From contig JAAUPE010000012.1 of the NCBI GenBank assembly GCA_012034595.1, positions 1 to 64,000 on the forward strand: a stretch of DNA of 64,000 nt, written 5' to 3'. The stretch is from Calothrix sp. CSU_2_0 (GTDB taxonomy: Bacteria > Cyanobacteriota > Cyanobacteriia > Cyanobacteriales > Nostocaceae). This document shows positions 1 through 64,000 of the stretch, in pieces (the first letter of the stretch is position 1; every line of letters starts with the position of its first letter). The translations under genes were made by a program, and so were the position numbers. Under the pieces are notes generated by a model, which ran no database searches, was not told where the DNA came from, and was given only the letters and a program-made list of their open reading frames with translations.

Positions 1-383
1 AGTGAGTATGTGGTGAATTATAGGAATCCGGTTTGATTTCTGAATGAGTTTTTAGGCTTTAAGCTTATATCCGTAAGCTTTTGAGACTCAGCATACGTTC
101 AAAATTCAAATAGGAATCCTATATTTAGTGTTTAGTAATGAGTAAGCTTTGGTAGTTGATAAATAGTCATCAGTTATTAGTGACTAACAGTTAGCGGTGA
201 AACTTTGTTGGTAAATCCGACAAAGATACTTGGCACTGCTTTTTTTAAAAGCAGAAATCATGCGATATGCCTTGGGCATTAAGCTGGCAAAACTTTGCTG
301 CTCTTAATGCACAGCGCTGGAAAGCCAAGAACCAACAATTAACAATTAACAATTACTGCGGGAGTCAATAATCTAAAATAAAG
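1..383. other. intergenic, upstream of hetI
   Basis: I see no gene here. The stretch is AT-rich, with short iterated AACAATTA words at about 331-352 and a GGGAG Shine-Dalgarno-like motif about 20 bases before the hetI start. Any gene upstream of it lies outside the window. Confidence 0.5.
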
Positions 384-1130
384 ATGCAAAATTCAAAACT
401 GCGTAACTTAGTGACAGATAGCAATTCCCAATGGCTAACTGTGCCAGCCGAATTAAAGCTGCTGCAAGATGAAATTCATGTTTGGCGGCTAGAATTGGAT
501 AGACCGGAATCTCAATTACAACAGTTCGTCAAATTGCTTTCCGATGACGAACTTGCTAGAGCGGATCGACTTTATTTTCAACAACATCGGCAGCGTTTTA
601 TTATCGGTCGCGGTATACTGCGGACAATATTGAGCAAGTATTTAGATGTAGCACCGCAGGAATTGCAGTTTGCTTACGAAGCTTTTGGGAAACCAGTCTT
701 AGCCGAGAAATTTAGTTCTAGCAAGCTCTGGTTTAACCTTTCCCACTGTCAAAGTATGGCATTGTGTGCGGTGTGTCTTAACCGTCCAATTGGCATTGAT
801 TTGGAGTATATTCGTCCGATTTCGGATGTGTTGACATTAGCGCAGCAATTTTTCTCGGTAAACGAATATGCGGCAATGAAATCCCTACCTCCGAACCAAA
901 AACAAGAAGTATTTTTCCGTTACTGGACTTGCAAAGAAGCCTATCTTAAAGCGACTGGTGCGGGTATTTCCCAACTTCAACAAATCGAAGTTATGTTTAG
1001 CTCCAACGAACCAACAAAAATCAAAAATGCCCCTGATTGGAGCTTACTAGAGCTTTCCCCAGCCCGTAATTCGATTGCTGCGATCGCAGTTCCTGGAAAC
1101 CGAGGAAACCTTAAGCTCTGGCAATTTTAA
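384..1130 (+). CDS. hetI: 4'-phosphopantetheinyl transferase (HetI type)
   Basis: This Sfp-type enzyme of 248 residues would move 4'-phosphopantetheine from CoA onto the conserved Ser of acyl carrier proteins. The family signature is visible as GIDLEYIRP near residue 137 (Mg-binding Asp/Glu) and WTCKEAYLKATG near residue 181. The N-terminal arginine-rich segment RQRFIIGRGILR is also typical. It faces the hgl operon tail to tail. In Anabaena 7120 the equivalent gene sits by hglB and hetN, so its clients here are presumably the ACPs of HglF and HglB. Length is normal and no defect is seen. Confidence 0.93.
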   Translation: MQNSKLRNLVTDSNSQWLTVPAELKLLQDEIHVWRLELDRPESQLQQFVKLLSDDELARADRLYFQQHRQRFIIGRGILRTILSKYLDVAPQELQFAYEAFGKPVLAEKFSSSKLWFNLSHCQSMALCAVCLNRPIGIDLEYIRPISDVLTLAQQFFSVNEYAAMKSLPPNQKQEVFFRYWTCKEAYLKATGAGISQLQQIEVMFSSNEPTKIKNAPDWSLLELSPARNSIAAIAVPGNRGNLKLWQF

Positions 1131-1207
1131 TTAAGGGGGAAAGCGAATACAATCTCGGTTATTCTACTTCCCCCTAATCTAAATTTAAATTTGGAGCGAT
1201 CGTAAAA

Positions 1208-1236
1208 ATAAAGGGTGTAAAATCTACACCCTTTAT
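1208..1236. terminator. bidirectional hairpin between hetI and hglB
   Basis: A perfect 12-bp stem (ATAAAGGGTGTA at 1208-1219 with TACACCCTTTAT at 1225-1236) with a 5-base loop lies 78 bases after the hetI stop, between convergent hetI and hglB. It is followed by an AT-rich tail. It probably ends transcription from hetI and possibly from the hgl operon. Confidence 0.7.
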
Positions 1237-1355
1237 TTATTATCTAATTATTCTAATTATATTTATAACTACCACAAAAACAAATATCCCCGACTTCTTA
1301 CAGAAGCCAAGGATATTGAAGCACATCAATTTATACTGGTAGGGGCAAACGGTTG

Positions 1356-1440
1356 TTTGCCCTTCTATATTCCCGTGTTGTTTGCCCTTATATATTCCCG
1401 TAAATTTGCCCTTATATATTCCCGTAAATTTACCCTGAAT
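1356..1440. repeat. 24-bp tandem repeat
   Basis: Two perfect units (1381-1404 and 1405-1428, beginning TTTGCCCTTATATATTCCCG) are flanked by degenerate copies at 1356-1380 and 1429-1440. This is a typical short tandemly repeated sequence of filamentous cyanobacteria. The 79-codon open frame across it (1240-1479, minus) only translates the repeat and is not called. Confidence 0.8.
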
Positions 1441-1450
1441 AAACTTACTC

Positions 1451-2956
1451 CTAACCCATCTGAATAAACCCCGATTCAATCAAGAAAGCAGAATAAGTCA
1501 TAAATAAATTAGAGTCAATTGGTGGACACACAATATCACTACCAGCTAATGCCTTAATTGTTGCTTCACAGCTAATAAAAGGTCGTTTTGCCTTCAAATA
1601 TAAATCAGGAATTGTGAGTTGTTCCTTTGACCAGCGCTCAAGTAAAAATGGTCGTAGTGTGTACAAAGGATTATCAGGAGAGCTAATATTAACTAATTGA
1701 TTTTGCCACTCTTCGTAGGGAATCATCTCAACAGAAAAACCAAACTTTCTAACCCAATTTACCAACTCTTGTAACGGCACAGGTTGGGGATGTTGTAAAT
1801 TAAAAGCTTTACCCAGAGATTCTTTTTGTAGCGAGAGATGAACAATAGATTTGCTCACATAATCCACAGGAGACATATCCATCATGTAATCTACATCAGG
1901 AAAACTTCCCATTTGTAGACAACCCTTAATCATTAGATTAATGAAATCATCAATATTACCAACACCAGTTTCGCTATGTCCAGAAATTAATGGAGGACGA
2001 TGAATAGTAATCGGAAGTCCTCTTTCCTTGGCAATTTTCACCAGTCTTTCAGCTACCCATTTAGTTTGAGAATAGCCGAGGAAAATACCTTCCCAATGTT
2101 TAAAATCATCATTTTCTTTAACAACCTGACCTGCATACACAGGAGACTCAAATACAGCGACACTAGATACATAATGTAGAGGTTTAACTTTAATTAAACT
2201 AGCTAACCGTAAAATCTCCTGAGTACCCAAAACATTCGGAGCTTTCAATGCAGAATAAGGGTAAACATAATTCAATGTTGCTGCACTATGATAGACAGCA
2301 TCCATATTAGCAGCCAGCATTTCAAAAGCTTCTTGACTAATCCCTAAAAGTGGCTGTGATAAATCACCTAAAATAGGGATGATTCTAGGTTCAAAGCTAT
2401 CTTCCCAGATACCATATTTTTCTAAGTTACTCTTAATTTTACTCTTGCCAGCGTGAACATTAGCAGCACGTACCAAACAGTAAATATCTGCATTTGTTTG
2501 CTGCAATAACTCACAAACAAGAAATGCACCTAAAAACCCAGTAGCACCTGTTAAAAATACATTATCTGGTGTAGATGTAAATGCAAAAGAAGAAGAAGCA
2601 GGATAAATTCTGGGGTCAAGAACAGCCTCATCTTGCAAATTAACTACAGGACTAAATTTACTGACAACGCTTGGATTCAGAGTGTCAGAAGTATTTTCTT
2701 CACAGTCTTCAGCTAATCTTTGTGATAAAGCTTCAATAGTTGGATAGTGCCATAACAACACAGGAGAAACTTCTACATCCAATATTTTCTCAAGTTGTGT
2801 TACCAAAACCATTGCTCGTGACGAATCTAAACCATAGCTTTCTAAAGGTTGTTCAATATCAATACTTTCAGGTTCAACTGATAGTAACTCAGCTAATTTT
2901 GTCACCATCCACTCTTGAATATCTGCTGCGGTTTCTAATTTTTTTGACACTATCAT
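1451..2956 (-). CDS. hglB: heterocyst glycolipid synthase subunit HglB: ACP plus thioester reductase
   Basis: The 501-residue protein has two parts. An N-terminal acyl carrier domain (about residues 10-80) carries the phosphopantetheine Ser in [10 protein letters not shown] thioester-reductase domain of the extended SDR type follows, with the NAD(P) loop [14 protein letters not shown] near residue 133 and the YSQTKWVAE active-site Tyr/Lys near residue 295. This family releases the finished chain from the carrier by NADPH reduction, giving the long-chain alcohol of heterocyst glycolipid. It is the last gene of the hgl series, about 0.2 kb after hglA. Frame and length are intact. Confidence 0.93.
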
Positions 2957-3166
2957 TTACCTACCTCTAAAAATAAGTTAATCAGAAATTATTTCGAGTA
3001 AAAAATACCGAATCAAAATGCTTTTGTGAATTTGTGGGATAAGCTACACTAGCTAATTACTAAGGAACGTGGATTAAATAAAGTCCATAGGATGTGTTAG
3101 CAGAGCTTAATGCACTATTCCAAACATAATCAGAATTCTCGGTGATTAAATTTGCGTTCAGAAGCT

Positions 3167-4830
3167 TTACAAAGTCGATTTTTCGGGATAATACTGAGAG
3201 TAAAAATCATGCAATTGTACACCTTGAATTTTTAAACTTTGGATTCGGTATAAGTACGCTGCACCATTCATAATCTGATTCGCAACATCAACAACCTGAC
3301 GATTTTTTGGTTCAGCCAAATAGGAACTTCTTACCCAATCATTAAAACCACCCATTGCTGGACCACACCAAATTTGATAATCAACTTCCCGTCCTTTTTC
3401 ACCAGAATTTGACCATCGCGAAGATAATCCTAAATACCATTAAAAATCGAAGCCATTTTCAGCTTGGGATTATTAATAGCTTTGGCTAATTTTTCAGGAT
3501 TGCGTTGCGATAAATATGTAACTGTTCCTTCCCAAACTTCAGCAATAGACTTACGAAAAACCTGTTTTTCTAACTTTTCCCGTTCCGCTAAGGGAATCGC
3601 TTCGATTGAGTCGTATACTCGATACAATTCATATAGCTTTTGTGCCCGCATCGGAAACATTGTACCGCGTTTGAGAACCTGCAATTTGACTCCCATTTCA
3701 AACATATCTGCCGCAGGAGCCATCATGACATCAGCCATTTCTGCTTGTGCAAGTAGCTGTTTTGTATGTTCGCAACTTCCCGATTCTATACAGGATTGAT
3801 TAATCGAACCAGTGACAATATATGCTGCACCCATCATAAACCCAGCTAATGCCGATCGCGGTTCGGCAATTCCACCAGCAACACCGATACGAATGGGTTT
3901 CTTATAATTATATTGTGCCTGAATTTCATCGCGTAAAGCTAACATTGAAGGTAGCAAAGATACGAGGGGTCTATTATCAGTATGACCACCTGAATCTGCC
4001 TCTACGGTAATATCATCAGCCATTGGTACTTTTTCAGCTAATGATGCTTGAAATTCAGTAATTAGACCTTGCTCGATAAGTTGTTTAAGTAAACGTTGAG
4101 GTGCTGGTTGGAGGAATTTACTTGCGACTTCTCGACGGGAAACTTTAGCAATTACTTTGTTTTTAATTTCGATTTCATGACTCGAATTTAATCCTAATCC
4201 AGCAACACGATAATAAACAATATTCGGGGTTAAATCTAAAAATGCTGATGCTTCAACGACTCGTACTCCATATTTGAGATACAAATCAACAGCACCACGT
4301 TCAATTGCTAGTTCATTAGGACTATGAATTAAATTAAATGCATAAGGTTCAACTGGTAATGCAGATTGAATACAATTAATAGCAGCTTCGAGTCTGTCGG
4401 GAGTTAAACCACCTGCACCAAATGAACCGAGAATTTTTGCTTTTCCTAGTGCAATTATCATTTCTTCCGATGCAATTCCACCTGCCATTGCACCAGTTGA
4501 GTAGGCATATCTTACACCATAATCTGTCAAAAAATTCGGGTCGCCTAAGTTTTTTGTAGAAATAGGTGCGACTGTTGCTAATAATTCAACTTGTCCAGTT
4601 GTACCATTTTCTGTAGGACAAATATAACCATCATTTGTAGCACCAATATTGCCATCAACTCGAACTACATAACAAGGTTTATTTAAAGTTAATAATTTTT
4701 CTTTAATGCCATTCCGTTCAAAAGATACGCAATCTAGTGAACCTTTCCATATTTGGTTTTGGTAGAAGGAAAAAGTTGGGAAACTAAGACCATTTGCTTG
4801 GGGATTTATCACTGTATCAACAGTTCTCAC
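3167..4830 (-). CDS. hglA: HglA: PfaD-family enoyl reductase (one frameshift near 3440)
   Basis: This is a flavin-dependent enoyl reductase of the PfaD/nitronate monooxygenase family, as used in polyunsaturated fatty-acid and hgl synthases. The TIM-barrel sequence includes GNIGATNDGYICP, STGAMAGGIASEEM, the VEADSGGHTDNRP flavin motif and RIGVAGGIAEP. As read, the frame ends after MASIFNGI, but the conserved C-terminus (IWCGPAMGGFNDW to the end) continues in another frame. Adding one base at 3440 (AATGG to AAATGG on the coding strand) gives 554 residues in a single frame. A sequencing error is more likely than a real mutation. The symbol follows the hglE-F-G-D-C-A-B order of Anabaena 7120. Confidence 0.88.
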
Positions 4831-5069
4831 TAATTTATTCCTCGAATATTTTCAAAACGCAGAGAGATTAAATAGTTAGGAGTTAGAAGTTAGGAATTGG
4901 TAATTAAAAGTAGAATGGTAATGCTTAGAACATCAAATTAAAACTTAATCCTCCATAGTAGTACCTTACTTATCTATTAATAATTACCCATAGCAATCCT
5001 AAACAATAAAGATAAATTCTCTTTATTCTCTTCTTGGCGTACTTGGTGTCTTGGCGGTTAAAACCTCAT

Positions 5070-8000
5070 TTATTCTCTATCACATAATAAATTTTCAGCA
5101 CAAGCTAATTGCAACTGAATAATTTCACTAATCTGCTTACTATATTCTTGCCGATTATTTAAGAAGACGGTGTGATTCTGAGTCACCTTATAACTATTAG
5201 CAGTTAACTGTTTCAAGTGTGATTGACTAAGATGAGAACGATAATTTTTGGTTTCAGAATTTTGTGTTATCGGTAGATGCAAAAAAGATTCCGATTTCAC
5301 TATTCCAGATAACTCTTCAAATTTTATATCTTCATTAGAACCCAAACTGTTATTCGTGACCTTTTTCATGGGTAATTCTTCTTGCTTTTTAATTGTTTCT
5401 TGTTGCTTAAAATTACTTTTTCCTGCTTTAATACTTACTTTCGGTGTTTCAATTGATAGATTTTGAAAGATTTGCCGATTTTCAGAGGTAAGTATTTTTT
5501 CTACGATTGAATCACCACCAACCGTAACAGTTTTCATATTTGCTTTACTGGGTTTACTACTGACTTTTTCTATTGAGTAAAGCGGTGCTAAATTGAGAGG
5601 TACTTGATGGCTGAGGAGTTTTGCTAATGCTCTAACAATAGAGGTATGGTCATCTACTCCGCGACGATTTAAAGGTATAGTAATGTGGGGTTTTTTCTCT
5701 AAAGTTTTGTCGATCCAACGCGAACAAATATTCCCAGAACCTGTTTCTAGAAAAATTCTGGCTCCGTCGTTGTAAACTTGATTGATGAGACGGGGAAAAT
5801 CGAGAGGTTCGCACAGACATTTCGCGATACTATCGGCAATACGATCGCACTCTAATTCTATGGGTTGGTATTCTGCGGAGGAATAAAATTTTACTCCAAG
5901 TAAATTTACGGTGGGCAATGTATTAACTCTGGCTATTTCTCCGTATTCAGAGCGCATTGCTTCGTTATGGATGGCATGGTTGAAGGGAGCGCGAAAGGCA
6001 TTACAACCAAGGGATTTAATCACGCGATCGCATCCTTGGGTATCTCCGGCAATAACGACTTCTTCGGGTGTATTAATTTGGGTGAGGTAAACGCGAGGTT
6101 CGTTTTTCAAGGATTCCCGCACTTTGTCGGGTTCTGCCATTAATAAATAGGTACTCCAGAAGCTATCGTCTTCTGCATGGTCTACTTTTGCCATTCCCCA
6201 ATATTCCCGAACGGCATTTTTTGCTCCGGATACTCTGTCTCCAAATAGGGGGGAGGTATGGAAAGCCTTAATCCCTTGACTAAAATCGCTCCAAACCCCT
6301 GTTGAGGACATCATGCTGGTTTCTCCTAAGCTGTAACCAAATACGTATTTGGGTTGAACTTGGAAGTCGTCACGGATAATTGTTGTAATTAACCGTGCAA
6401 AAGCCATGTCGGTTTCAAAAATCGCTAGGGAGTCATCTAGGAGTTGTTTTTCGAGGTTTTCGAGTTGACGGGTAGAAAGTTTGTTGAGACTACGGGGAAA
6501 AACAAGACGGGAAACATCTGCAACTACGCTGTACAAACTTTTGAGTGCTGTGTCTTCGTGAACCCGTGGAAATAAGCGGAAAAGATTGCGTCCAATTCCG
6601 ATATATGAGTTGACAGCAGCAGGATAGATGTATGCAACTTGACCATCTTTACCTAGTGGTTTGGGGGTGAAATAACTACCTAGTGGTGTTAACCAGTCTT
6701 CTCCTGTATCGAATGCTTTGGTAATTCCTTTGACTGCATTGTCGATTTCTTTGGTGAGTTCGGTTTGATTCCGTCCAACGATTGCCAGGGTATATTCTGA
6801 TTTTCCTCTGGTTTGGAAGGTTGTAAAAGTCTGACTGGCAAGTTGATTGAGGTGGGAATCTTTAGTAATTAAATTTCGCAGGTTTTCTAGTTGGGTAAGT
6901 AACTCTGCTAGATTACTACCCCCGACTGGGAATAGGTAGAATGGAGTTTGCTGCAAATACTGACTCTGACGCTCTGGCTGTTCTGCTGCTTCCGATAAAA
7001 TCAGGTGAGCATAAGTACCGTTGATACTCATACCGTTGATTGCTGCGACACGTTTTTTGGCATCTTTACCCAAAAACCACGGACGTGATTCGGAAGCAAC
7101 GTAAAATGGACTACCTTCCCATACTTGCGGATTTTTGACACCAGTCCATTTGGGTGTAGCGGGTATATATCGGTAATACAAACATAGTGCTGTTTTGATT
7201 AAGCTGGCGATTCCTGATGCTGTGTAAGTATGACCAATGTTAGATTTAACGCTGCCAATTGCACAACTCAATCCGTTCCCTCCCACGGAATAAGCTTGCA
7301 TTAATCCAGCAATTTCCGCATCATCTTCTTGAATTACACCGCTACCATACACCTCCACATATTCCACATCGCTTGCTTGCACATTCGCAACTTGGAGTGC
7401 TGAGGTGCAAACTTGATGTACCTGGGATGGATCGGGAGTCACAAGGGATTGCTCTAATTTATCGAAATTATTTTCAGTAGTATACTGCTGACTAAAACTA
7501 ATCCCATCAACTACCGCATAAATCCGTTCTTGATTCGCGATCGCAACATCATGACGCTTCAATACTACCGCACCAGCGCCTTCACCGACATTCCAACCAT
7601 TAGCTTTCTGGTCGTAACTCAAAGTTTTTGCACCTGTATTCATTGGTGCAAGCTGATTCCGTAACAAGATATGTTCCAAACTGCCCGCTAAATCGACAGA
7701 ACCAACTAAAACTGCATCAACTTCCCCAGTCGTCAGCATATTCTGAGCAATTTCTAATACCCGAAATGTGGAGTTTTCACCAGCAGTCACGGTAAAAGTT
7801 GGTCCGGATAAATCCCATAAAGCGGAAATCCGACTTGCCATAATATTGGCAATATAACTCACATACTCACTAGTATCCACAGGATTGTGAATCCCATCTT
7901 TAACAACCGTTTCCAGTTGAGTCACCTTTTCCCCAGGTAGGGAAATTTCCCCCGCAATCAAACCTTCTTTAACCTGCCAATCTAAATTCCAACGCTGCTG

Positions 8001-9776
8001 TAAATGGTGAACCGAAAGCTCTGTTTCCGTAGCAATTAATACCGCAACATTACTACCCTCCTTAATCCCCCCATCTTGTAAAGCGCGATCGGCAACTTTC
8101 AATAAGAGTAATTGTTGCGGATTCAACTTTGCTAATTCATTGGGTGGAATCTTGTAAGCTAATGTATCGACATCAAAATTTTGAAGATATGCTCCCTGGG
8201 GTGCATTTCCCCCTTCGATTCCATACTGCTTGAGTAAATCTGCTTGCTTTTCCACACCATACCAACGTTCTGCTGGTAAAGGGATAAAATGCTGTGTTCC
8301 GTCATAAATACTCCGCTCAAACGCATCCAACCCATTACAATTACCAAAGAAAGCATCCATCCCCACGATCGCAATTTTTGTTGGGATTAGTGGTTCCTCA
8401 GAATAGGCTGGGTGTGTTGTCATACCTTGCTCTAAAATGATATGTGCATTAGTACCACCAAATCCAAATGCACTCACAGCAGCACGCTTTACAGGTGCTT
8501 TACTTGCCCAGTTGGTTGCACTACGAACAACATTTTTTGGGGAAATAACGTTGCTTTCCGTTCCCAAGGTTTCCTTGATATTAATTGTTGCGGGGATAAC
8601 CCCCTTAGACATGCTCAGAAGCACCTTAGTTAACCCCACAGCACCAGCAGCAGTCAAAAGGTGTCCCACATTTGCCTTGACAGAACCAACTAGGGGTGAA
8701 GCTTGATGTTTGCCGAAGAAGGTTTCGATCGAATTAAATTCGGTGGTGTCACCAAGTAAGGTACCTGTAGCGTGACACTCCATGTAATCAATATTTTTTG
8801 GGTTGAGATTTGCCTCTGCATAAGCACGTTCAAATGCGAGAACCTGTCCTTTGGAGTTGGGACTGAGTAAGTGTTTACCCCGTCCATCGTTAGAAAGTCC
8901 GTTACCAGCTACGACTGCGTAAATTCTGTCTCCATCTCTGACGGCATCGCTGTAACGCTTCAAGACAAAGATTCCCGCACCTTCAGCAGTGATTAATCCT
9001 CGTGATGATTTGTCAAGGGGACGACTAATATCGTTATTTTCGGGGTATCCTTGGATACTAGAAAATAGCATTCGTAAAAATAATGGATCGGCTGCGCTAA
9101 TTCCACCTGCTAGCATTATATCTGCTTTATGAGTCCACAAATAATGGGATGCTAATCGAATTGAATATAATGGTGAGGAACAAGCTGCATCAATCGAGTA
9201 ATGAATATCTGATAATGCCAGTGCCTGAGCAATAATTGCTGCTGGCAAATCTGAAATCATTGCGTTATGGGTTGAGGGAATATTGTTAGTGGGTAAGTTC
9301 CCTAAATCGAAGTCATTTTTTTGGAGTAATTCGCGAATTGCTGGGGTGAGAATTTGCTGATAAATGGGGGCAAATAGTTGATTTGATGCTTTTGTTGGTA
9401 AGGATAGAGTTCCTAAGATGACTCCGCATTTGGCAAGGATTTCTGGATTGGTTAAATAGCCACAATCTCGTAATGCTTGTTGGGCTACATATAGGGACCA
9501 TTTGAGGGTATTGTCGAGGGTTTCGAGGAAGTCGGCAGGTAGTTTGTATCCTTTACTATCGAATTTAAAATCGCGAATAAATGACCCTTTTAAGGAGTAG
9601 ATTTTATCAGGTTTGCCTTTTTTCGGTTCGTAGAATATGTTTGGCTCTACTCCGATTTCTTCGGCTGTAATTGTTGATGTTGAGTCTTTTTGTTCCATTA
9701 AGTTATGCCAAAATTCGTCGGGGTTTTTGGCATCTGGGAATAAGCATGAATATCCGATAATTGCTATTTTTTCCAC
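5070..9776 (-). CDS. hglC: HglC: KS-CLF-AT polyketide synthase subunit
   Basis: The 1568-residue multidomain enzyme starts with a ketosynthase (residues 1-450) whose active Cys is in DAACSSPLYS and whose His residues lie in ECHATGTLLGD and KANVGHLLTAAG. A second KS-like domain (about 465-925) has TVTAGENSTF where the Cys should be, so it is probably a chain-length-factor partner. An acyltransferase-like domain follows, with GYSLGE near residue 1147. The C-terminal 180 residues are linker-like and end in a helix with a HTVFLNNRQEY motif also found twice in HglF. The KS-CLF-AT order resembles PfaC/PfaB of PUFA synthases. Located between hglD and hglA; intact. Confidence 0.92.
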   Translation of the reverse strand: MEKIAIIGYSCLFPDAKNPDEFWHNLMEQKDSTSTITAEEIGVEPNIFYEPKKGKPDKIYSLKGSFIRDFKFDSKGYKLPADFLETLDNTLKWSLYVAQQALRDCGYLTNPEILAKCGVILGTLSLPTKASNQLFAPIYQQILTPAIRELLQKNDFDLGNLPTNNIPSTHNAMISDLPAAIIAQALALSDIHYSIDAACSSPLYSIRLASHYLWTHKADIMLAGGISAADPLFLRMLFSSIQGYPENNDISRPLDKSSRGLITAEGAGIFVLKRYSDAVRDGDRIYAVVAGNGLSNDGRGKHLLSPNSKGQVLAFERAYAEANLNPKNIDYMECHATGTLLGDTTEFNSIETFFGKHQASPLVGSVKANVGHLLTAAGAVGLTKVLLSMSKGVIPATINIKETLGTESNVISPKNVVRSATNWASKAPVKRAAVSAFGFGGTNAHIILEQGMTTHPAYSEEPLIPTKIAIVGMDAFFGNCNGLDAFERSIYDGTQHFIPLPAERWYGVEKQADLLKQYGIEGGNAPQGAYLQNFDVDTLAYKIPPNELAKLNPQQLLLLKVADRALQDGGIKEGSNVAVLIATETELSVHHLQQRWNLDWQVKEGLIAGEISLPGEKVTQLETVVKDGIHNPVDTSEYVSYIANIMASRISALWDLSGPTFTVTAGENSTFRVLEIAQNMLTTGEVDAVLVGSVDLAGSLEHILLRNQLAPMNTGAKTLSYDQKANGWNVGEGAGAVVLKRHDVAIANQERIYAVVDGISFSQQYTTENNFDKLEQSLVTPDPSQVHQVCTSALQVANVQASDVEYVEVYGSGVIQEDDAEIAGLMQAYSVGGNGLSCAIGSVKSNIGHTYTASGIASLIKTALCLYYRYIPATPKWTGVKNPQVWEGSPFYVASESRPWFLGKDAKKRVAAINGMSINGTYAHLILSEAAEQPERQSQYLQQTPFYLFPVGGSNLAELLTQLENLRNLITKDSHLNQLASQTFTTFQTRGKSEYTLAIVGRNQTELTKEIDNAVKGITKAFDTGEDWLTPLGSYFTPKPLGKDGQVAYIYPAAVNSYIGIGRNLFRLFPRVHEDTALKSLYSVVADVSRLVFPRSLNKLSTRQLENLEKQLLDDSLAIFETDMAFARLITTIIRDDFQVQPKYVFGYSLGETSMMSSTGVWSDFSQGIKAFHTSPLFGDRVSGAKNAVREYWGMAKVDHAEDDSFWSTYLLMAEPDKVRESLKNEPRVYLTQINTPEEVVIAGDTQGCDRVIKSLGCNAFRAPFNHAIHNEAMRSEYGEIARVNTLPTVNLLGVKFYSSAEYQPIELECDRIADSIAKCLCEPLDFPRLINQVYNDGARIFLETGSGNICSRWIDKTLEKKPHITIPLNRRGVDDHTSIVRALAKLLSHQVPLNLAPLYSIEKVSSKPSKANMKTVTVGGDSIVEKILTSENRQIFQNLSIETPKVSIKAGKSNFKQQETIKKQEELPMKKVTNNSLGSNEDIKFEELSGIVKSESFLHLPITQNSETKNYRSHLSQSHLKQLTANSYKVTQNHTVFLNNRQEYSKQISEIIQLQLACAENLLCDRE

Positions 9777-10094
9777 GGTGTTATTTTTGGGATTATGTGT
9801 GGGGATGAATATGGATTTATGTCGCGCAGAGAGAACTTGCTGGGGTCGGTTTCCGTCCCAGCAAAGTACCCTTCGGGAACGCTAAGAGCGAACGGCAGAG
9901 ACGCGGAGAATAAAAGAGGAGAAGTACAATTTTTTGTAGGTTGGGGAGTCACTGCGTTGAGGGGGTTCCCCCCGTTATAGCAAGTGACGTTGGAGGCTTT
10001 GCGTAACCCAACATTAATCTACATAATTAAGAATTGTCTTTTAATTCAGATTCATAAAAGACCTTAGTTTTTACAGGAATTTCTGAACTATGAT
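9777..10094. other. spacer between hglD and hglC
   Basis: This 318-bp spacer has no gene. It contains short GC-rich repeat words such as CCCTTCGGG and AACGCTAAGAGCG (about 9868-9900), which recur elsewhere in the window (51.8 kb). These are common extragenic repeats of filamentous cyanobacteria. Confidence 0.5.
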
Positions 10095-11873
10095 TTATTC
10101 TAATAATTTTGGGAGAATAATTCCTTTTGTGCCTAGTAAACGAGAGAAAATATGACCTTCTGAGTCATGAACGATGAAGTTTGCACTAATACCTGTTGCT
10201 GTTTTTTGTTGAATTTCGCAGGAGACGTAATAAGTCTGATTTACTGGTGTGATGGCAAATTGTTCGTATCTTTCCATTTGTCCGGGAAGGCAAATTTGTT
10301 TGTGGAAATGATATAACCAAATCCATAAAGGATGGGTGCTTAAATCAGTTGCGTAGGGATTCATCCAATCAACTGGAAATTGTCCTTGTTGCTTGGAGGT
10401 AATTGGTTTCCAAAAACATTCAGCAGTGATTTTTTCTGGACTAATATTAACGATACGTTTCATTTCTTGAAATGATGCACCGTGAAATAATGATGATGGA
10501 TTTTGTTGATAAAATTCTTTACCTCGTAATGTAATTATATTATCGGGTTCGAGGTTAAGATTTTCATATATGGGTGCTGCGGGAATTTCTCGGAGTAATT
10601 TGGGATTTGCACTGAAATGAAATACAGGTTTTCCAGCAGCGTTGTAACTGAAAATTTTGGCTTGAAGTTCGATTTCTTGCCCTTCAATTTTTGAGATTTC
10701 TTGCAGTTCAATAATATGTTCGCTCGCAAGATTTTCGTTAAAAGTAATACCCTTGAATACCCGAAAATTACTAGCGCAGAAAAATCGATATCCTGGGTAT
10801 AGATGTTCGCAAGTATCCGCAATCCAAGATACCGCACAAGTCGCAGGTAATACCAAATTCCCGGCAATTGTGTGATCGATTAAAAATGGGTTTGCTTCAG
10901 CTTGGAGACGACGACGAACTCGATGTGTGCGTAATTCAGTACCCAAAGGTGCAGGTGGAAAAATCATTGGACTACCAATCACTACCTGGGTAGTATCTTG
11001 ATGCGCTGGGTTGAGTTCATTGACCAACATTTGTGTACCCGCATCAACTGGGATGATATCAATTCCCCGACGGGCAAATTCCTGTTTGAGTTGAGGTGTA
11101 ACCATTCCGCTATCCCAACCACCCCAATTAATTGCTACTACGTGACATTCGGGATGCTGTTGTTTGATTAAATGGGCTGATTTGTTGAGGATTTCATTTG
11201 CGATCGCATAATCTGATTGTCCAATATTCCCATAAAATCCGGTGACGGAGGAGAATAATACTAAATGTTTTAGCTGGTTGAGGGGAATGCAATTAAGTAG
11301 GTTTTCTAGTCCTTGGACTTTGGCTGTATAAACTTTTTCAAAGTCTTCTTCGGTTTTCTTTTCGATTAGTTTATCTGCTAAGTTACCTGCTCCATGAATA
11401 ATTCCGGTAATTTTTCCAAGTTTGCTGGTTGTTTCTGCTAGTTGTATTTTTAATGTTTCTAAGTTGGTGACATCTACGCTCAAATATTCGGCGTTTCCAC
11501 CAGCTTGGTTGATTGCTGCTAATGTTTGTTTGATTTCACGATTGGATGTGATTTGGTTGTACATTTTTTGGACGCTGTTTGGTGTTGGTTTTTCACCAGT
11601 TGCTAAAATGTATTCCATGATGCGTTTTTTTAATGTTGCTTCATCAAAGCAGTTTTTAGCAAATTCGGGTTCGTTTTCTATTAGTTGGGAACGTCCCAAA
11701 AGTATGAATTTGCACGGGTATTTTTGAGCTAGTTTGATTGTGCATTTTGCGGTGATTCCTTTGGCTCCTCCGCTAACTACAAATACGGATTTGGTGTTGA
11801 TATGGGTTGTGATGGGCATAGGATTTAATTGGGGGAGATGGTGTTTATTTGGGGAAGAGAAAATAACCGCCAA
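10095..11873 (-). CDS. hglD: HglD: ketoreductase-dehydratase subunit
   Basis: The first half of this 592-residue protein is a ketoreductase of SDR fold: NADPH loop VSGGAKGITA near residue 34, LFSSVTGFYGNIGQSDYAIAN with catalytic Ser and Tyr near residues 207-225. The second half is a hot-dog dehydratase with the HxxxGxxxxP motif in FLIDHTIAGNLVLP near residue 335. It would reduce and dehydrate the beta-keto intermediates made by HglE/HglC. It lies between a small membrane protein gene and hglC. A start at MPITTH (residue 18) is possible. Confidence 0.9.
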   Translation of the reverse strand: MAVIFSSPNKHHLPQLNPMPITTHINTKSVFVVSGGAKGITAKCTIKLAQKYPCKFILLGRSQLIENEPEFAKNCFDEATLKKRIMEYILATGEKPTPNSVQKMYNQITSNREIKQTLAAINQAGGNAEYLSVDVTNLETLKIQLAETTSKLGKITGIIHGAGNLADKLIEKKTEEDFEKVYTAKVQGLENLLNCIPLNQLKHLVLFSSVTGFYGNIGQSDYAIANEILNKSAHLIKQQHPECHVVAINWGGWDSGMVTPQLKQEFARRGIDIIPVDAGTQMLVNELNPAHQDTTQVVIGSPMIFPPAPLGTELRTHRVRRRLQAEANPFLIDHTIAGNLVLPATCAVSWIADTCEHLYPGYRFFCASNFRVFKGITFNENLASEHIIELQEISKIEGQEIELQAKIFSYNAAGKPVFHFSANPKLLREIPAAPIYENLNLEPDNIITLRGKEFYQQNPSSLFHGASFQEMKRIVNISPEKITAECFWKPITSKQQGQFPVDWMNPYATDLSTHPLWIWLYHFHKQICLPGQMERYEQFAITPVNQTYYVSCEIQQKTATGISANFIVHDSEGHIFSRLLGTKGIILPKLLE

Positions 11874-11965
11874 GATGCAGAGTACGCCAAGGAATAAAGG
11901 AAGAGAATATCAAGTTTTGTATTTGGATAAGTGATACTTTCTATCTATATCTGCGGTTTTATCTC

Positions 11966-12484
11966 TTATCTGTCGTAATAGAGTGAATCAGGTGAGTTTC
12001 TACGTGGGTTATTATTGTCGTTGTTCTCGTTACTTTCATTAGGATTTCTAATTGATTGGGAGATAAATATAAAAAATCCAATCATGATAATAGTGATAAT
12101 TGCAATTAAATTATTATTACTACTACTATTACTATTACTATTACTATTACTATTATTTTGGCTACTGCTACTACTATTACTAACTAGACTAGTGTTACTA
12201 TTTCCTGAATCTCCTAAGCGGACATCTCCTAAGTCTTTTTGAGCGGATGATAGCCAAATTGAATATTGATAAGGTCTATATCCTGATGCCTCAACATATA
12301 TTTGACCTTGGACATTTTTAGCTTTATCTGGATTGATTTGAAAGCGATAAATTCCTTCTATATCTGTGTGGGAAGTGAGGGAAATTTCATCGGTTTTTAA
12401 TGAAACTTTGGCTCCCCGAATCGGTGCTTGCTTTTCGTAGTCAATGATACGACCGATATAATTTATTGTGTTTTTTTTTGACAT
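11966..12484 (-). CDS. small membrane protein with carboxypeptidase-regulatory-like domain inside the hgl series
   Basis: This 172-residue protein is not one of the named hgl genes I know. Residues 1-95 resemble a carboxypeptidase regulatory-like (transthyretin-fold) domain (GRIIDYEKQAPIRGAKVSLK, DIEGIYRFQI, EASGYRPYQYSI). It continues with a Ser/Asn linker encoded by a trinucleotide microsatellite, one membrane helix (about 127-145, LIAIITIIMIGFFIFI) and an Asn-rich charged tail. It is co-directional with hglG and hglD and could be in the same transcript. The start has no obvious alternative. Function unknown; a role in anchoring the synthase is speculation. Confidence 0.7.
   Translation of the reverse strand: MSKKNTINYIGRIIDYEKQAPIRGAKVSLKTDEISLTSHTDIEGIYRFQINPDKAKNVQGQIYVEASGYRPYQYSIWLSSAQKDLGDVRLGDSGNSNTSLVSNSSSSSQNNSNSNSNSNSSSNNNLIAIITIIMIGFFIFISQSIRNPNESNENNDNNNPRRNSPDSLYYDR
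12105..12185. repeat. trinucleotide microsatellite (TTA/CTA)
   Basis: A run of imperfect TTA/CTA/TTG triplets encodes the Ser/Asn linker of the small membrane protein. Such tracts change length by slippage in whole codons, so the linker may vary between strains. Confidence 0.7.
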
Positions 12485-12573
12485 ATTTAATTAAATTTAG
12501 AAATGGAGATTGAGGGATATGGAGAGATACTATTTCCACGTCTCTCCATGTCTCCTCTTGTTAGCTACTTCCT

Positions 12574-14897
12574 TTATTTCGCTATCAGTGTTACTCTTCC
12601 TTGAGTTCCATAAGCGACTTCGGTAAGGTTACGGTTTGCATCGTGCAATTCTGCGATGATGTGTTTTGCCGATGTTTCTGCGTCAAGGGTAGGACTAATA
12701 TCGATCGCTCGACAAAATACGTTGGACCATTCCCAAATCATGGTTTTGCTTAACCCAAATAAACCTGCCGCGATCGCACTATATTTTGTTTGATGTGCTA
12801 ACCCGAAAGCTCCATCGAGACGAGCTACTGTACAGAAACAACTGCGCGTTTGTAATGCTGCTTCGTTTAGGGATTTTTTCAGGTGTTTGGCTATTAAGAA
12901 TACCTGTTTGACAATGGCTTTTTCTGCGGGATTGTAATAGATACTGTTGTCGTTGGGTAGTTGGAAGTTGGGATGAATGTGAATAAATGCACCGATGGAA
13001 CCGTAGTTGGTCATTATTGCATTCAGTTGTGTTTGCAAATGTGCTTCGCTCAGTTCTGTCATTACTACCCGTTCGATACCCGCAGGTAAGGTTGATTTGT
13101 TGGGTGATACGATCGCAGGAAAGTTTAATATCACTACTTTCCAACCTTGTTGGGTTAAACCGCTTGCAACTTTTGCTGTTGTATCAGAACCATCATCGGT
13201 AATTAAAGCTACGGAACCGCTCGCTAGTTGGAAATCGAGCCAGTCTGGTTGGTTGAGGATTTGGAGTGATGCGGGGAGTCTCGGAATCCCCGTATCTAAA
13301 TCTACATCTAAATCGAATTCATCAACAACGCTTACATCGGTTCGTCTGTCAATCGGATCAAATTCAAGCTTTTTTTTTCACCCCCAGCAAGGTTCTGGAG
13401 GTAATTAGCGATTTGTCCGATGGTGCGAAGCTCGGCTATTTCCTCCATGTTATCGGGTTTGGGTAAGTCGGGGAATGCTTCTTGCAATGCTCCCATTATC
13501 TCGACTCGTTTGATGGAGTCAATTCCCAAATCTGCTTCCATGTCCATGTCGAGTTCGAGCATTTCCACGGGATAACCTGTTTTTTCGCTAGTGATGGCTA
13601 GTAATGCTTGGTCGAGATTTTCGACATCGACAGTGGTTGTTTCTGCGTTTGCAATCGCGGTAATTGTGGGAACTTCGACTTCTAAGTTTACTGTTGGTGG
13701 TTGTAAGGTGGAAACTTGGGTTGCTACTGGTGCTGTAATTTCAGGGATTACAGGTGTTGCAACGAAAGTAACTGCGGGTACAATCTCTGCGTTATTTGTA
13801 ACTACTGTGCTACTTCCATTTGGAGTTGCTGAGTTATTTGATTGCAGATATTCTACTATTTGTGCGATCGTCCGCTTTTCACCTAGTTCTTCGAGGTTTG
13901 GTTGGGGTAATTCTGGGTAAATTTCTTGCAATCCTCCCAATATTTCGACTCGTTTAATTGAGTCGATTCCCAAGTCAGCTTCCATGTCCATGTCGAGTTC
14001 GAGCATTTCGACTGGATAACCTGTTTTTTCGCTGGTGATGGCTAGTAGTCTATCGCTTAAGTCAGATAAGTCGATTGTTGTGGTTGTGGAGTTTGTAATT
14101 GCAACTGCTGAAACAATTGGTTCTTGAATTACAGTTTCTTCGATTACAGTTTCTTCAATTACAGTTTCTTCAATTACAGGCTTTTCAATTACTGGTTGCA
14201 CAATTGATGGAGCTTGTACGAAAGATGAACTATGATTAAAAACTTCAGTTGTTGCTTGTGTAGAAGCAGGTGCAGGAATTACAGGTAAAATTTCTACAAC
14301 TTTATTTGTAGCTGGTTTGCGAATAACAGGTGTTGGTGTAACCAGCTTGTCTACTACTTGAGAACCCGAATCTTCTAGATTGGGCGAAGTAGTTAATAAT
14401 TCTTCAACTTCACCATCACCCAATTCACCAGAAATAACCTGTGCATATTCCTGCTGAATGACTTGGAAAAATTGCTTAGTGTAGTCAACTTGATGCTGAA
14501 GGTATTGTTCGTGAACCCGTAGAGTCTCACCTTGCTGTGAATGAAACTGCATCATACTGCGTTCCAAACTCTCCATCACCACAGCTTTAGTCGGATTCGC
14601 AGCGTCAAAGTTAGCAAATAAAGCATTTTGCTGTTGCATCAGTTGGAAAAAGGTTTGTGCGTACTCCTGCTGATGATTTAGATACAATCCGTGAACTTGT
14701 AAATTTTCACTTTGATTTTGTTGAAACTTTGTCAGGACGTACTCTAAGCTTTCTAAAACCCGTTGGTAATAAGCCAGATTGTTAGATGTAGGTTGCATTT
14801 GTGACTGTCTTGCTGATTGAGTAACAGGTGGGACAGATTTTTCTGGTTCTGAATTGTGAAGGTCAATCTGAGTGTTGGGTGCTAAATTCAACTTCAC
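12574..14897 (-). CDS. hglF: HglF-HglG: tandem ACP and ketoreductase-like subunit (one frameshift at 13370-13378)
   Basis: The first 521 residues are HglF. Two helical repeats (about 40-90 and 100-150) each contain an H-x-x-x-[FY]L-x-x-[QH] motif. A Pro/Val linker follows, then two ACPs with DLGIDSIKRVEI, phosphopantetheine Ser at residues about 313 and 461. The ATG overlaps the hglE stop as ATGA. The frame then stops after a nine-base homopolymer. Adding one base gives 774 residues continuing without a gap into a Rossmann-type KR-like domain (VALITDDGSDTTAKVASGL, then GLAHQTKYSAIAAGLFGLSK), which corresponds to HglG. No ATG lies upstream of that domain in its frame, so I favour one fused gene; a separate hglG with a GTG or TTG start is possible. 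Confidence 0.85.
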
Positions 14898-17800
14898 TTC
14901 AGAATTACCATTTTACTGCCATTTGTATGGTTTGACGTAAAAGTTGCTGGTTTTGATTCTGGATGCGAACCTGACGGGGAATTTGCTTTAACACCATTAG
15001 TAGTAACGGTTGCAACTTGTGCTGTGGAGTGATGACCATTACTAGAATTAGTAGAGGAATTCGCAGAGATTGACATGCTAGAGGTTTGAATTAATTGCTT
15101 TTCAGATTCAACGTTACGAACAAGTCGTGTTTCTTCAGTTACATTTTTCCCATCTTTAACTGGAATTTGACCGTTTACTTGCACCTTATAGCCATCTTCG
15201 AGTGCTTGTGTCCATAGCTTGCGAGTTTTTTCGGAAACGTGGTTAGCACCGTTGAGACGAATATTTATGCCTTTATTTGTCTCAGTTGGGGGTAAAGAAA
15301 TGGGTACTTGGTAAGGATCGAGATTTTTGAGGGGCAATCCCGCCACACGCAATTGTACAACCGCTTCCCGCAGAGTGCGATCGCTATTTTTGTGGCTGCT
15401 ACCATTCAAAGCTACGGCAATATGGGGACGGGTTCCCAAAATGTCTTTAACTAGGTTGGTGAGAACCTTACGGGGACCAAATTCCACAAAACAGTAACCA
15501 CCAGCACCATAGATATTTTCGATTTCCTGCTTAAACAGTACGGAACTCGCAAGGTGGGTTTCCAAAATCTTTTGAATCCCTTGGGGTTCCTGGGGATACA
15601 GATTTCCCGTAACATTGCTATAAATGGGAATTTTCGGTGTTTGGAAATTGACGTTACGTAGTGCGATCGCAAATGATTTCTGAGCAAAGGCAATTAGGGA
15701 TGTGTGGAATGCAGCCGAAACAGGTAGCAATATCGCAGTATAACCCTTATCCTGCAAAGCTTGTCGAGCTTGGTGAATATCAGCCGTTGGACCAGCTAAA
15801 ACCACCTGATTTTGGGAATTATAATTAGCAACAGAAACACCAGGATAATTTGCGATCGCGGCTTCAACTTTACTCAAATCCTCCCTCACAGCTAACATTG
15901 CCCCCGCATCGTAATCGGGGTCTTGGGGTGGTGACATTGCTTGTCCCCGTGCCTTCACCAATAAGCTATAATCTTCATCAGTGAAGACCCCTGCCGCCCA
16001 CAATGCCGTTAATTCACCAAAACTATGTCCGGCAACAAAATCAGATTTGAACCCAGCTTGTTGCAAAATCTTGTACATCCCCGCACTCAACATCCCAATT
16101 GCGGGTTGAGCATATTCTGTACATTGTAATGCGGCAATTTGAGCATTTCTCTCCATCTCATCAAACACTGGATGGGGGAAAACAACTTCCGAAAGGGGAG
16201 CGCAATTATCCTTCAGCAACAAACTGTCCATGTAACCAAACATTTGCTGCATCTTGGGGAAATTCATCACCAATTCCCGTCCCATTTCCAGGTATTGCGA
16301 ACCTTGCCCGGAGAACAAAGCTACCACCTTACCACCCAATTCCATCCCACTTTGACGGTAGAAAATACCTTGGGGATGTTCCCAAGCAGGTAAGGAAGAC
16401 TTGGTTCGCAACAACTCGACGGTCATTTGCAGCAACTTAGCAGCTTCATTCCTCGACTCTGCCACAAATCCCACCCTGGGAGCATTGAGAGGAATTTCTT
16501 TAACCTTACATTCCTCAATTAGTTCGAGGTAATCTTTCTGCCCAGCGTCGGATTGCAACTTTGCTAACACTTCTTCGCATCGACTTTGCAACAATGCCAC
16601 ATCAGCAGCAAATAGGATGATTTCCGATGGTGTGCTGTGGAGACGATAAGGACTAGTATTTGCTGCGGGAGTTACATATTCCTCTAAGATAACGTGGAAA
16701 TTAGTACCACCAAATCCAAACGAACTCACACCAGCACGTCGGGGAGCTTCATTTTCTGCCCGAATCCAAGGACGGGTTTCGGTATTTAGGTAAAATGGCG
16801 AATTTTTAATGTTGAGTTTGGGATTTGGTTCGGTAACATTAATCGTCGCTGGCAAAACCTTATGATGCAATGCCAGCGCCATTTTTATCAAACTAGCAGA
16901 ACCCGCAGCCGCTTTTGTATGTCCAATTTGGGATTTGACACTACCCAAAGCAATATATTGCTTTCTGGCATTGTCATCACCAAAAAACTCCCGCAGCGAT
17001 GCAAACTCAGTTGGGTCTCCTGCCATTGTACCCGTTCCGTGGGCTTCAACTAAGCCAACAGTTGCCGGATTAATCCCCGCATCATCGTAAGCACGTTGTA
17101 ACGCTTTTACCTGCCCTTCTTGACGCGGTGCGTAAATACTCTTATAACGTCCATCGCTCGATGTCCCAATCCCACGAATCACCGCATAGATTTTGTCTCC
17201 ATCCCGTTCGGCATCTGCCAAACGTTTTAATACCACCATCCCAATGCCTTCACCTAACATCATCCCGTCAGATTTAGCATCGAATGGTTGAACCTTGTCA
17301 CCAGGAGAAACAGCCGGAGTTTTGCTAAAGGAAATATATGCCATGATGGAGTTATCTGTATCCACCCCACCGTAAGCATCATATCGCTACGATGCTCAAT
17401 TAATTCGCTAATCGCCATTTTAATGCGGCAAATGAACTTGCACAAGCAGCATCAACTACACAGTTAGTACCCCCAAAATTCAAACGGTTGGCAATTCGTC
17501 CAGAAACGACATTTGCTAGCATTCCTGGAAAGGCATTTTCGTCCCACTTCACATAGGCACTTTTGAATTTGCCAATAATTTTCTCCGTATCCTCATCGGA
17601 TAAACCGCTACTTTTGAGAACCTTTTCCCAAACTGGATATTCCAACCGTGCAGCTAAAGGCATTGCAAGTTGTTTTCCGGAAGCAACACCAAGAATTACC
17701 CCTACATTTTCGCGATTAAACTCGCAAGTTGTATTGTAACCAGCATCTTCCATCGCTTCCTTCGCAACCACCAAACTCAGCAACTGCGACACATCAGTCA

Positions 17801-18200
17801 CTTCTAAAATATTCGGTGGCAAGCCAAATTCCATCGGGTTAAAATCAACATAAGGAATAAATCCACCGTGTTTACAATATGTTTTATCTTCTTTAGTGCG
17901 GGGATTCGGGTCATAATAATCATCGACATTCCAATGGGTATCTGGAATCTCAGTAATACAGTCAACTTTATTAATAATATTTTCCCAATAGTCACGCAGA
18001 GTTCTTGCTTGGGGAAAGAGGTTTGCCATCCCAATAATCGCGATCGGATTATCTTGCAGTTGCCTGTTCATTTTGTTGGTTGACATAGGTTTGTCCGACA
18101 TCCTCTTTTTCTCCTCAATAAACTTTAATAATGCTTGCTCACAATCGTTAATTTGGTTTTCCAATTGCAACAAAGCAGTATCTATCCAAGAAGCAGACAT
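14894..18200 (-). CDS. hglE: HglE: KS-AT polyketide synthase subunit (two frameshifts near 17370 and 17420)
   Basis: The first enzyme of the hgl series begins with a 60-residue docking-like N-terminus, then a ketosynthase (NPIAIIGMANLFPQA to about residue 480) with active Cys at about residue 253 in DAACASS and His residues in EAHGTGTMAGD and KSQIGHTKAAAG. An acyltransferase follows (ALFSGQGSQYLEMG, AGHSFGELTALW), then a Ser/Asn-rich linker. As read, the KS is cut twice within 60 bases: one base is missing from an A-run (17418-17421) and one from a G-run (17370-17371). Restoring both gives 1102 residues and the consensus ALKMAISELIEHRSDMMLTG. I therefore regard this as a functional gene with sequence errors. 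Confidence 0.88.
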
Positions 18201-18690
18201 AGGCTAATCTTTGGTAGTGTTGATGATGAGAAGTTTTGTGGAAGGGAACCTTCCCCACAAACTTCTGATGAAGCTACGGTAATTTCTGTTACCAACCAAA
18301 AACGAGCTATCTGTTCTTTACAGCAGCCATTTATTCGCAATAATCTAAGGTTTTGCGTCAATTAATAAGTGTTAGTGGTTAATAGTTAATGGTTAATAGC
18401 TTATATTTAGATGTTTCTAGGGTGAGCATTGCCCACCCTTGGTTAATAAGCACTAATACTTAATAACTTACATCTAATTGCTAATAACTAATAACTAATA
18501 ATTAATACCTAATAACTAATAAAATTAACGCTTCTGGTCATTCCAGCGATGTAATGGCAATCTTAATCTCATTTAAGTCTAAAAAATGCTACATATCTAT
18601 CAGTTGAGGTGTCGGGAGTTGCCTATTTTTGATTCCCCTAAACTATATTTGTAACTAGTTTTAGACAAAATGATAAAACTGCAAATAGTG
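18201..18690. other. hgl upstream region with repeats
   Basis: This 490-bp region should hold the hgl promoter, but I could not identify a convincing site. It contains a hairpin repeat at 18231-18264, a GC-rich hairpin AGGGTGAGC/GCCCACCCT at about 18419-18439, and iterated TTAATAGTTAATGG and CTAATAACTAATAA words (18369-18522). Confidence 0.5.
18231..18264. repeat. hairpin repeat, copy 1
   Basis: AAGTTTTGTGGAAGG pairs with CCTTCCCCACAAACTT to form a long imperfect hairpin. A second copy of the same palindrome, in the other orientation, is at 29610-29647. It is an extragenic repeat just upstream of hglE. Confidence 0.7.
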
Positions 18691-18969
18691 CTACACCACG
18701 GTGGATTCCTGATACTGTGGTAATAGGTCAATTACATTGTTGAAACTCGTAAAATAATCTTGTAATGCACTAGCTGCTTGACCAGTAAACTCAATCCATT
18801 CGTTGTGGCACAGATTTTGAGAAATTGATTCTAATTGAAATAATGGATACTTGGGAGTAGCTATTAAGACAGAAACGCTTTTTTCGCCAGAGCTAGTCCT
18901 GCTATCTAATTTTACTGCGGCAACATAACTCGTGTTAATTACAACGTTTTGTATCTTGATAAATGCCAT
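18691..18969 (-). CDS. conserved hypothetical small protein
   Basis: I do not recognise a domain. I chose the internal start MAFIKIQNVVIN because the upstream extension (to 19071) is Cys-rich and lacks coding character. The 92-residue product looks like a small beta-sheet protein (VVINTSYVAAVKLDS, KSVSVLIATPKYPLFQL) with an amphipathic C-terminal helix (ASALQDYFTSFNNVIDLL). It stands alone between hglE and a ParB-like gene on the same strand. Confidence 0.5.
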   Translation of the reverse strand: MAFIKIQNVVINTSYVAAVKLDSRTSSGEKSVSVLIATPKYPLFQLESISQNLCHNEWIEFTGQAASALQDYFTSFNNVIDLLPQYQESTVV

Positions 18970-19637
18970 AGCTAATTCAGCGTCCAAGATAATATAATTT
19001 AAAGTTTTGACAAACTTGAGTCTGGCAAATTCGTTACAAAAACACCCCTCTTGATAAGTCTTTTCTACCAATCAATCGAATAACACCACATTATTCGTCA
19101 ATTTTTTCGTATTTAGATATTATGCGCTCGTGATTGAATAGCTAGGAGCTTTGTCAATTGAGAGCTTCATAATTACTTTAAACACTAACATAACTATGAA
19201 AATTCGGATAAGAACTTCAAGATTTTTATGAATTTGATGCATAATTAATAATGTAAATGTAAAGTAGAATAAAACAGTATATAATGCTACGATTATCCGG
19301 CATTAGATAATATTTGAATTTGTTATTTATGTACGTTTTTTAGTCGCTTTTAAGATAGTATCTGCGAGTGATATTCTAAATATTCTTTTAAAATTTATTG
19401 AAAAGTAATTAAAAAACCCGATTTCCTCAGAAAATCGGGTTTTGTAGTTTGATATTTTGATTTGGAATTAACAAAATCGATCCATAATAAAATTACCCCA
19501 CCCTATAAACGAGCAGAGCGAGACTTCCCATACGCGATCGCATTACCGTAGGGTAGTGGAGGGAACTGGATATTGATTATTTCCCCCTTGTAAATGGGGA
19601 CTAAAGGGGGGTAATTTCTGAGATATGGGTGAGAAAA
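18970..19637. other. intergenic region
   Basis: This is an AT-rich non-coding stretch of about 670 bp. The only clear structure is a strong hairpin at 19414-19442. HIP1-like GCGATCGC is present near 19535. Confidence 0.5.
19414..19442. terminator. hairpin AAACCCGATTT / AAATCGGGTTT
   Basis: An 11-bp stem with a short loop (about 19415-19441), flanked by an A-run on the left and TTTT on the right, has the form of a bidirectional factor-independent terminator. It lies 195 bases downstream of the degenerate methylase gene (minus strand). Confidence 0.6.
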
Positions 19638-20288
19638 TTAAATTATTTTTCTTGCTTGTTTCCCGGTTAAATTTTGCCAGCGTTGGATACCTCGACTGAT
19701 TAATTCCGGGTTCTCGTCACCAATAAAACATGTACGTCCTAAACGATCGCAACTAATCAAAATTTCCCCATGTCCCATAAATGGAGCTATCACAAAGCTA
19801 TTGGGGTTGCTGTACATATTTAACAGATAACTAATAATTCCTTCAACACCTTCGAGATTGATGGTATTTTCGGGTTTAGGGGTTGGATGATGGGAAAAAA
19901 TACCCACGTAGATGTTATTTAAAATAAATTCGTGCTGAAATGGCATTTGATGACTGCTGCAAAAATTATTCACATTTCCCTGCGATCGCAATACAGCGAC
20001 AACTCTGGCTTCATTGACAAGATAGTCATGTTCCCAGAAGGATGATAGGGTTGCGATCGCAAGAGCTGCATCGGAGGGTAAGAGGTTAATAAATTGCTTG
20101 CCTGCTGTATTCCCGCAATAAATCAGATGCTTGTTTAACATCCATTTTTCACCGGGTTCAACTCCGCTTTGATTGGCTGCTGTTATCGCTTTACCATTGT
20201 TGATAGGTTGGGATGGCTCTTTTTTGGGTATGGGTTTTGTGTATTTTTTAGATGTCGCGATCGCGGGGTTTTTCTGGTGATGTTTCAC
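19638..20288 (-). CDS. degenerate DNA-methylase-fold protein partnered with a ParB-like protein
   Basis: The 216-residue product has the layout of the small DNA methylases that pair with ParB-like nucleases: an entry motif (EKWMLNKHLIYCGNT near residue 47) and a C-terminal SAM-binding segment (FVIAPFMGHGEILISCDRLGRTCFIGD then RWQNLTGKQA). The catalytic DPPY-type tetrapeptide expected near residue 80 is replaced by IATLSSF. It is therefore probably inactive as a methyltransferase and may only bind DNA or AdoMet. It overlaps the end of the upstream ParB-like gene by 41 bases, which indicates translational coupling. The basic Lys/Pro N-terminus (residues 1-30) may contact DNA. Confidence 0.65.
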   Translation of the reverse strand: MKHHQKNPAIATSKKYTKPIPKKEPSQPINNGKAITAANQSGVEPGEKWMLNKHLIYCGNTAGKQFINLLPSDAALAIATLSSFWEHDYLVNEARVVAVLRSQGNVNNFCSSHQMPFQHEFILNNIYVGIFSHHPTPKPENTINLEGVEGIISYLLNMYSNPNSFVIAPFMGHGEILISCDRLGRTCFIGDENPELISRGIQRWQNLTGKQARKII

Positions 20289-21021
20289 GCTGGAATGCTT
20301 GTAACTGTAGTTCTTTTTGCTTTTCCCTAGCTTGTTTTGCCAAATTGGCTTGATATTCGGCTTCTACTTTATCACCTTGTTGCATTGCTGCCTCAAAGGC
20401 TTTCTCAGCTACTTCCGCTTGTGTGCGTTCAAAGTTGGCAGTTCTGGCTATTTTGAGTTGCAGGGTACGACTTTTACCTAGCGGGGTACCAATAATTTTT
20501 TGCTTGACATCGGGATGGATATCCCTAGCTATCTGCTTCCCCTGCTGGAAAGAACGCTCGCTGTAACCGAAACCTTTTGCCAACTCAAAAGTTGTTTTCG
20601 GAGGTAGTGAATTAATTTCACCACCTTTTGCACTTACTTTGTGGGTGTATTGGTTATCACCTGGTTTACAGCGCAATCCCATCCGTTCCAAAATGCGATC
20701 GCGCTCTAACCAAAGTTCGTAGCGTTCGAGTGGTTCGAGTTCGTTACGAATGAAATTTTCGTCGATTTCTGCTAACCTGGCTTGGTCAGCATCCTCGAAA
20801 TTAACGATTTTACACTCGATTTGCTCGAATCCTAACAATCTATAAGCGGTGAGTCGATGCAATCCCGCAATCAAGGTAAACTTGCGATCGACTGTAATTG
20901 GATTTAATAAACCATTGGCACGAATTGACTGCATTAATTCAACTACTTTATCGTCTTTAATTGGACGACGATTGGAACCAATATTGATTTGGGCGATAAG
21001 TACTGCTAGCACAGTAGGCAT
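20248..21021 (-). CDS. ParB-like N-terminal-domain protein
   Basis: ParB/Srx-fold domain in residues 1-95: INIGSNRRPIKDDKVVELM, ANGLLNPITVDRKFTLIAGLHRLTAYRLLG (the GxHR motif) and VNFEDADQARLAEIDENFIRNELEPLERYE. The rest is helical and charged. Start chosen at ATG 21021 because AGGAGG sits ten bases upstream. With its overlapping degenerate methylase it forms a two-gene unit like those found in phages, plasmids and cyanobacterial chromosomes. It is too far from any origin or parA to be the chromosomal partition protein. A role in gene regulation or a remnant of a mobile element are both possible. Confidence 0.75.
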   Translation of the reverse strand: MPTVLAVLIAQINIGSNRRPIKDDKVVELMQSIRANGLLNPITVDRKFTLIAGLHRLTAYRLLGFEQIECKIVNFEDADQARLAEIDENFIRNELEPLERYELWLERDRILERMGLRCKPGDNQYTHKVSAKGGEINSLPPKTTFELAKGFGYSERSFQQGKQIARDIHPDVKQKIIGTPLGKSRTLQLKIARTANFERTQAEVAEKAFEAAMQQGDKVEAEYQANLAKQAREKQKELQLQAFQRETSPEKPRDRDI

Positions 21022-21045
21022 AATTGTTGTTCCTCCTAGTGCCAA

Positions 21046-22360
21046 GTTAAGTTACTAATGGGATGAGTATTCAGGCAAGTGTTAAGTAGGTAAGTGAGAA
21101 CTCTGATACACATGTTTTAATTGTTGAGAATTCGAGCCAATTTATAAACTAAAACTGAAGTGCGATCGGAAAATAAAAAGCGGATTTTTCTAGAATTTAG
21201 ATGTTGTGATTTAGCAAGTAGCTAGCAATTATAAATGTACTTAATCAATACACCCTAAAAAGAGATTTTGGAATACCAGAAAGTACTTGAAATAATTTTT
21301 GTTCGCTATTTACATTTGTGTCCTACGAATACGTGCATGACTAACAATTAGGGAGTGAGACTAATATTAATAGTCTGTTGTTCCCTATATTATTTCTCAA
21401 TGCCTTTTTATTTGTAAATATCTTAGATAAAGCATAATCTAGCGCATCGAGATATGATGCGGGAGTTAGCCCATATCAGAATTGTGGTTTCAACCAAAGA
21501 AAATTGCAGAAGGAAGAAAATATATTTTCGTACTCGATGGCAAAGCTGTTATTTGCTGCTTCAATAAATTTAAACCGCTATTACTAAACAATTGCCTTTT
21601 ATCACAAGTATTTGTAAATGTAGTGTAAGTTCTGTAGTTTATATGACTTTTTATTGAGGTCATCACGAATAAAGTTAATTATCATAGTTGTTAATCATTG
21701 ATTATTTGCCTTGAGTTAGCAACTATTTTAATCAATTCTACCTGCTTGACAAAAATAAACTAGTTTGTCATATTTAAAGACAAGTTTATCCAATAAATAT
21801 CTAATAGAATTTTGTTCTATCTCTAACGATAATTTTCTCAGTATTATTGATACTGACTAAGTAAAATTTACTTTGTAAAAATCGACTCTAGCTATTGGAT
21901 AAAGCTGCGGAAATTGGGTGTAGATTTGTCAAGTAAATGACGAAGTAAATGGCAGCAACCCTCTACAATTGCAGTCATTACAAAATATAGCGATGGATAT
22001 GTTTTAAAGGTAGTTTTCAAGACTATCTTTTTAAGATATTACACTCAGTAATCTATAAAAGTTTCAGTAACTTATATTTTTCCCCATTCTCAACAACACC
22101 TCAAAAACCGGATTTACCAACCAAAAATTTAGGTTTTGATGATTATTTCTTCTCAAGAAACTAGATTTTCACCCAGGTAGAAGATGTCAGGCAACATCAC
22201 ATAACTGAGTATTCAATTACTTAAATTACTGCAAATCTTCGCCATACTACCGCGATCGGTGAAGCTTAATGCCAGAAGTATATCGCTTCACACAAGAAGA
22301 TTTACACAATAGATTCATCCAGTGGGGCTAATTCTTTGCGTACATTATTGGGATAAGAAT
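21046..22360. other. long intergenic region upstream of devB
   Basis: About 1.3 kb without a gene I can support, AT-rich on both strands. It should contain the devB promoter. I looked for an NtcA-type GTA-N8-TAC site and did not find a clear one. A palindromic-repeat relative (GCGATCGGTGAAGCTTAATGCC) is at 22252-22273. Confidence 0.5.
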
Positions 22361-23560
22361 ATGACTGTAGACAATGATAGCCAGTTTTATACATCAAAAT
22401 CTAATCCTCGCTGGCGACTAATTTTAGCTATATCGGTAGGATTAATTGCTGCACTGATGGCTATTTATAGCTTAACAAGATATCAAGCATCAGCTCGTAA
22501 AGAAGCTGAAAAAGCAACGAAAACCGTCCCAGCAAGAGTTGCAGTGACAGCATTAGGACGTATCGAACCTCAAGGTGAAGTACGACGCTTATCAGCACCA
22601 AGTTCTTTAAGTGGTGTGCGAGTGGAAAAAATTCTCGTCAAGGATGGTGAATCTGTTCGTACAGGACAAGTCGTTGCCTGGTTAGAAGGATATGCTCGAA
22701 CAGCTGCTGCAATTCAGCAGGCAACTGATAAAGTAAATGTAGCGCGAGCCAAACTGCTGCAAATTAAAGCAGGAGCCAAAGCAGGGGATATTAGCGCTCA
22801 AAATGCCACTATTGCTAGATTACAAGCGCAAGTGAAAGGTGAAGTCGCAGCTCAACAAGCTATAATTGCCAGTCTGCAAGCACAATTAAACAATGCTCGT
22901 ACAGAAAATAATCGCTACCAGCAACTGTATAAACAAGGTGCAGTTTCCGCATCAATTGCTGATACTAAACGCTTGCAGTTGCAAACAGTCGAGCAACAAA
23001 TTCGCGAAGCTCAAGCTGGATTAACTCGTACAGTCAGCACTCTACAAAACCAAATTAAGGAAGCGCAGGCAAAGTTAGTCAGTCTGAGTGAAGTGCGTCC
23101 AGTTGATGTTCAACTTGCTGAAGCTGAAGTCAAAAGCGCTATGAGTGCAGTCAAACAATCCCAGGCAGAACACGAACTCACCTATGTTAAGTCACCAGTT
23201 GATTCCAAAATTCTCAAAGTTCATGCTAAATCTGGGGAAGTTATCGGTAGTGATGGCATAGTTGAACTTGGTACTACATCGCAGATGTACGTAGTTGCTG
23301 AAGTGTATCAAACTGACATTGACAAGGTACGTATTGGACGAAAGGCGATCGTTACCAGTACGGCATTTAGTGGCAAAATCCAGGGAACTGTTAGCGCTAT
23401 TGGTTTACAAGTTGAACGTCAGAGTATTTTGAGTGTCAATCCTTCTGCTGATACAGATCGTAGGGTAGTTGAAGTCAAAATTCGGATAGATAATCCCAAA
23501 GATAGCCAAAGAGTTGCAGGTTTAACCAATCTACAAGTTGATGTTGCTATTAACATCTAA
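22361..23560 (+). CDS. devB: DevB-type membrane fusion protein (HlyD family)
   Basis: This periplasmic adaptor of an ABC exporter has about 399 residues. It begins with one N-terminal membrane helix (LILAISVGLIAALMAIYSL), then the lipoyl/barrel halves (GRIEPQGEVRRLSAPSSL, VKDGESVRTGQVVAWLEG), a long coiled coil (residues about 110-240, Ala/Gln-rich) and the C-terminal barrel (YVKSPVDSKILKVHAKSGEVIG). The GRIEPQGE segment is characteristic of cyanobacterial DevB proteins, which help export heterocyst glycolipid. Start chosen at MTVDNDSQ. devC follows; no devA is adjacent. Confidence 0.85.
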   Translation: MTVDNDSQFYTSKSNPRWRLILAISVGLIAALMAIYSLTRYQASARKEAEKATKTVPARVAVTALGRIEPQGEVRRLSAPSSLSGVRVEKILVKDGESVRTGQVVAWLEGYARTAAAIQQATDKVNVARAKLLQIKAGAKAGDISAQNATIARLQAQVKGEVAAQQAIIASLQAQLNNARTENNRYQQLYKQGAVSASIADTKRLQLQTVEQQIREAQAGLTRTVSTLQNQIKEAQAKLVSLSEVRPVDVQLAEAEVKSAMSAVKQSQAEHELTYVKSPVDSKILKVHAKSGEVIGSDGIVELGTTSQMYVVAEVYQTDIDKVRIGRKAIVTSTAFSGKIQGTVSAIGLQVERQSILSVNPSADTDRRVVEVKIRIDNPKDSQRVAGLTNLQVDVAINI

Positions 23561-23770
23561 CTCGAAATTTTTGTATTTAAACATTACCAATAATACTTGA
23601 TTTTAGGTTGAAAAAATTTGGTTTATATAATCAAAAATCTAAAATCTAAAGTTTGTACTGAGCGATAGCGAATGTATCCAAAATCTATAGACGCGCAAAG
23701 ACTTTTCGCAGAGTAATCCAAAATCCCAAATTGGTATTATTCTTCACACCCAATTTTGGAAGACTGAATC

Positions 23771-24946
23771 ATGGTTTTTAAAATTCCCCTGGCATGGCTA
23801 CAACTAATTCAACAAAAAGGACGTTTTATCGTAGCTATTGCTGGTATGGCTTTTATTGTACTGTTAATGTTTGTACAATTAGGCTTTCAAGATGCACTTT
23901 ATTCCAGCGCTACTTCTGTACATCAAAGTTTACGTGGCGATTTATTTCTTGTTAGTTCTCAATACAAAGCTTTAACATCAAATCAAAGTTTTGCCCGTAC
24001 TCGTTTATATCAAGCATTGGGATTTGATGATGTTGAATCTGTGAGTCCAATGTATTTGGAGTTTGCTAAATTCAAAAATCCCGATACTGGAGAAAAATAT
24101 CCGATATATGTGATTGGATTTGAACCTGGTAAATCTGTGATTAACTTACCCGAAGTAGAGGGTAATCTCGATAAATTAAAAATACCAGATGTCATCTTAT
24201 TTGACCGAGATTCGCGTAGTTATTTCGGTGATATAGTCAAAAAATTTGAGCAAGGGCAACCAGAGCAAGTGCTTGAAGTTTTTCCTTTCAATAATTCAAC
24301 GGGTTATCGAGTTAGGGTTGGTGGTTTATTTAGTATTGGTCCATCTTTTGGTGTTGATGGTAATTTAATTGTCAGCGATACCACATTTAGAAGGATTTTT
24401 CCCAATAGATCGCCGGATAGAGTTGATATTGGTGTTATCTCTCTAAAACCTGGTGCAAATGTAGATAAGGTAATTGAAAACATCCGTAAAAATCTTGCCA
24501 ATGATGTGACAATATTTAGCTATAAAGGGTTTAGTAATTATGAGAAAAAATATTGGGCAGCAAGAACTCCAATCGGCTTTATTCTAAACATCATGCTGAC
24601 AATGGGTTCAATAGTCGGAATTGTGATTGTTTATCAAATTCTCTACAGTAATATCTCCAGTCAGTTTGTTGCTTATGCCACTTTAAAAGCTATTGGGTAC
24701 CAAAATAATTACTTGTTAGTTGTCGTCTTCCAGCAAGCCTTAATCTTAGCAATTTTAGGTTATCTCCCAGGTTTCATATTATCGTTAGGACTATATGATT
24801 TTGCGATGAGTACAACAAAATTACCAATTATGATGACTGCTCAAAATGCAATAGTTGTGTTTGTTTCAGCAATTGTTATGTGTATTCTCTCTGGGGTTTT
24901 GGCAATTAATAAACTGCGTTCTGCTGACCCTGCTGACATTTTTTAA
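23771..24946 (+). CDS. devC: DevC-type ABC exporter permease
   Basis: The 391-residue permease of the MacB/FtsX-like DevC family has an N-terminal helix (FIVAIAGMAFIVLLMFVQLGF), a large periplasmic domain (about 50-260) and three C-terminal helices (about 270-385), ending in LAINKLRSADPADIF as DevC proteins do. GGAAG precedes the ATG by seven bases. It works with DevB and an ATPase (DevA). The next gene is an epimerase instead of devA, so the ATPase must be encoded elsewhere. Confidence 0.87.
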   Translation: MVFKIPLAWLQLIQQKGRFIVAIAGMAFIVLLMFVQLGFQDALYSSATSVHQSLRGDLFLVSSQYKALTSNQSFARTRLYQALGFDDVESVSPMYLEFAKFKNPDTGEKYPIYVIGFEPGKSVINLPEVEGNLDKLKIPDVILFDRDSRSYFGDIVKKFEQGQPEQVLEVFPFNNSTGYRVRVGGLFSIGPSFGVDGNLIVSDTTFRRIFPNRSPDRVDIGVISLKPGANVDKVIENIRKNLANDVTIFSYKGFSNYEKKYWAARTPIGFILNIMLTMGSIVGIVIVYQILYSNISSQFVAYATLKAIGYQNNYLLVVVFQQALILAILGYLPGFILSLGLYDFAMSTTKLPIMMTAQNAIVVFVSAIVMCILSGVLAINKLRSADPADIF

Positions 24947-25046
24947 TGGGTAATATAACAGTTATTCCGATTCGGGGAATCTAAGAAAGTTGTGATTTAC
25001 AACTTTACGAACAATTAGTATTAACCATTCCCAACTACTAAAATAC

Positions 25047-26057
25047 ATGAATATCCAAAATCAAACGATTCTTATCACTGGTATTAACGAATGTGTTGGT
25101 TTACGCGCTGCGGAAATTACATTAGCACAAGGACTTAAGGTTAAAGGTTTAGTACATACATCAGAAAAAGGTAAACAAAAGGATATAAAAAATTACAAGC
25201 AAGTTGAAAAATTAGGAGTTGAATTAATTTTTGGAAATATAACTGATATTGATGTTGCAAAAAAAGCTTGTGAGGGGGTAGATATTGTCTTACATGCAGC
25301 AGAGATAGCTAAAGAAGGTGGAAAACTTAAAGAGTTTCAAGATATAAATGTGGGTGGAACTACGAATATCGCCAATGCTGCTAAAAAGGCTGGAGTTAAG
25401 CTTTTTATGCATCTGTCTACTGTACTTGTATATGGTTTTGATTATTCTAATGGCATTGCTGAAAATGTCAGCTTGACCAGCGAAAGCAATCCCTATTGTC
25501 AAAGTAAGATTGAAGCAGAATCGGCAATTTTAAAATATAATTCTCCACCTGAATTTGGTGTAATTGTGATTCGTGCAGGAGATGTTTATGGTCCTGAAAG
25601 TATACCTTGGATAATTCGTCCTCTTTCTTTAATGCGTCAAAACTTATTTGCTTGTGTTAATGATGGTAAGGGAGTTATTAACCATGTGTATATCGATAAT
25701 CTGGTTGATGCTATCTTTTTAGCAATTGAAAAACAAGCATATGGTGAAATATTTAATATTACAGATGGAGCCGAAACTACTTGGAAAGAATATTTTACGA
25801 AGCTGGCTGCAATAGTAGATTTACCAGAACCTTCTTCATTACCAAAAGAGGAAATGAAGCTATTTCTTCGCGTTCGCTGTCAAGGACAAAAACTTTTTCG
25901 TAAAGAAGCAGATATCTTACCGGAATCTGTTGATTTTATGTCTCGTCCTTATGCTTATTCTATTGCGAAGGCTAGAAAGATATTGAATTATGAACCGAAA
26001 GTTACCCTCGATAAAGGTATGGAACTCACAAAAGAATGGCTACAAAGCAATTGCTAA
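25047..26057 (+). CDS. NAD-dependent epimerase/dehydratase-family protein (extended SDR)
   Basis: Rossmann-fold extended SDR of 336 residues: TILITGINECVG at the N-terminus, VDIVLHAAEIAK, LSTVLVYG and the Tyr-Lys pair in NPYCQSKIEAE. The C-terminal half has the NHVYIDNLVDAI substrate-domain motif. The glycine loop is unusual: the second Gly of TGxxGxxG is Glu (TGINECVG), which may weaken cofactor binding. It lies 100 bases after devC and before a glycosyltransferase, suggesting a sugar or lipid modification step. The substrate is unknown. Confidence 0.8.
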   Translation: MNIQNQTILITGINECVGLRAAEITLAQGLKVKGLVHTSEKGKQKDIKNYKQVEKLGVELIFGNITDIDVAKKACEGVDIVLHAAEIAKEGGKLKEFQDINVGGTTNIANAAKKAGVKLFMHLSTVLVYGFDYSNGIAENVSLTSESNPYCQSKIEAESAILKYNSPPEFGVIVIRAGDVYGPESIPWIIRPLSLMRQNLFACVNDGKGVINHVYIDNLVDAIFLAIEKQAYGEIFNITDGAETTWKEYFTKLAAIVDLPEPSSLPKEEMKLFLRVRCQGQKLFRKEADILPESVDFMSRPYAYSIAKARKILNYEPKVTLDKGMELTKEWLQSNC

Positions 26058-26228
26058 TCTTCTAGTGAAATAAATTATTTATCGTATTTAAAATCTTTAC
26101 TGGTAAATAATAATTCATTCTGTATACATTTTTGTACTAGCGTAAAATCTGTTTTATATGTGCATAACTACCATTTTAATTAATTTTCCCATTTTCAAAT
26201 TCATGGAATCTCTACAACATTACTTACT

Positions 26229-27224
26229 ATGAATAACCAACCTAAGCTAAGTATTGGACTACCTGTATATAATGGTGAAAGGTTTTTAGAAGCAGCATTA
26301 GATTCACTCTTGGAACAAACATTTCAAGACTTTGAAATAATTATTTCGGATAATGCTTCAACTGATAAAACAGCAGAGATTTGTAAATCTTATGTAGCAA
26401 AAGATAGCCGGATTAGCTACTATCGTAATGATACTAATATTGGTTGCGCTCGTAACTTCAATCGGGTTTTTGAATTATCTTCTGGTGAGTACTTTAAATG
26501 GGCATCGTATGATGACCTTCATCATCCCACTTTTTTAACAAAATGCATTGAGGTACTTGACGAAAATCCTAGCATTATTTTGTGTCATTCCCTAGTGAAA
26601 TTCATTGACGAAAAAACACAAATTATTGGCAATTACGATATTCACTTCCATACAGATTCATTCAAAGTACATCAACGTTTTGATGAATTATTGGCAAAGC
26701 ATTTGTGTTATCAATGCTATGGTGTCATTCGACGTAGTGCCCTTAATCTTGCACCTCTAATGGGAGGTTATGGAGCTGCGGATGCAATTTTCTTGTTAAG
26801 ACTTTCCCTACTTGGTCGTTTTTATGAAGTACCCGAATATCTTTTCTTAGCACGTCATCATTCCCAGCAATCATTAAGTATGTTCTTCCCAGAATATCTG
26901 AAATTTGCTAATAATAAAAATCGCCATGAATTAAAACTTTTACCTGATTTTTATAGCTATGCTGTATGGTTTGATTCCAATAATAAAGGTAAAATTTTAT
27001 TACCACATTGGAGAATATTCTGGGAATATTTACGCTCTGCATCAATGGGAAATATGAATATTTATGAGCGTTTGTGCTGCCATATTAGTATTATCAATAA
27101 ATTAAAAGGTACTGAGTATTTACTCATCAAAGATATTTGGAGTGCTTCTAAATCTCTTTGGGAAATAGTACCTAAATTGTCAATATCAATTAAAATTGAG
27201 CTTCGTAGACCCTCAGTTTTATAA
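26229..27224 (+). CDS. glycosyltransferase family 2
   Basis: GT-A fold: LSIGLPVYNGERFLEAALDSLLEQTF at the N-terminus, EIIISDNASTDKTAEIC for the nucleotide-sugar site, and YDDLHHPTFL near residue 98 as the DxD-like metal site. The C-terminal third is charged and without membrane helices. The 331-residue protein would transfer a sugar from a nucleotide donor in the cytoplasm. It follows the epimerase gene on the same strand. Acceptor unknown; heterocyst envelope polysaccharide is a guess from the neighbourhood. Confidence 0.85.
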   Translation: MNNQPKLSIGLPVYNGERFLEAALDSLLEQTFQDFEIIISDNASTDKTAEICKSYVAKDSRISYYRNDTNIGCARNFNRVFELSSGEYFKWASYDDLHHPTFLTKCIEVLDENPSIILCHSLVKFIDEKTQIIGNYDIHFHTDSFKVHQRFDELLAKHLCYQCYGVIRRSALNLAPLMGGYGAADAIFLLRLSLLGRFYEVPEYLFLARHHSQQSLSMFFPEYLKFANNKNRHELKLLPDFYSYAVWFDSNNKGKILLPHWRIFWEYLRSASMGNMNIYERLCCHISIINKLKGTEYLLIKDIWSASKSLWEIVPKLSISIKIELRRPSVL

Positions 27225-27392
27225 TGTTTAAATAGTAGGGTTTATTTATAATCTTCTTAATTAAATAAACCTGTATATAGTACTTTCCAACTGGTGAGGT
27301 GTATTTCAGTTACTTAGGAAAGCGCTATATATCACCTTTTTCAAGAGATTAAATTGAGACATTTCCTTACTGAGAAAATAGGGCTAATTTAC

Positions 27393-27863
27393 ATGAAACA
27401 CAAATTTTTCTGGAGTTTATTTTCCTTAACAACAATAGCAGGAATTAGCTTGGCTACTATGGTGAATGCTGAGTCAAATTCAACGCTAACAGTAGTCATA
27501 AATGGAGTGCGATACTCCCCAGGAGGAAAGATATGTATGCGAGTGTTTTCAGGTAATAAGGGGTTTCCGAATAGTGATGAGAGTGAGGTTAAAAGTGCTT
27601 GCGTTCCCATTACAGGAAATTCTATTAAAAAGCAATTTAGTGGTTTAAAACCTGGAACTTATGCTGTTGGTATAATTGCTGACGAAAATGGAGATGAGAA
27701 ACTGAATACTGATTGGTTGGGTATTCCTCAAGAAGGTTTTGGTATCTCTCGCAACCCGAAAGTGTCTGTGACAACAGGTACACCAAAGTTTAGTGATGCG
27801 AGTTTTCCTGTGAGGAAAAATATCACAATTAACATTAATATGAAATATTCACTCGACTCATAA
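27393..27863 (+). CDS. exported DUF2141 protein
   Basis: Signal peptide (MKHKFFWSLFSLTTIAGISLATMVNAES) followed by a DUF2141 beta-sandwich of about 125 residues: ICMRVFSGNKGFPN, FSGLKPGTYAVGIIADENGDEKLNTDWLGIPQEGFG. The ATG at 27393 was chosen because it begins the signal peptide; the longer frame starts upstream without a signal. Function of the family is unknown. Confidence 0.8.
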   Translation: MKHKFFWSLFSLTTIAGISLATMVNAESNSTLTVVINGVRYSPGGKICMRVFSGNKGFPNSDESEVKSACVPITGNSIKKQFSGLKPGTYAVGIIADENGDEKLNTDWLGIPQEGFGISRNPKVSVTTGTPKFSDASFPVRKNITININMKYSLDS

Positions 27864-28256
27864 ATGTCATGATTTGTAGAGATGCGACATTTCGTGTCTC
27901 TACATTTACTGAAATAATGAAAATGATTTATTTGAGTAAATTATTCAGAGTTTTGTTACAAATAATTCATTTATACTTTGACGAAACAAATAAAATATTT
28001 TTAATGAGAATGCAGTTGGAAATTTCTATAAATTAGTTTAGGAAATTTTGTTAGTATGCATTGTTCAGCAACCAAGAAGTAATTTATCTACCTCATATTA
28101 AATCGATACATTTAGGTCAAATTAGTGAGGAAATTTTATCTAAGTTATGGTTATTTGATGATGAATATTCTTAATTTCACAAGTCACAAGACTAATTATT
28201 TGTTCTAGTTGGAAATAAGTCAATCTTCTGTAGATAATACGAATAAAATCAAAATT
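27864..28256. other. intergenic region with hairpin
   Basis: A hairpin TGTAGAGA...TCTCTACA at about 27875-27904 sits just after the DUF2141 gene and is probably a terminator or repeat. A short frame at 28056-28165 (ending in LWLFDDEYS) looks weakly coding but is too short to call. Confidence 0.5.
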
Positions 28257-29501
28257 ATGAGTAAGCAGCCACTTCGGATTGCAATTATTACAAGTTTGTA
28301 CGCACCGTTTTTATCAGGAGTTTCAACTGGAGTTCATCAACGGGTTTTGTGGCTACTTCAACAAGGACATCATGTTCTTTTAATTCACCCGGAATTTAAT
28401 AGTAAATATCCTAAAAAAGTTGGCGATCGCCCCATGCAAGGATTGAATGAAGTTGAATCATTTACTAATTTTACTTCTTTTGCTTATCCCACAGAACCAT
28501 TAATTTTTTATAAGTCTCTTCCCCAACCTTTAAGCTATAAACATTGGAGTGATACTCAGGTTTTAAAAAAGTTCAAACCTGATATTGTTGTTGTCGAAGA
28601 AGCTCCACAAATGCGAGGATTCTACTCATTATTTCTGCAAGGTTATGGTCGTCCTATCGCTGTAGAATATCGTAAATTAACGGGTACACCGACAATTTCC
28701 TTGTTTCATACTGATATAGTTGCTTATATCAAATATTATTTAGGTAATCAAATATTTAAGCTAATTAGCCCAATTTTACCTTTGACTATTAAGGCATTTA
28801 GTAATGTCTATGATTACAACTTTTTTCCATCGGAAGAACAATTAGCTCGCTACAAAAAATTAAAATCTCAGCGTAGTGAATATTTACGCTATCAAGGAGT
28901 TGATTGTCAAAAATTTCAACCAGCAAACATAACTTATAATCCCATTCCTGATGATGAAAGAAACATTTTGTTATTTGTTGGTCGAATTACCGCAGAAAAA
29001 AATGTCACTCAACTAATCGAATCATTTCCACATATTGCAGCTAAAATTCCTGATGCTCATTTAGTTATTATTGGAAGTGGACCTTTAGATAAAGAAATTC
29101 GCAAACTTGCCCAAAAATATGAATCAGGTATCACAATCTGGGGGGAATGTTACGGTACTGAATTATTGGGATGGTATGCTCGTGCGGATGTGTTTGTAAA
29201 TCCATCAGTAACAGAGAATCTTTGTACTTCAAATAACGAAGCCTTGGCATCGGGAACACCTCTTGTTTTGGCAAAATCACCTTCAGCAGCAGAACAAGTA
29301 AATCCAGGAATTAATGGTTTTATTGCCGAGGCAAATAACCCGATTGATTTTGCCAATAAAGTTATTAAAATTCTCGAAAATCCTGAATCAAAAGCAGAAA
29401 TGTCACGACAAGCACGTCAGTCAGTACTTAAATTTGATTGGTCAGCTTGTATGCAACAATTTGAAGCTAAACTTTATGAGATTTTAGGAATCAAGAATTA
29501 G
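28257..29501 (+). CDS. glycosyltransferase family 4, candidate heterocyst glycolipid glucosyltransferase
   Basis: GT-B protein of about 414 residues. The N-terminal acceptor domain begins LRIAIITSLYAPFLSGVSTG. The C-terminal donor domain has LLFVGRITAEKNVTQLIESF, LVIIGSGPLDKEIRKLA and the E-x7-E motif region (ENLCTSNNEALASGTPLVL). Start taken at ATG 28257, not the upstream TTG. It resembles the SqdX-like GT4 group. In Anabaena 7120 the glycolipid glucosyltransferase HglT (all5341) lies close to cpcT (all5339) and the hgl island, and here cpcT is the second gene downstream. That position supports HglT, but the sequence alone does not prove it. Confidence 0.75.
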   Translation: MSKQPLRIAIITSLYAPFLSGVSTGVHQRVLWLLQQGHHVLLIHPEFNSKYPKKVGDRPMQGLNEVESFTNFTSFAYPTEPLIFYKSLPQPLSYKHWSDTQVLKKFKPDIVVVEEAPQMRGFYSLFLQGYGRPIAVEYRKLTGTPTISLFHTDIVAYIKYYLGNQIFKLISPILPLTIKAFSNVYDYNFFPSEEQLARYKKLKSQRSEYLRYQGVDCQKFQPANITYNPIPDDERNILLFVGRITAEKNVTQLIESFPHIAAKIPDAHLVIIGSGPLDKEIRKLAQKYESGITIWGECYGTELLGWYARADVFVNPSVTENLCTSNNEALASGTPLVLAKSPSAAEQVNPGINGFIAEANNPIDFANKVIKILENPESKAEMSRQARQSVLKFDWSACMQQFEAKLYEILGIKN

Positions 29502-29526
29502 GTAATTACAAATAGGAAAATAATTG

Positions 29527-29552
29527 TAGGGGTGGGGTTTCCCCACCCTTAC
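29527..29552. terminator. GC-rich hairpin after the GT4 gene
   Basis: TAGGGGTGGGG pairs with CCCCACCCTTA (10 of 11 positions) around a TTT loop, 26 bases after the stop. There is no T-run, so it could be an extragenic repeat that also blunts transcription; similar hairpins occur at about 18.42 and 37.83 kb. Confidence 0.5.
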
Positions 29553-29609
29553 GACAGTTTAGTGGGAAAATAAAGGATATAATTACCATTTTAGATTTTG
29601 GATTTTGCG

Positions 29610-29647
29610 AAAAGTTTGTGGGGAAGGTTTCCTTCCACAAAACTTTT
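29610..29647. repeat. hairpin repeat, copy 2
   Basis: AAAAGTTTGTGGGGAAGG pairs with CCTTCCACAAAACTTTT; inverted copy of the repeat at 18231-18264. Flanked by iterated ATTTTAGATTTTGG words. Confidence 0.7.
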
Positions 29648-29698
29648 CAAGACGGATTTTAGATTTTGGATTTTAGATTTTAGATTAAATAAACCTCA

Positions 29699-30913
29699 TT
29701 AATTTGTGGGAATTTGTTGAATTTGTTGAGTAAAAGAACTTTCATCGTATTGGAGTTCTTGAGCAAACTTTAAACCTTGTGTAAATGCCGATCGCGCTTG
29801 GGGATATTCTTTGCGTTGTAGGTGCATTTGTCCAATGTTTTCATAGGTTTTCATCACACCATAAAAATTACCTGCAAGTTCTTCACTTTGCAGTAAAATT
29901 TGGCTGGTTTGTAATGCTTCGTCGATTTGTCCTTGGGAACGATACAGGGCAATTAATTTTTGGAGTGCTTCCCCAGAGCGGGCATATTGCTGCTGTTCCC
30001 AAGCAGAAATATAAGCTTGTTGGTAGTTTTGAAATGCGTTTTCTAAAACACTGGGATTTTGTTTTGCCAAGATTTCGTAATCGGAACCTATAGCTATTTG
30101 TAATTCGGGTAATTCAAGTAAATTATTTTCTTTTGTGTAAATTTCGGCGATTTTGCTGCGGGTATTTATTGCTTGCTGATGCTGTTTACTTTGGTCGTAG
30201 ATGTAAGCTAGCTGTTGTAGATATGCTAACTCATCTATTCGTACCCCTTTTGCTGACGCTAAACCTAATAACTCTTCATAAGTAGCAGCAGCTTGGGGAT
30301 AATCGAACCAACTCATGTGAATTGTACCAATAGTTTGTAGAGTGTTGATTTCCTCCGCTTGGTTTCGCTGCTGTCTTACTGCTGCCAAAACTTGATTGTA
30401 AACCTCGATCGCTAACTTAGGCGATCGCACTTTTTGATATCCTTCTCCTAATGCTCGTAATATTGCTAAATCTGTCACAGGTAGAGATTTTTTCGGCTTT
30501 TGAATTGATTGGAGACGTTGTGTAATAAATTGTACCTGGGGACGTTCGTTGTTTCGCCAAGCAATTTCCCCAACCCTCGTTAGAGCTTGAACTTCGTTAA
30601 TCGTTCCTAAGTATCGACGCAAGCGGATTTCTCGATTCCAGGTATCAAATGCTGCTAGTTTTTCACCGGATTGGAGTTTTGCGATCGCTTCCGTATTTAA
30701 TTGCTCCAGTGCCATTTCTAACTGCTGTTTTTCTTGCTCCGTCAACGGTTGTTTATCGGGGTTGCGTGGTAACAGAGGGTCTGATACTTTAATTTCTAAG
30801 GGATTGGCAGGAAATTTATCTGGGATGGGTTGTTTTTTATCCTGTGCTAGCGCTGAAGAACTAAAAATCAACGACAATGATAATGTAGTAATAATACTGA
30901 AATTACGAATCAT
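29699..30913 (-). CDS. exported TPR-repeat protein
   Basis: This 404-residue protein has a signal peptide (MIRNFSIITTLSLSLIFSSSALAQ) and then tetratricopeptide-like helical pairs through the rest: AIEVYNQVLAAVRQQ, YPQAAATYEELLGLA, AFQNYQQAYISAWEQQ, YPQARSAFTQGLKFAQEL. TPR scaffolds bind other proteins; the periplasm or thylakoid lumen is the likely site. It lies between the GT4 gene and cpcT, on the opposite strand from both. Partner unknown. Confidence 0.82.
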   Translation of the reverse strand: MIRNFSIITTLSLSLIFSSSALAQDKKQPIPDKFPANPLEIKVSDPLLPRNPDKQPLTEQEKQQLEMALEQLNTEAIAKLQSGEKLAAFDTWNREIRLRRYLGTINEVQALTRVGEIAWRNNERPQVQFITQRLQSIQKPKKSLPVTDLAILRALGEGYQKVRSPKLAIEVYNQVLAAVRQQRNQAEEINTLQTIGTIHMSWFDYPQAAATYEELLGLASAKGVRIDELAYLQQLAYIYDQSKQHQQAINTRSKIAEIYTKENNLLELPELQIAIGSDYEILAKQNPSVLENAFQNYQQAYISAWEQQQYARSGEALQKLIALYRSQGQIDEALQTSQILLQSEELAGNFYGVMKTYENIGQMHLQRKEYPQARSAFTQGLKFAQELQYDESSFTQQIQQIPTN

Positions 30914-31128
30914 AACTAATTTAATGTTGGGGGTTTAGGGTAGGGGTTTTGCTAAAGATGAAGATAAATAATCAACCGTTAACGCTTGACCTTTTTCAGA
31001 TAGACGACATCAAACTAAAAATTCTCCTGCAAAATAAGTTCCCACAAGTTTTAAAATATTCATAATATCCGCGATACGCTTCTAGCGTTAAGCTTTGATG
31101 ACCAAACTTTAATCCTCAAACTTTTATA

Positions 31129-31722
31129 ATGACCCATTCTACAGACATTACCACCTTAGCCCGTTGGATGGCAGCAGACTTTAGCAACCAAGAACAAGCA
31201 TTTGAGAACCCACCTTTTTTTGCCCACATCCGTGTGTGTATCCGTCCCATTCCGCAAGAACTGTTATCTGGGGTAAACTTATTTCTCGAACAAGCTTATG
31301 ATTTTGCCCTGAACCAACCTTATCGAATGCGTGTAATGAAACTGAGTTTGGCTGATAAGCATATTATTATCGAACATTACACCCTCAAAGAAGAGAAAAA
31401 ATACTATGGTGCATCCCGTGATGTCCAACTTTTGCAAACTCTAACTACTGATGAGTTAGAAAAAATGCCGGGTTGCAATATGATTGTCGAATGGACTGGT
31501 AACAGTTTCAAAGGTAAGGTTGAACCAGGTAAAGGTTGTATTGTTGTCCGTAATGGGATACAAACTTATTTGGATAATGAATTTGAAATTGATGCCGAGA
31601 AATTTTTCAGCTTAGATCGAGGCAGAGATTTTGAAACTAACGAACATGCTTGGGGTTCGATTGCTGGTGCTTTTCATTTTGTCAGATGGAATAATTTTGC
31701 TGACGAAGTTAAAGCTTCTTAA
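31129..31722 (+). CDS. cpcT: CpcT-type phycobiliprotein chromophore lyase
   Basis: CpeT/CpcT family (197 residues, normal size). The protein attaches phycocyanobilin to the beta subunit of phycocyanin at Cys-153 in studied strains. Family marks include the start ITTLARWMAADFSNQEQAFENPPFFAHIRVC, YRMRVMKL, YYGASRD and the tail FETNEHAWGSIAGAFHFVRW. It stands alone, with no phycobilisome structural genes in the window. Its closeness to the hgl island matches Anabaena 7120 gene order, as I recall it. Confidence 0.88.
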   Translation: MTHSTDITTLARWMAADFSNQEQAFENPPFFAHIRVCIRPIPQELLSGVNLFLEQAYDFALNQPYRMRVMKLSLADKHIIIEHYTLKEEKKYYGASRDVQLLQTLTTDELEKMPGCNMIVEWTGNSFKGKVEPGKGCIVVRNGIQTYLDNEFEIDAEKFFSLDRGRDFETNEHAWGSIAGAFHFVRWNNFADEVKAS

Positions 31723-31753
31723 GTTAAGGTCGAGTCCAGTTCAATACATATAA

Positions 31754-34508
31754 TTACCACAAATTACCCTCATTATTTAACCATCGCAACAGCAGACTCA
31801 GGATGACAACAGGAAAACCTGCTGCAAGACAAATTAATGCTTGTGAAAAATTGAGTGGTACGGTAGCGAACAATGTATTAAATAGTGACAACTGGCTAAA
31901 GAGAATTTGTAGGATGATTACAGAGACAATACCAATCGCTGGAGTATAGGCGATCGCAATTTTTGCCTTCTTTTTTTATGTATTTTCCCCCAGAGAGATG
32001 GTATTAACTGGCTCATGCTTAATAGATAAAATATTTCTGCCGCAACCAATGCATGAACAGCCATAGTTCTTGCTAATTCAGTATTACCCGTCCTGTTATT
32101 TATCCATTCAAAAATTCCAAATGTGACAATCCAATTAAACAGGGTGATAACCAAGATGCGTCGAAGGATACTTCCAGCTAATAAGCGTTCTCTGGGGTTG
32201 CGGGGTGGTTTTTGCATGACTCCGGGCACTTTTGGTTCAAAAGCGAAAGGTATAGAAAGTGCCGAAGAACTAACCATGTTAATCCAGAGAATCTGTACTG
32301 GTAAAATTGGTAATGCTCTAGCGAGTAACACACTCGCAAGAATCGTTAACCCTTGTCCAAAATTCACAGGTAACAGGAATGCGATCGCTTTGCGTAAGTT
32401 TTGATAAACAGTGCGTCCTTCTTCTACAGCTGCGGCAATTGAGGCAAAATTATCATCGGTGAGGATAATATCCCCTGCTTCCTTAGCTACCTCGGTTCCT
32501 GCTTTACCCATGGCAATGCCAATATCTGCTTGCTTGAGTGCTGGTGCATCATTTACCCCATCACCCGTCATTGCCACAATTTCCCCTTTTGATTGTAGTG
32601 CTTTGACGAGACGTAATTTTTGTTCGGGGGCAACACGGGCAAAAACTGCACCATCTTCCAGGGTATTCGCAAGTTCTGTATCACTCATGCGACTGAGTTG
32701 AGTTCCCGTGGTTGCGGGTTGATGTTCGCTAGTTAGATGAATTGTACGTGCGATCGCACTTGCTGTGACGGCATGGTCTCCTGTAATCATTTTGACTTGG
32801 ATTCCAGCATTTTTACAGATATCGACAGCTTGAATAGCTTCCTCTCTAGGAGGATCAATCATTCCCTGCAAACCCAGAAAAATCAACCCGCTTTCAATAT
32901 CTTTGGGTGATAATAATTTTTGCGATGATGAAACAGACTTTTGTGCAAAAGCTAGTACCCGCAAACCTTGTTCTGCCATTGCGTCAGCTTCACGTTTGAC
33001 TCGTTCAATATCTAGCTCAACATCTGCATCTATTTGCTGACTGCACCTATCTAAAATAGCTTCGGTGGAACCTTTAACGTAAATAATATTATTACCATTT
33101 GCCTGTGAAGAGTTGCCATATATTGCAGTTCCGACTCAAAGGGAATTGTATCAAGTCGAGGCATGTTTTCTGCTAAATCCTGTCCATACAAACCAGCTTT
33201 GGCAGCAACAACAATCAAAGCTCCTTCGGTTGGATCACCAGCAACTGTCTGCTGTTCATCTTGAGCTTGTAAATGGGAGTCATTACACAATAATCCACAT
33301 CGCAAGCATTCGACTAATGGATTCATCCTGTCCGAACCCAAATTAAAATTAACTGGTTGTTTGTTCTCTAATTTATTCTCTAATTTGTTCTCTAATATAT
33401 TGCCTTCAAAACCGTAACCAGTACCACTGACTGTATAAGACTGATTACCTGCGTAGATACTGGCAACAGTCATTTCATTTTCCGTCAATGTCCCAGTTTT
33501 ATCAGAGCAAATAACCGTAGCACTACCCAAGGTTTCCACAGCAGGTAACTTACGGACGATCGCATGACGTTTTGCCATACGGGAAACACCAATTGCTAAA
33601 ATAATAGTGACTAATGGGGGTAATTCTTCAGGAATTGCACTGACAATTAATGCTACTGCTGCATTAAACATTTCCACCCAAGATTGACCTTGCCCTAAAC
33701 CAACGGTAATAATTAACGCAGAAAGTCCTAAAATTACATATATTAGTGTCCAAGTAAATTTTTCTAATTTACGGGTTAAAGGTGTGGTGAGATTTGTACT
33801 TTGTCCCACCAATTTCGATATCCGTCCTGTTTCTGTTTCATTGCCAATGGCAACCACAATACCCGTACTTTGTCCCGATGTCACCAAACTGCCAGCATAA
33901 GCCATATTGACTCTATCAGCCAAAGGTGTTTCTGTATCAAGGGTTTGCGTAACTTTATTTACGGGAACAGATTCCCCCGTTAATCCTGACTCATCAACTT
34001 GTAAATTATTAATCTCTACTAATCGTAAATCTGCGGGTACCTTGTCACCAGAACTGAGTTTGACTAAATCCCCAGGAACTAATTCTTGCGAAGATAACCG
34101 TAACCTTTCCCCATTGCGGATAACCAGTGCTTCGGTTGTCACAGATGCAGCAAGAGCTGCGATCGCATTTTCAGCTTTTGATTCTTGAATGTAACCAATA
34201 ATTGCATTGATCAATACAACCGCAAAAATTACCCCAGCGTCAATCCAATCTCGCAAAAAAAGGCTGATTAAGCCAGCAAATAGCAATATATATATAAGAG
34301 GTTGATTAAATTGTTGAAGAAAGCGTATCCAAGCACTTGTTCCTTCTTGAATCGTGAGTTCGTTTGCTCCAAATTGCTCCTGTCTCTTGCGAACTTCATC
34401 TGCTACCAGTCCGGTTTCCAAATTAGATTCTAAAGCTTGTGCTACATCCTGTACACGCAATTGATGCCATTGGCGATTAAGCGATTCTTGTGTTAAAATT
34501 GCTGTCAT
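31754..34508 (-). CDS. cation-transporting P-type ATPase, Ca2+/SERCA-like (two frameshifts)
   Basis: P2-type ATPase of 918 residues after correction. N-terminal cation-ATPase domain (LESNLETGLVADEVRKRQEQFGANEL), TGES actuator loop, IPEELPP in membrane helix 4, phosphorylation site CSDKTGTLTEN, hinge MTGDGVNDAPALKQADIGIAMG and six C-terminal helices. As read it splits in three: a G is missing at 33102-33103 (GG should be GGG on the coding strand) and an A at 31971-31977 (seven should be eight). Restoring both gives a continuous frame to a stop at 31754. Probable substrate is Ca2+ or Mn2+. An in-frame repeat NKLENKLENK is seen near residue 375. Confidence 0.87.
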
Positions 34509-35255
34509 TATTTCTCCTTAATCAACCTAGTAACAAATTGTAAAAAACCCTTGGTCAATATTGGTTTCTACATCAACGAATAAATTTAAATTTAGGGTTG
34601 AACTTATTGTCTAAGGATTGTAGAAGGAAGAAAATCTATCAAAATGACTATTTCTATTCACATCAAGGTTGATTTGTGGAAAGAACTGTTAATATAAATA
34701 ACTTTATTTTAAAATTGCTGTACAAAATAATGTTTTTTTGGTATTAATTTTCGTTTCTAAAATCTGAGAGTATGTTGAGAAAATAAATATGGCTCTTCCG
34801 TAGGTGTGATGCTAAAATTTAAAGGAAAATTAGTGATTTGCCTTGAAAATAGAGACTTTCAGGCAGTGACAAACTTGATTTTTATCCCAAAGACTAAAAA
34901 GTCAAGATTAAAAGCTATCTTTCTTTTCCAGCAAGGAATATGGGCAATTTTATCGGAGTTTTTAGCATCACAAGTAATGAAGAACCATAAATATAAAATT
35001 TGTATAGGGTAAGTTAAACCCATGATTATATATGACTTCAGCAGAAAATTTGCATGGGTAGTAACACACCAAATCTAAATATAATGTACCAGTCGAGTAG
35101 CCACAATTATTATCGCAACGCTACAAGGACTATATCAATTTACTGAATAAGAATGTTGTAGCGTCACAAATCCGACTATTCTAATTGTAAATATCAAGCT
35201 TGTACAGAAAATGGAAAGCATTTGGTTTCCATAACAATCGCAAACTTATCCAAAA
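34509..35255. other. intergenic region
   Basis: About 750 bp with no gene I can support. A 68-codon open frame (34806-35012, plus) is Lys/Phe-rich and lacks a ribosome site or recognisable domain, so I leave it out. Confidence 0.5.
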
Positions 35256-35921
35256 TTAAGATACACTTGGGTCATCAGATTGCTTTATCTTCCGCAACAT
35301 TTCTTCGATACGCTTAACACGTTCATTGCGATTTTGCTGTTTAAATATATTTAAGGCTTTGTTTAAAGATGCAATACCTTCATCGCGTTTGTTAGCTTGC
35401 ACTAGAACTTGCCCTAAAAACATTAAAGCATCCCCATATTCCGGATTAATCTCCAATGCTTTCCGAAACTGTATAATTGCATCATCCCATTTTTCCTGAC
35501 TGGCATAACCAACACCCATGCCATTATAAGCTAGTGCATAACGTGGATTTAAACGAGTTGCTTCTTGAAAAGACTTGATTGCATCTTCTGCTTTTTCTTG
35601 ACGTAGAAAAACATTACCTAATTGATAGTGTCCAAATGCATCTTTGGGAAATTTTTTCACAAGCTGACGCAAATTTTCTTCCGCACCATTCAAATTCCCT
35701 TGATTTATCTGCAAATTTACAGATTGAATTAACTGCGTTCTTTCGGCTTTTTCCCGTTCTGATAACTGCGCTACAAGTATTCCCGAAGATAGGGAGAATT
35801 TATTTGAGTATGTCGTATTTGCCAATGCCGATGATGAGGCAAAATATACACTTAAAATGCCCAATGTCATGCAGCGAAAAGGCATTACTAATACTGACTT
35901 AAATTCACTTTTGAGCTTCAT
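35256..35921 (-). CDS. exported TPR-repeat protein
   Basis: 221 residues. An N-terminal hydrophobic signal (MPFRCMTLGILSVYFASSSALA) begins either at the first Met or at Met14. Three to four TPR units follow: GAEENLRQLVKKFPKDAFGHYQLGNVFLRQEKAEDAI, AIKSFQEATRLNPRYALAYNGMG, AIIQFRKALEINPEYGDALMFLG. The tail is Lys/Asp-rich. Likely a periplasmic protein-binding scaffold; no partner is evident. Confidence 0.82.
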   Translation of the reverse strand: MKLKSEFKSVLVMPFRCMTLGILSVYFASSSALANTTYSNKFSLSSGILVAQLSEREKAERTQLIQSVNLQINQGNLNGAEENLRQLVKKFPKDAFGHYQLGNVFLRQEKAEDAIKSFQEATRLNPRYALAYNGMGVGYASQEKWDDAIIQFRKALEINPEYGDALMFLGQVLVQANKRDEGIASLNKALNIFKQQNRNERVKRIEEMLRKIKQSDDPSVS

Positions 35922-36114
35922 AAATGGTTGCTTCCGTTTATATTAGTCTCTATAGAATAGTTTGATTGTAAGGGTTTGTTACATTCCAAAATATATAAGA
36001 CGTAAAATGCCGTGATTTTGCTCCCATTTGCGCGATATATCTTAAATTTTTCTTCAATCTATCTTCAGATAGATGTTATTAAATTTACTATTATCTCTCG
36101 TTTTTTCTTAGTAA

Positions 36115-36558
36115 CTATTGACGATAATAATCTTGCCATTGAAGATTATTATCCCATTGGGGATTATAATTCTGCCATTGCTGCTGCTGTTGTTGCCATT
36201 GACGATTGTAGTCTGAATCTGGTAACTGACTTCTTTGTTGCTGTGGATTTTGCCATTGACGATGTTCGTTAGTATTACGTTGTTGTAACCTCCAATTGTA
36301 ATCTTGCCATTGACGTTTATTATTTTGCCATTGCCGATCGCGCTGTTCTTGCAACTTGCGATCGTAGTCTTGCCATCTTTGAGTATTTCGCGAATCAAAA
36401 TTCCCAATTTTATTTTGTTTCCGATGTAAATTTTCAAAATCACTAGCAACAAAAGATACATTTTTAGCTAGTACAGTTGATGGAATGAAGTTAACAGCTA
36501 AAGTACTTAGAGCGAGTGAGAGGGAAACTGGTACAAGTAATAATTTTGGCTTATACAT
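36115..36558 (-). CDS. exported Gln/Trp/Asn-rich low-complexity protein
   Basis: Signal peptide (LLLVPVSLSLALSTLAVNFIPSTVLAK) followed by a mature domain made of imperfect repeats of W-Q-[DN]-Y and R-Q-W-Q (residues about 60-147), extremely rich in Gln, Trp, Asn and Arg. The alternative frame at 36108-36461 is its shadow. No known domain; low-complexity secreted proteins of this type could be adhesive or envelope-associated, which is a guess. Confidence 0.7.
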   Translation of the reverse strand: MYKPKLLLVPVSLSLALSTLAVNFIPSTVLAKNVSFVASDFENLHRKQNKIGNFDSRNTQRWQDYDRKLQEQRDRQWQNNKRQWQDYNWRLQQRNTNEHRQWQNPQQQRSQLPDSDYNRQWQQQQQQWQNYNPQWDNNLQWQDYYRQ

Positions 36559-37023
36559 ACAGTTTTTTACCTAAATCGACGAGCGAAATCTATAAATATT
36601 TTAATATTTTTTCTCGCAGAAGCATTGTAAGAAGTTCCTACCATCAACAATATAGTAATTTCCGTTCTGGTGAAGTATACAAAGACAGGGATGTCTACCC
36701 CACAATAACTTTACTACTTCAATCTGTACCTCATTCGACAGAAAACGCCATAACTGCTATTTCTAATACTACTACTTTCTTGGTTGAGGCGAATTCCTCA
36801 CCAAGTCTGATAAAAATTTATGATTGTATTTTTTGCTCATACTTCTAGCGACATAGGAGATTGATGAACATGACCATATCCCCTAATAGACATATTCATG
36901 AGTGGAGAAATAAAAAATACGTAATATCATCTTTATGAGCGAGTGTATTTATGCATAATCTTGAGACTAACCGCGAAAAATTCAACTTAATCATTCAGAT
37001 TAAAATCAATAAAAAATAAAAAT
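36559..37023. other. intergenic region
   Basis: About 465 bp between two minus-strand genes; no gene supported. The 110-codon plus-strand frame starting at 36516 overlaps the signal-peptide coding region and has no recognisable features. Confidence 0.45.
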
Positions 37024-37455
37024 TTAATCAAACAAAATAGCTTCCTGATAATTACCTTTATCATCAATAGTTACCATTATTCCATGACCTGCAAATAAAT
37101 ATCCATCATTATAAAAAAGCTGAATATTCCCATTTGCATCAAACACAATATCTTCAAGTTTTATACTATCAATAAAATCTTGAGCCTCAATAATTTCGCC
37201 ATTACTCCACTTATCATTGTAATCACCCAACATTTGCTCAGAAATCAGACGACGTATATTAGCTTCCTGCTGCTGAAGCTGAGAAAAAGATTCCCGTGCC
37301 ATCATGATTATCGAACCCGTTTCCACATCCTCTGGGTCTATAGTAATATTAACTAGATGTTCTAAAGTAAATTGGACTTGACTTGACCAACATTCATCAT
37401 CATTATTCCAGACTAATTCACCCAAAATGTCATCGTAAATAGTTTGTTCGGTCAT
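37024..37455 (-). CDS. DUF2262-like acidic hypothetical protein
   Basis: The 143-residue protein is strongly acidic and soluble. Features: an N-terminal ILGELVWNNDDECW segment, a central helical part (MMARESFSQLQQQEANIRRLISEQML) and a C-terminal beta hairpin (GYLFAGHGIMVTIDDKGNYQEAILFD) that resembles DUF2262 immunity-like proteins. I do not see a partner toxin. Isolated gene. Confidence 0.55.
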   Translation of the reverse strand: MTEQTIYDDILGELVWNNDDECWSSQVQFTLEHLVNITIDPEDVETGSIIMMARESFSQLQQQEANIRRLISEQMLGDYNDKWSNGEIIEAQDFIDSIKLEDIVFDANGNIQLFYNDGYLFAGHGIMVTIDDKGNYQEAILFD

Positions 37456-37971
37456 TAGAAATTAAAAATAAAGTATTCCCAAAAATGTCTGGGTAAAATT
37501 CCCAGCCATGAATTGCTAACCCAGAATAATACAGCAATATTATTTAACTTGCAAACATTTCTGCAATTTTTGTACTTTTGGTGAAAACAATCAAATTTTT
37601 AGCAATATTAATACCGCAATTTCACGACCAAAAATACATTACCTTCACCATAAAGTAAAAAGCCAGAATGTAGAACGCAAAATTGAATAATTATACCAAT
37701 TTGAAAAAACAACGCGACAGTATAGATATTTGTAGAGACGTAGCAGTGCTACCTCTCTACCATTGGATGTGTTGCAATCATTATTTGAATTGGTATCATT
37801 AACATAAATAACTTGATTTTCCCAATATATAAGGATGGACAATGTGCCCATCCTCGAAAAATGTACTTTATTTACAGCAGAAGTCAGAAGTAAAACAGCT
37901 TTATATATGGCTTTTGGATTGTTTAACTGTACCTCATATAATTGCAATCTACTGTAGTTTGTATTCCGAAA
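37456..37971. other. intergenic region carrying a MITE-like copy
   Basis: About 515 bp. Contains the inverted-repeat element at 37693-37796 and a hairpin-like word GGATGGACAATGTGCCCATCC at about 37832-37852. No gene; the 100-codon frame on the minus strand only crosses the repeat. Confidence 0.55.
37693..37796 (-). mobile_element. MITE-like element, copy A
   Basis: An approximately 103-bp element bounded by imperfect terminal inverted repeats ATACCAATTTGAAAA and TTTGAATTGGTAT, with an internal palindrome (GTAGAGACGTAGC...). It is inverted relative to copies at 45900-46002 and 59626-59728, which it matches almost base for base. It carries no gene and is presumably moved in trans. Confidence 0.8.
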
Positions 37972-39943
37972 TTATGCACCCTCGCGCAATTTATCCAAAA
38001 CACTTCTATCTTCTAGCGTAGAAGTATCACCCAACACCTCTTCTCCGGCTGCTAGACTGCGTAACAACCGTCGCATAATCTTCCCAGAACGTGTCTTCGG
38101 TAGAGCATCGGTAAAACGGATGTCACCGGGACGTGCGATCGCACCGATTTCTTTGACCACATGTTGCTTCAATTCCTTGCTGAGTTCGTCGCTACCTGTA
38201 TACGTACCTTCCAAAGTCACAAAAGCAACAACTTCCTCACCTTTCAACTCATCCGGTTTACCCACCACAGCCGCTTCAGCTACCGCAGGATGGGAAACTA
38301 ACGCCGATTCGACTTCCATTGTCCCCAGTCGATGACCGGATACATTTAAGACATCATCAACCCGACCCATGACCCAAAAATAACCATCTTCGTCTTTTCT
38401 CGCCCCATCCCAGCAAAATAAGTATACTTACCATCCTGGGGGGGATATGTTCCCAATAAGTGCGACGGAATCTGTCATCATCCCCATACACCGTCCGCAT
38501 CATCCCAGGCCAGGGATATTTTACCGCTAAATAACCACCCTCATTATCGGGGACAGAATTACCATCCAAATCGACGATATCTGCAAGGATACCGGGGAAA
38601 GGACGGGTTGCGGAACCAGGTTTGGTCGAAATTGCACCGGGAAGGGGAGTAATCATAATTCCCCCGGTTTCCGTCTGCCACCAAGTATCAACAATCGGGC
38701 ATTTTTCCCCACCAATCACCTTGTGATACCACATCCAAGCTTCCGGGTTGATTGGTTCCCCCACAGTACCCAGTAGCCGTAGGGATGAGAGATTACGAGC
38801 ATTTGGATGCTGTTCACCCATTTTTACAAAAGTACGAATCGCCGTTGGTGCGGTATAAAAAATATTGACACCGAGTTTTTCAATAATGTCCCATGTACAA
38901 CCAGGATTGGAAGCACGGGGCGCTCCCTCATACATTACCGTCGTTGCTCCATTGGAAAGGGGACCATAAACAATGTAACTATGTCCCGTAATCCAACCCA
39001 CATCAGCAGTACACCAATATACATCCTGGTCATTGAGGTCAAAAATCCACTTGGTAGTCATGTGGGAATACAAATTATAACCACCAGTAGTATGGACAAC
39101 ACCTTTTGGTTTTCCCGTACTTCCCGAAGTGTAGAGAATAAACAGCATATCTTCACTGTCCATCGGTTCTGCGGGACAATCTGCGATCGCAGTTTTTTGC
39201 AACTCGTGCCACCAATGGTCTCTCCCTGGTTCCATTGTCACATCTTGGGCAGTACGTTTGACAACTAAAACATTAGTAACACTGGGACAAGCACCAGCAG
39301 CCAAAGCCTTATCTACCTGGGGTTTGAGGGGGACGATCGCATCTTTTCTAAAACCACCATCGGATGTAATCACTAGTTTTGCTTTACCATCGTTCAAGCG
39401 ATCGCGTAATGCTTCGGCACTAAAACCACCGAAAACTACACTATGTACCGCACCAATCCGGGCACAGGCGAGCATGGCAACGGCTGCTTCGGGTATCATT
39501 GGCATGTAGACACCGACGGTATCACCTTTTTTCACACCGAGGTTTTTCAACACATTGGCAAACTGACAAACTTCCCGATGTAGTTGTGCATAGGTGATAG
39601 TGCGGGAATCTCCTGGTTCCCCTTCCCAAATAATTGCGGCTTTATTTTTTCTCCATGTAGTCAGATGTCTGTCAATACAGTTGTAGGAAATATTAATTTT
39701 GCCATTGACGAACCACTTTGCGAAGGGGGGATTCGTCCAATCGAGGATAGTATCCCACTTTTGGAACCAGTGTAATTCGGTTTCCGCAAGTTCAGCCCAA
39801 AATGCTTCGGGATTTGCCTTTGCCTTGTCGTAGAGCTTTTCGTAATCTGCAAGACTTTTTATCTGTGCTTTTTGGGAAAATTCAGCACTGGGAGGAAATA
39901 AACGCTTTTCTTGGAGGATTGATTCTATCGTGGGTTGGGACAT
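37972..39943 (-). CDS. acs: acetyl-CoA synthetase (two frameshifts near 38410 and 38440)
   Basis: AMP-forming acetate-CoA ligase, 657 residues after correction (normal for the family). Motifs: [14 protein letters not shown] (P-loop), the WWQTETGG region, and [14 protein letters not shown] with the acetylation-site Lys near the C-terminus. As read, the frame leaves the consensus at IPPRM. One base missing in a C-run (38438-38444) and one in a G-run (38409-38411), 30 bases apart, explain it. Correcting both joins the two open frames. It makes acetyl-CoA from acetate and ATP in the cytoplasm. A HIP1 site lies in the upstream region. Confidence 0.92.
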
Positions 39944-40111
39944 AGTAATGATTGCGATCGCGTGTTGTTACTGACTTTATTTTTAGCTGATATTTACCGA
40001 CAAATGTTTGGATTTTCCTTAAGGTTAGTGTAATTTTCCTCAAAAATGTTTCGAGTTTTGAGTATACTAAGTAATTATATTTACAAAAAAGACGTAAGTG
40101 ATTTAGCTAGC

Positions 40112-41654
40112 TCAAGCATTCACAAGCATAAACTTTCTCATTGAAGCTTTGAGGAATTCACCCAGCAAATAACCTCTACTGTAGTTTGTAGGTGTGGTAG
40201 TTGCAGCAATTGCCTGATTTACTTGATATCCTTGCTCTTGCAGTACAAAGGAAAAGTCTTTTTGAAGAGTATCGTGTAAATAATATTTCTCTGCATTATA
40301 GTATCGCTCGAAGAATAATTTATACAATCTCACCTGCTCATGCAATCCACTAGAGTGAGATAAAGGATTTTTCTTCCGTTTGAGAATGTAATTTGGTAGC
40401 TCTTGTTGAAATGCTTCTCGCAAACACCACTTTTCTACTCCATCTTTAACTTTCCAGTCTCGTGGGGTACTTAAAGCTATGCGTACAAGTTCACTGTCTA
40501 AAAAAGGTACTCGTGTTTCTACCTGGAATGCCATACTGCACCTATCCACTCTTTGCAATTCAGTGCGGTGGAGGTTCATTAATTTGTGCAAAAATAACTG
40601 TTGTAGTTCCGCGACAGGAATCTTGAGTGCATACATATCATAACCACCAAAAAGTTCGTCGCTACAATCTCCCCCTAATACAACTTTGATGCCTGCTGCG
40701 TGAATTTCCCGATATAACTCTGTTGTGATGACTGCGTTGATAATATCCCCATACTCAGTTAATTCCGAAATTGCGATCGCTGTTTTTACATCAGCTAGTT
40801 TGATGTCATTTTTTCCTAAAGGAATGACAACTTGCTTAATGGCTTTTTCTTGACAAAACCGTTGTGATATCTCGAAATCTTCGCTGTGATTAGTACCAAT
40901 TGTGAAGGCAGTAATATTTGGGTGAAATTTAATTGCTTGACTTAAAACAATAGAACTATCTAATCCACCGCTATAGATAATACCAATTGGTAAGTCGGTA
41001 TTGACACGTTTTTTTAATTGCGTTAACTGTAGTCTCGCGGAGTTGTGCTAAAAAATCTTCTAATTTCCAATTATGGTTAATATACTGGGGGGTAAAATAA
41101 CGTCTGGGTTTTCCTGTTTCAGATTTCCAATGTCCTGGAGGAAGAGCTTGAATTTTCTGATTTAAGAATGTCAATGCTTTTAACTCGGATGCAATGTATA
41201 TTAAACCGTCATCTTCGACATAATATAAAGGAACAATGCCAAAGCGATCGCGAGCTAAAAATATCCGATTTTCTTTAATACTAACAATTACAAATGCAAA
41301 CTGACCTTCAAAAAGTTGCAAGCATTCTTCCCCGTACTCTTCAAATGCATGAAGAACGGTTTCGGTATCACTTTCTGTTTTGAATTGATACTTATTTGCT
41401 AGCTTAGATTTAATTTCATCAAAGTTAAATATTTCCCCATTGAAAACAATAAATTTATCACCCGTCTGATTAAATATTGGTTGAATTGCACCTTCTCGAT
41501 CGATGATTTTTAAACGCTGAGTTCCAGCTAAAGCTATTTCACTACTATAGGTTTCTCTCACCTCTCCTCGCAATGCGATCGCATTCATCATCTGTATAAA
41601 TGATGATTCTTTCTGAATGGCTTGTTCCCCGAAAATGACAGCAATTCCACACAT
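40112..41654 (-). CDS. asparagine synthetase-like amidotransferase (one frameshift at 41009-41015)
   Basis: The N-terminal class II glutaminase domain begins with the nucleophile Cys2 (MCGIAVIFG) and has FIVFNGEIFNFDE and ESDTETVLHAFEEYGEECL. The synthetase domain (YSGGLDSSIVLSQ pyrophosphate loop, VLGGDCSDELFGGY) continues in another frame after a seven-base homopolymer. Removing one base, or adding two, restores about 513 residues. This is somewhat shorter than housekeeping AsnB and closer to AsnB paralogues of secondary-metabolite or peptide pathways. It directly follows the DUF5715 gene (22 bases), so the two probably form an operon. Confidence 0.83.
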
Positions 41655-41675
41655 AATAATTTGTATTTTAGTAAA

Positions 41676-42560
41676 TTAAATATACTCAAATAATTGACCG
41701 TAATGTTTTATATATTCAGGATTAAGGCAAATATGCCATACTTGTTCTTCATCAATTAGATTAATAATATTTTGTTCATAATATTCATGTAAAACCTCTT
41801 CAATTAACTGGAAAATTTGTGGCTCTTCTTGAAAATACCATTCTCTTTCAATATCAGCAGCATAACCTTTTGTATGGGAGGTAGTTGTTGGTGCCCAATA
41901 ACCTAAACTAGACAAATATTTTTGATGTACTACAGTTCTCAATATACTATTAACTTGTAGTTTAATTGTTTTTGCTCGACCAATACGCTCATTAATATTT
42001 TGATTTATTTCATTCAATAAAGCTATTGTCGCTGGTTTACATTTAGTTATTCTCATTCCTGCGGTTCTTTTTGCTGGATGGTTTAATAAACAGCGAATTT
42101 TGCGATGTATATAATTAAATAATCTATAGGATGAACCTTCACGTAAAATGGTAAACTCAAAGAGAATTCTATTTTTTGTTTTTTTGCTATAGACTAAATC
42201 AATTAGCTCTTTATCATTATTGATATCTGCATCATTTTCATAAACGGGGTGGTTGACATACCAGTATCTTTCTACTTGCTGTTCCAACAAAATTTTAATG
42301 AGCGTTTTCAGCCTTTGGATATCTGAATAGTTATTTGGAAATATACTTAATAAGTTATTTAGTTCTCTAAAATAATACTTGTCCACCAATTCGTTGGCGT
42401 AATTACCTGGTTGCTGGTGGATGAATTGATGGGTCGCTTCGATGATAGTATCAAAATCAATTTCTCGATCAATTTTGCGAATAAATTCATCTAACTGAGA
42501 GCGATATTGACGAAAACCCAAATCGGTGTCTGCTACCCTTATTCTTTTTTTGTTGAACAT
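41676..42560 (-). CDS. DUF5715-like protein, possible M15-type peptidase fold
   Basis: This 294-residue protein has no signal peptide. Its C-terminal half contains SLGYWAPTTTSHTKGYAADIEREWY. The S-H-T-x-G-x-A-A-D-I motif is reminiscent of the metal-binding His/Asp of M15 D-Ala-D-Ala carboxypeptidase-like (DUF5715) proteins. The N-terminal half is helical and charged. It precedes the asparagine synthetase-like gene by 22 bases. No reaction can be assigned. Confidence 0.6.
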   Translation of the reverse strand: MFNKKRIRVADTDLGFRQYRSQLDEFIRKIDREIDFDTIIEATHQFIHQQPGNYANELVDKYYFRELNNLLSIFPNNYSDIQRLKTLIKILLEQQVERYWYVNHPVYENDADINNDKELIDLVYSKKTKNRILFEFTILREGSSYRLFNYIHRKIRCLLNHPAKRTAGMRITKCKPATIALLNEINQNINERIGRAKTIKLQVNSILRTVVHQKYLSSLGYWAPTTTSHTKGYAADIEREWYFQEEPQIFQLIEEVLHEYYEQNIINLIDEEQVWHICLNPEYIKHYGQLFEYI

Positions 42561-42920
42561 AACATAAGCAGCTAATAATTGTAAATGAATCCCAATATTA
42601 TTATGAGTATACCGAAAATTTAAATATTACAAAATAAAATTTAGATATGACAAAATTGTCTCACCGACAATTTTTAAACCACAGTATAAAATATCTAATC
42701 TTTCTATCTACAATAATTTAGTTTGCTTAGTTTACACCGCAATCGTTCCTTGGCAGCCACAGATAAAATTATTACTAATCTCAAAGCGCAAATACTTATA
42801 TTGATGTACAAGCGCAAAAGTCGTTGCATCTACACTACTGTGATAAATTATTCATCGCAAAATTAAAAAATACAGGTGCGATCGCCTATCTCAGACTTGG
42901 CACCCATCCCCGAATTTCTC
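42561..42920. other. region between the DUF5715 gene and the broken end of ctaD
   Basis: 360 bp, non-coding. A hairpin AAAATTGTC/GACAATTTTT at about 42651-42674 is followed by T's. The stretch abuts the point where ctaD homology ends and may be the edge of a second inserted element. Confidence 0.5.
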
Positions 42921-42965
42921 TCAATTTTTAAATATTAATATGCTGGATAGTAATAAAGGGTGATT

Positions 42966-43435
42966 TCCTCCATGTTCAGGATTAAAAAATGCCGTTCCCA
43001 CGCTCAAATCAAACAGCAACATAATCGCACCCGCAGTTAATGCAGGTAATCCAAATAACTGAATAATCTGAGCGCTGAAAACAGCCCAAACGAATAGGGG
43101 CATCCGAAAGAAACCCATTCCAGGGGCACGCATTTTGACTATTGTAGTCACAAAGTTTACACCCCCCATGATTGAGGAGACACCAGAAACTGCCACCGCA
43201 AGCAACCAAATAAACTCACCATTAATTAGGTTGCCTGTGGGATTTTGGATACTAACTGGAGGATAAGACCACCAACCAGCTTGTGCTGGACCACCGGGTA
43301 CGAGAAAACTTGCCATTAACAATGCACCGGATACTGGAACCATCCAGAATGCAACCGCATTGAGACGGGGGAATGCCATATCTCTCGCACCAATCATTAA
43401 GGGTACGAGGTAATTGGCGAATCCCACAAGTGAAG
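42966..43435 (-). CDS. ctaD: ctaD, second segment (cytochrome oxidase subunit I, broken at both ends)
   Basis: The segment encodes about 157 residues of heme-copper oxidase subunit I, from SLVGFANYLVPLMIGARDMAFPRLN through four membrane helices to GTAFFNPEHGG. Family members continue with a YQHLFWFYSHPAVY-like motif bearing heme-copper ligands, but here the frame runs into unrelated codons and stops at 42921. Its 5' end is the 14-bp repeat 43422-43435 shared with the first segment at 53.7 kb; joining there restores one frame. The C-terminal half of the protein (about 300 residues) is nowhere in the window. Confidence 0.9.
43422..43435. repeat. direct repeat (att core), left end of the ctaD element
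   Basis: TCCCACAAGTGAAG, identical to 53744-53757. On the coding strand it reads through the Ser-Leu-Val-Gly codons of ctaD. An inner inverted half-site ACAAGGGT is at 43441-43448. Confidence 0.88.
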
Positions 43436-43769
43436 AGCGCACAAGGGTAATTAAGGGAGCAATTGAGAGCAATTAACAACAGAAGTTACAACTACAAAAA
43501 ATGGACGTTTTGTAACTATTGTGAGGGCTTAGTTTCAAGATAAAAGTTTTGTTCTTCTTTCGCGATCGCTTGTCAAATCCAACAAAATTTTGCAACAATG
43601 CTGCCATCGAACCGAGCAGATATTTTTTGAAAGCGGTTATTATGAGAACGCTGGTAACGTTACAGGATAAAATATAAAATAGATGTTATTTGCGACAGCA
43701 CTAAATCCCAAGGGAATATGCGACGCGAACGCTATCGTAGTTATACTTCAACAAGCCAGAGGGAGAAAT
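43436..43769. other. left interior of the ctaD element
   Basis: About 330 bp containing the inner att half-site ACAAGGGT (43441-43448). An in-frame upward extension of the GFA gene to 43683 is open but lacks coding character; nothing else is recognised. Confidence 0.5.
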
Positions 43770-44192
43770 ATGAATAGTATTAATATTGTCAACGGTAGCT
43801 GTCTGTGTAAAGCGGTAAGCATATCCACGAAAAAGATGAGTAATTTTATGGGAGCTTGTCATTGTGGTATGTGTAGAAAGTGGGGTGGAGGAGCTTTTTT
43901 AGCAGTTGACTGTGGTAATGAAGTTAGTTTTGAAGGTGAAGAAAATATCGGCGTTTATCAATCGAGTGCATGGGCAGAACGCGGATTTTGTCAGAAGTGT
44001 GGTAGTCATCTATTTTACAAATTGAAACAAAATAACCAATACTTCATTCCTGTTGGACTCTTTGATAATTGCGAAGGTCTTATTTTCGAGCATCAAGTTT
44101 TCATTGACGAAAAACCTGAATATTATTCTTTTGCAAATGACACTAAAAACATGACAGGAGCAGAATTATTTGCACAGTTTGAATCGACATGA
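43770..44192 (+). CDS. GFA-domain (CENP-V/GFA) zinc protein
   Basis: 140 residues of the glutathione-dependent formaldehyde-activating family fold. Zinc ligands are in GSCLCKAV, CHCGMCRKWGGGAF and FCQKCGSHLFYK. Start chosen at 43770, where GGGAGAA sits just upstream, instead of the longer frame from 43683. The biochemical role of most GFA proteins is unproven; carbon-sulfur or glutathione adduct chemistry is suggested for the family. First intact gene inside the element. Confidence 0.85.
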   Translation: MNSINIVNGSCLCKAVSISTKKMSNFMGACHCGMCRKWGGGAFLAVDCGNEVSFEGEENIGVYQSSAWAERGFCQKCGSHLFYKLKQNNQYFIPVGLFDNCEGLIFEHQVFIDEKPEYYSFANDTKNMTGAELFAQFEST

Positions 44193-44361
44193 GACAACTA
44201 ATGAATTTAATGCATCAACCTTTAGTATGAGATTTTGAACAAATAATTACTCTTTAATCTCAGCAATTAGATACTTGGAAAAAGAGTTGCTCAAATGTTT
44301 CAATACAATGTAGCTTTTGTAACGTGAATCATTTTGAGCTTCTCGTAGCAATTTTTATCTA

Positions 44362-44646
44362 ATGGAAAATACATTATTCGATCGAACCTTCCGTGATGGT
44401 GATGGCAAAATTGTTTTAGCTCAGATGCCAAACCTACCCATTATTGTCTGGTTAACGGCTAGTTTACTGAAATTGGTTTTTACAACAGGCGAAATTAATA
44501 CAGGGTTAGACGTATTAGCAAATGGCTCTTTATTTACTTGGGCATGGCTAGAATTATTTCAAGGCGTTAATTATTTTCGCAGAGCGTTAGGTTTACTCGT
44601 GCTTATTGGTATTTTAGTCACAAAAATGTTAGTGAGCTTACCTTGA
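44362..44646 (+). CDS. conserved small membrane protein
   Basis: 94 residues with two to three hydrophobic helices (LPIIVWLTASLLKLVF, LDVLANGSLFTWAWLELF, ALGLLVLIGILVTKMLVSL). It resembles uncharacterised cyanobacterial membrane proteins. Located in the element after the GFA gene, same strand. Confidence 0.65.
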   Translation: MENTLFDRTFRDGDGKIVLAQMPNLPIIVWLTASLLKLVFTTGEINTGLDVLANGSLFTWAWLELFQGVNYFRRALGLLVLIGILVTKMLVSLP

Positions 44647-44712
44647 AGGGGTTCTGTTCCAAGAGAACGTTGGTTCCGCTTCGCAATAGCTCCATTTTGC
44701 CTCCCAAGGCAT

Positions 44713-44783
44713 TAGACATCTCCATAAATTAACCTGAAATGCTTGTAGCATCGTGGTCAAATCTGGATTATTGGAGATGTCTA
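44713..44783. repeat. 12-bp inverted repeat pair
   Basis: TAGACATCTCCA (44713-44724) and TGGAGATGTCTA (44772-44783) form a perfect inverted pair. They may be the ends of a small decayed insertion. The minus strand across 44644-44860 is open for about 70 codons without a start, possibly another gene remnant. Confidence 0.5.
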
Positions 44784-44874
44784 TTGGGAAATTAGGCACT
44801 GTAAAACGAATCGAAAGTCGTCCCCAGGTATTACTTAACTTGCCAGAAATGTCTTCTCGTGCAGTGTCACACTA

Positions 44875-44900
44875 CACTTATAGGTTTGTCTATAAGTGTG
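44875..44900. repeat. 10-bp inverted repeat (ACACTTATAG/CTATAAGTGT)
   Basis: A perfect 10-bp stem with a GTTTGT loop just downstream of the orphan signal peptide reading frame (which runs on the minus strand). Could be a terminator-like or operator-like structure; no T-run. Confidence 0.5.
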
Positions 44901-44920
44901 TATAGTTGTCTACTTTATTG

Positions 44921-45013
44921 TTAACTAAGCACGACCTCATCTGCGATCGCAATACTTGGTGCGATCGCGAAAACAAATGCCATACTGCCAATTATTAGTT
45001 GCTTCCGTTTCAT
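44921..45013 (-). pseudogene. orphan signal peptide (truncated exported-protein gene)
   Basis: A 30-codon frame encodes MKRKQLIIGSMAFVFAIAP and then SIAIADEVVLS, a textbook Sec signal peptide with a cleavage site, and then stops. Two HIP1 octamers lie inside it. It looks like the first 30 codons of an exported protein whose remainder was deleted. Confidence 0.6.
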
Positions 45014-45291
45014 CGCATTCCTCGCTGGTAGTGAGCATAATTTATAACACCACACAGAGATAATACAGCTTGCTAGCAGAAATGGATACATGGGTATATT
45101 CCATAAATCAAAAACCCAGCCATTATGACCGGGTTTGAGTTGGAGTATATCCCCGTGGGTTAGTTATATAAGTTCGTTGTAGTCGCTTTTCTCGATCGTG
45201 ACGAAGAACGAAATTTATATCATCTTCGGATGAAGCTGCCCATAATTAAATAAGAATTTTTTTATCCAGCTTCAGAGAAAATTGGCATTGT

Positions 45292-45702
45292 TTAGAAACT
45301 GCTCACTAGTAGACGATTTAATATAGCTTGTCCCGAAGGATGATATATTTCCAAACGAATAACATCTCGTTGCTGTGGTCGGTAAGAAACTCTATAGCTA
45401 TATCCGTCCTTTTTCCAGGTATAAACTTGGCGTTTTTTATCTCCAGATTTTGTTACCTGACTGCTGGCAATAATCTGCTGTGTTTCTAGGTGAATGCGCT
45501 CAAAAGTATATACTCCTTTATATCTTCTGAGTTGAACACCCCATTTATCATCCCGAAAATAGCCACTAGGGTAATCAAAATTACTTGTAGTCGCTTGAGC
45601 TTTTGCTGAATATACTTGGGCAGATACAGGTGAGATAACGCTTGTCAAGGAAGTTAACAATGCAATCGCAGTCAATGAAGCAGTAAGAATTTTAGTTTTC
45701 AT
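45292..45702 (-). CDS. exported hypothetical protein
   Basis: Start taken at MKTKILTASLTAIALLTSLTSVISPVSAQ, which is a signal peptide; the longer frame to 45750 adds a basic leader. The mature domain of about 108 residues is a small beta-rich protein (GYFRDDKWGVQLRRYKGVYTFERIHL, YTWKKDGYSYRVSYRPQQRDVIRLEIY). Not recognised. In the element, on the strand opposite to the GFA gene. Confidence 0.65.
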   Translation of the reverse strand: MKTKILTASLTAIALLTSLTSVISPVSAQVYSAKAQATTSNFDYPSGYFRDDKWGVQLRRYKGVYTFERIHLETQQIIASSQVTKSGDKKRQVYTWKKDGYSYRVSYRPQQRDVIRLEIYHPSGQAILNRLLVSSF

Positions 45703-46114
45703 TTTCGTCAATATATATGGTGTAGAACGTTTTCCGATTAAGAGTTTCAATTAATCTCTATACCTACTTATAGGTTTGATTTCGATCGATTATGCAGTGT
45801 TGAACTCTGAAAACATTCCACTCGACACAAAACAATTTTTACAAATGCGATAAATGATGAATCTGCCGAAAACGAGCTTGCCTACTGGATTGTTTGCTTA
45901 TACCAATTCAAATAATGATTGCAACACATCCAACGCTAGAGACGTAGCAATGCTACGTCTCTACAAATATCTATCTGTCGCGTTGTTTTTTCAAATTGGT
46001 ATTATCATAGCCATCTTCGCTTTTTAGGTTTTATTTTTAATTTGCCGCTAGTAAAAGTAAATATTCCCGAAAGAAAAAGTGTTTCTCCCGGAAGTTAAAC
46101 TTATGAGTACGATT
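45703..46114. other. non-coding interior with MITE-like copy
   Basis: About 410 bp; the only identified structure is the MITE-like element at 45900-46002. Confidence 0.55.
45900..46002 (+). mobile_element. MITE-like element, copy B
   Basis: Nearly identical to copies at 37693-37796 (inverted) and 59626-59728. Ends ATACCAATTCAAATAA and TTTTTTCAAATTGGTAT form terminal inverted repeats; the centre is a near-perfect palindrome GTAGC/GCTAC. This copy lies inside the ctaD element, so the family moved after or before element insertion. Confidence 0.8.
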
Positions 46115-46999
46115 TCAAGCAGACCAAGCTTCACGGAAGTCTGCGTACAAACTCAGCCCACCATCAATAAATAATGTTTGCCCAGTTATATATGCTGCTT
46201 CATCAGATGTTAAAAAAGCTACAGCCGCAGCCATTTCTTCGGAAGTTCCAGCACGACCCATCGGAATGTGACTTTCCACAACAGCCTTCTGTTCGGGGTC
46301 ATTTGTCCAAGATTCGTTGATCGGTGTGATGGTTGCACCAGGTGCGATCGCTAATCCTAAACCAAAACTACCAGTGGCATGAGAACGCTCTTTTTCAACT
46401 CGATAAAATCGCTCAAAAATATGCGGTAAATCTGCTGCTGCAATACCAATACCGTTATCTTCAACTTGAATAATACAAAAACAAAAATCTGTCGAAAGGC
46501 GTAAATTTATTATTCCCCCAGCAGGTGTATATTTACGAGCATTGCCAAGTATATTTGTCACTACTTGACTGAGCAAATCCGAGTCTCCTCTAACTATAAT
46601 AGGTTGAGAAAAAGCTTCATTATTGTCAGTTATATCGTTAACTTTAATTGTTTCAAATTCTGATAATTTACTTAGCTTTTCTGAAGGAAGTAAGCCAAAA
46701 AGTTGTCTCAATTGACCTGATGCATCATACCAACGAGCAGAAACGACTTCGCTATCTTGAGGTGGTGGATTATTTCCCAAAAGCGGCACGTTACTTAAAT
46801 CTACGTGCTTTTGTTTTCTATCATCTTCGCACTGTATTGAAGATGCCATCACTTTTGCTTTTTTGTACAGCAAAGTATCTATTACTTCTAACTGGTCAAC
46901 CGCTTTTTGATAATAAATTACTCCAGCAATAACTACCAAAATCATGCCCATTGAAAGAGTAAACCAACGGGCTAAATTGCGACGACTGCGGTTAAACAT
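46115..46999 (-). pseudogene. chimeric histidine kinase fragment fused to an SDR C-terminus
   Basis: Residues 1-115 are the membrane helix and sensor part of an RppB/NrsS-like kinase (MFNRSRRNLARWFTLSMG, RWYDASGQLRQLFG). The dimerisation/His-box domain is missing. Residues about 130-220 are the ATP-binding part (VVTNILGNARKYTP, VEDNGIGIAAADLPHIFERFYR, FGLGLAIA). From IAPGATITPINES on, the last 75 residues are the tail of a glucose 1-dehydrogenase-like SDR (RAGTSEEMAAAVAFLTSDEA, GQTLFIDGG). The junction falls on a HIP1 octamer GCGATCGC (46344-46351). Neither activity should work. Confidence 0.82.
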
Positions 47000-47008
47000 G
47001 TTACTGAT

Positions 47009-47653
47009 TTATTTCGGGTTTATTCGATATCCCATGCTGTAAACTGTTTCGATCCAAGTATCAGCATCTAATAGTGTCAATCGTTGCCGTAATCGACGAA
47101 TTAAAGCTGTAATCGCATTACTTTCGGGTTCGCTACCCCACTCCCACAATACTCGTTCAATCTGTTCACGACTAAGAATTTGCCGAGGATGACGCATTAA
47201 ATATTCGAGTAATTGAAACTCACGGGGAGATAATTCGACTTTTGTTTGTTGGCGTTCAATTTCGAGCGTTGCTTTATGCAGATATAAATCTTCAAGTACA
47301 AGTTTGTCATCTTTCTGTAGAGGTAGTCTTCTTCCTAAAGCCCTTACCCGTGCCAGTAACTCAAATATATCTGTAGGTTTTACTAGATAATCATCTGCTC
47401 CTGCATCTAAACCGATAATTTTATCTGTAGTTGTATCTTTGGCAGTTAGCATCAGCACGGGCGATATCTTACCATAATGTCGATACTGACGGCACAAATC
47501 CAACCCACTCACATCAGGCAACATCCAATCTAGAATCAACAAGTCATAGTCGCGTTGCGAGATAATCCATTGCGCGATCGCACCATCTTCCACTGCATCA
47601 ACAACATGTCCTGCATCTGATAACGCTGTATGAAGAGGTTCGAGTTGTTCCAC
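47009..47653 (-). CDS. OmpR-family response regulator with lost N-terminus (RppA/NrsR-like)
   Basis: 214 residues from a GTG start. The receiver retains the phospho-acceptor Asp (DLLILDWMLPDVSG), Thr (LMLTAKD) and Lys (YLVKPTD), and a winged-helix DNA-binding domain follows (VELSPREFQLLEYLMRHP, SNAITALIRRLRQRL). The true start is gone: in frame upstream, codons for LLVEDD run into TGA, so the Met-Arg-Ile of the family and possibly the acidic Mg-binding pair are not translated. It sits ten bases before the broken kinase. Probably inactive or altered. Confidence 0.75.
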   Translation of the reverse strand: MEQLEPLHTALSDAGHVVDAVEDGAIAQWIISQRDYDLLILDWMLPDVSGLDLCRQYRHYGKISPVLMLTAKDTTTDKIIGLDAGADDYLVKPTDIFELLARVRALGRRLPLQKDDKLVLEDLYLHKATLEIERQQTKVELSPREFQLLEYLMRHPRQILSREQIERVLWEWGSEPESNAITALIRRLRQRLTLLDADTWIETVYSMGYRINPK

Positions 47654-47660
47654 GTCATCC

Positions 47661-47858
47661 TCAACTAAAAGTCAGGATAATGAAAGGAAATGTAAAAAAT
47701 GTGAGAATTGGTAGTAAAATAGCATTCAAAATTCCGAAAACAGCAGCCGATATTAGTGCTTTTCCAAAACCATCAACTTCAATTCCCAGAAAAGGTAGTC
47801 GGGAAATAATTAAAAAGCTAACAGCAGTGATTAACCAAGTGAGGATGATACCAGTCAT
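47661..47858 (-). pseudogene. truncated phage-holin-family (4-TM) protein
   Basis: 65 residues: MTGIILTWLITAVSFLIISR and FGKALISAAVFGILNAILLPILTFFTFPF are the first two to three helices of the small four-helix membrane family common in cyanobacteria. The frame then stops exactly where the response-regulator coding sequence (CTTTTAGTTGAGG) begins, so a deletion has fused the two genes and removed the C-terminus of one and the start of the other. Confidence 0.7.
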
Positions 47859-47991
47859 AATAATTCCTCGCTATAGAATTGCTAGAGTCTACTTTATTTA
47901 GTATGGAAATAAAATGTGACTCAAAAGTGACAAGCATCAACAAAATAAATTAGTCTTAGGATTTCGAGTACTTGTGTGTACTCTGTCTTAT

Positions 47992-49338
47992 TTAGTTTTT
48001 ACGCTCAGAATTGTGAACTAGATGGTTATCATCTACCGATGGGAAACCATGCAACCTTACAGTATAAATATCTGTTGGCATTTCAATCCCCGCTTGCGTT
48101 AATGTTTCTTTAATTACCTGTGCGACTAAAGAAGTTATTTCTAGAAAAGGTAAACGCTGAGAGTTAACCCAAAAACGTACTTCGACATTGACTGTACTTG
48201 CTGCAAGTTCCCGTACTAAAATATCTGGTTTGGGGTCTTTTTCTACTTCTTTTATTTTTAAAATTGCATCATTAATTATTTGTTTTACTCTAGTAATATC
48301 TGACCCATAGTCAATACCAATCATAATCGAACTACGGCGACAAGTACAAGCAGTATTATTTGTAATAATAGCAGTAAAAACTTCTTGATTGGGGATATAA
48401 ACAACCCGTCCATCATAGGTTTTTAAAGTTGTGGCTCTTAATTGAATTTGGGTAACTGTTCCTTCAAATTCTTTAATAATAATTTGGTCTCCCAATCTAA
48501 AAGGACGGGAAGCAAGTAAAATAACACCAGAGAAATAATTACTTAATACATCTCGCAAGCTAAAACCAATTGCTACACTTGTTAAACCTAATGTTCCAAT
48601 CAATGTAGCAAGATCGAGTCCTAAAACTCCCAAAGCCAGAATTATTCCCAGTATCCACACACCACCATATCCTAAGCGACTGACAAGGATTTTGGAATTG
48701 CGATCGACTTCCCAATGTTGTGCCCCTAGCAAGGTAAAACGACGCACAGTAGCAGCAATTATCCAAGTTATAATTATTGCTAATAATGCACCTAAAAAAG
48801 AAGGTAGGTTATCAATAGTATCTCGTTGAAATTCGCGTACAGTTGAATATAACCTTTGCCCAACATCAATTGCTAGCGGTGGTTGCTCAAATGCCTGGTT
48901 TAGCTCGTCTGCCCACTGTTGTGCAAGGGTTTCGACTCCAGTATTAAAATCTTGAGCATCCTGTTGGGTAATAGTGATTAAAACCCGGTTTCCTACTTGT
49001 AATGTGGCAATTCCTCGTGACGTATCAGTTACAACAGTCACACTTCTGCCGATTTGCGGCTGTGCCAAAATACCTGCAATGCGACGGTTGACTATTTGTG
49101 CCCGTTGTGGAGCGGTAACATCTCCAACACTACCAATTTGAAATATAGGCTGCCCCCTAACAAGAATATCTGCAAAAAATAGTCCATCAGTTGATACTTC
49201 TGTGTTGGAGGATTGAGGTGTAATAGGAGTAATTGGGATATTCTGCGTTAACCCTTGAGTAGAGGGTAGTATGGTTAGGAAAACTATTGATACGATCGCA
49301 CCTAATTTACGTTTGCTAATTGGAAATTGAATATACAT
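47992..49338 (-). CDS. mechanosensitive ion channel, MscS family
   Basis: 448 residues. Signal/leader (LGAIVSIVFLTILPSTQG), a periplasmic domain (about 30-165), then three membrane helices and the MscS pore/beta domain: TLGLTSVAIGFSLRDVLSNYFSGVILL, RPFRLGDQIIIKEFEGTVTQIQLRATTLKTYDGRVVYIPNQEVF. The C-terminal alpha-beta domain is complete. Releases solutes on hypo-osmotic shock. Apparently intact within the element. Confidence 0.88.
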   Translation of the reverse strand: MYIQFPISKRKLGAIVSIVFLTILPSTQGLTQNIPITPITPQSSNTEVSTDGLFFADILVRGQPIFQIGSVGDVTAPQRAQIVNRRIAGILAQPQIGRSVTVVTDTSRGIATLQVGNRVLITITQQDAQDFNTGVETLAQQWADELNQAFEQPPLAIDVGQRLYSTVREFQRDTIDNLPSFLGALLAIIITWIIAATVRRFTLLGAQHWEVDRNSKILVSRLGYGGVWILGIILALGVLGLDLATLIGTLGLTSVAIGFSLRDVLSNYFSGVILLASRPFRLGDQIIIKEFEGTVTQIQLRATTLKTYDGRVVYIPNQEVFTAIITNNTACTCRRSSIMIGIDYGSDITRVKQIINDAILKIKEVEKDPKPDILVRELAASTVNVEVRFWVNSQRLPFLEITSLVAQVIKETLTQAGIEMPTDIYTVRLHGFPSVDDNHLVHNSERKN

Positions 49339-49497
49339 CTGTTAGATAAGTATCTCCCGGCACTTTTTCGGGTAGAATAGCGATTTTGACTAATCCTAGC
49401 TTTTCTCAGCAGATAATATATCTAGCTGTGGTCTTTGCTCTAATGATAACTTTTATGATTACAATACTTACATCTCTCTATTATTTAGTTATATATA

Positions 49498-50382
49498 ATG
49501 TTTGAACGAGTATTAATTTGCACAGATTTTTCTGATGGTTTATACCGTCTAACACATTTTGTTTCTAGTCTTGCGATCGCAGGAATAAAGCAAATTGTTT
49601 TTCTGCATACTGTTCCTCTGTGGGAAAAAGGTGTTATTCCACGGGTAGATAGCGAGAAAGTAGAACAAGCTCAAACCCGATTGCGAGAAGCTGTTGGTAA
49701 AAATCCGACTGATGATATAGAAGTAAAAATAGAAGTACAATCGGGAAAGCCAGTCGCGACAATTCTTAAAGTTGCTCAAACCTACCAGTCTCAATTGATT
49801 GTAGTAGGTTCTCAAAGTCGCAGTTCGCTGACAGAAAAAGTCGTGGGTAGCACAATGGTTAATTTATCCCGTCAAACAAAAATTCCTCTATTGATAATGC
49901 GTCCTCAGTTAATCTCTGCTTATACAAATGAAGAATTAACACTCCGTTGTCAGCATCTTTTTCGCTCTTTGCTACTTCCCTATAACGGTAGTCAAGTAGC
50001 AAATTATCTAGTGCAACAAGTAAAGCAATTGGCTCAACAACAATCTGGTAAATTTCTCCAACAATGTAAACTTTGCTGGATTTTAGAAAATAGTGGTCGT
50101 CGAGAAGCACCAGTGAAAATCCTACCACAGCAGGCTGACAAAACCCTATCTCAAATAAAAGCTGATTTGGAGGCAGTCAATTTGCAAGTGGAGACAGAAG
50201 CTAGGGAAGGTTCATCTGTCAACACTATTTTAGACATGGCAACAATGGCAGATATTAGCGCGATCGCAGTGTCTTCGGGAACGATAGGTAAGCTTCAAGA
50301 ATGGTTAATTTCCAGTTTTACGGCTGAAATATTGCGTCAGAGTTGGTATCCTGTACTCTTTTTCCCATCCCAAGATAGTTAA
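49498..50382 (+). CDS. tandem universal stress protein
   Basis: 294 residues with two Usp domains. The first has MFERVLICTDFSDGLYRL and LIVVGSQSRSSLTEKVVGSTMVNLSRQTKIPLLIMRP, including the G-x2-G-x9-G[ST] ATP-binding pattern. The second (about 155-292) is more divergent (IAVSSGTIGKLQEWLISSFTAEILRQSWYPVLFF). Cytoplasmic, divergent from the MscS gene by 160 bases. Intact. Confidence 0.85.
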   Translation: MFERVLICTDFSDGLYRLTHFVSSLAIAGIKQIVFLHTVPLWEKGVIPRVDSEKVEQAQTRLREAVGKNPTDDIEVKIEVQSGKPVATILKVAQTYQSQLIVVGSQSRSSLTEKVVGSTMVNLSRQTKIPLLIMRPQLISAYTNEELTLRCQHLFRSLLLPYNGSQVANYLVQQVKQLAQQQSGKFLQQCKLCWILENSGRREAPVKILPQQADKTLSQIKADLEAVNLQVETEAREGSSVNTILDMATMADISAIAVSSGTIGKLQEWLISSFTAEILRQSWYPVLFFPSQDS

Positions 50383-50469
50383 GTAATCGTGCAGAACTAT
50401 TTACACATAAGTATATAGTCTGGATAAGGGTTTCATACCTTAATGTTGTGTAATTAATTTACGACAGTA

Positions 50470-50640
50470 ATGGCGCAACAAGTAGCATTATTACCATCTG
50501 TCACCCTAACATCTCAAATTTTCTTTGCTACTTTTTTTGGAGCATTGGGGTTACTTATGGCGTTACCTTTGGCAGTAGTTGTTAAAACCTGGATCGAAGA
50601 AAGTTTGTTCAAAGATGTTATGAATAGATGGCAAAATTAA
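50470..50640 (+). pseudogene. C-terminal fragment of an AI-2E-family transporter
   Basis: A 56-codon frame encodes VALLPSVTLTSQIFFATFFG, then ALGLLMALPLAVVVKTWIEE and SLFKDVMNRWQN. This is the last two membrane helices and tail of AI-2E (PurR-type) permeases, whose family has about 350 residues. Nothing in frame upstream encodes the rest. Another deletion remnant in the element. Confidence 0.7.
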
Positions 50641-50723
50641 TCAATCTCATCCTAATTTCAGATGACAGCAAGCCAATAGAGAGACTTTAATCAGCGTCAG
50701 CTAGCTAATTAAGGAGTAAAGCC

Positions 50724-51716
50724 TTGCCTAATATCCTTCGAGAACGATTTCATAATTTTCGGAACAAACAGTTGCAAATACTTGATATTCAAGAACTACA
50801 AGCAGAATTACTTGCAGAATCAACTTTAGATTCTTCTTACCTAATTTTGGTTATTGGCTCTTGCGCGATCGCAACTTTTGGCTTGCTATCCAACAGCGCT
50901 GCTGTCATCATTGGTGCCATGATTGTCGCTCCTTTAATGTTGCCAATTAGAGGCATTGCCTTTGGTGCGTTACAGGGTAATCTCACCCTGTTTCGTAAAG
51001 GCTTGATTGCTTTAACATTGGGTACTCTACTGGCAATTTTAATGGCTTGGTTTTTGGGTATGGTTGTTGCTCTACCTAACTATGGTAGTGAAATTCTGGC
51101 ACGTTCAAGACCAAATTTATTAGATTTAGGAATTGCTGTCGCAGCTGGTTGTATCAGTGGATATGCCAAAATAGAACCAAAAATATCTGGTAGTTTGGCA
51201 GGAACTGCGATCGCTGTTGCTCTCATGCCTCCAATTTGTGTAGTTGGCTTAGGTTTATCGCAAGCAAATTGGTCTTTAAGTATAGGAGCATCGATACTTT
51301 ATCTTACCAATTTGTTGGGTATAGCTTTGTCCTGTATGTTGACATTTTTGCTGGCAGGATACGCATCATTTAAAAATGCGCGAAAACCTTTAATTTTGGC
51401 TTTCGTTTTAACAGGATTCTTATTGATTCCTTTAGGTGTAAGTTTTGCTCGACTGATACGACAAGCACATCTGCAAAACAGTCTTGAAAAAGCATTATTA
51501 AATAGAACTGTCACCTTTCAAAAATTAGCGTTACTTAGAACTGAAACTAATTGGTTAGTAAATCCACCTGAAGTCCGTCTGAATGTGCGGGCAACAGCAC
51601 CTGTCACCCCCAGGCAGGTACAATTATTGGAAGAATTTATTCAACGAGAAACTGGACAGTCTTTCATTCTGATTTTTGAAGTTGGTCAGGTGGAAGAGGT
51701 ACGAAATTCTAATTAG
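50724..51716 (+). CDS. DUF389 (TIGR00341-like) membrane protein
   Basis: 330 residues. The DUF389 core has LAESTLDSSYLILVIGSCAIATFGLLSNSAAVIIGAMIVAPLMLPI, then IEPKISGSLAGTAIAVALMPPICVVGLGL. About six helices are followed by a soluble alpha/beta tail (about 245-330, VRLNVRATAPVTPRQVQLLEEFI). Function unproven. Start is a TTG at 50724 with AAGGAG eight bases upstream (50711). Intact. Confidence 0.8.
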   Translation: MPNILRERFHNFRNKQLQILDIQELQAELLAESTLDSSYLILVIGSCAIATFGLLSNSAAVIIGAMIVAPLMLPIRGIAFGALQGNLTLFRKGLIALTLGTLLAILMAWFLGMVVALPNYGSEILARSRPNLLDLGIAVAAGCISGYAKIEPKISGSLAGTAIAVALMPPICVVGLGLSQANWSLSIGASILYLTNLLGIALSCMLTFLLAGYASFKNARKPLILAFVLTGFLLIPLGVSFARLIRQAHLQNSLEKALLNRTVTFQKLALLRTETNWLVNPPEVRLNVRATAPVTPRQVQLLEEFIQRETGQSFILIFEVGQVEEVRNSN

Positions 51717-52022
51717 TAAAACAGTACAGAGAGTAGAGAGACAAAGGGTAAAACTAGTAAGTAGTGGTGCAAAAATATCTATACATCTCGAAAACCCCAA
51801 ACCCTTGGGATTGCTACTCTACCCTTCGGGAACCCTCTACCCTGCGGGAAGCGCAGAGCGCAACGAGGGAACGAGAAGACAGGGAGTGTCTAGCTTACGT
51901 CGCAATCACATATATATTTAATTTTGCCTAACCACTTATTGTCGGAAAAATTGCGATCGCGAGTAACAGACAAACTTTCGGATTTCCAGTAAAACTGGGA
52001 CAATGAAACGCTACAGAACCCT
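51717..52022. other. spacer with extragenic repeats
   Basis: About 306 bp. Contains CCCTTCGGG and CCCTGCGGG hairpin words at 51821-51850 and AACGAGGGAACGAGA-like tandem words, a common cyanobacterial repeat; no gene. Confidence 0.5.
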
Positions 52023-52235
52023 ATGAACCGAGTAAAGCCAGATAAAGAGCCGGAAATATTGTTTCTACCCAAAACGAACGAGACATTACCACAAGCTTTA
52101 CTGAGATTGGCTTTGCTGTATCAAAAAATAAAACCGCTAGGTTTTGATACAGAGATAAACAAACGTATTATGACTAACCCAGAACTGCTACCTCAATACA
52201 TCAATCAGGCTAATGGAGATGACACACCTGTTTAA
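52023..52235 (+). CDS. small hypothetical protein convergent with the recombinase gene
   Basis: 70 residues, charged and probably helical (ETLPQALLRLALLYQKIKPLGFDTEINKRIM). Its last 48 bases overlap the 3' end of the recombinase gene on the other strand. No family recognised. A small gene beside a serine integrase is where a directionality factor is often found, but nothing in the sequence proves that. Could also be a chance frame. Confidence 0.4.
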   Translation: MNRVKPDKEPEILFLPKTNETLPQALLRLALLYQKIKPLGFDTEINKRIMTNPELLPQYINQANGDDTPV

Positions 52236-53567
52236 AATTTTGACTTCTTTAACAAACTTTCTATAAAGCTCCTTTTTAATGGTGTCTGGCATCGCTTTAA
52301 AAAAAGACTCATCTCCGAAGGTATCAACCAAATCATTTTGCAGACTCGCTCCAAAATTGACTACGGTAGTTGTCTGTTGTTGAAGTTGTTGAATTCTTAA
52401 TATTGTTTTATCAATTGCCTCTGCGATAATTGAATCTTGGGGAAGGTGCTGCAATACTTCAAGTCGAGTCCTTAATTCAGTAATTTCCGGTATATCCTCT
52501 TGTTGAGATTGCCCAGTTACAACATAATTTGTTAACTCACTTGTCCTTTTCGTCAGAGCGCGATCGACCGATTTAACTACAGTTGCCAGTGGAACCGCAG
52601 TTTTATTCTCACAAGCTGACGAACCGTAAATACGACGACGTTTGCAACGGATTCCCATCGAGCGTTTCTTATCATGGATGTAGCACTTAGCACCACAGCA
52701 ATCACAAAAAATTTGCCCCGATAGTAAATGCATACCTACATGACTTTTGCTCGCACCTTCAAAATTCTTACCCCAGAGTCGCTGGTTTTCAGATAACCGT
52801 GTTTCGATTTTTTCATATACTTCTTGGCTTATCAATGCAGGGTGGGTATCCTTCCTGATATCCCACTTTTCCGGGTTGACCCGATTCAATTTGACGTTGT
52901 ACCTAGTATGTCCTCGTAATGTTGGGTTCCTCAGCCAAGCACGCAGTCCTGACGGAGAAAATTTAATGTTGTATTGTCCGATAAAATGCTGAATTGCGCC
53001 TCGCAGAGATGCTTTCTCGGATAGGAAATATTCGATAATTTCATAGGCAATCGACCAATTTGTCTTGCCACTAGATTTATTTATCCTCATGTCGGGTGCA
53101 TACTTTTCGTCTATCCGGGCATACCCAAAAGGAGGTTGAGGGCAGGCTTTATTCATCTCCCGAAAATGCTGTAACCCGTGGTTAACACGGCTTTGCAGCA
53201 GCCTAGATTCAAATTCGGCTAGTCCTGCCATCTGATTGAGGGAAAACCATCCAAAGGGGCTGGATGGGTCATCAACAGGGGCATCCAGGACAATAAGTTT
53301 TATCTTCAAGCTTTCAAGTAAACCGACTGTTTTCGCAATAGTTATTACCGATCGAGCCAATCTATCGATCCGAGTAATGACGATTTCGGTAATTCGATTT
53401 TGACGGCACATCGCAAGCATTTTGTTAAAGTTCTTCCTGCCATCGTTCCTTCCAGAATCAATATCGCTAAACACTAGCGAACAGCCAGCTTTCTCGATTC
53501 GAGCTACCTGTTGTACCAGCGCATCTTCTTGCTCGAATGTACTAACACGACAATAACCTACGCGCAT
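52188..53567 (-). CDS. large serine recombinase (XisF-type) of the ctaD element
   Basis: 459 residues from MRVGYCRVSTFEQEDALVQQ. The resolvase domain has the nucleophile Ser in YCRVST and the Arg residues of ITRIDRLARS. A recombinase domain follows (PPFGYARIDEKYAPD, SPSGLRAWLRNPTLRGHTRYNVKL), with a Cys4 zinc ribbon (FCDCCGAKCYIHDKKRSMGIRCKRR, then SACENKTA) and a coiled coil near residue 370. The longer frame to 53633 adds a non-conserved leader. Its gene starts 177 bases inside the right att repeat, as in other interruption elements, so it is the likely excisase of ctaD. Confidence 0.92.
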   Translation of the reverse strand: MRVGYCRVSTFEQEDALVQQVARIEKAGCSLVFSDIDSGRNDGRKNFNKMLAMCRQNRITEIVITRIDRLARSVITIAKTVGLLESLKIKLIVLDAPVDDPSSPFGWFSLNQMAGLAEFESRLLQSRVNHGLQHFREMNKACPQPPFGYARIDEKYAPDMRINKSSGKTNWSIAYEIIEYFLSEKASLRGAIQHFIGQYNIKFSPSGLRAWLRNPTLRGHTRYNVKLNRVNPEKWDIRKDTHPALISQEVYEKIETRLSENQRLWGKNFEGASKSHVGMHLLSGQIFCDCCGAKCYIHDKKRSMGIRCKRRRIYGSSACENKTAVPLATVVKSVDRALTKRTSELTNYVVTGQSQQEDIPEITELRTRLEVLQHLPQDSIIAEAIDKTILRIQQLQQQTTTVVNFGASLQNDLVDTFGDESFFKAMPDTIKKELYRKFVKEVKILNRCVISISLIDVLR

Positions 53568-53743
53568 AATTTCCTTTGACTTACATCTTTTGCCATTCTC
53601 AACAAGAGCTAAAAAGTTGGGTTTCTCAACCACAAATTAGATTTTGATGATTAGTTATTCTCAATAAACCCGGTTTTTAGTCAGGTACAAGATATTAGTT
53701 AAACTGTCGTATTATTATTTTTTTATAAAAATGACCCTTGTAT

Positions 53744-53757
53744 TTCCCACAAGTGAA
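53744..53757. repeat. direct repeat (att core), right end of the ctaD element
   Basis: TCCCACAAGTGAAG, identical to 43422-43435. The inner inverted half-site ACCCTTGT is at 53733-53740. On the coding strand the repeat encodes the tail of TFPSLVG, the last native residues before the element. Confidence 0.88.
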
Positions 53758-54041
53758 GGAAATGTCCATCCAAACAGCATGACAGTGCCATGCATGGTAA
53801 ACAATCCGTTATAAACGGTTCTATCAACCAAGTCGGATTCAGGAGTGAGTAGTTCACCCCGCATAATCATGGCGAAAATACCGCCAATTAATAGGAAAAA
53901 GAATGAGGTGACAAGATATTGGATTCCAATTACCTTGTGGTCATGACTGAAGCTAAAGTAAGTTTTCCAGGTTGTCGGAGGTTGATGATGATGTTTCTCT
54001 AAGACAACGCTGGGAAGTCTTTCAACGTTGGTATTTGTCAT
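53744..54041 (-). CDS. ctaD: ctaD, first segment (cytochrome oxidase subunit I N-terminus)
   Basis: About 99 residues of heme-copper oxidase subunit [31 protein letters not shown], then [24 protein letters not shown], the helix that carries the low-spin heme His (MHGTVM). After Val-Gly the frame enters the element and stops 30 bases on. Start chosen at MTNTNVERL; the longer frame to 54080 reads heptamer repeats. Follows ctaC on the same strand. Confidence 0.9.
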
Positions 54042-54058
54042 ATTTGGTGAATGGTGTG

Positions 54059-54133
54059 ATGGGGATTGGGCATTGGGCATTGGGCATTGGGGATTGGGGA
54101 TTGGGCATTGGGGATTGGGGATTGGGCATTGAG
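54059..54133. repeat. heptamer tandem repeats in the ctaC-ctaD spacer
   Basis: Iterated TTGGGCA and TTGGGGA heptamers (GGGGATT type) are typical short tandem repeats of heterocystous cyanobacteria. A smaller array of the same kind is at 55126-55166, upstream of ctaC. AATCCAAAAT words follow at 54149-54183. Confidence 0.8.
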
Positions 54134-54187
54134 AATTATCTTAATAATCCAAAATCCATAATCCAAAATCCAAAATCCAAAATCAAA

Positions 54188-55117
54188 TCAGCCTGAGTAA
54201 TTAACTATTGGAGGTGCTGCGGGTACTACTGTTTGCCAACCGTTTTGGAAGGGTTTGGATTGATTTGTTGCGTATTCTTCGGCAGCTTGATTTTTTGCTG
54301 AAGTCGGTATTTGATTAGCTGCTTCCTTTAACCAATGTTGATATTCTTCCGGTGAATCGACCACAACATTTGCTTCCATTGCTGCGAAGTATGTTCCGCT
54401 AAATTGCGAGTCCATTAGACGGTATGTACCTTCGCGAATCGGAGTGAATTCAAAGTCAATCGTTTGTTTGGGAATGATGTCTTGTTTAACTCGGAATGCT
54501 GGCACATAAAAGCCATGTAGAACATCTTCAGACTGCAATGCTAGGTGAACTCGCTGATTCGCAGGTAAGTGTAATTCAGTGCTGGAGACATTTTTGTAAG
54601 GATAATGAAATTCCCAAGCCCATTGTTTTGCGACAACATTAATGGTTCCATCACCGATGATTTCAGGTTCTTCTTCAACAACTGGTTTTTTATCCCAAGG
54701 AAATGCGTATGCTGATTCGATTACTTTCGGCATCTGAAAATGCATGTGTTCCATTGGTCCACGAATCGACATTTGTTCGTAGACTTGGTAACTATAAGTC
54801 GCGATCCAAATCACTAAAGCGATGGGTATTGCTGTCCAAACAACTTCAAGGGCAATATTACCTTCAATTGGGGGACCATCGCTGGTATCGCTAGGGGCTG
54901 CACGATGGAATACGATTGAATAAAGTAGGGTTGCTGTGACACCCAAAAAAATAAATGATGCGAGTACAACTAGAAAACTAAATAAGTCATCAATAAGGTG
55001 CGATTCAGCTGCGGCTTGTACGGGGAACCAAGAATAGGATTGTTGTCCCAACCAGAGGCTTGCCGCAGTTATCGCGATCGCACTTATGATTAGTACAAAG
55101 ATGTTTCGGATAATCAT
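54188..55117 (-). CDS. ctaC: oxidase subunit II lacking the CuA site (ARTO/Cox3 type)
   Basis: 309 residues with an N-terminal helix, a second membrane helix ([21 protein letters not shown]) and a cupredoxin domain ([33 protein letters not shown]). The CuA ligand loop, normally C-x3-C-x3-H-x2-M, is replaced by [19 protein letters not shown] without Cys or His. Such subunits belong to the cyanobacterial alternative oxidases (ARTO, cox3 in Anabaena 7120), thought to take electrons from quinol or another non-cytochrome donor. Start at MIIRN. Precedes ctaD. Confidence 0.88.
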
Positions 55118-55228
55118 GGTGGTAATTGGGAATTGGGAATTGGGCATTGGTCATTGGGCATTGGTTAATAAGTAATAACAAATAACACTCTAACCATTAG
55201 CCAATAACTATTAACCAATAACCAATAA

Positions 55229-55834
55229 CTATTTTAAAAATGAGTTGGGATTTTCACCTGCACGAAGCAGATAATCGGCTGTATTATGGACTCCAAATTC
55301 GGCTGCGAGTTGTGCGCCTAATGTACCGTGTATGTATAACAAAAACATAACTGCCATACCCATGACTAAGTAGCCCCACTGTACTTGACGGTCTTCTTCT
55401 TTACGCCACACAAAGCGCTGTAAACCCCGCCAAACTGTCATCCCGACGATGATAGCAAGTAAGAATACTCCTCCGACTCCATGCCAAAGCATGGTTTCCA
55501 TTGCTGCTAATCCCCAGGAACTTTTGACTGCGACTGCGGGTTCTGCTAGCATCATTTCGTAGAAACCAGCAGCTAAGGTGAAAAATGTGATGATTGCCGA
55601 ACCTAGCATGTTATACCAACCCACATCAAAGAAGTTGGAACGTGCTGCTGGAAGTGCTAAGAATTTGAAGATCGGTTGTTGCAGGGGAAAGAGTACCCCA
55701 ACGAAATCAAAGGTAATGCCAATGATGAATAAACCGAGTGTGAGGTGAACTAAGTTGGGGTGAATCGGAAAAACATAAGGAAGTCCGTTCGTGCCGAGTT
55801 GGGATCGTAATTGTTCAATTAATCCTGTTTCCAT
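55229..55834 (-). CDS. DUF2231 membrane protein (second of pair)
   Basis: 201 residues, about four helices. The opening YVFPIHPNLVHLTLGLFIIG carries the HP-x-x-VH motif of DUF2231. Start ATG overlaps the previous stop as TAATG, with GGAG upstream, so the pair is translationally coupled. It leads into ctaC and probably helps assemble or feed the oxidase; the function is not established. Confidence 0.83.
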   Translation of the reverse strand: METGLIEQLRSQLGTNGLPYVFPIHPNLVHLTLGLFIIGITFDFVGVLFPLQQPIFKFLALPAARSNFFDVGWYNMLGSAIITFFTLAAGFYEMMLAEPAVAVKSSWGLAAMETMLWHGVGGVFLLAIIVGMTVWRGLQRFVWRKEEDRQVQWGYLVMGMAVMFLLYIHGTLGAQLAAEFGVHNTADYLLRAGENPNSFLK

Positions 55835-56331
55835 TACAGTACTCCTTCTTTGACCGCTTCAACTACTGGTACTGTATGTAAGCCATATACCCAAACCAGT
55901 TCGTCACCAAGATATACTTGCAAAAAGACTAAGGAAGCTAAGACTAATCCTAATCCTAAATAGGGGATTGGTAGTTGATTCGGGCTTTTTAAGCGAATCA
56001 CATAACGCCAAGCTGTAATCGCGGCAATCACTCCAGATAACGACCAACCAACTAGGGTATGCATACTTAATACTGGTTGCACTACGTCGTAGGGTTTGGC
56101 TAATCCGGCTTCAAATTGTCCGAAAATAATGGCAACGAAAATTGCTACTGTTGCTAGGCACATATTCCACCAACTTACCTCAAACAAGCGGGAGTTTTTG
56201 GTAAAGTAACCAATTACATCGCATGTAAAGGCAAACAATACCATCGCAATTACGAAATGAACCAGGATTGGATGGATGGTATCTGGATATGGTAAATTGT
56301 GGTCGTTTAATTTGGGAATTAGGTCAAGCAT
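55834..56331 (-). CDS. DUF2231 membrane protein (first of pair)
   Basis: 165 residues, four helices, with the same HP-x-x-VHF opening (YPDTIHPILVHFVIAMVLF) and conserved His residues in LSMHTLVGW and VYGLH. First gene of the oxidase operon; the upstream region should contain its promoter. Paralogue of the next gene. Confidence 0.83.
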   Translation of the reverse strand: MLDLIPKLNDHNLPYPDTIHPILVHFVIAMVLFAFTCDVIGYFTKNSRLFEVSWWNMCLATVAIFVAIIFGQFEAGLAKPYDVVQPVLSMHTLVGWSLSGVIAAITAWRYVIRLKSPNQLPIPYLGLGLVLASLVFLQVYLGDELVWVYGLHTVPVVEAVKEGVL

Positions 56332-57197
56332 GGTGTTCTCCTGGGTGCATCTCCTAAACTAAATAAATCTTTACAGACCGCTATTTCAAATTTTAAGGAT
56401 TTGGATAATTTAAAAAGTTTGAATTGCGACTTTTATGGTTTTTTTTTAATGTTTATTTTTTGCACATAGTCGCTGTAAATCTAGCAGATACTTGTAGCAA
56501 CGCTTGATAAATACATATTACAGATGTTTTACTGTTTGTCTAAATTCTTCTACATTATCTTGATGATTTTCTACACAGATGAAGATTCACATAATTTTGT
56601 GATTGACTCACATTTTGGAATATTGAAAAGCAGATGACTTATAGTTTATGTATAACAATCATTTAAGTTATTACCTGTCATCTCAATACTTTTGTTGAGC
56701 CATGTACCCTAAATATCTCCATGAGTAGATGACATGATAAATCTCTTGATTTGATTATAGCTTTAGATTTACTTAAACAATCTTAAATCAGTCAAATAAT
56801 CTTATCTATGAATAACAATTCAATTACTGAAAATGTTATCTATAAACATGACTTTTAAAAATAAATTATATTGATTTTTTAATATTTTCATTACATCTGC
56901 AATTTTTTCGAGGACTTGAACTTATGTAGCTCTGCCCTCAGGCAAAAGTCTAGCTAATGTCATTTCTGTATATGTATCGCTTACGTAAACAAAAATAGAA
57001 CTTAATCAATGAGATAATTTCAAGTAAATATTGAGGTATAAATATTGAGGTGTCAGAATGGTGAAAAATTTAAGACAAAATTAAGGTAAAATATTTAGAT
57101 AAATGTGACAATAATAGTCAGTGTGTTATGAACTAAGAATCCTGGCTTCTGGGTCATTACTGTGAGTACATAAGTATGTAAATTCCTACTTTTAATC
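56332..57197. other. divergent intergenic region upstream of the oxidase operon
   Basis: About 866 bp, AT-rich, no gene. It must hold promoters for both the oxidase operon (minus) and possibly the GAF gene (plus). I could not place a convincing NtcA or other site by eye. Confidence 0.5.
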
Positions 57198-57767
57198 GTG
57201 CAAATAAATTCATCGTCAGAATTCAACCCCAATTCAAGTAGAGATTATTTTGAGAGCGGTTTGCAATCCATACTTTCCCGTCTGTATCGGACAATCGAAC
57301 GCGATACATTGGTATGTGAAACAGTCAACAAGCTGCGCGAATCGTTACAAGCAAATCGTGTTGTTTTATACTATTTTTACGATCGCTGGCATGGGCAAGT
57401 TACTTTTGAGGCTTTGAGTTCGCCAAATTATTCGATTTTAGGTTCTACAGGTGCGGATGGTTGTTTTAATGATGAGTATGCTGCATTGTATTTGGCTGGC
57501 AGGGTACGGGTAATTGATGATATTGAAACGGAGTCGATTACTGAATGTCATCGGGATTTTCTGCGGAATTTACGGGTTCGTGCCAATCTTGTTGTACCCA
57601 TCCTAATTCCTAAAGGGTTGTGGGGTTTATTGGTTGCACATGATGAGGAACCCCGTATTTGGTTGCGATCGCATGTAGAATTGATGCAATTGGGAGCAAG
57701 TGTTTTGGCTACATCTCCTTGTATTTTAGATACTGGGAATTCTTCCGACTCCACAATTACAAATTAG
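57198..57767 (+). CDS. GAF-domain protein
   Basis: 189 residues from a GTG start. One GAF domain (about 15-175): LQSILSRLYRTIERDTLVCETVNKLRESLQANRVVLYYF, then VRANLVVPILIPKGLWGLLVAHD, as in phytochrome-like GAF modules. There is no conserved chromophore-binding Cys in the usual position, and no output domain. Ends 11 bases inside the convergent ferredoxin-like gene. Role unknown, perhaps ligand sensing. Confidence 0.8.
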   Translation: MQINSSSEFNPNSSRDYFESGLQSILSRLYRTIERDTLVCETVNKLRESLQANRVVLYYFYDRWHGQVTFEALSSPNYSILGSTGADGCFNDEYAALYLAGRVRVIDDIETESITECHRDFLRNLRVRANLVVPILIPKGLWGLLVAHDEEPRIWLRSHVELMQLGASVLATSPCILDTGNSSDSTITN

Positions 57768-58161
57768 TCGAAATTGCTTGAACTGGACAAGTTGGAATAC
57801 ATTGTTCGCAGACAATGCAACGCGATCGCTCGAATTTTAATTTATAGGTATTAGGGTTTAAAGTCAGTGCTTCTGTTGGGCAAACCCCTGTGCATAAACC
57901 GCAGTCAACACAAATATTTTCATCGACTACTATTTCACCTAGCGTCATCGAAACTGCGATATTTTGCGATCGCATCCACTCAATTGCTGCATCTAACTGA
58001 TCGATGTCTCCTGAAAGTTCTACTACTAATTTCCCTATTTGATTTGGTGCTACTTGAGCGCGAATAATATTTGCTGCCACATTAAAATCTTTTGCCAGTC
58101 GATAAGTCACGGGCATTTGCACTGCACGCTTGGGAAATGTTAAGGTTATTCGTTTTTTCAT
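57757..58161 (-). CDS. NIL-domain plus 2[4Fe-4S] ferredoxin protein
   Basis: 134 residues. N-terminal NIL domain (RITLTFPKRAVQMPVTYRLAKDF, LDAAIEWMRSQNIAVSM), then two CxxCxxCxxxCP clusters (CVDCGLCTGVCPTEAL and CIVCEQCIPTCPVQAI). NIL domains often bind methionine or regulate transport; with ferredoxin clusters it resembles cyanobacterial proteins linked to sulfur metabolism. Convergent with the GAF gene. Confidence 0.87.
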   Translation of the reverse strand: MKKRITLTFPKRAVQMPVTYRLAKDFNVAANIIRAQVAPNQIGKLVVELSGDIDQLDAAIEWMRSQNIAVSMTLGEIVVDENICVDCGLCTGVCPTEALTLNPNTYKLKFERSRCIVCEQCIPTCPVQAISTNL

Positions 58162-58463
58162 AATTAATTATTTATATTTATTTGGGGAAAATCTTATTTA
58201 TAAATGTTTCTTTTTGTGGTATTGTATTCTCATGGATATGAAATTATCATAATAGGAATATTAGCAAAATTTTTAAGAAAGCTAACACTCGATTATATTA
58301 AAATCTAAATTTATTTTATGATATCACATACTAATGTCATATCGTTAAAAAAATAAAAAAATTTACAAAAAAATCTCAGTTCAATCAAAGACCAGAAAAG
58401 CATTTTTGTGGAACAAGGTAAACTAAATGATGGTAGTACTTAACAACTTTTAATCAAACAATT
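58162..58463. other. divergent intergenic region
   Basis: About 300 bp between the ferredoxin-like and thioredoxin genes; very AT-rich, no gene or clear site seen. Confidence 0.5.
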
Positions 58464-59051
58464 ATGACAAGCGATTCACAAATTAACTCTCAAGAAAAAG
58501 CGACATCAGGTGTGCGCGTCAGGAACTTTTTAATTGCAATAGTTGCGATCGCACTGAGCGTAGCTCTAATTTTAGGACTAAGAACCGAGACAACAACAGT
58601 ATCACTAGCAAAACTGGACGAACAATCGACACCATTAGAAGTCGCCTTAACCAATGGGAAGCCATCATTAGTTGAATTTTACGCCAACTGGTGTACGGTG
58701 TGCCAGAAAATGGCTCCCGACATTGCAGCACTAGAAAAAGAGTATGCAGGCAAACTAAACCTCGTCATGCTCAACGTAGACAACACTAAATGGTTACCGG
58801 AAATGTTGCGTTACCGAGTCGATGGTATTCCCCATTTTGTATTTATTAATCAAAATGGAGAAGCAGTAGCACAAGCGATCGGCAACCAACCGCGTACAAT
58901 TATGGCAAGTAATATTGAAGCATTGGTTGTGAACTCGAACTTACCCTACGCCAAAACTAGCGGAGAAGTATCTAAATTTTCAGCACCAGTTCCAGCTTCC
59001 ACAAATAGCCAAGATGACCCTCGCAGTCATGGCAGCCAAGTAAATAATTAA
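58464..59051 (+). CDS. txlA: membrane-anchored thioredoxin-like protein (TxlA/HCF164 type)
   Basis: 195 residues. One N-terminal helix (FLIAIVAIALSVALILGL), then a thioredoxin fold with the CxxC active site in FYANWCTVCQKMAPDIA and cis-Pro loop VDGIPHFVFIN. Homologues bring reducing power across the thylakoid membrane for cytochrome maturation and photosynthesis. The tail is Ser/Asn-rich. Intact. Confidence 0.82.
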   Translation: MTSDSQINSQEKATSGVRVRNFLIAIVAIALSVALILGLRTETTTVSLAKLDEQSTPLEVALTNGKPSLVEFYANWCTVCQKMAPDIAALEKEYAGKLNLVMLNVDNTKWLPEMLRYRVDGIPHFVFINQNGEAVAQAIGNQPRTIMASNIEALVVNSNLPYAKTSGEVSKFSAPVPASTNSQDDPRSHGSQVNN

Positions 59052-59123
59052 GAGCAAGGTAAAAAGTCATTATAATCATTATTTTGAACTCCCGTACAGA
59101 CGACCCAGTGGTTCGTCCTTCTG

Positions 59124-59510
59124 CTAACTTCCAACGCTAATTATTCCTTTCATCCCTCCATGATATGAACAAGTGTATGGGAAAGTTCCGGCTTTTTTGA
59201 ATGTGTAAGTCCAACTTTGCTTTCCATCCATATTTTTAGAGTCAAAGGAATTATCTGACGCTGTGACGGTGTGAGCTTGCAGGTCTTCATTAATAAACTG
59301 CACGCTTTCACCTGGCTTTATACTGACTTTATCCGGCACATATTTAAAATTAATTATTTTTACCGTTGTGTTAGCAGGTACTTGAGTATTTGCTGTTGGT
59401 TGTTGAGTTGTTACTACAGATTGAGGCTGGGAAGTGCAACCTGATAAGGAAAATGTAACTACTAGTAATGCAGTGGCAAGTGAAATTACTAAATAATAGA
59501 AGTATTTCAT
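59124..59510 (-). CDS. cupredoxin lipoprotein (plastocyanin-like)
   Basis: 128 residues. Lipoprotein-type signal (LLVVTFSLSGCTS, lipobox Cys near residue 25), a Thr/Gln linker and a plastocyanin-like domain with the copper ligands His in EDLQAHTV, and Cys, His and Met in FPYTCSYHGGMKG. It may carry electrons or bind copper in the lumen or periplasm. The family is smaller than plastocyanin proper. Confidence 0.85.
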   Translation of the reverse strand: MKYFYYLVISLATALLVVTFSLSGCTSQPQSVVTTQQPTANTQVPANTTVKIINFKYVPDKVSIKPGESVQFINEDLQAHTVTASDNSFDSKNMDGKQSWTYTFKKAGTFPYTCSYHGGMKGIISVGS

Positions 59511-59839
59511 GTTACAAACCTACAATTTACTTGAATTGCCAGTAGCCATCTAAAGCCACTAGCAATGTGTAGTTTGTATATACCTATCGAGGGAAACAAA
59601 TTATGCAGTATTTTGAAAAATACTTATACCAATTCAAATAATGATTGCAACACATCCAACGGTAGAGACGTAGCAGTGCTACGTCTCTACAAATATCTAT
59701 CTGTCGCGGTGTTTTTTCAAATTGGTATTACTAAAGGATTGGCTTGGAACCTCAACCCTCGCTTTACGATCGCTTGCAATTAAAAAATCTTGATTTAGCT
59801 AGAGCATTTTCACACATATATGTGTTGCTAGATTTTAGA
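59511..59839. other. intergenic region with MITE-like copy
   Basis: About 330 bp between two minus-strand genes; holds the MITE-like element at 59626-59728 and no gene. The 72-codon plus-strand frame here merely translates the element. Confidence 0.55.
59626..59728 (+). mobile_element. MITE-like element, copy C
   Basis: Same orientation as 45900-46002 and almost identical; inverse of 37693-37796. Perfect inner palindrome GTAGAGACGTAGC/GCTACGTCTCTAC. No coding capacity. Confidence 0.8.
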
Positions 59840-60583
59840 TTATTCTTCGCGATCGCTACCTTGTTGACATGCCTCTAAAATATCGCGATCGACATTACTA
59901 ACCTGATTCAAACGATAAAAATCGCGCAATGCGAGGGAATAAGCATACTGAACTGGTTCATCATCATTAATCCGGGAAACGCTGTCATTTGATGCAACTT
60001 GAGTTGAATTTCCTTCTCCTAAATAGCCATTAACTGTCATTGCCAGTTCTCCAGATTTATCCAAAGTTCCGTTAAAACAGCTATATTCGGAATTCGGCAT
60101 ATACATCGCACCAACGACTTTTCCCTCGCGCTTTTCAAAGACTACATAACCCTGACCAACTTGATAGGGTTTTGGAGATTGTCCATAAAGATAAACACCG
60201 TCTTGCTGAACAAACTGATTATCTTTCGCAGCACCCGAATTTATAATTGATTGTTGTGCTTCGGGAACGAGAGCAGTAATAACTGGCTGCTTGTCTAATT
60301 CCCCTGGTGATAGTATGACTGGTGGAGCAGATGCCATTCCTTCGCTTTCAGGTATTGTACTGGTTGTTTCTGTTTCTCTCCAAGTCTCAAAACTTGCTCC
60401 CGAATCTGGTAGGGTTACTCGGTATGAGTAGGGGTCATTATCCATTTGGTTGCTAAATACTGGTTGCGATCGGTTAGTGACTAAACCTAGTGCTGCTACC
60501 AAAACTCCTAAAGAAAATCTCCATTGGCTCGAAGAAAGTAAGCGACGAAAGAAATTTGAAAGTAAATCTGTATATTTATGCAC
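59840..60583 (-). CDS. conserved exported hypothetical protein
   Basis: 247 residues with a basic-hydrophobic leader (FSLGVLVAALGLVTN) after an amphipathic start. The body has a recurring cyanobacterial arrangement: VYLYGQSPKPYQVGQGYVVFEKREGKVVGAMYMPNSEYSCF and LAMTVNGYLGEG, likely beta-rich. Function unknown. Confidence 0.7.
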   Translation of the reverse strand: MHKYTDLLSNFFRRLLSSSQWRFSLGVLVAALGLVTNRSQPVFSNQMDNDPYSYRVTLPDSGASFETWRETETTSTIPESEGMASAPPVILSPGELDKQPVITALVPEAQQSIINSGAAKDNQFVQQDGVYLYGQSPKPYQVGQGYVVFEKREGKVVGAMYMPNSEYSCFNGTLDKSGELAMTVNGYLGEGNSTQVASNDSVSRINDDEPVQYAYSLALRDFYRLNQVSNVDRDILEACQQGSDREE

Positions 60584-61430
60584 CCTTAATTCTCCTTATT
60601 TTCTTCTAAATAAATTAAATTATTTAAGTGTTTTATTTAACTTAAATAGTATAATTACGTTTTTATATCTAAAACTTCGGTCAAAAGTTTGATAAATTCA
60701 CAATCTTGGTATAGATTCAATAGCCTTGTATACATTTTTGAATTACCCATATACATTCTCTTAAAAAAAGTGACTTGAGAAAATGAAGTTTTAATATTTT
60801 TTTTGGTATAAATTTTAAAATACCAATCTTTTAGAAGCTCTATAGCTGTTTTTTTGCTGTATGAGTATGTGCAATTGAAAAGCTATTAAGCATCAAATAT
60901 TGGGTTAGATAATAATTTCCAGTATAAAAATTAGTATTTTGAGATTATGTATTGTGACTACGCTGATAAAAAATTGCCTCCTGAGTGGTAGGAGGCAGAT
61001 TGTGATGCTAAAATTTCTATAAAATAGCTCATATCTCTTGCTGGGCAAGAAAGATAGCTTTTACACTGAACCTTTAAGTCTTTGAAATAAAATCAAGGAC
61101 TATAACTGCATGAAAGGCTTGATTTTAAAGGTAAATCCATAATTTTAGTTAGAAGTTCGGCATAACACCTACGGAACAACCAAAACTAATCACTCGCGGT
61201 TCGCTCATTTTAAAGTAATTAAAGGGAATTTGAGTAATTCGCCATAATCCTTGCTGTGGAAAGATTTATAGTTTTCGCTAATTTCCCGAACTCGAAAAAA
61301 AATTGGCGAACCGGGAGTCATCAATTGCAACAAATAAAACAGACCGACCTTTTTGGAGGGGGTTTGGGGGAAGAAAATCTTCCCTCCAACTTCTCCCAAA
61401 TCTTGGTTCTTAACAGAACCATAAATCAAC
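60584..61430. other. long intergenic region
   Basis: About 850 bp. The clear structure is a perfect 8-bp stem TGCCTCCT/AGGAGGCA at 60975-60997, terminator-like. Near the sigma gene, TTGGAGGG and CCCTCCAA around 61352-61390 can also pair. Open frames crossing 61205-61516 lack family features. Confidence 0.5.
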
Positions 61431-62414
61431 TTAACTAGCAATGTACTCTTTAACATTTGCTCGACGACGACGCAGATGAGCCAGTGCTTGATGCTCCAAC
61501 TGACGGACACGCTCACGACTCAAGCTTAAGCGTTCACCTACTTTTGCGAGCGATAGCTCATTGCCATCCTCTAACCCAAAGCGGAGAGCCAGAACTTCGC
61601 GCTGCTGCGGGGTAAGTTCAGAAAGTAGGTTATTTAAATCTTGACGAAGAAATTCTTGAGTTGTGTAATACTCAGGGGATGGTCCTTCGTCTTCCAGCAT
61701 TTCTTGGAGTTCGGTGTCTTGGTTTTCGCCAACTCGCACATCTAAAGAAACTGGCTGACGTGCCATATTCATATACTCGCGGATTTGTGCTGGTTCAAGT
61801 TCGAGTTCTTGAGCTATTTCCGCAGGTGATGGAGAACGACCGAATTTTTGCGCGAGTTCTCGTTGGACTTTTTTGATTTTGTTGAGTTTTTCGGTGATGT
61901 GAATCGGTAAACGAATGGTTCGTCCTTGTTGCGCGATCGCACGGGTGATTGCTTGACGAATCCACCAGTAAGCATAGGTTGAGAACTTATAACCCCTGGT
62001 TGGGTCAAATTTCTCCACACCCCGCTCCAAACCGAGGGTTCCTTCCTGGATTAAATCCAGAAATTCCATATTTCGCTTTTGGTACTTTTTGGCGATCGCG
62101 ACTACCAAACGCAAGTTAGCCTCAATCATTTTTTGCTTGGCTCGCTTACCTTGGAAGACGATTTGTTTGATTTCCGCTTCCGGCTGCTTCACAGACTCAG
62201 CCCATTCTTCCATAGTCGCTTCTCGACGCAATTTCTTATCCAAGGCTTCCTTGGCTTCAACTAGCGTCATCATTTGTTGCACCTGCTTCCCAAAAACAAT
62301 TTCTTGCTCGCGAGTTAAAAGCGGTACACGTCCAATCTCCCGCAGATAGGTTCGCACCATATCAGCCGTGAACTTGGCGTTAGTATTTTCGGTTGAAATC
62401 TTAACAGTAGGCAT
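61431..62414 (-). CDS. group 2 sigma-70 factor (SigB/SigD-like)
   Basis: 327 residues. Region 1.2 (ADMVRTYLREIGRVPLLTREQEIVFGKQV), region 2 (ANLRLVVAIAKKYQKRNMEFLDLIQEGTLGLERGVEKFDPTRGYKFSTYAYWWIRQAI), region 3 (IRLPIHITEKLNKIKKVQREL) and region 4.2 (LSLAKVGERLSLSRERVRQLEHQALAHLR). It lacks the long N-terminus of the primary SigA and has the cyanobacterial group 2 opening. It directs RNA polymerase under stress or nutrient change. Which paralogue it is cannot be told. Confidence 0.9.
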   Translation of the reverse strand: MPTVKISTENTNAKFTADMVRTYLREIGRVPLLTREQEIVFGKQVQQMMTLVEAKEALDKKLRREATMEEWAESVKQPEAEIKQIVFQGKRAKQKMIEANLRLVVAIAKKYQKRNMEFLDLIQEGTLGLERGVEKFDPTRGYKFSTYAYWWIRQAITRAIAQQGRTIRLPIHITEKLNKIKKVQRELAQKFGRSPSPAEIAQELELEPAQIREYMNMARQPVSLDVRVGENQDTELQEMLEDEGPSPEYYTTQEFLRQDLNNLLSELTPQQREVLALRFGLEDGNELSLAKVGERLSLSRERVRQLEHQALAHLRRRRANVKEYIAS

Positions 62415-62982
62415 TGGTGCGCTGTCCTCTACTCCGTAGACACAATGAATCTTGAATCGTTAAGGCAATCGGAAAAGGCAGTCAATATTTCACGCAGTAT
62501 CAGGAGTTGAAACAATTAATTTATACAAGTCTTCCTAAGACGATAAGCTCCCCCGATCGGTTCCCCTACCTTTCCCCAAATTTTAAATTAATTACTTAGA
62601 AGCACTCTTGGTCGTCATTTGAGAATTTTTTATTTTGGTCACTGATGACGACGGCAAAATGCGAAGTCAGTATGAGTTCTGCTTATTTAATATTACGACA
62701 AATCTTGTCGCGAGTAAAGTAACATAGATAAAACTTTTAATTATAGTCCAAAATCATGCCGTTGCCAAAAAGAGAATAAAAAACCTCGCAAGTTCTTATA
62801 TATATAGTGACGCGAAAACTCCTCGTTCAATTACCTAGAGCTAGCCGGATAACCGTACTAATTGGGGTTTAATTGTGGAGGGATGTCACGAAACCTCTAT
62901 TTTCCGAAATTGACGATGGGAAGTTGTAGTTGATAAGTATTTACATTAATCTGGTAATAGATAATAAATATTTTTACTGCTA
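62415..62982. other. intergenic region upstream of the sigma gene
   Basis: About 570 bp. No gene. It presumably holds the sigma-factor promoter; I see no strong motif. Confidence 0.5.
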
Positions 62983-63671
62983 TTACTGCAAATGTTCTCT
63001 GTCTTCAGAATGGTATGGGGCAAAAACAGTTTCTACCAAAGATTGAATTGCAGAAATTGATGCTCCTGGTGTTAAAGCAGTAGCAAATATGGCATAAGAT
63101 TCTTGGTCGTGGACTTGCAGCCAATTCCAACTTGCTTTGGAACCAAGATACCATTGTTGCCGCAAAGCAAAATAGTCTTCTAACAGAGCATACAACAACC
63201 AAACGCGACGGTAGTTAGCTTCAATATCACCTGTGGTAATGCGTTCCAGCATTTTGTACGACTAAATGTGTCGCAATTGAATTTCGTTTGGTTGTAGTGC
63301 TGGTGGAGGTAAAGTGCTGTTACTTTCGCAAGTAATTTATGACCTATTTCTTGGTGCGATAAGCAGAGCTTAACGCCAAAGGCGTATCGCAATACTATGC
63401 CACCAAGAAGTCGCAGAAACGAAGCATCTATCTCCAGAATGTCTTCTTCGTTATATATAAAGATATCTAAATAAGCTCCATTCCACAACCGCGCATCCCG
63501 CGTAGTTTGTCCAATTTCGCGCACTGCGAGAATATCGTAGTCGCTATTTGCGGTGTGAGTACCTTTTGCACGGGAACCATAGAAAATTACGGTGTGGCAG
63601 TTTTGTATATTACAAAGTTCATCAACTATAGCAGCTAAAATTGGGTCATTTTCGATGGTTGATGCAGTCAT
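62983..63671 (-). CDS. nucleotidyltransferase-domain protein (one frameshift at 63252-63255)
   Basis: 229 residues after correction. MNT-type nucleotidyltransferase domain (VIFYGSRAKGTHTANSDYDILAV with the GSR and DxD metal motif), then a helical C-terminal part (MLERITTGDIEANYRRVWLLYALLEDYFALRQQWY). As read, the frame shifts at a four-base A-run that should be five. A palindromic repeat is inserted in frame around 63350-63395 (giving LRYAFGVKLCLSHQE). No HEPN partner gene is seen nearby. Role unknown. Confidence 0.75.
63348..63396. repeat. palindromic repeat inside the nucleotidyltransferase gene
   Basis: GCGATAAGCAGAGCTTAACGCC and GGCGTATCGC make a partial palindrome. Related words are at 31069-31093 and 22250-22295, both intergenic. 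Here it is read through as extra residues. Confidence 0.6.
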
Positions 63672-63695
63672 GGTTGAGAAGGATAGTCAGAAAAA

Positions 63696-64000
63696 TCAAT
63701 TAATTTCGACTCGTTTGTTATTGTCGCTTGTGCTTTGTGTTGCTGGGTTTGACTTACTTGCGGGGTACAAAGGTAGAATCAGACGCACAGAGCGATCGCG
63801 AGAAAAATAACTCCATAACCAATTGAGCAAAACATGAAATCGGTTGCGAGTGCTGGGTAAAAAAGCTAAATGAACAAAAAGCCATAACAACCAAGCAACA
63901 AACCCTGTTAAATTGACTTTACCGAATAAATTCACAACTGCTGCATGTCGTCCGATAATTACCATTGAACCTTGATGCTGGTAGCGCATTGGCTGGGGAT
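63696..64000 (-). CDS. type II NADH dehydrogenase (NDH-2), C-terminal part, runs off the window
   Basis: At least 101 residues; the frame is open through position 64000. The C-terminal NDH-2 sequence is clear: RYQHQGSMVIIGRHAAVVNLFGKVNLTGFVAWLLWLFVHLAFL, then NRFHVLLNWLWSYF. This flavoenzyme passes electrons from NAD(P)H to quinone at the membrane face. The N-terminal two thirds are outside the window. Confidence 0.85.
   Translation of the reverse strand, partial: PQPMRYQHQGSMVIIGRHAAVVNLFGKVNLTGFVAWLLWLFVHLAFLPSTRNRFHVLLNWLWSYFSRDRSVRLILPLYPASKSNPATQSTSDNNKRVEIN

Follow-up and report, generated by a model that had tools for sequence, protein, structure and literature searches.

The coxA element and its cargo

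The window analyzed here, a stretch of 64,000 nucleotides from Calothrix sp. CSU_2_0, contains a 10.3-kb element (43422-53757) that interrupts coxA and that is recognizable by its direct-repeat ends and a large serine recombinase. The 13-bp repeat TCCCACAAGTGAA is perfect and marks both ends (43422-43434 and 53745-53757, in each case on the forward strand), and the recombinase gene (52188-53633, minus strand) shows Resolvase, Recombinase, and zinc ribbon matches in Pfam. Joining the flanks at the repeat restores the CoxA reading frame: the 5' part of the gene (53745-54080, minus strand) matches positions 2 to 61 of the Pfam COX1 profile, and the middle part (42921-43472, minus strand) matches positions 56 to 197. 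The chimeric gene described below is part of the cargo of this element, which further includes GFA, MscS, Usp, and DUF389 genes.

In ten relatives, coxA has a related recombinase at about the same place, which is behind the 5' part in six of them and before the middle part in the other four. Those directly behind the 5' part are 69 to 71% identical to the recombinase of the window in G002, G397, G433, G458, and G447 and 60% identical in G001. We compared the stretches around the coxA recombinase of G001, G002, G397, G433, G447, G458, G470, G452, G475, and G023 with the window. The elements of G002 (about 17 kb) and G023 (about 14 kb), read from end to end, held no match to the window's rppA, rppB, SDR, holin, MscS, or Usp proteins. 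Intermediates of the fusion, which the first-pass annotation had suggested looking for in sister elements, were thus found in neither of these two. In the parts covered of the other eight elements (to the contig end or 18 to 19 kb in), neither RppB nor the SDR tail was matched, and the core of the window's repeat (12 of its 13 bases, matched exactly) occurred in none of 19 stretches from relatives. According to Hilton et al. 2016 (PMC4874684), who list coxA elements, some genes harbor several of them, and what the elements contain is dynamic, with genes being both deleted and inserted.

Several further traces of broken or repeated DNA were observed in the window. The coxA gene itself seems to be interrupted twice, judging from a 17-bp word, TGAACATGGAGGAAATC, which ends the middle part of coxA in the window (42962-42978) and, on contig C168 of the same assembly (positions 9182-9198 of stretch L193), starts the 3' part (COX1 profile 170-436); the latter adjoins a distant serine recombinase (24% identity). 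The first base of the window is also the first of its contig, so that this second element would exceed 42 kb. A plasmid of Calothrix sp. NIES-4101 (AP018275.1) matches pieces of 44523-45182 (12% of a 4.5-kb query) at 84% identity, which hints that some of the cargo came from a plasmid. A dispersed repeat of about 107 bp is present at 45898-46005, 59623-59730, and 37687-37796, with at least 39 further copies (91 to 98% identity) in the same assembly and fainter ones in both congeners. Since its ends resemble inverted repeats by eye (ATACCAATTTGAA), it is possibly a MITE. Finally, an asparagine synthase-like gene lies in two pieces (40112-40636 and 40971-41654), which correspond to GATase and to a short portion of Asn_synthase, and is perhaps also broken.

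Anatomy of the chimeric open reading frame

Positions 46115-46999 of the minus strand form a single uninterrupted frame of 294 codons, in which fragments of an RppB kinase are followed by an SDR tail, as judged from the list of open reading frames, Pfam, and NCBIfam. Residues 1 to 122 (46634-46999, minus strand) comprise the N-terminal membrane and sensor region of RppB and are 61 to 67% identical to RppB of loci L047, L042, L043, and L072. They are followed by the scar of an internal in-frame deletion, which protein alignment places approximately at 46604-46633 (minus strand) and which holds no HIP1 octamer, and by the ATP-binding part (46349-46603, minus strand), which runs to the G2 box GLGLAIA. 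The HATPase_c profile of Pfam matches residues 138 to 221 and breaks off here, at position 82 of 111 (profile 1-82), and HisKA has no Pfam match anywhere in the chimera. The remaining 78 residues (46115-46351, minus strand) are the C-terminal tail of an SDR, 94% identical to residues 192 to 269 of the L047 SDR, with residues 217 to 283 matching the adh_short_C2 profile from position 170 to its end (170-236 of 236).

The two parental parts meet in the HIP1 octamer GCGATCGC (46344-46351), identified from the sequence, the HIP1 count, and the alignment with relatives. The codons across the joint read GGT TTA GGA TTA GCG ATC GCA CCT GGT GCA, with one octamer exactly at the joint. The first-pass annotation had described a kinase G2 box running into an SDR segment at this octamer and a deleted His-box domain; codons and Pfam boundaries confirm the former, and the comparison with L047 the latter. 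The intact L047 kinase holds HisKA at 204-267 and an almost complete HATPase_c match (profile 2-110 of 111), and the intact L047 SDR spans positions 6 to 236 of its profile, versus 170 to 236 in the chimera. In the protein alignment, the octamer of the chimera lies 534 nt closer to the start codon than that of the L047 kinase, which means that about 178 codons are missing in frame, the His-box included, and that the rest of the sensor region has gone together with HisKA. RppB (NF041735) is still the nearest NCBIfam model of the kinase part, with a score of 112.3 bits against a cut-off of 400. The SDR tail contains neither the NAD site of the Rossmann fold nor the Tyr-Lys pair of the catalytic center.

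The chimera still lies directly behind rppA, the same layout as that of its parents. The response regulator gene rppA (47009-47653, minus strand) has lost its 5' end: it lacks its first residues and usual start, the listed frame begins at GTG, and the RppA model (NF041734) scores 238.3 against a cut-off of 250. Upstream of it lies a fragment of a Phage_holin_4_2 gene (47661-47858, minus strand; profile 2-62 of 105), cut by a deletion that joined it to rppA. By eye, against the corresponding two genes of relatives, this joint lies at 47668-47672, where about 5 bp (ACTTT on the minus strand) are common to both sides, and it is not at HIP1.

Parent genes and HIP1 in relatives

The octamer GCGATCGC is much more frequent in the window than expected by chance, with 47 copies against 0.28 expected, which cover 0.59% of the bases. 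It had been claimed that both parent families often carry it at the codons of the joint, and this holds true. In 121 loci searched, after removal of hits scoring no more than 85 bits and of the row of the window itself, and with identical stretches collapsed into one, 17 of 23 distinct kinase stretches have the octamer at the G2-box codons, and 37 of 88 distinct SDR stretches have it at the codons of their N-A-I-A-P-G loop. In the relatives flagged for it, the octamer has the same codon phase in kinase and SDR, GCG ATC GCN, so that a joint at the octamer keeps the frame.

The two genes are also neighbors in relatives. Of 27 loci that we chose for a comparison of gene order (L056 and L135, as well as L118 and L139, being the same contigs, judging from their length), 21 held both genes; rppB lies upstream of the SDR gene on one strand in 17 of these, and the order is reversed in the other 4. 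Fifteen syntenic loci were retained, excluding L044 (kinase match ending before the G2 box) and L056 (duplicate), and the distance from joint codon to joint codon ranges from 1.1 to 8.1 kb among them. Looking for the octamer at the equivalent codons of both homologs, as the first-pass annotation had proposed, we found it in both genes, and in the same frame, in four loci (L047, L072, L085, and L091), while the other 11 lack it at one or both joint codons. In the four loci with both octamers, 8 to 11 bases are common to the pair of joint stretches; the kinase frame of L091 is itself broken.

The closest to the window among the loci holding the cluster is L047, a Spirirestis rafaelensis metagenome-assembled genome (MAG), which shows the best or joint-best identity for RppA, both RppB parts, and the SDR tail (by bits, L042 scores slightly above it for the kinase C part). 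Its kinase and SDR joint stretches both read GCGATCGCA and lie 4.7 kb apart, in the order rppA, rppB, an open reading frame with no Pfam match, an amino acid permease gene, a methyltransferase gene, a gene for a fasciclin protein, and the SDR gene. Identity between the chimera and its nearest parents amounts to 67% for the kinase N part and 94% for the SDR tail, and the intact ancestor of the window's own locus was not found.

Rarity of the joint and integrity of the assembly

A degenerate pattern for the exact joint, searched in 388 genomes of the order that were drawn evenly from a larger group, was matched in the window's own genome alone; since the pattern allows no mismatch, a fusion with its joint at another place in the two genes would escape it. 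The exact joint was likewise not found in viral contigs. With the whole chimera as the query, matches were obtained in 27 of 60 relatives and in 80 listed loci of named genomes, none of which, except for the window, covered both halves in one stretch. No plasmid record held the fused stretch (best cover, 12%), and no paper was recognized as treating an rppB-SDR fusion. The same fused architecture in many strains, which the first-pass annotation had named as evidence against a deletion product, is therefore not what these genomes contain, and we rejected the idea of an established fusion gene on the grounds of one genome in 388 and no viral contig. Its second objection would be parents without the octamer at the joint, and against this stand the kinase and SDR relatives that do carry it there.

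Searches of the window's own assembly addressed the halves that a fusion on paper would have left behind. The L047 SDR query (E values up to 1e-20) returned, besides the chimera tail at 94%, paralogs of at most 43% identity. The L047 RppB query (E values up to 1e-15, a threshold at which a short kinase end would escape notice) returned middle matches of at most 39% and one C-terminal piece of 52% on contig C158, compared with 67 to 68% for the window's own parts. A left-over SDR or RppB half at parental identity was not found in these searches. In the same genome, ten sites fit the G2 pattern with the octamer. Eight of them read GLGLAIA, seven running on as normal kinases and one being the chimera; in the two others the box is GLGFAIA, and of these one belongs to an unrelated membrane-like protein, while the other is ambiguous.

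Origin and fate of the fusion

What the sequences show is the anatomy of the chimera, the synteny of its parents in relatives, the octamers at the parental codons, the rarity of the joint, and the lack of an SDR front half left elsewhere in the assembly. How the deletion came about, when it took place, and that function was lost is what we infer from them. The ancestral locus would have held the rppA-rppB pair followed by an SDR (glucose-1-dehydrogenase-like) gene in the same orientation, as in many relatives, with the octamer at the G2 box G-L-G-L-A-I-A of the kinase and at the N-A-I-A-P-G loop of the SDR, read as GCG ATC GCN in both. The loss of one to several kilobases between these two direct repeats, through slippage during replication or through single-strand annealing, the routes open to short repeats in general, would then have left a single octamer with the two genes fused in frame. 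Other deletions, which did not involve HIP1, would have removed the HisKA region and fused the holin gene to the start of rppA. The frame would have been kept because both octamer copies read GCG ATC GCN, which need not point to selection. The product, devoid of the phospho-acceptor His domain, a complete ATP site, and the SDR active site, would be a relic in the neutral cargo of the element. A cargo that is under no selection and eroded by several deletions fits this anatomy, and the position of the chimera within it explains why such decay was tolerated. We consider this account as a whole, from the deletion between two HIP1 copies to a likely non-functional relic in the coxA element, to be probable, and the step that made the joint is well supported by the comparison with relatives.

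Two other explanations concern the joint itself. As the assembly is a draft of 306 contigs, two contigs could have been misjoined at a common octamer. In that case, however, the front half of the SDR gene should be left over elsewhere at parental identity, and likewise RppB, and the absence of such halves speaks against misassembly, as do the two further deletions that adjoin the joint and that lack such a word. In addition, some 10 common bases are too few for the overlaps usually required in assembly. We thus judged a misjoin to be very unlikely. Alternatively, the parts may have been joined through another short homology or by blunt joining, with the octamer present in one parent only. This is suggested by its absence from 51 of 88 SDR and 6 of 23 kinase stretches and by the 11 of 15 syntenic loci that lack the pair. 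On the other hand, L047, the nearest syntenic parent, has the octamer in both genes, and a random joint would rarely fall inside an octamer that makes up about 0.6% of the window's bases, which renders this alternative unlikely compared with a deletion between two HIP1 copies.

Whether the chimera is a relic can be approached through the constraint on its parts. In pairwise comparisons, pN/pS is 0.074 for the SDR tail versus 0.072 among relatives and 0.38 for the kinase N part versus 0.376; it is higher in the kinase C part (0.383 versus 0.312). The mean pN of the window lies above that of 21 of 30, 17 of 23, and 18 of 23 relatives. Both joins being in frame and the halves showing little relaxed constraint, either the fusion is recent or its product is used. 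In the latter case, selection would maintain the fused frame as a functional gene, whose product might act, for instance, as a membrane-bound decoy for RppA or as a new regulator. The open frame of 294 codons with two in-frame joins, the small excess of amino acid changes, and the retained position directly behind rppA would all agree with such a role. Yet the protein has no HisKA, an incomplete HATPase_c domain, and no SDR catalytic core, rppA itself has been deprived of its 5' end, and the joint occurs in one genome only of 388, all of which makes a selected function quite improbable. Hence, the chimera is most likely a non-functional relic, and its pN/pS values suggest that, measured against these comparisons, the fusion probably took place recently.

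HIP1 as a proposed deletion hotspot

The first-pass annotation had gone one step further and regarded the chimera as direct evidence that the abundant HIP1 palindrome can act as a deletion hotspot producing in-frame chimeras. The part of this claim that stands is that a deletion between two HIP1 copies probably gave the in-frame fusion, in line with the order, orientation, and frame of the parents in relatives. As direct evidence of a hotspot, in contrast, a single event picked out after the fact does not serve. HIP1 would be a true recombination or deletion hotspot if a protein, or methylation (of GATC or CGATCG), favored pairs of HIP1 over repeats of equal length. To see how far the joint departs from what ordinary short repeats offer, we counted the words common to rppB and the SDR gene at the 15 syntenic loci; coming from related loci, these counts are shares and not tests. 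HIP1 is contained in 26 of 347 common words of at least 8 bp (7.5%), in 19 of 98 of at least 9 bp (19%), and in 20 of 204 of those in the same frame (9.8%). Given a short-repeat deletion between the two genes, the odds of a joint at HIP1 are therefore roughly 1 in 10, or 1 in 5 for words of at least 9 bp. The longest common word is an 11-mer other than HIP1 in L047 and the joint pair itself in L072.

In favor of a hotspot, the joint falls exactly at HIP1, and HIP1-linked recombination, inversion ends, and plasmid fusion have been suggested in print. Thus, Gupta et al. 1993, as cited in PMC6331805, described a deletion involving GCGATCGC in a cyanobacterium and proposed that HIP1 promotes gene rearrangements, and part of a comparison of Synechococcus elongatus strains places HIP1 ahead of an inversion and suggests a plasmid fusion. 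Against it, the window offers one event noticed after the fact and a word that makes up only 26 of the 347 available. Two more deletion scars lie within 1.4 kb (the His-box and holin-rppA deletions), neither of them at HIP1, and the coxA element retains 10 HIP1 copies. One scar of three at HIP1 is no evidence for a hotspot, and three scars are too few to exclude one. HIP1-promoted excision reportedly has similar frequencies in Escherichia coli and Synechococcus, in the words of the title of Robinson et al. 1997, which would mean that no special cyanobacterial machinery is needed. A deletion census attempted on 200 kb each of G452 and G475 yielded only 13.6 kb of alignment, with 2 and 6 HIP1 copies. 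Overall, the hotspot claim is unsupported by the window, and we regard a true hotspot as improbable, although it is compatible with a deletion between two HIP1 copies, an explanation that leaves the cause of the deletion open. It is tempting to go further and to speculate that HIP1, encoding Ala-Ile-Ala at conserved loops of unrelated families such as the G2 box of kinases and the N-A-I-A-P-G loop of SDRs, provides a network of same-frame joints and thereby an exon-shuffling-like device that generates in-frame chimeras at an appreciable rate; this seems extremely unlikely to us.

The chimera thus offers a clean natural example of a probable deletion between two copies of an octamer that many cyanobacteria contain in huge excess, with parents that can be identified in relatives. 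As it stands, it suggests no more than that short repeats which are abundant serve in the same way as other short repeats, in a stretch of DNA whose loss would probably carry no cost. If a deletion census were to show an excess at HIP1, the long-standing question of the role of this octamer would become testable.

Comparison with known systems

The RppA/RppB system (NF041734 and NF041735) provides the best NCBIfam matches of the window's rppA and of the kinase part of the chimera, which differs from RppB in falling below the model cut-off and in lacking HisKA and the last stretch of the ATPase domain. Deletions involving HIP1 have been in print since 1993, and the chimera would be one more case. 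To the extent that the case of Gupta et al. is described in the citing article, it is alike in being a deletion at GCGATCGC in a cyanobacterium and unlike in two respects: the deletion in the window extends from one gene into another and fuses the two in frame, and it is deduced from relatives, without a parent strain. The work of Robinson et al. 1997, going by its title, similarly links DNA loss to HIP1; unlike ours, it is experimental, and we read its parity with E. coli as the ordinary behavior of short repeats.

The element that carries the chimera differs from its sister elements in G002 and G023 in its cargo, to which no match was found in either of them. In its build, it resembles the coxA and coxA3 elements of heterocyst-forming cyanobacteria, as portrayed in parts of the survey in PMC4874684: coxA is split at a short direct repeat, a serine recombinase gene lies inside, at the start of the element and in the orientation of the interrupted gene, and the gene content is variable and eroding.
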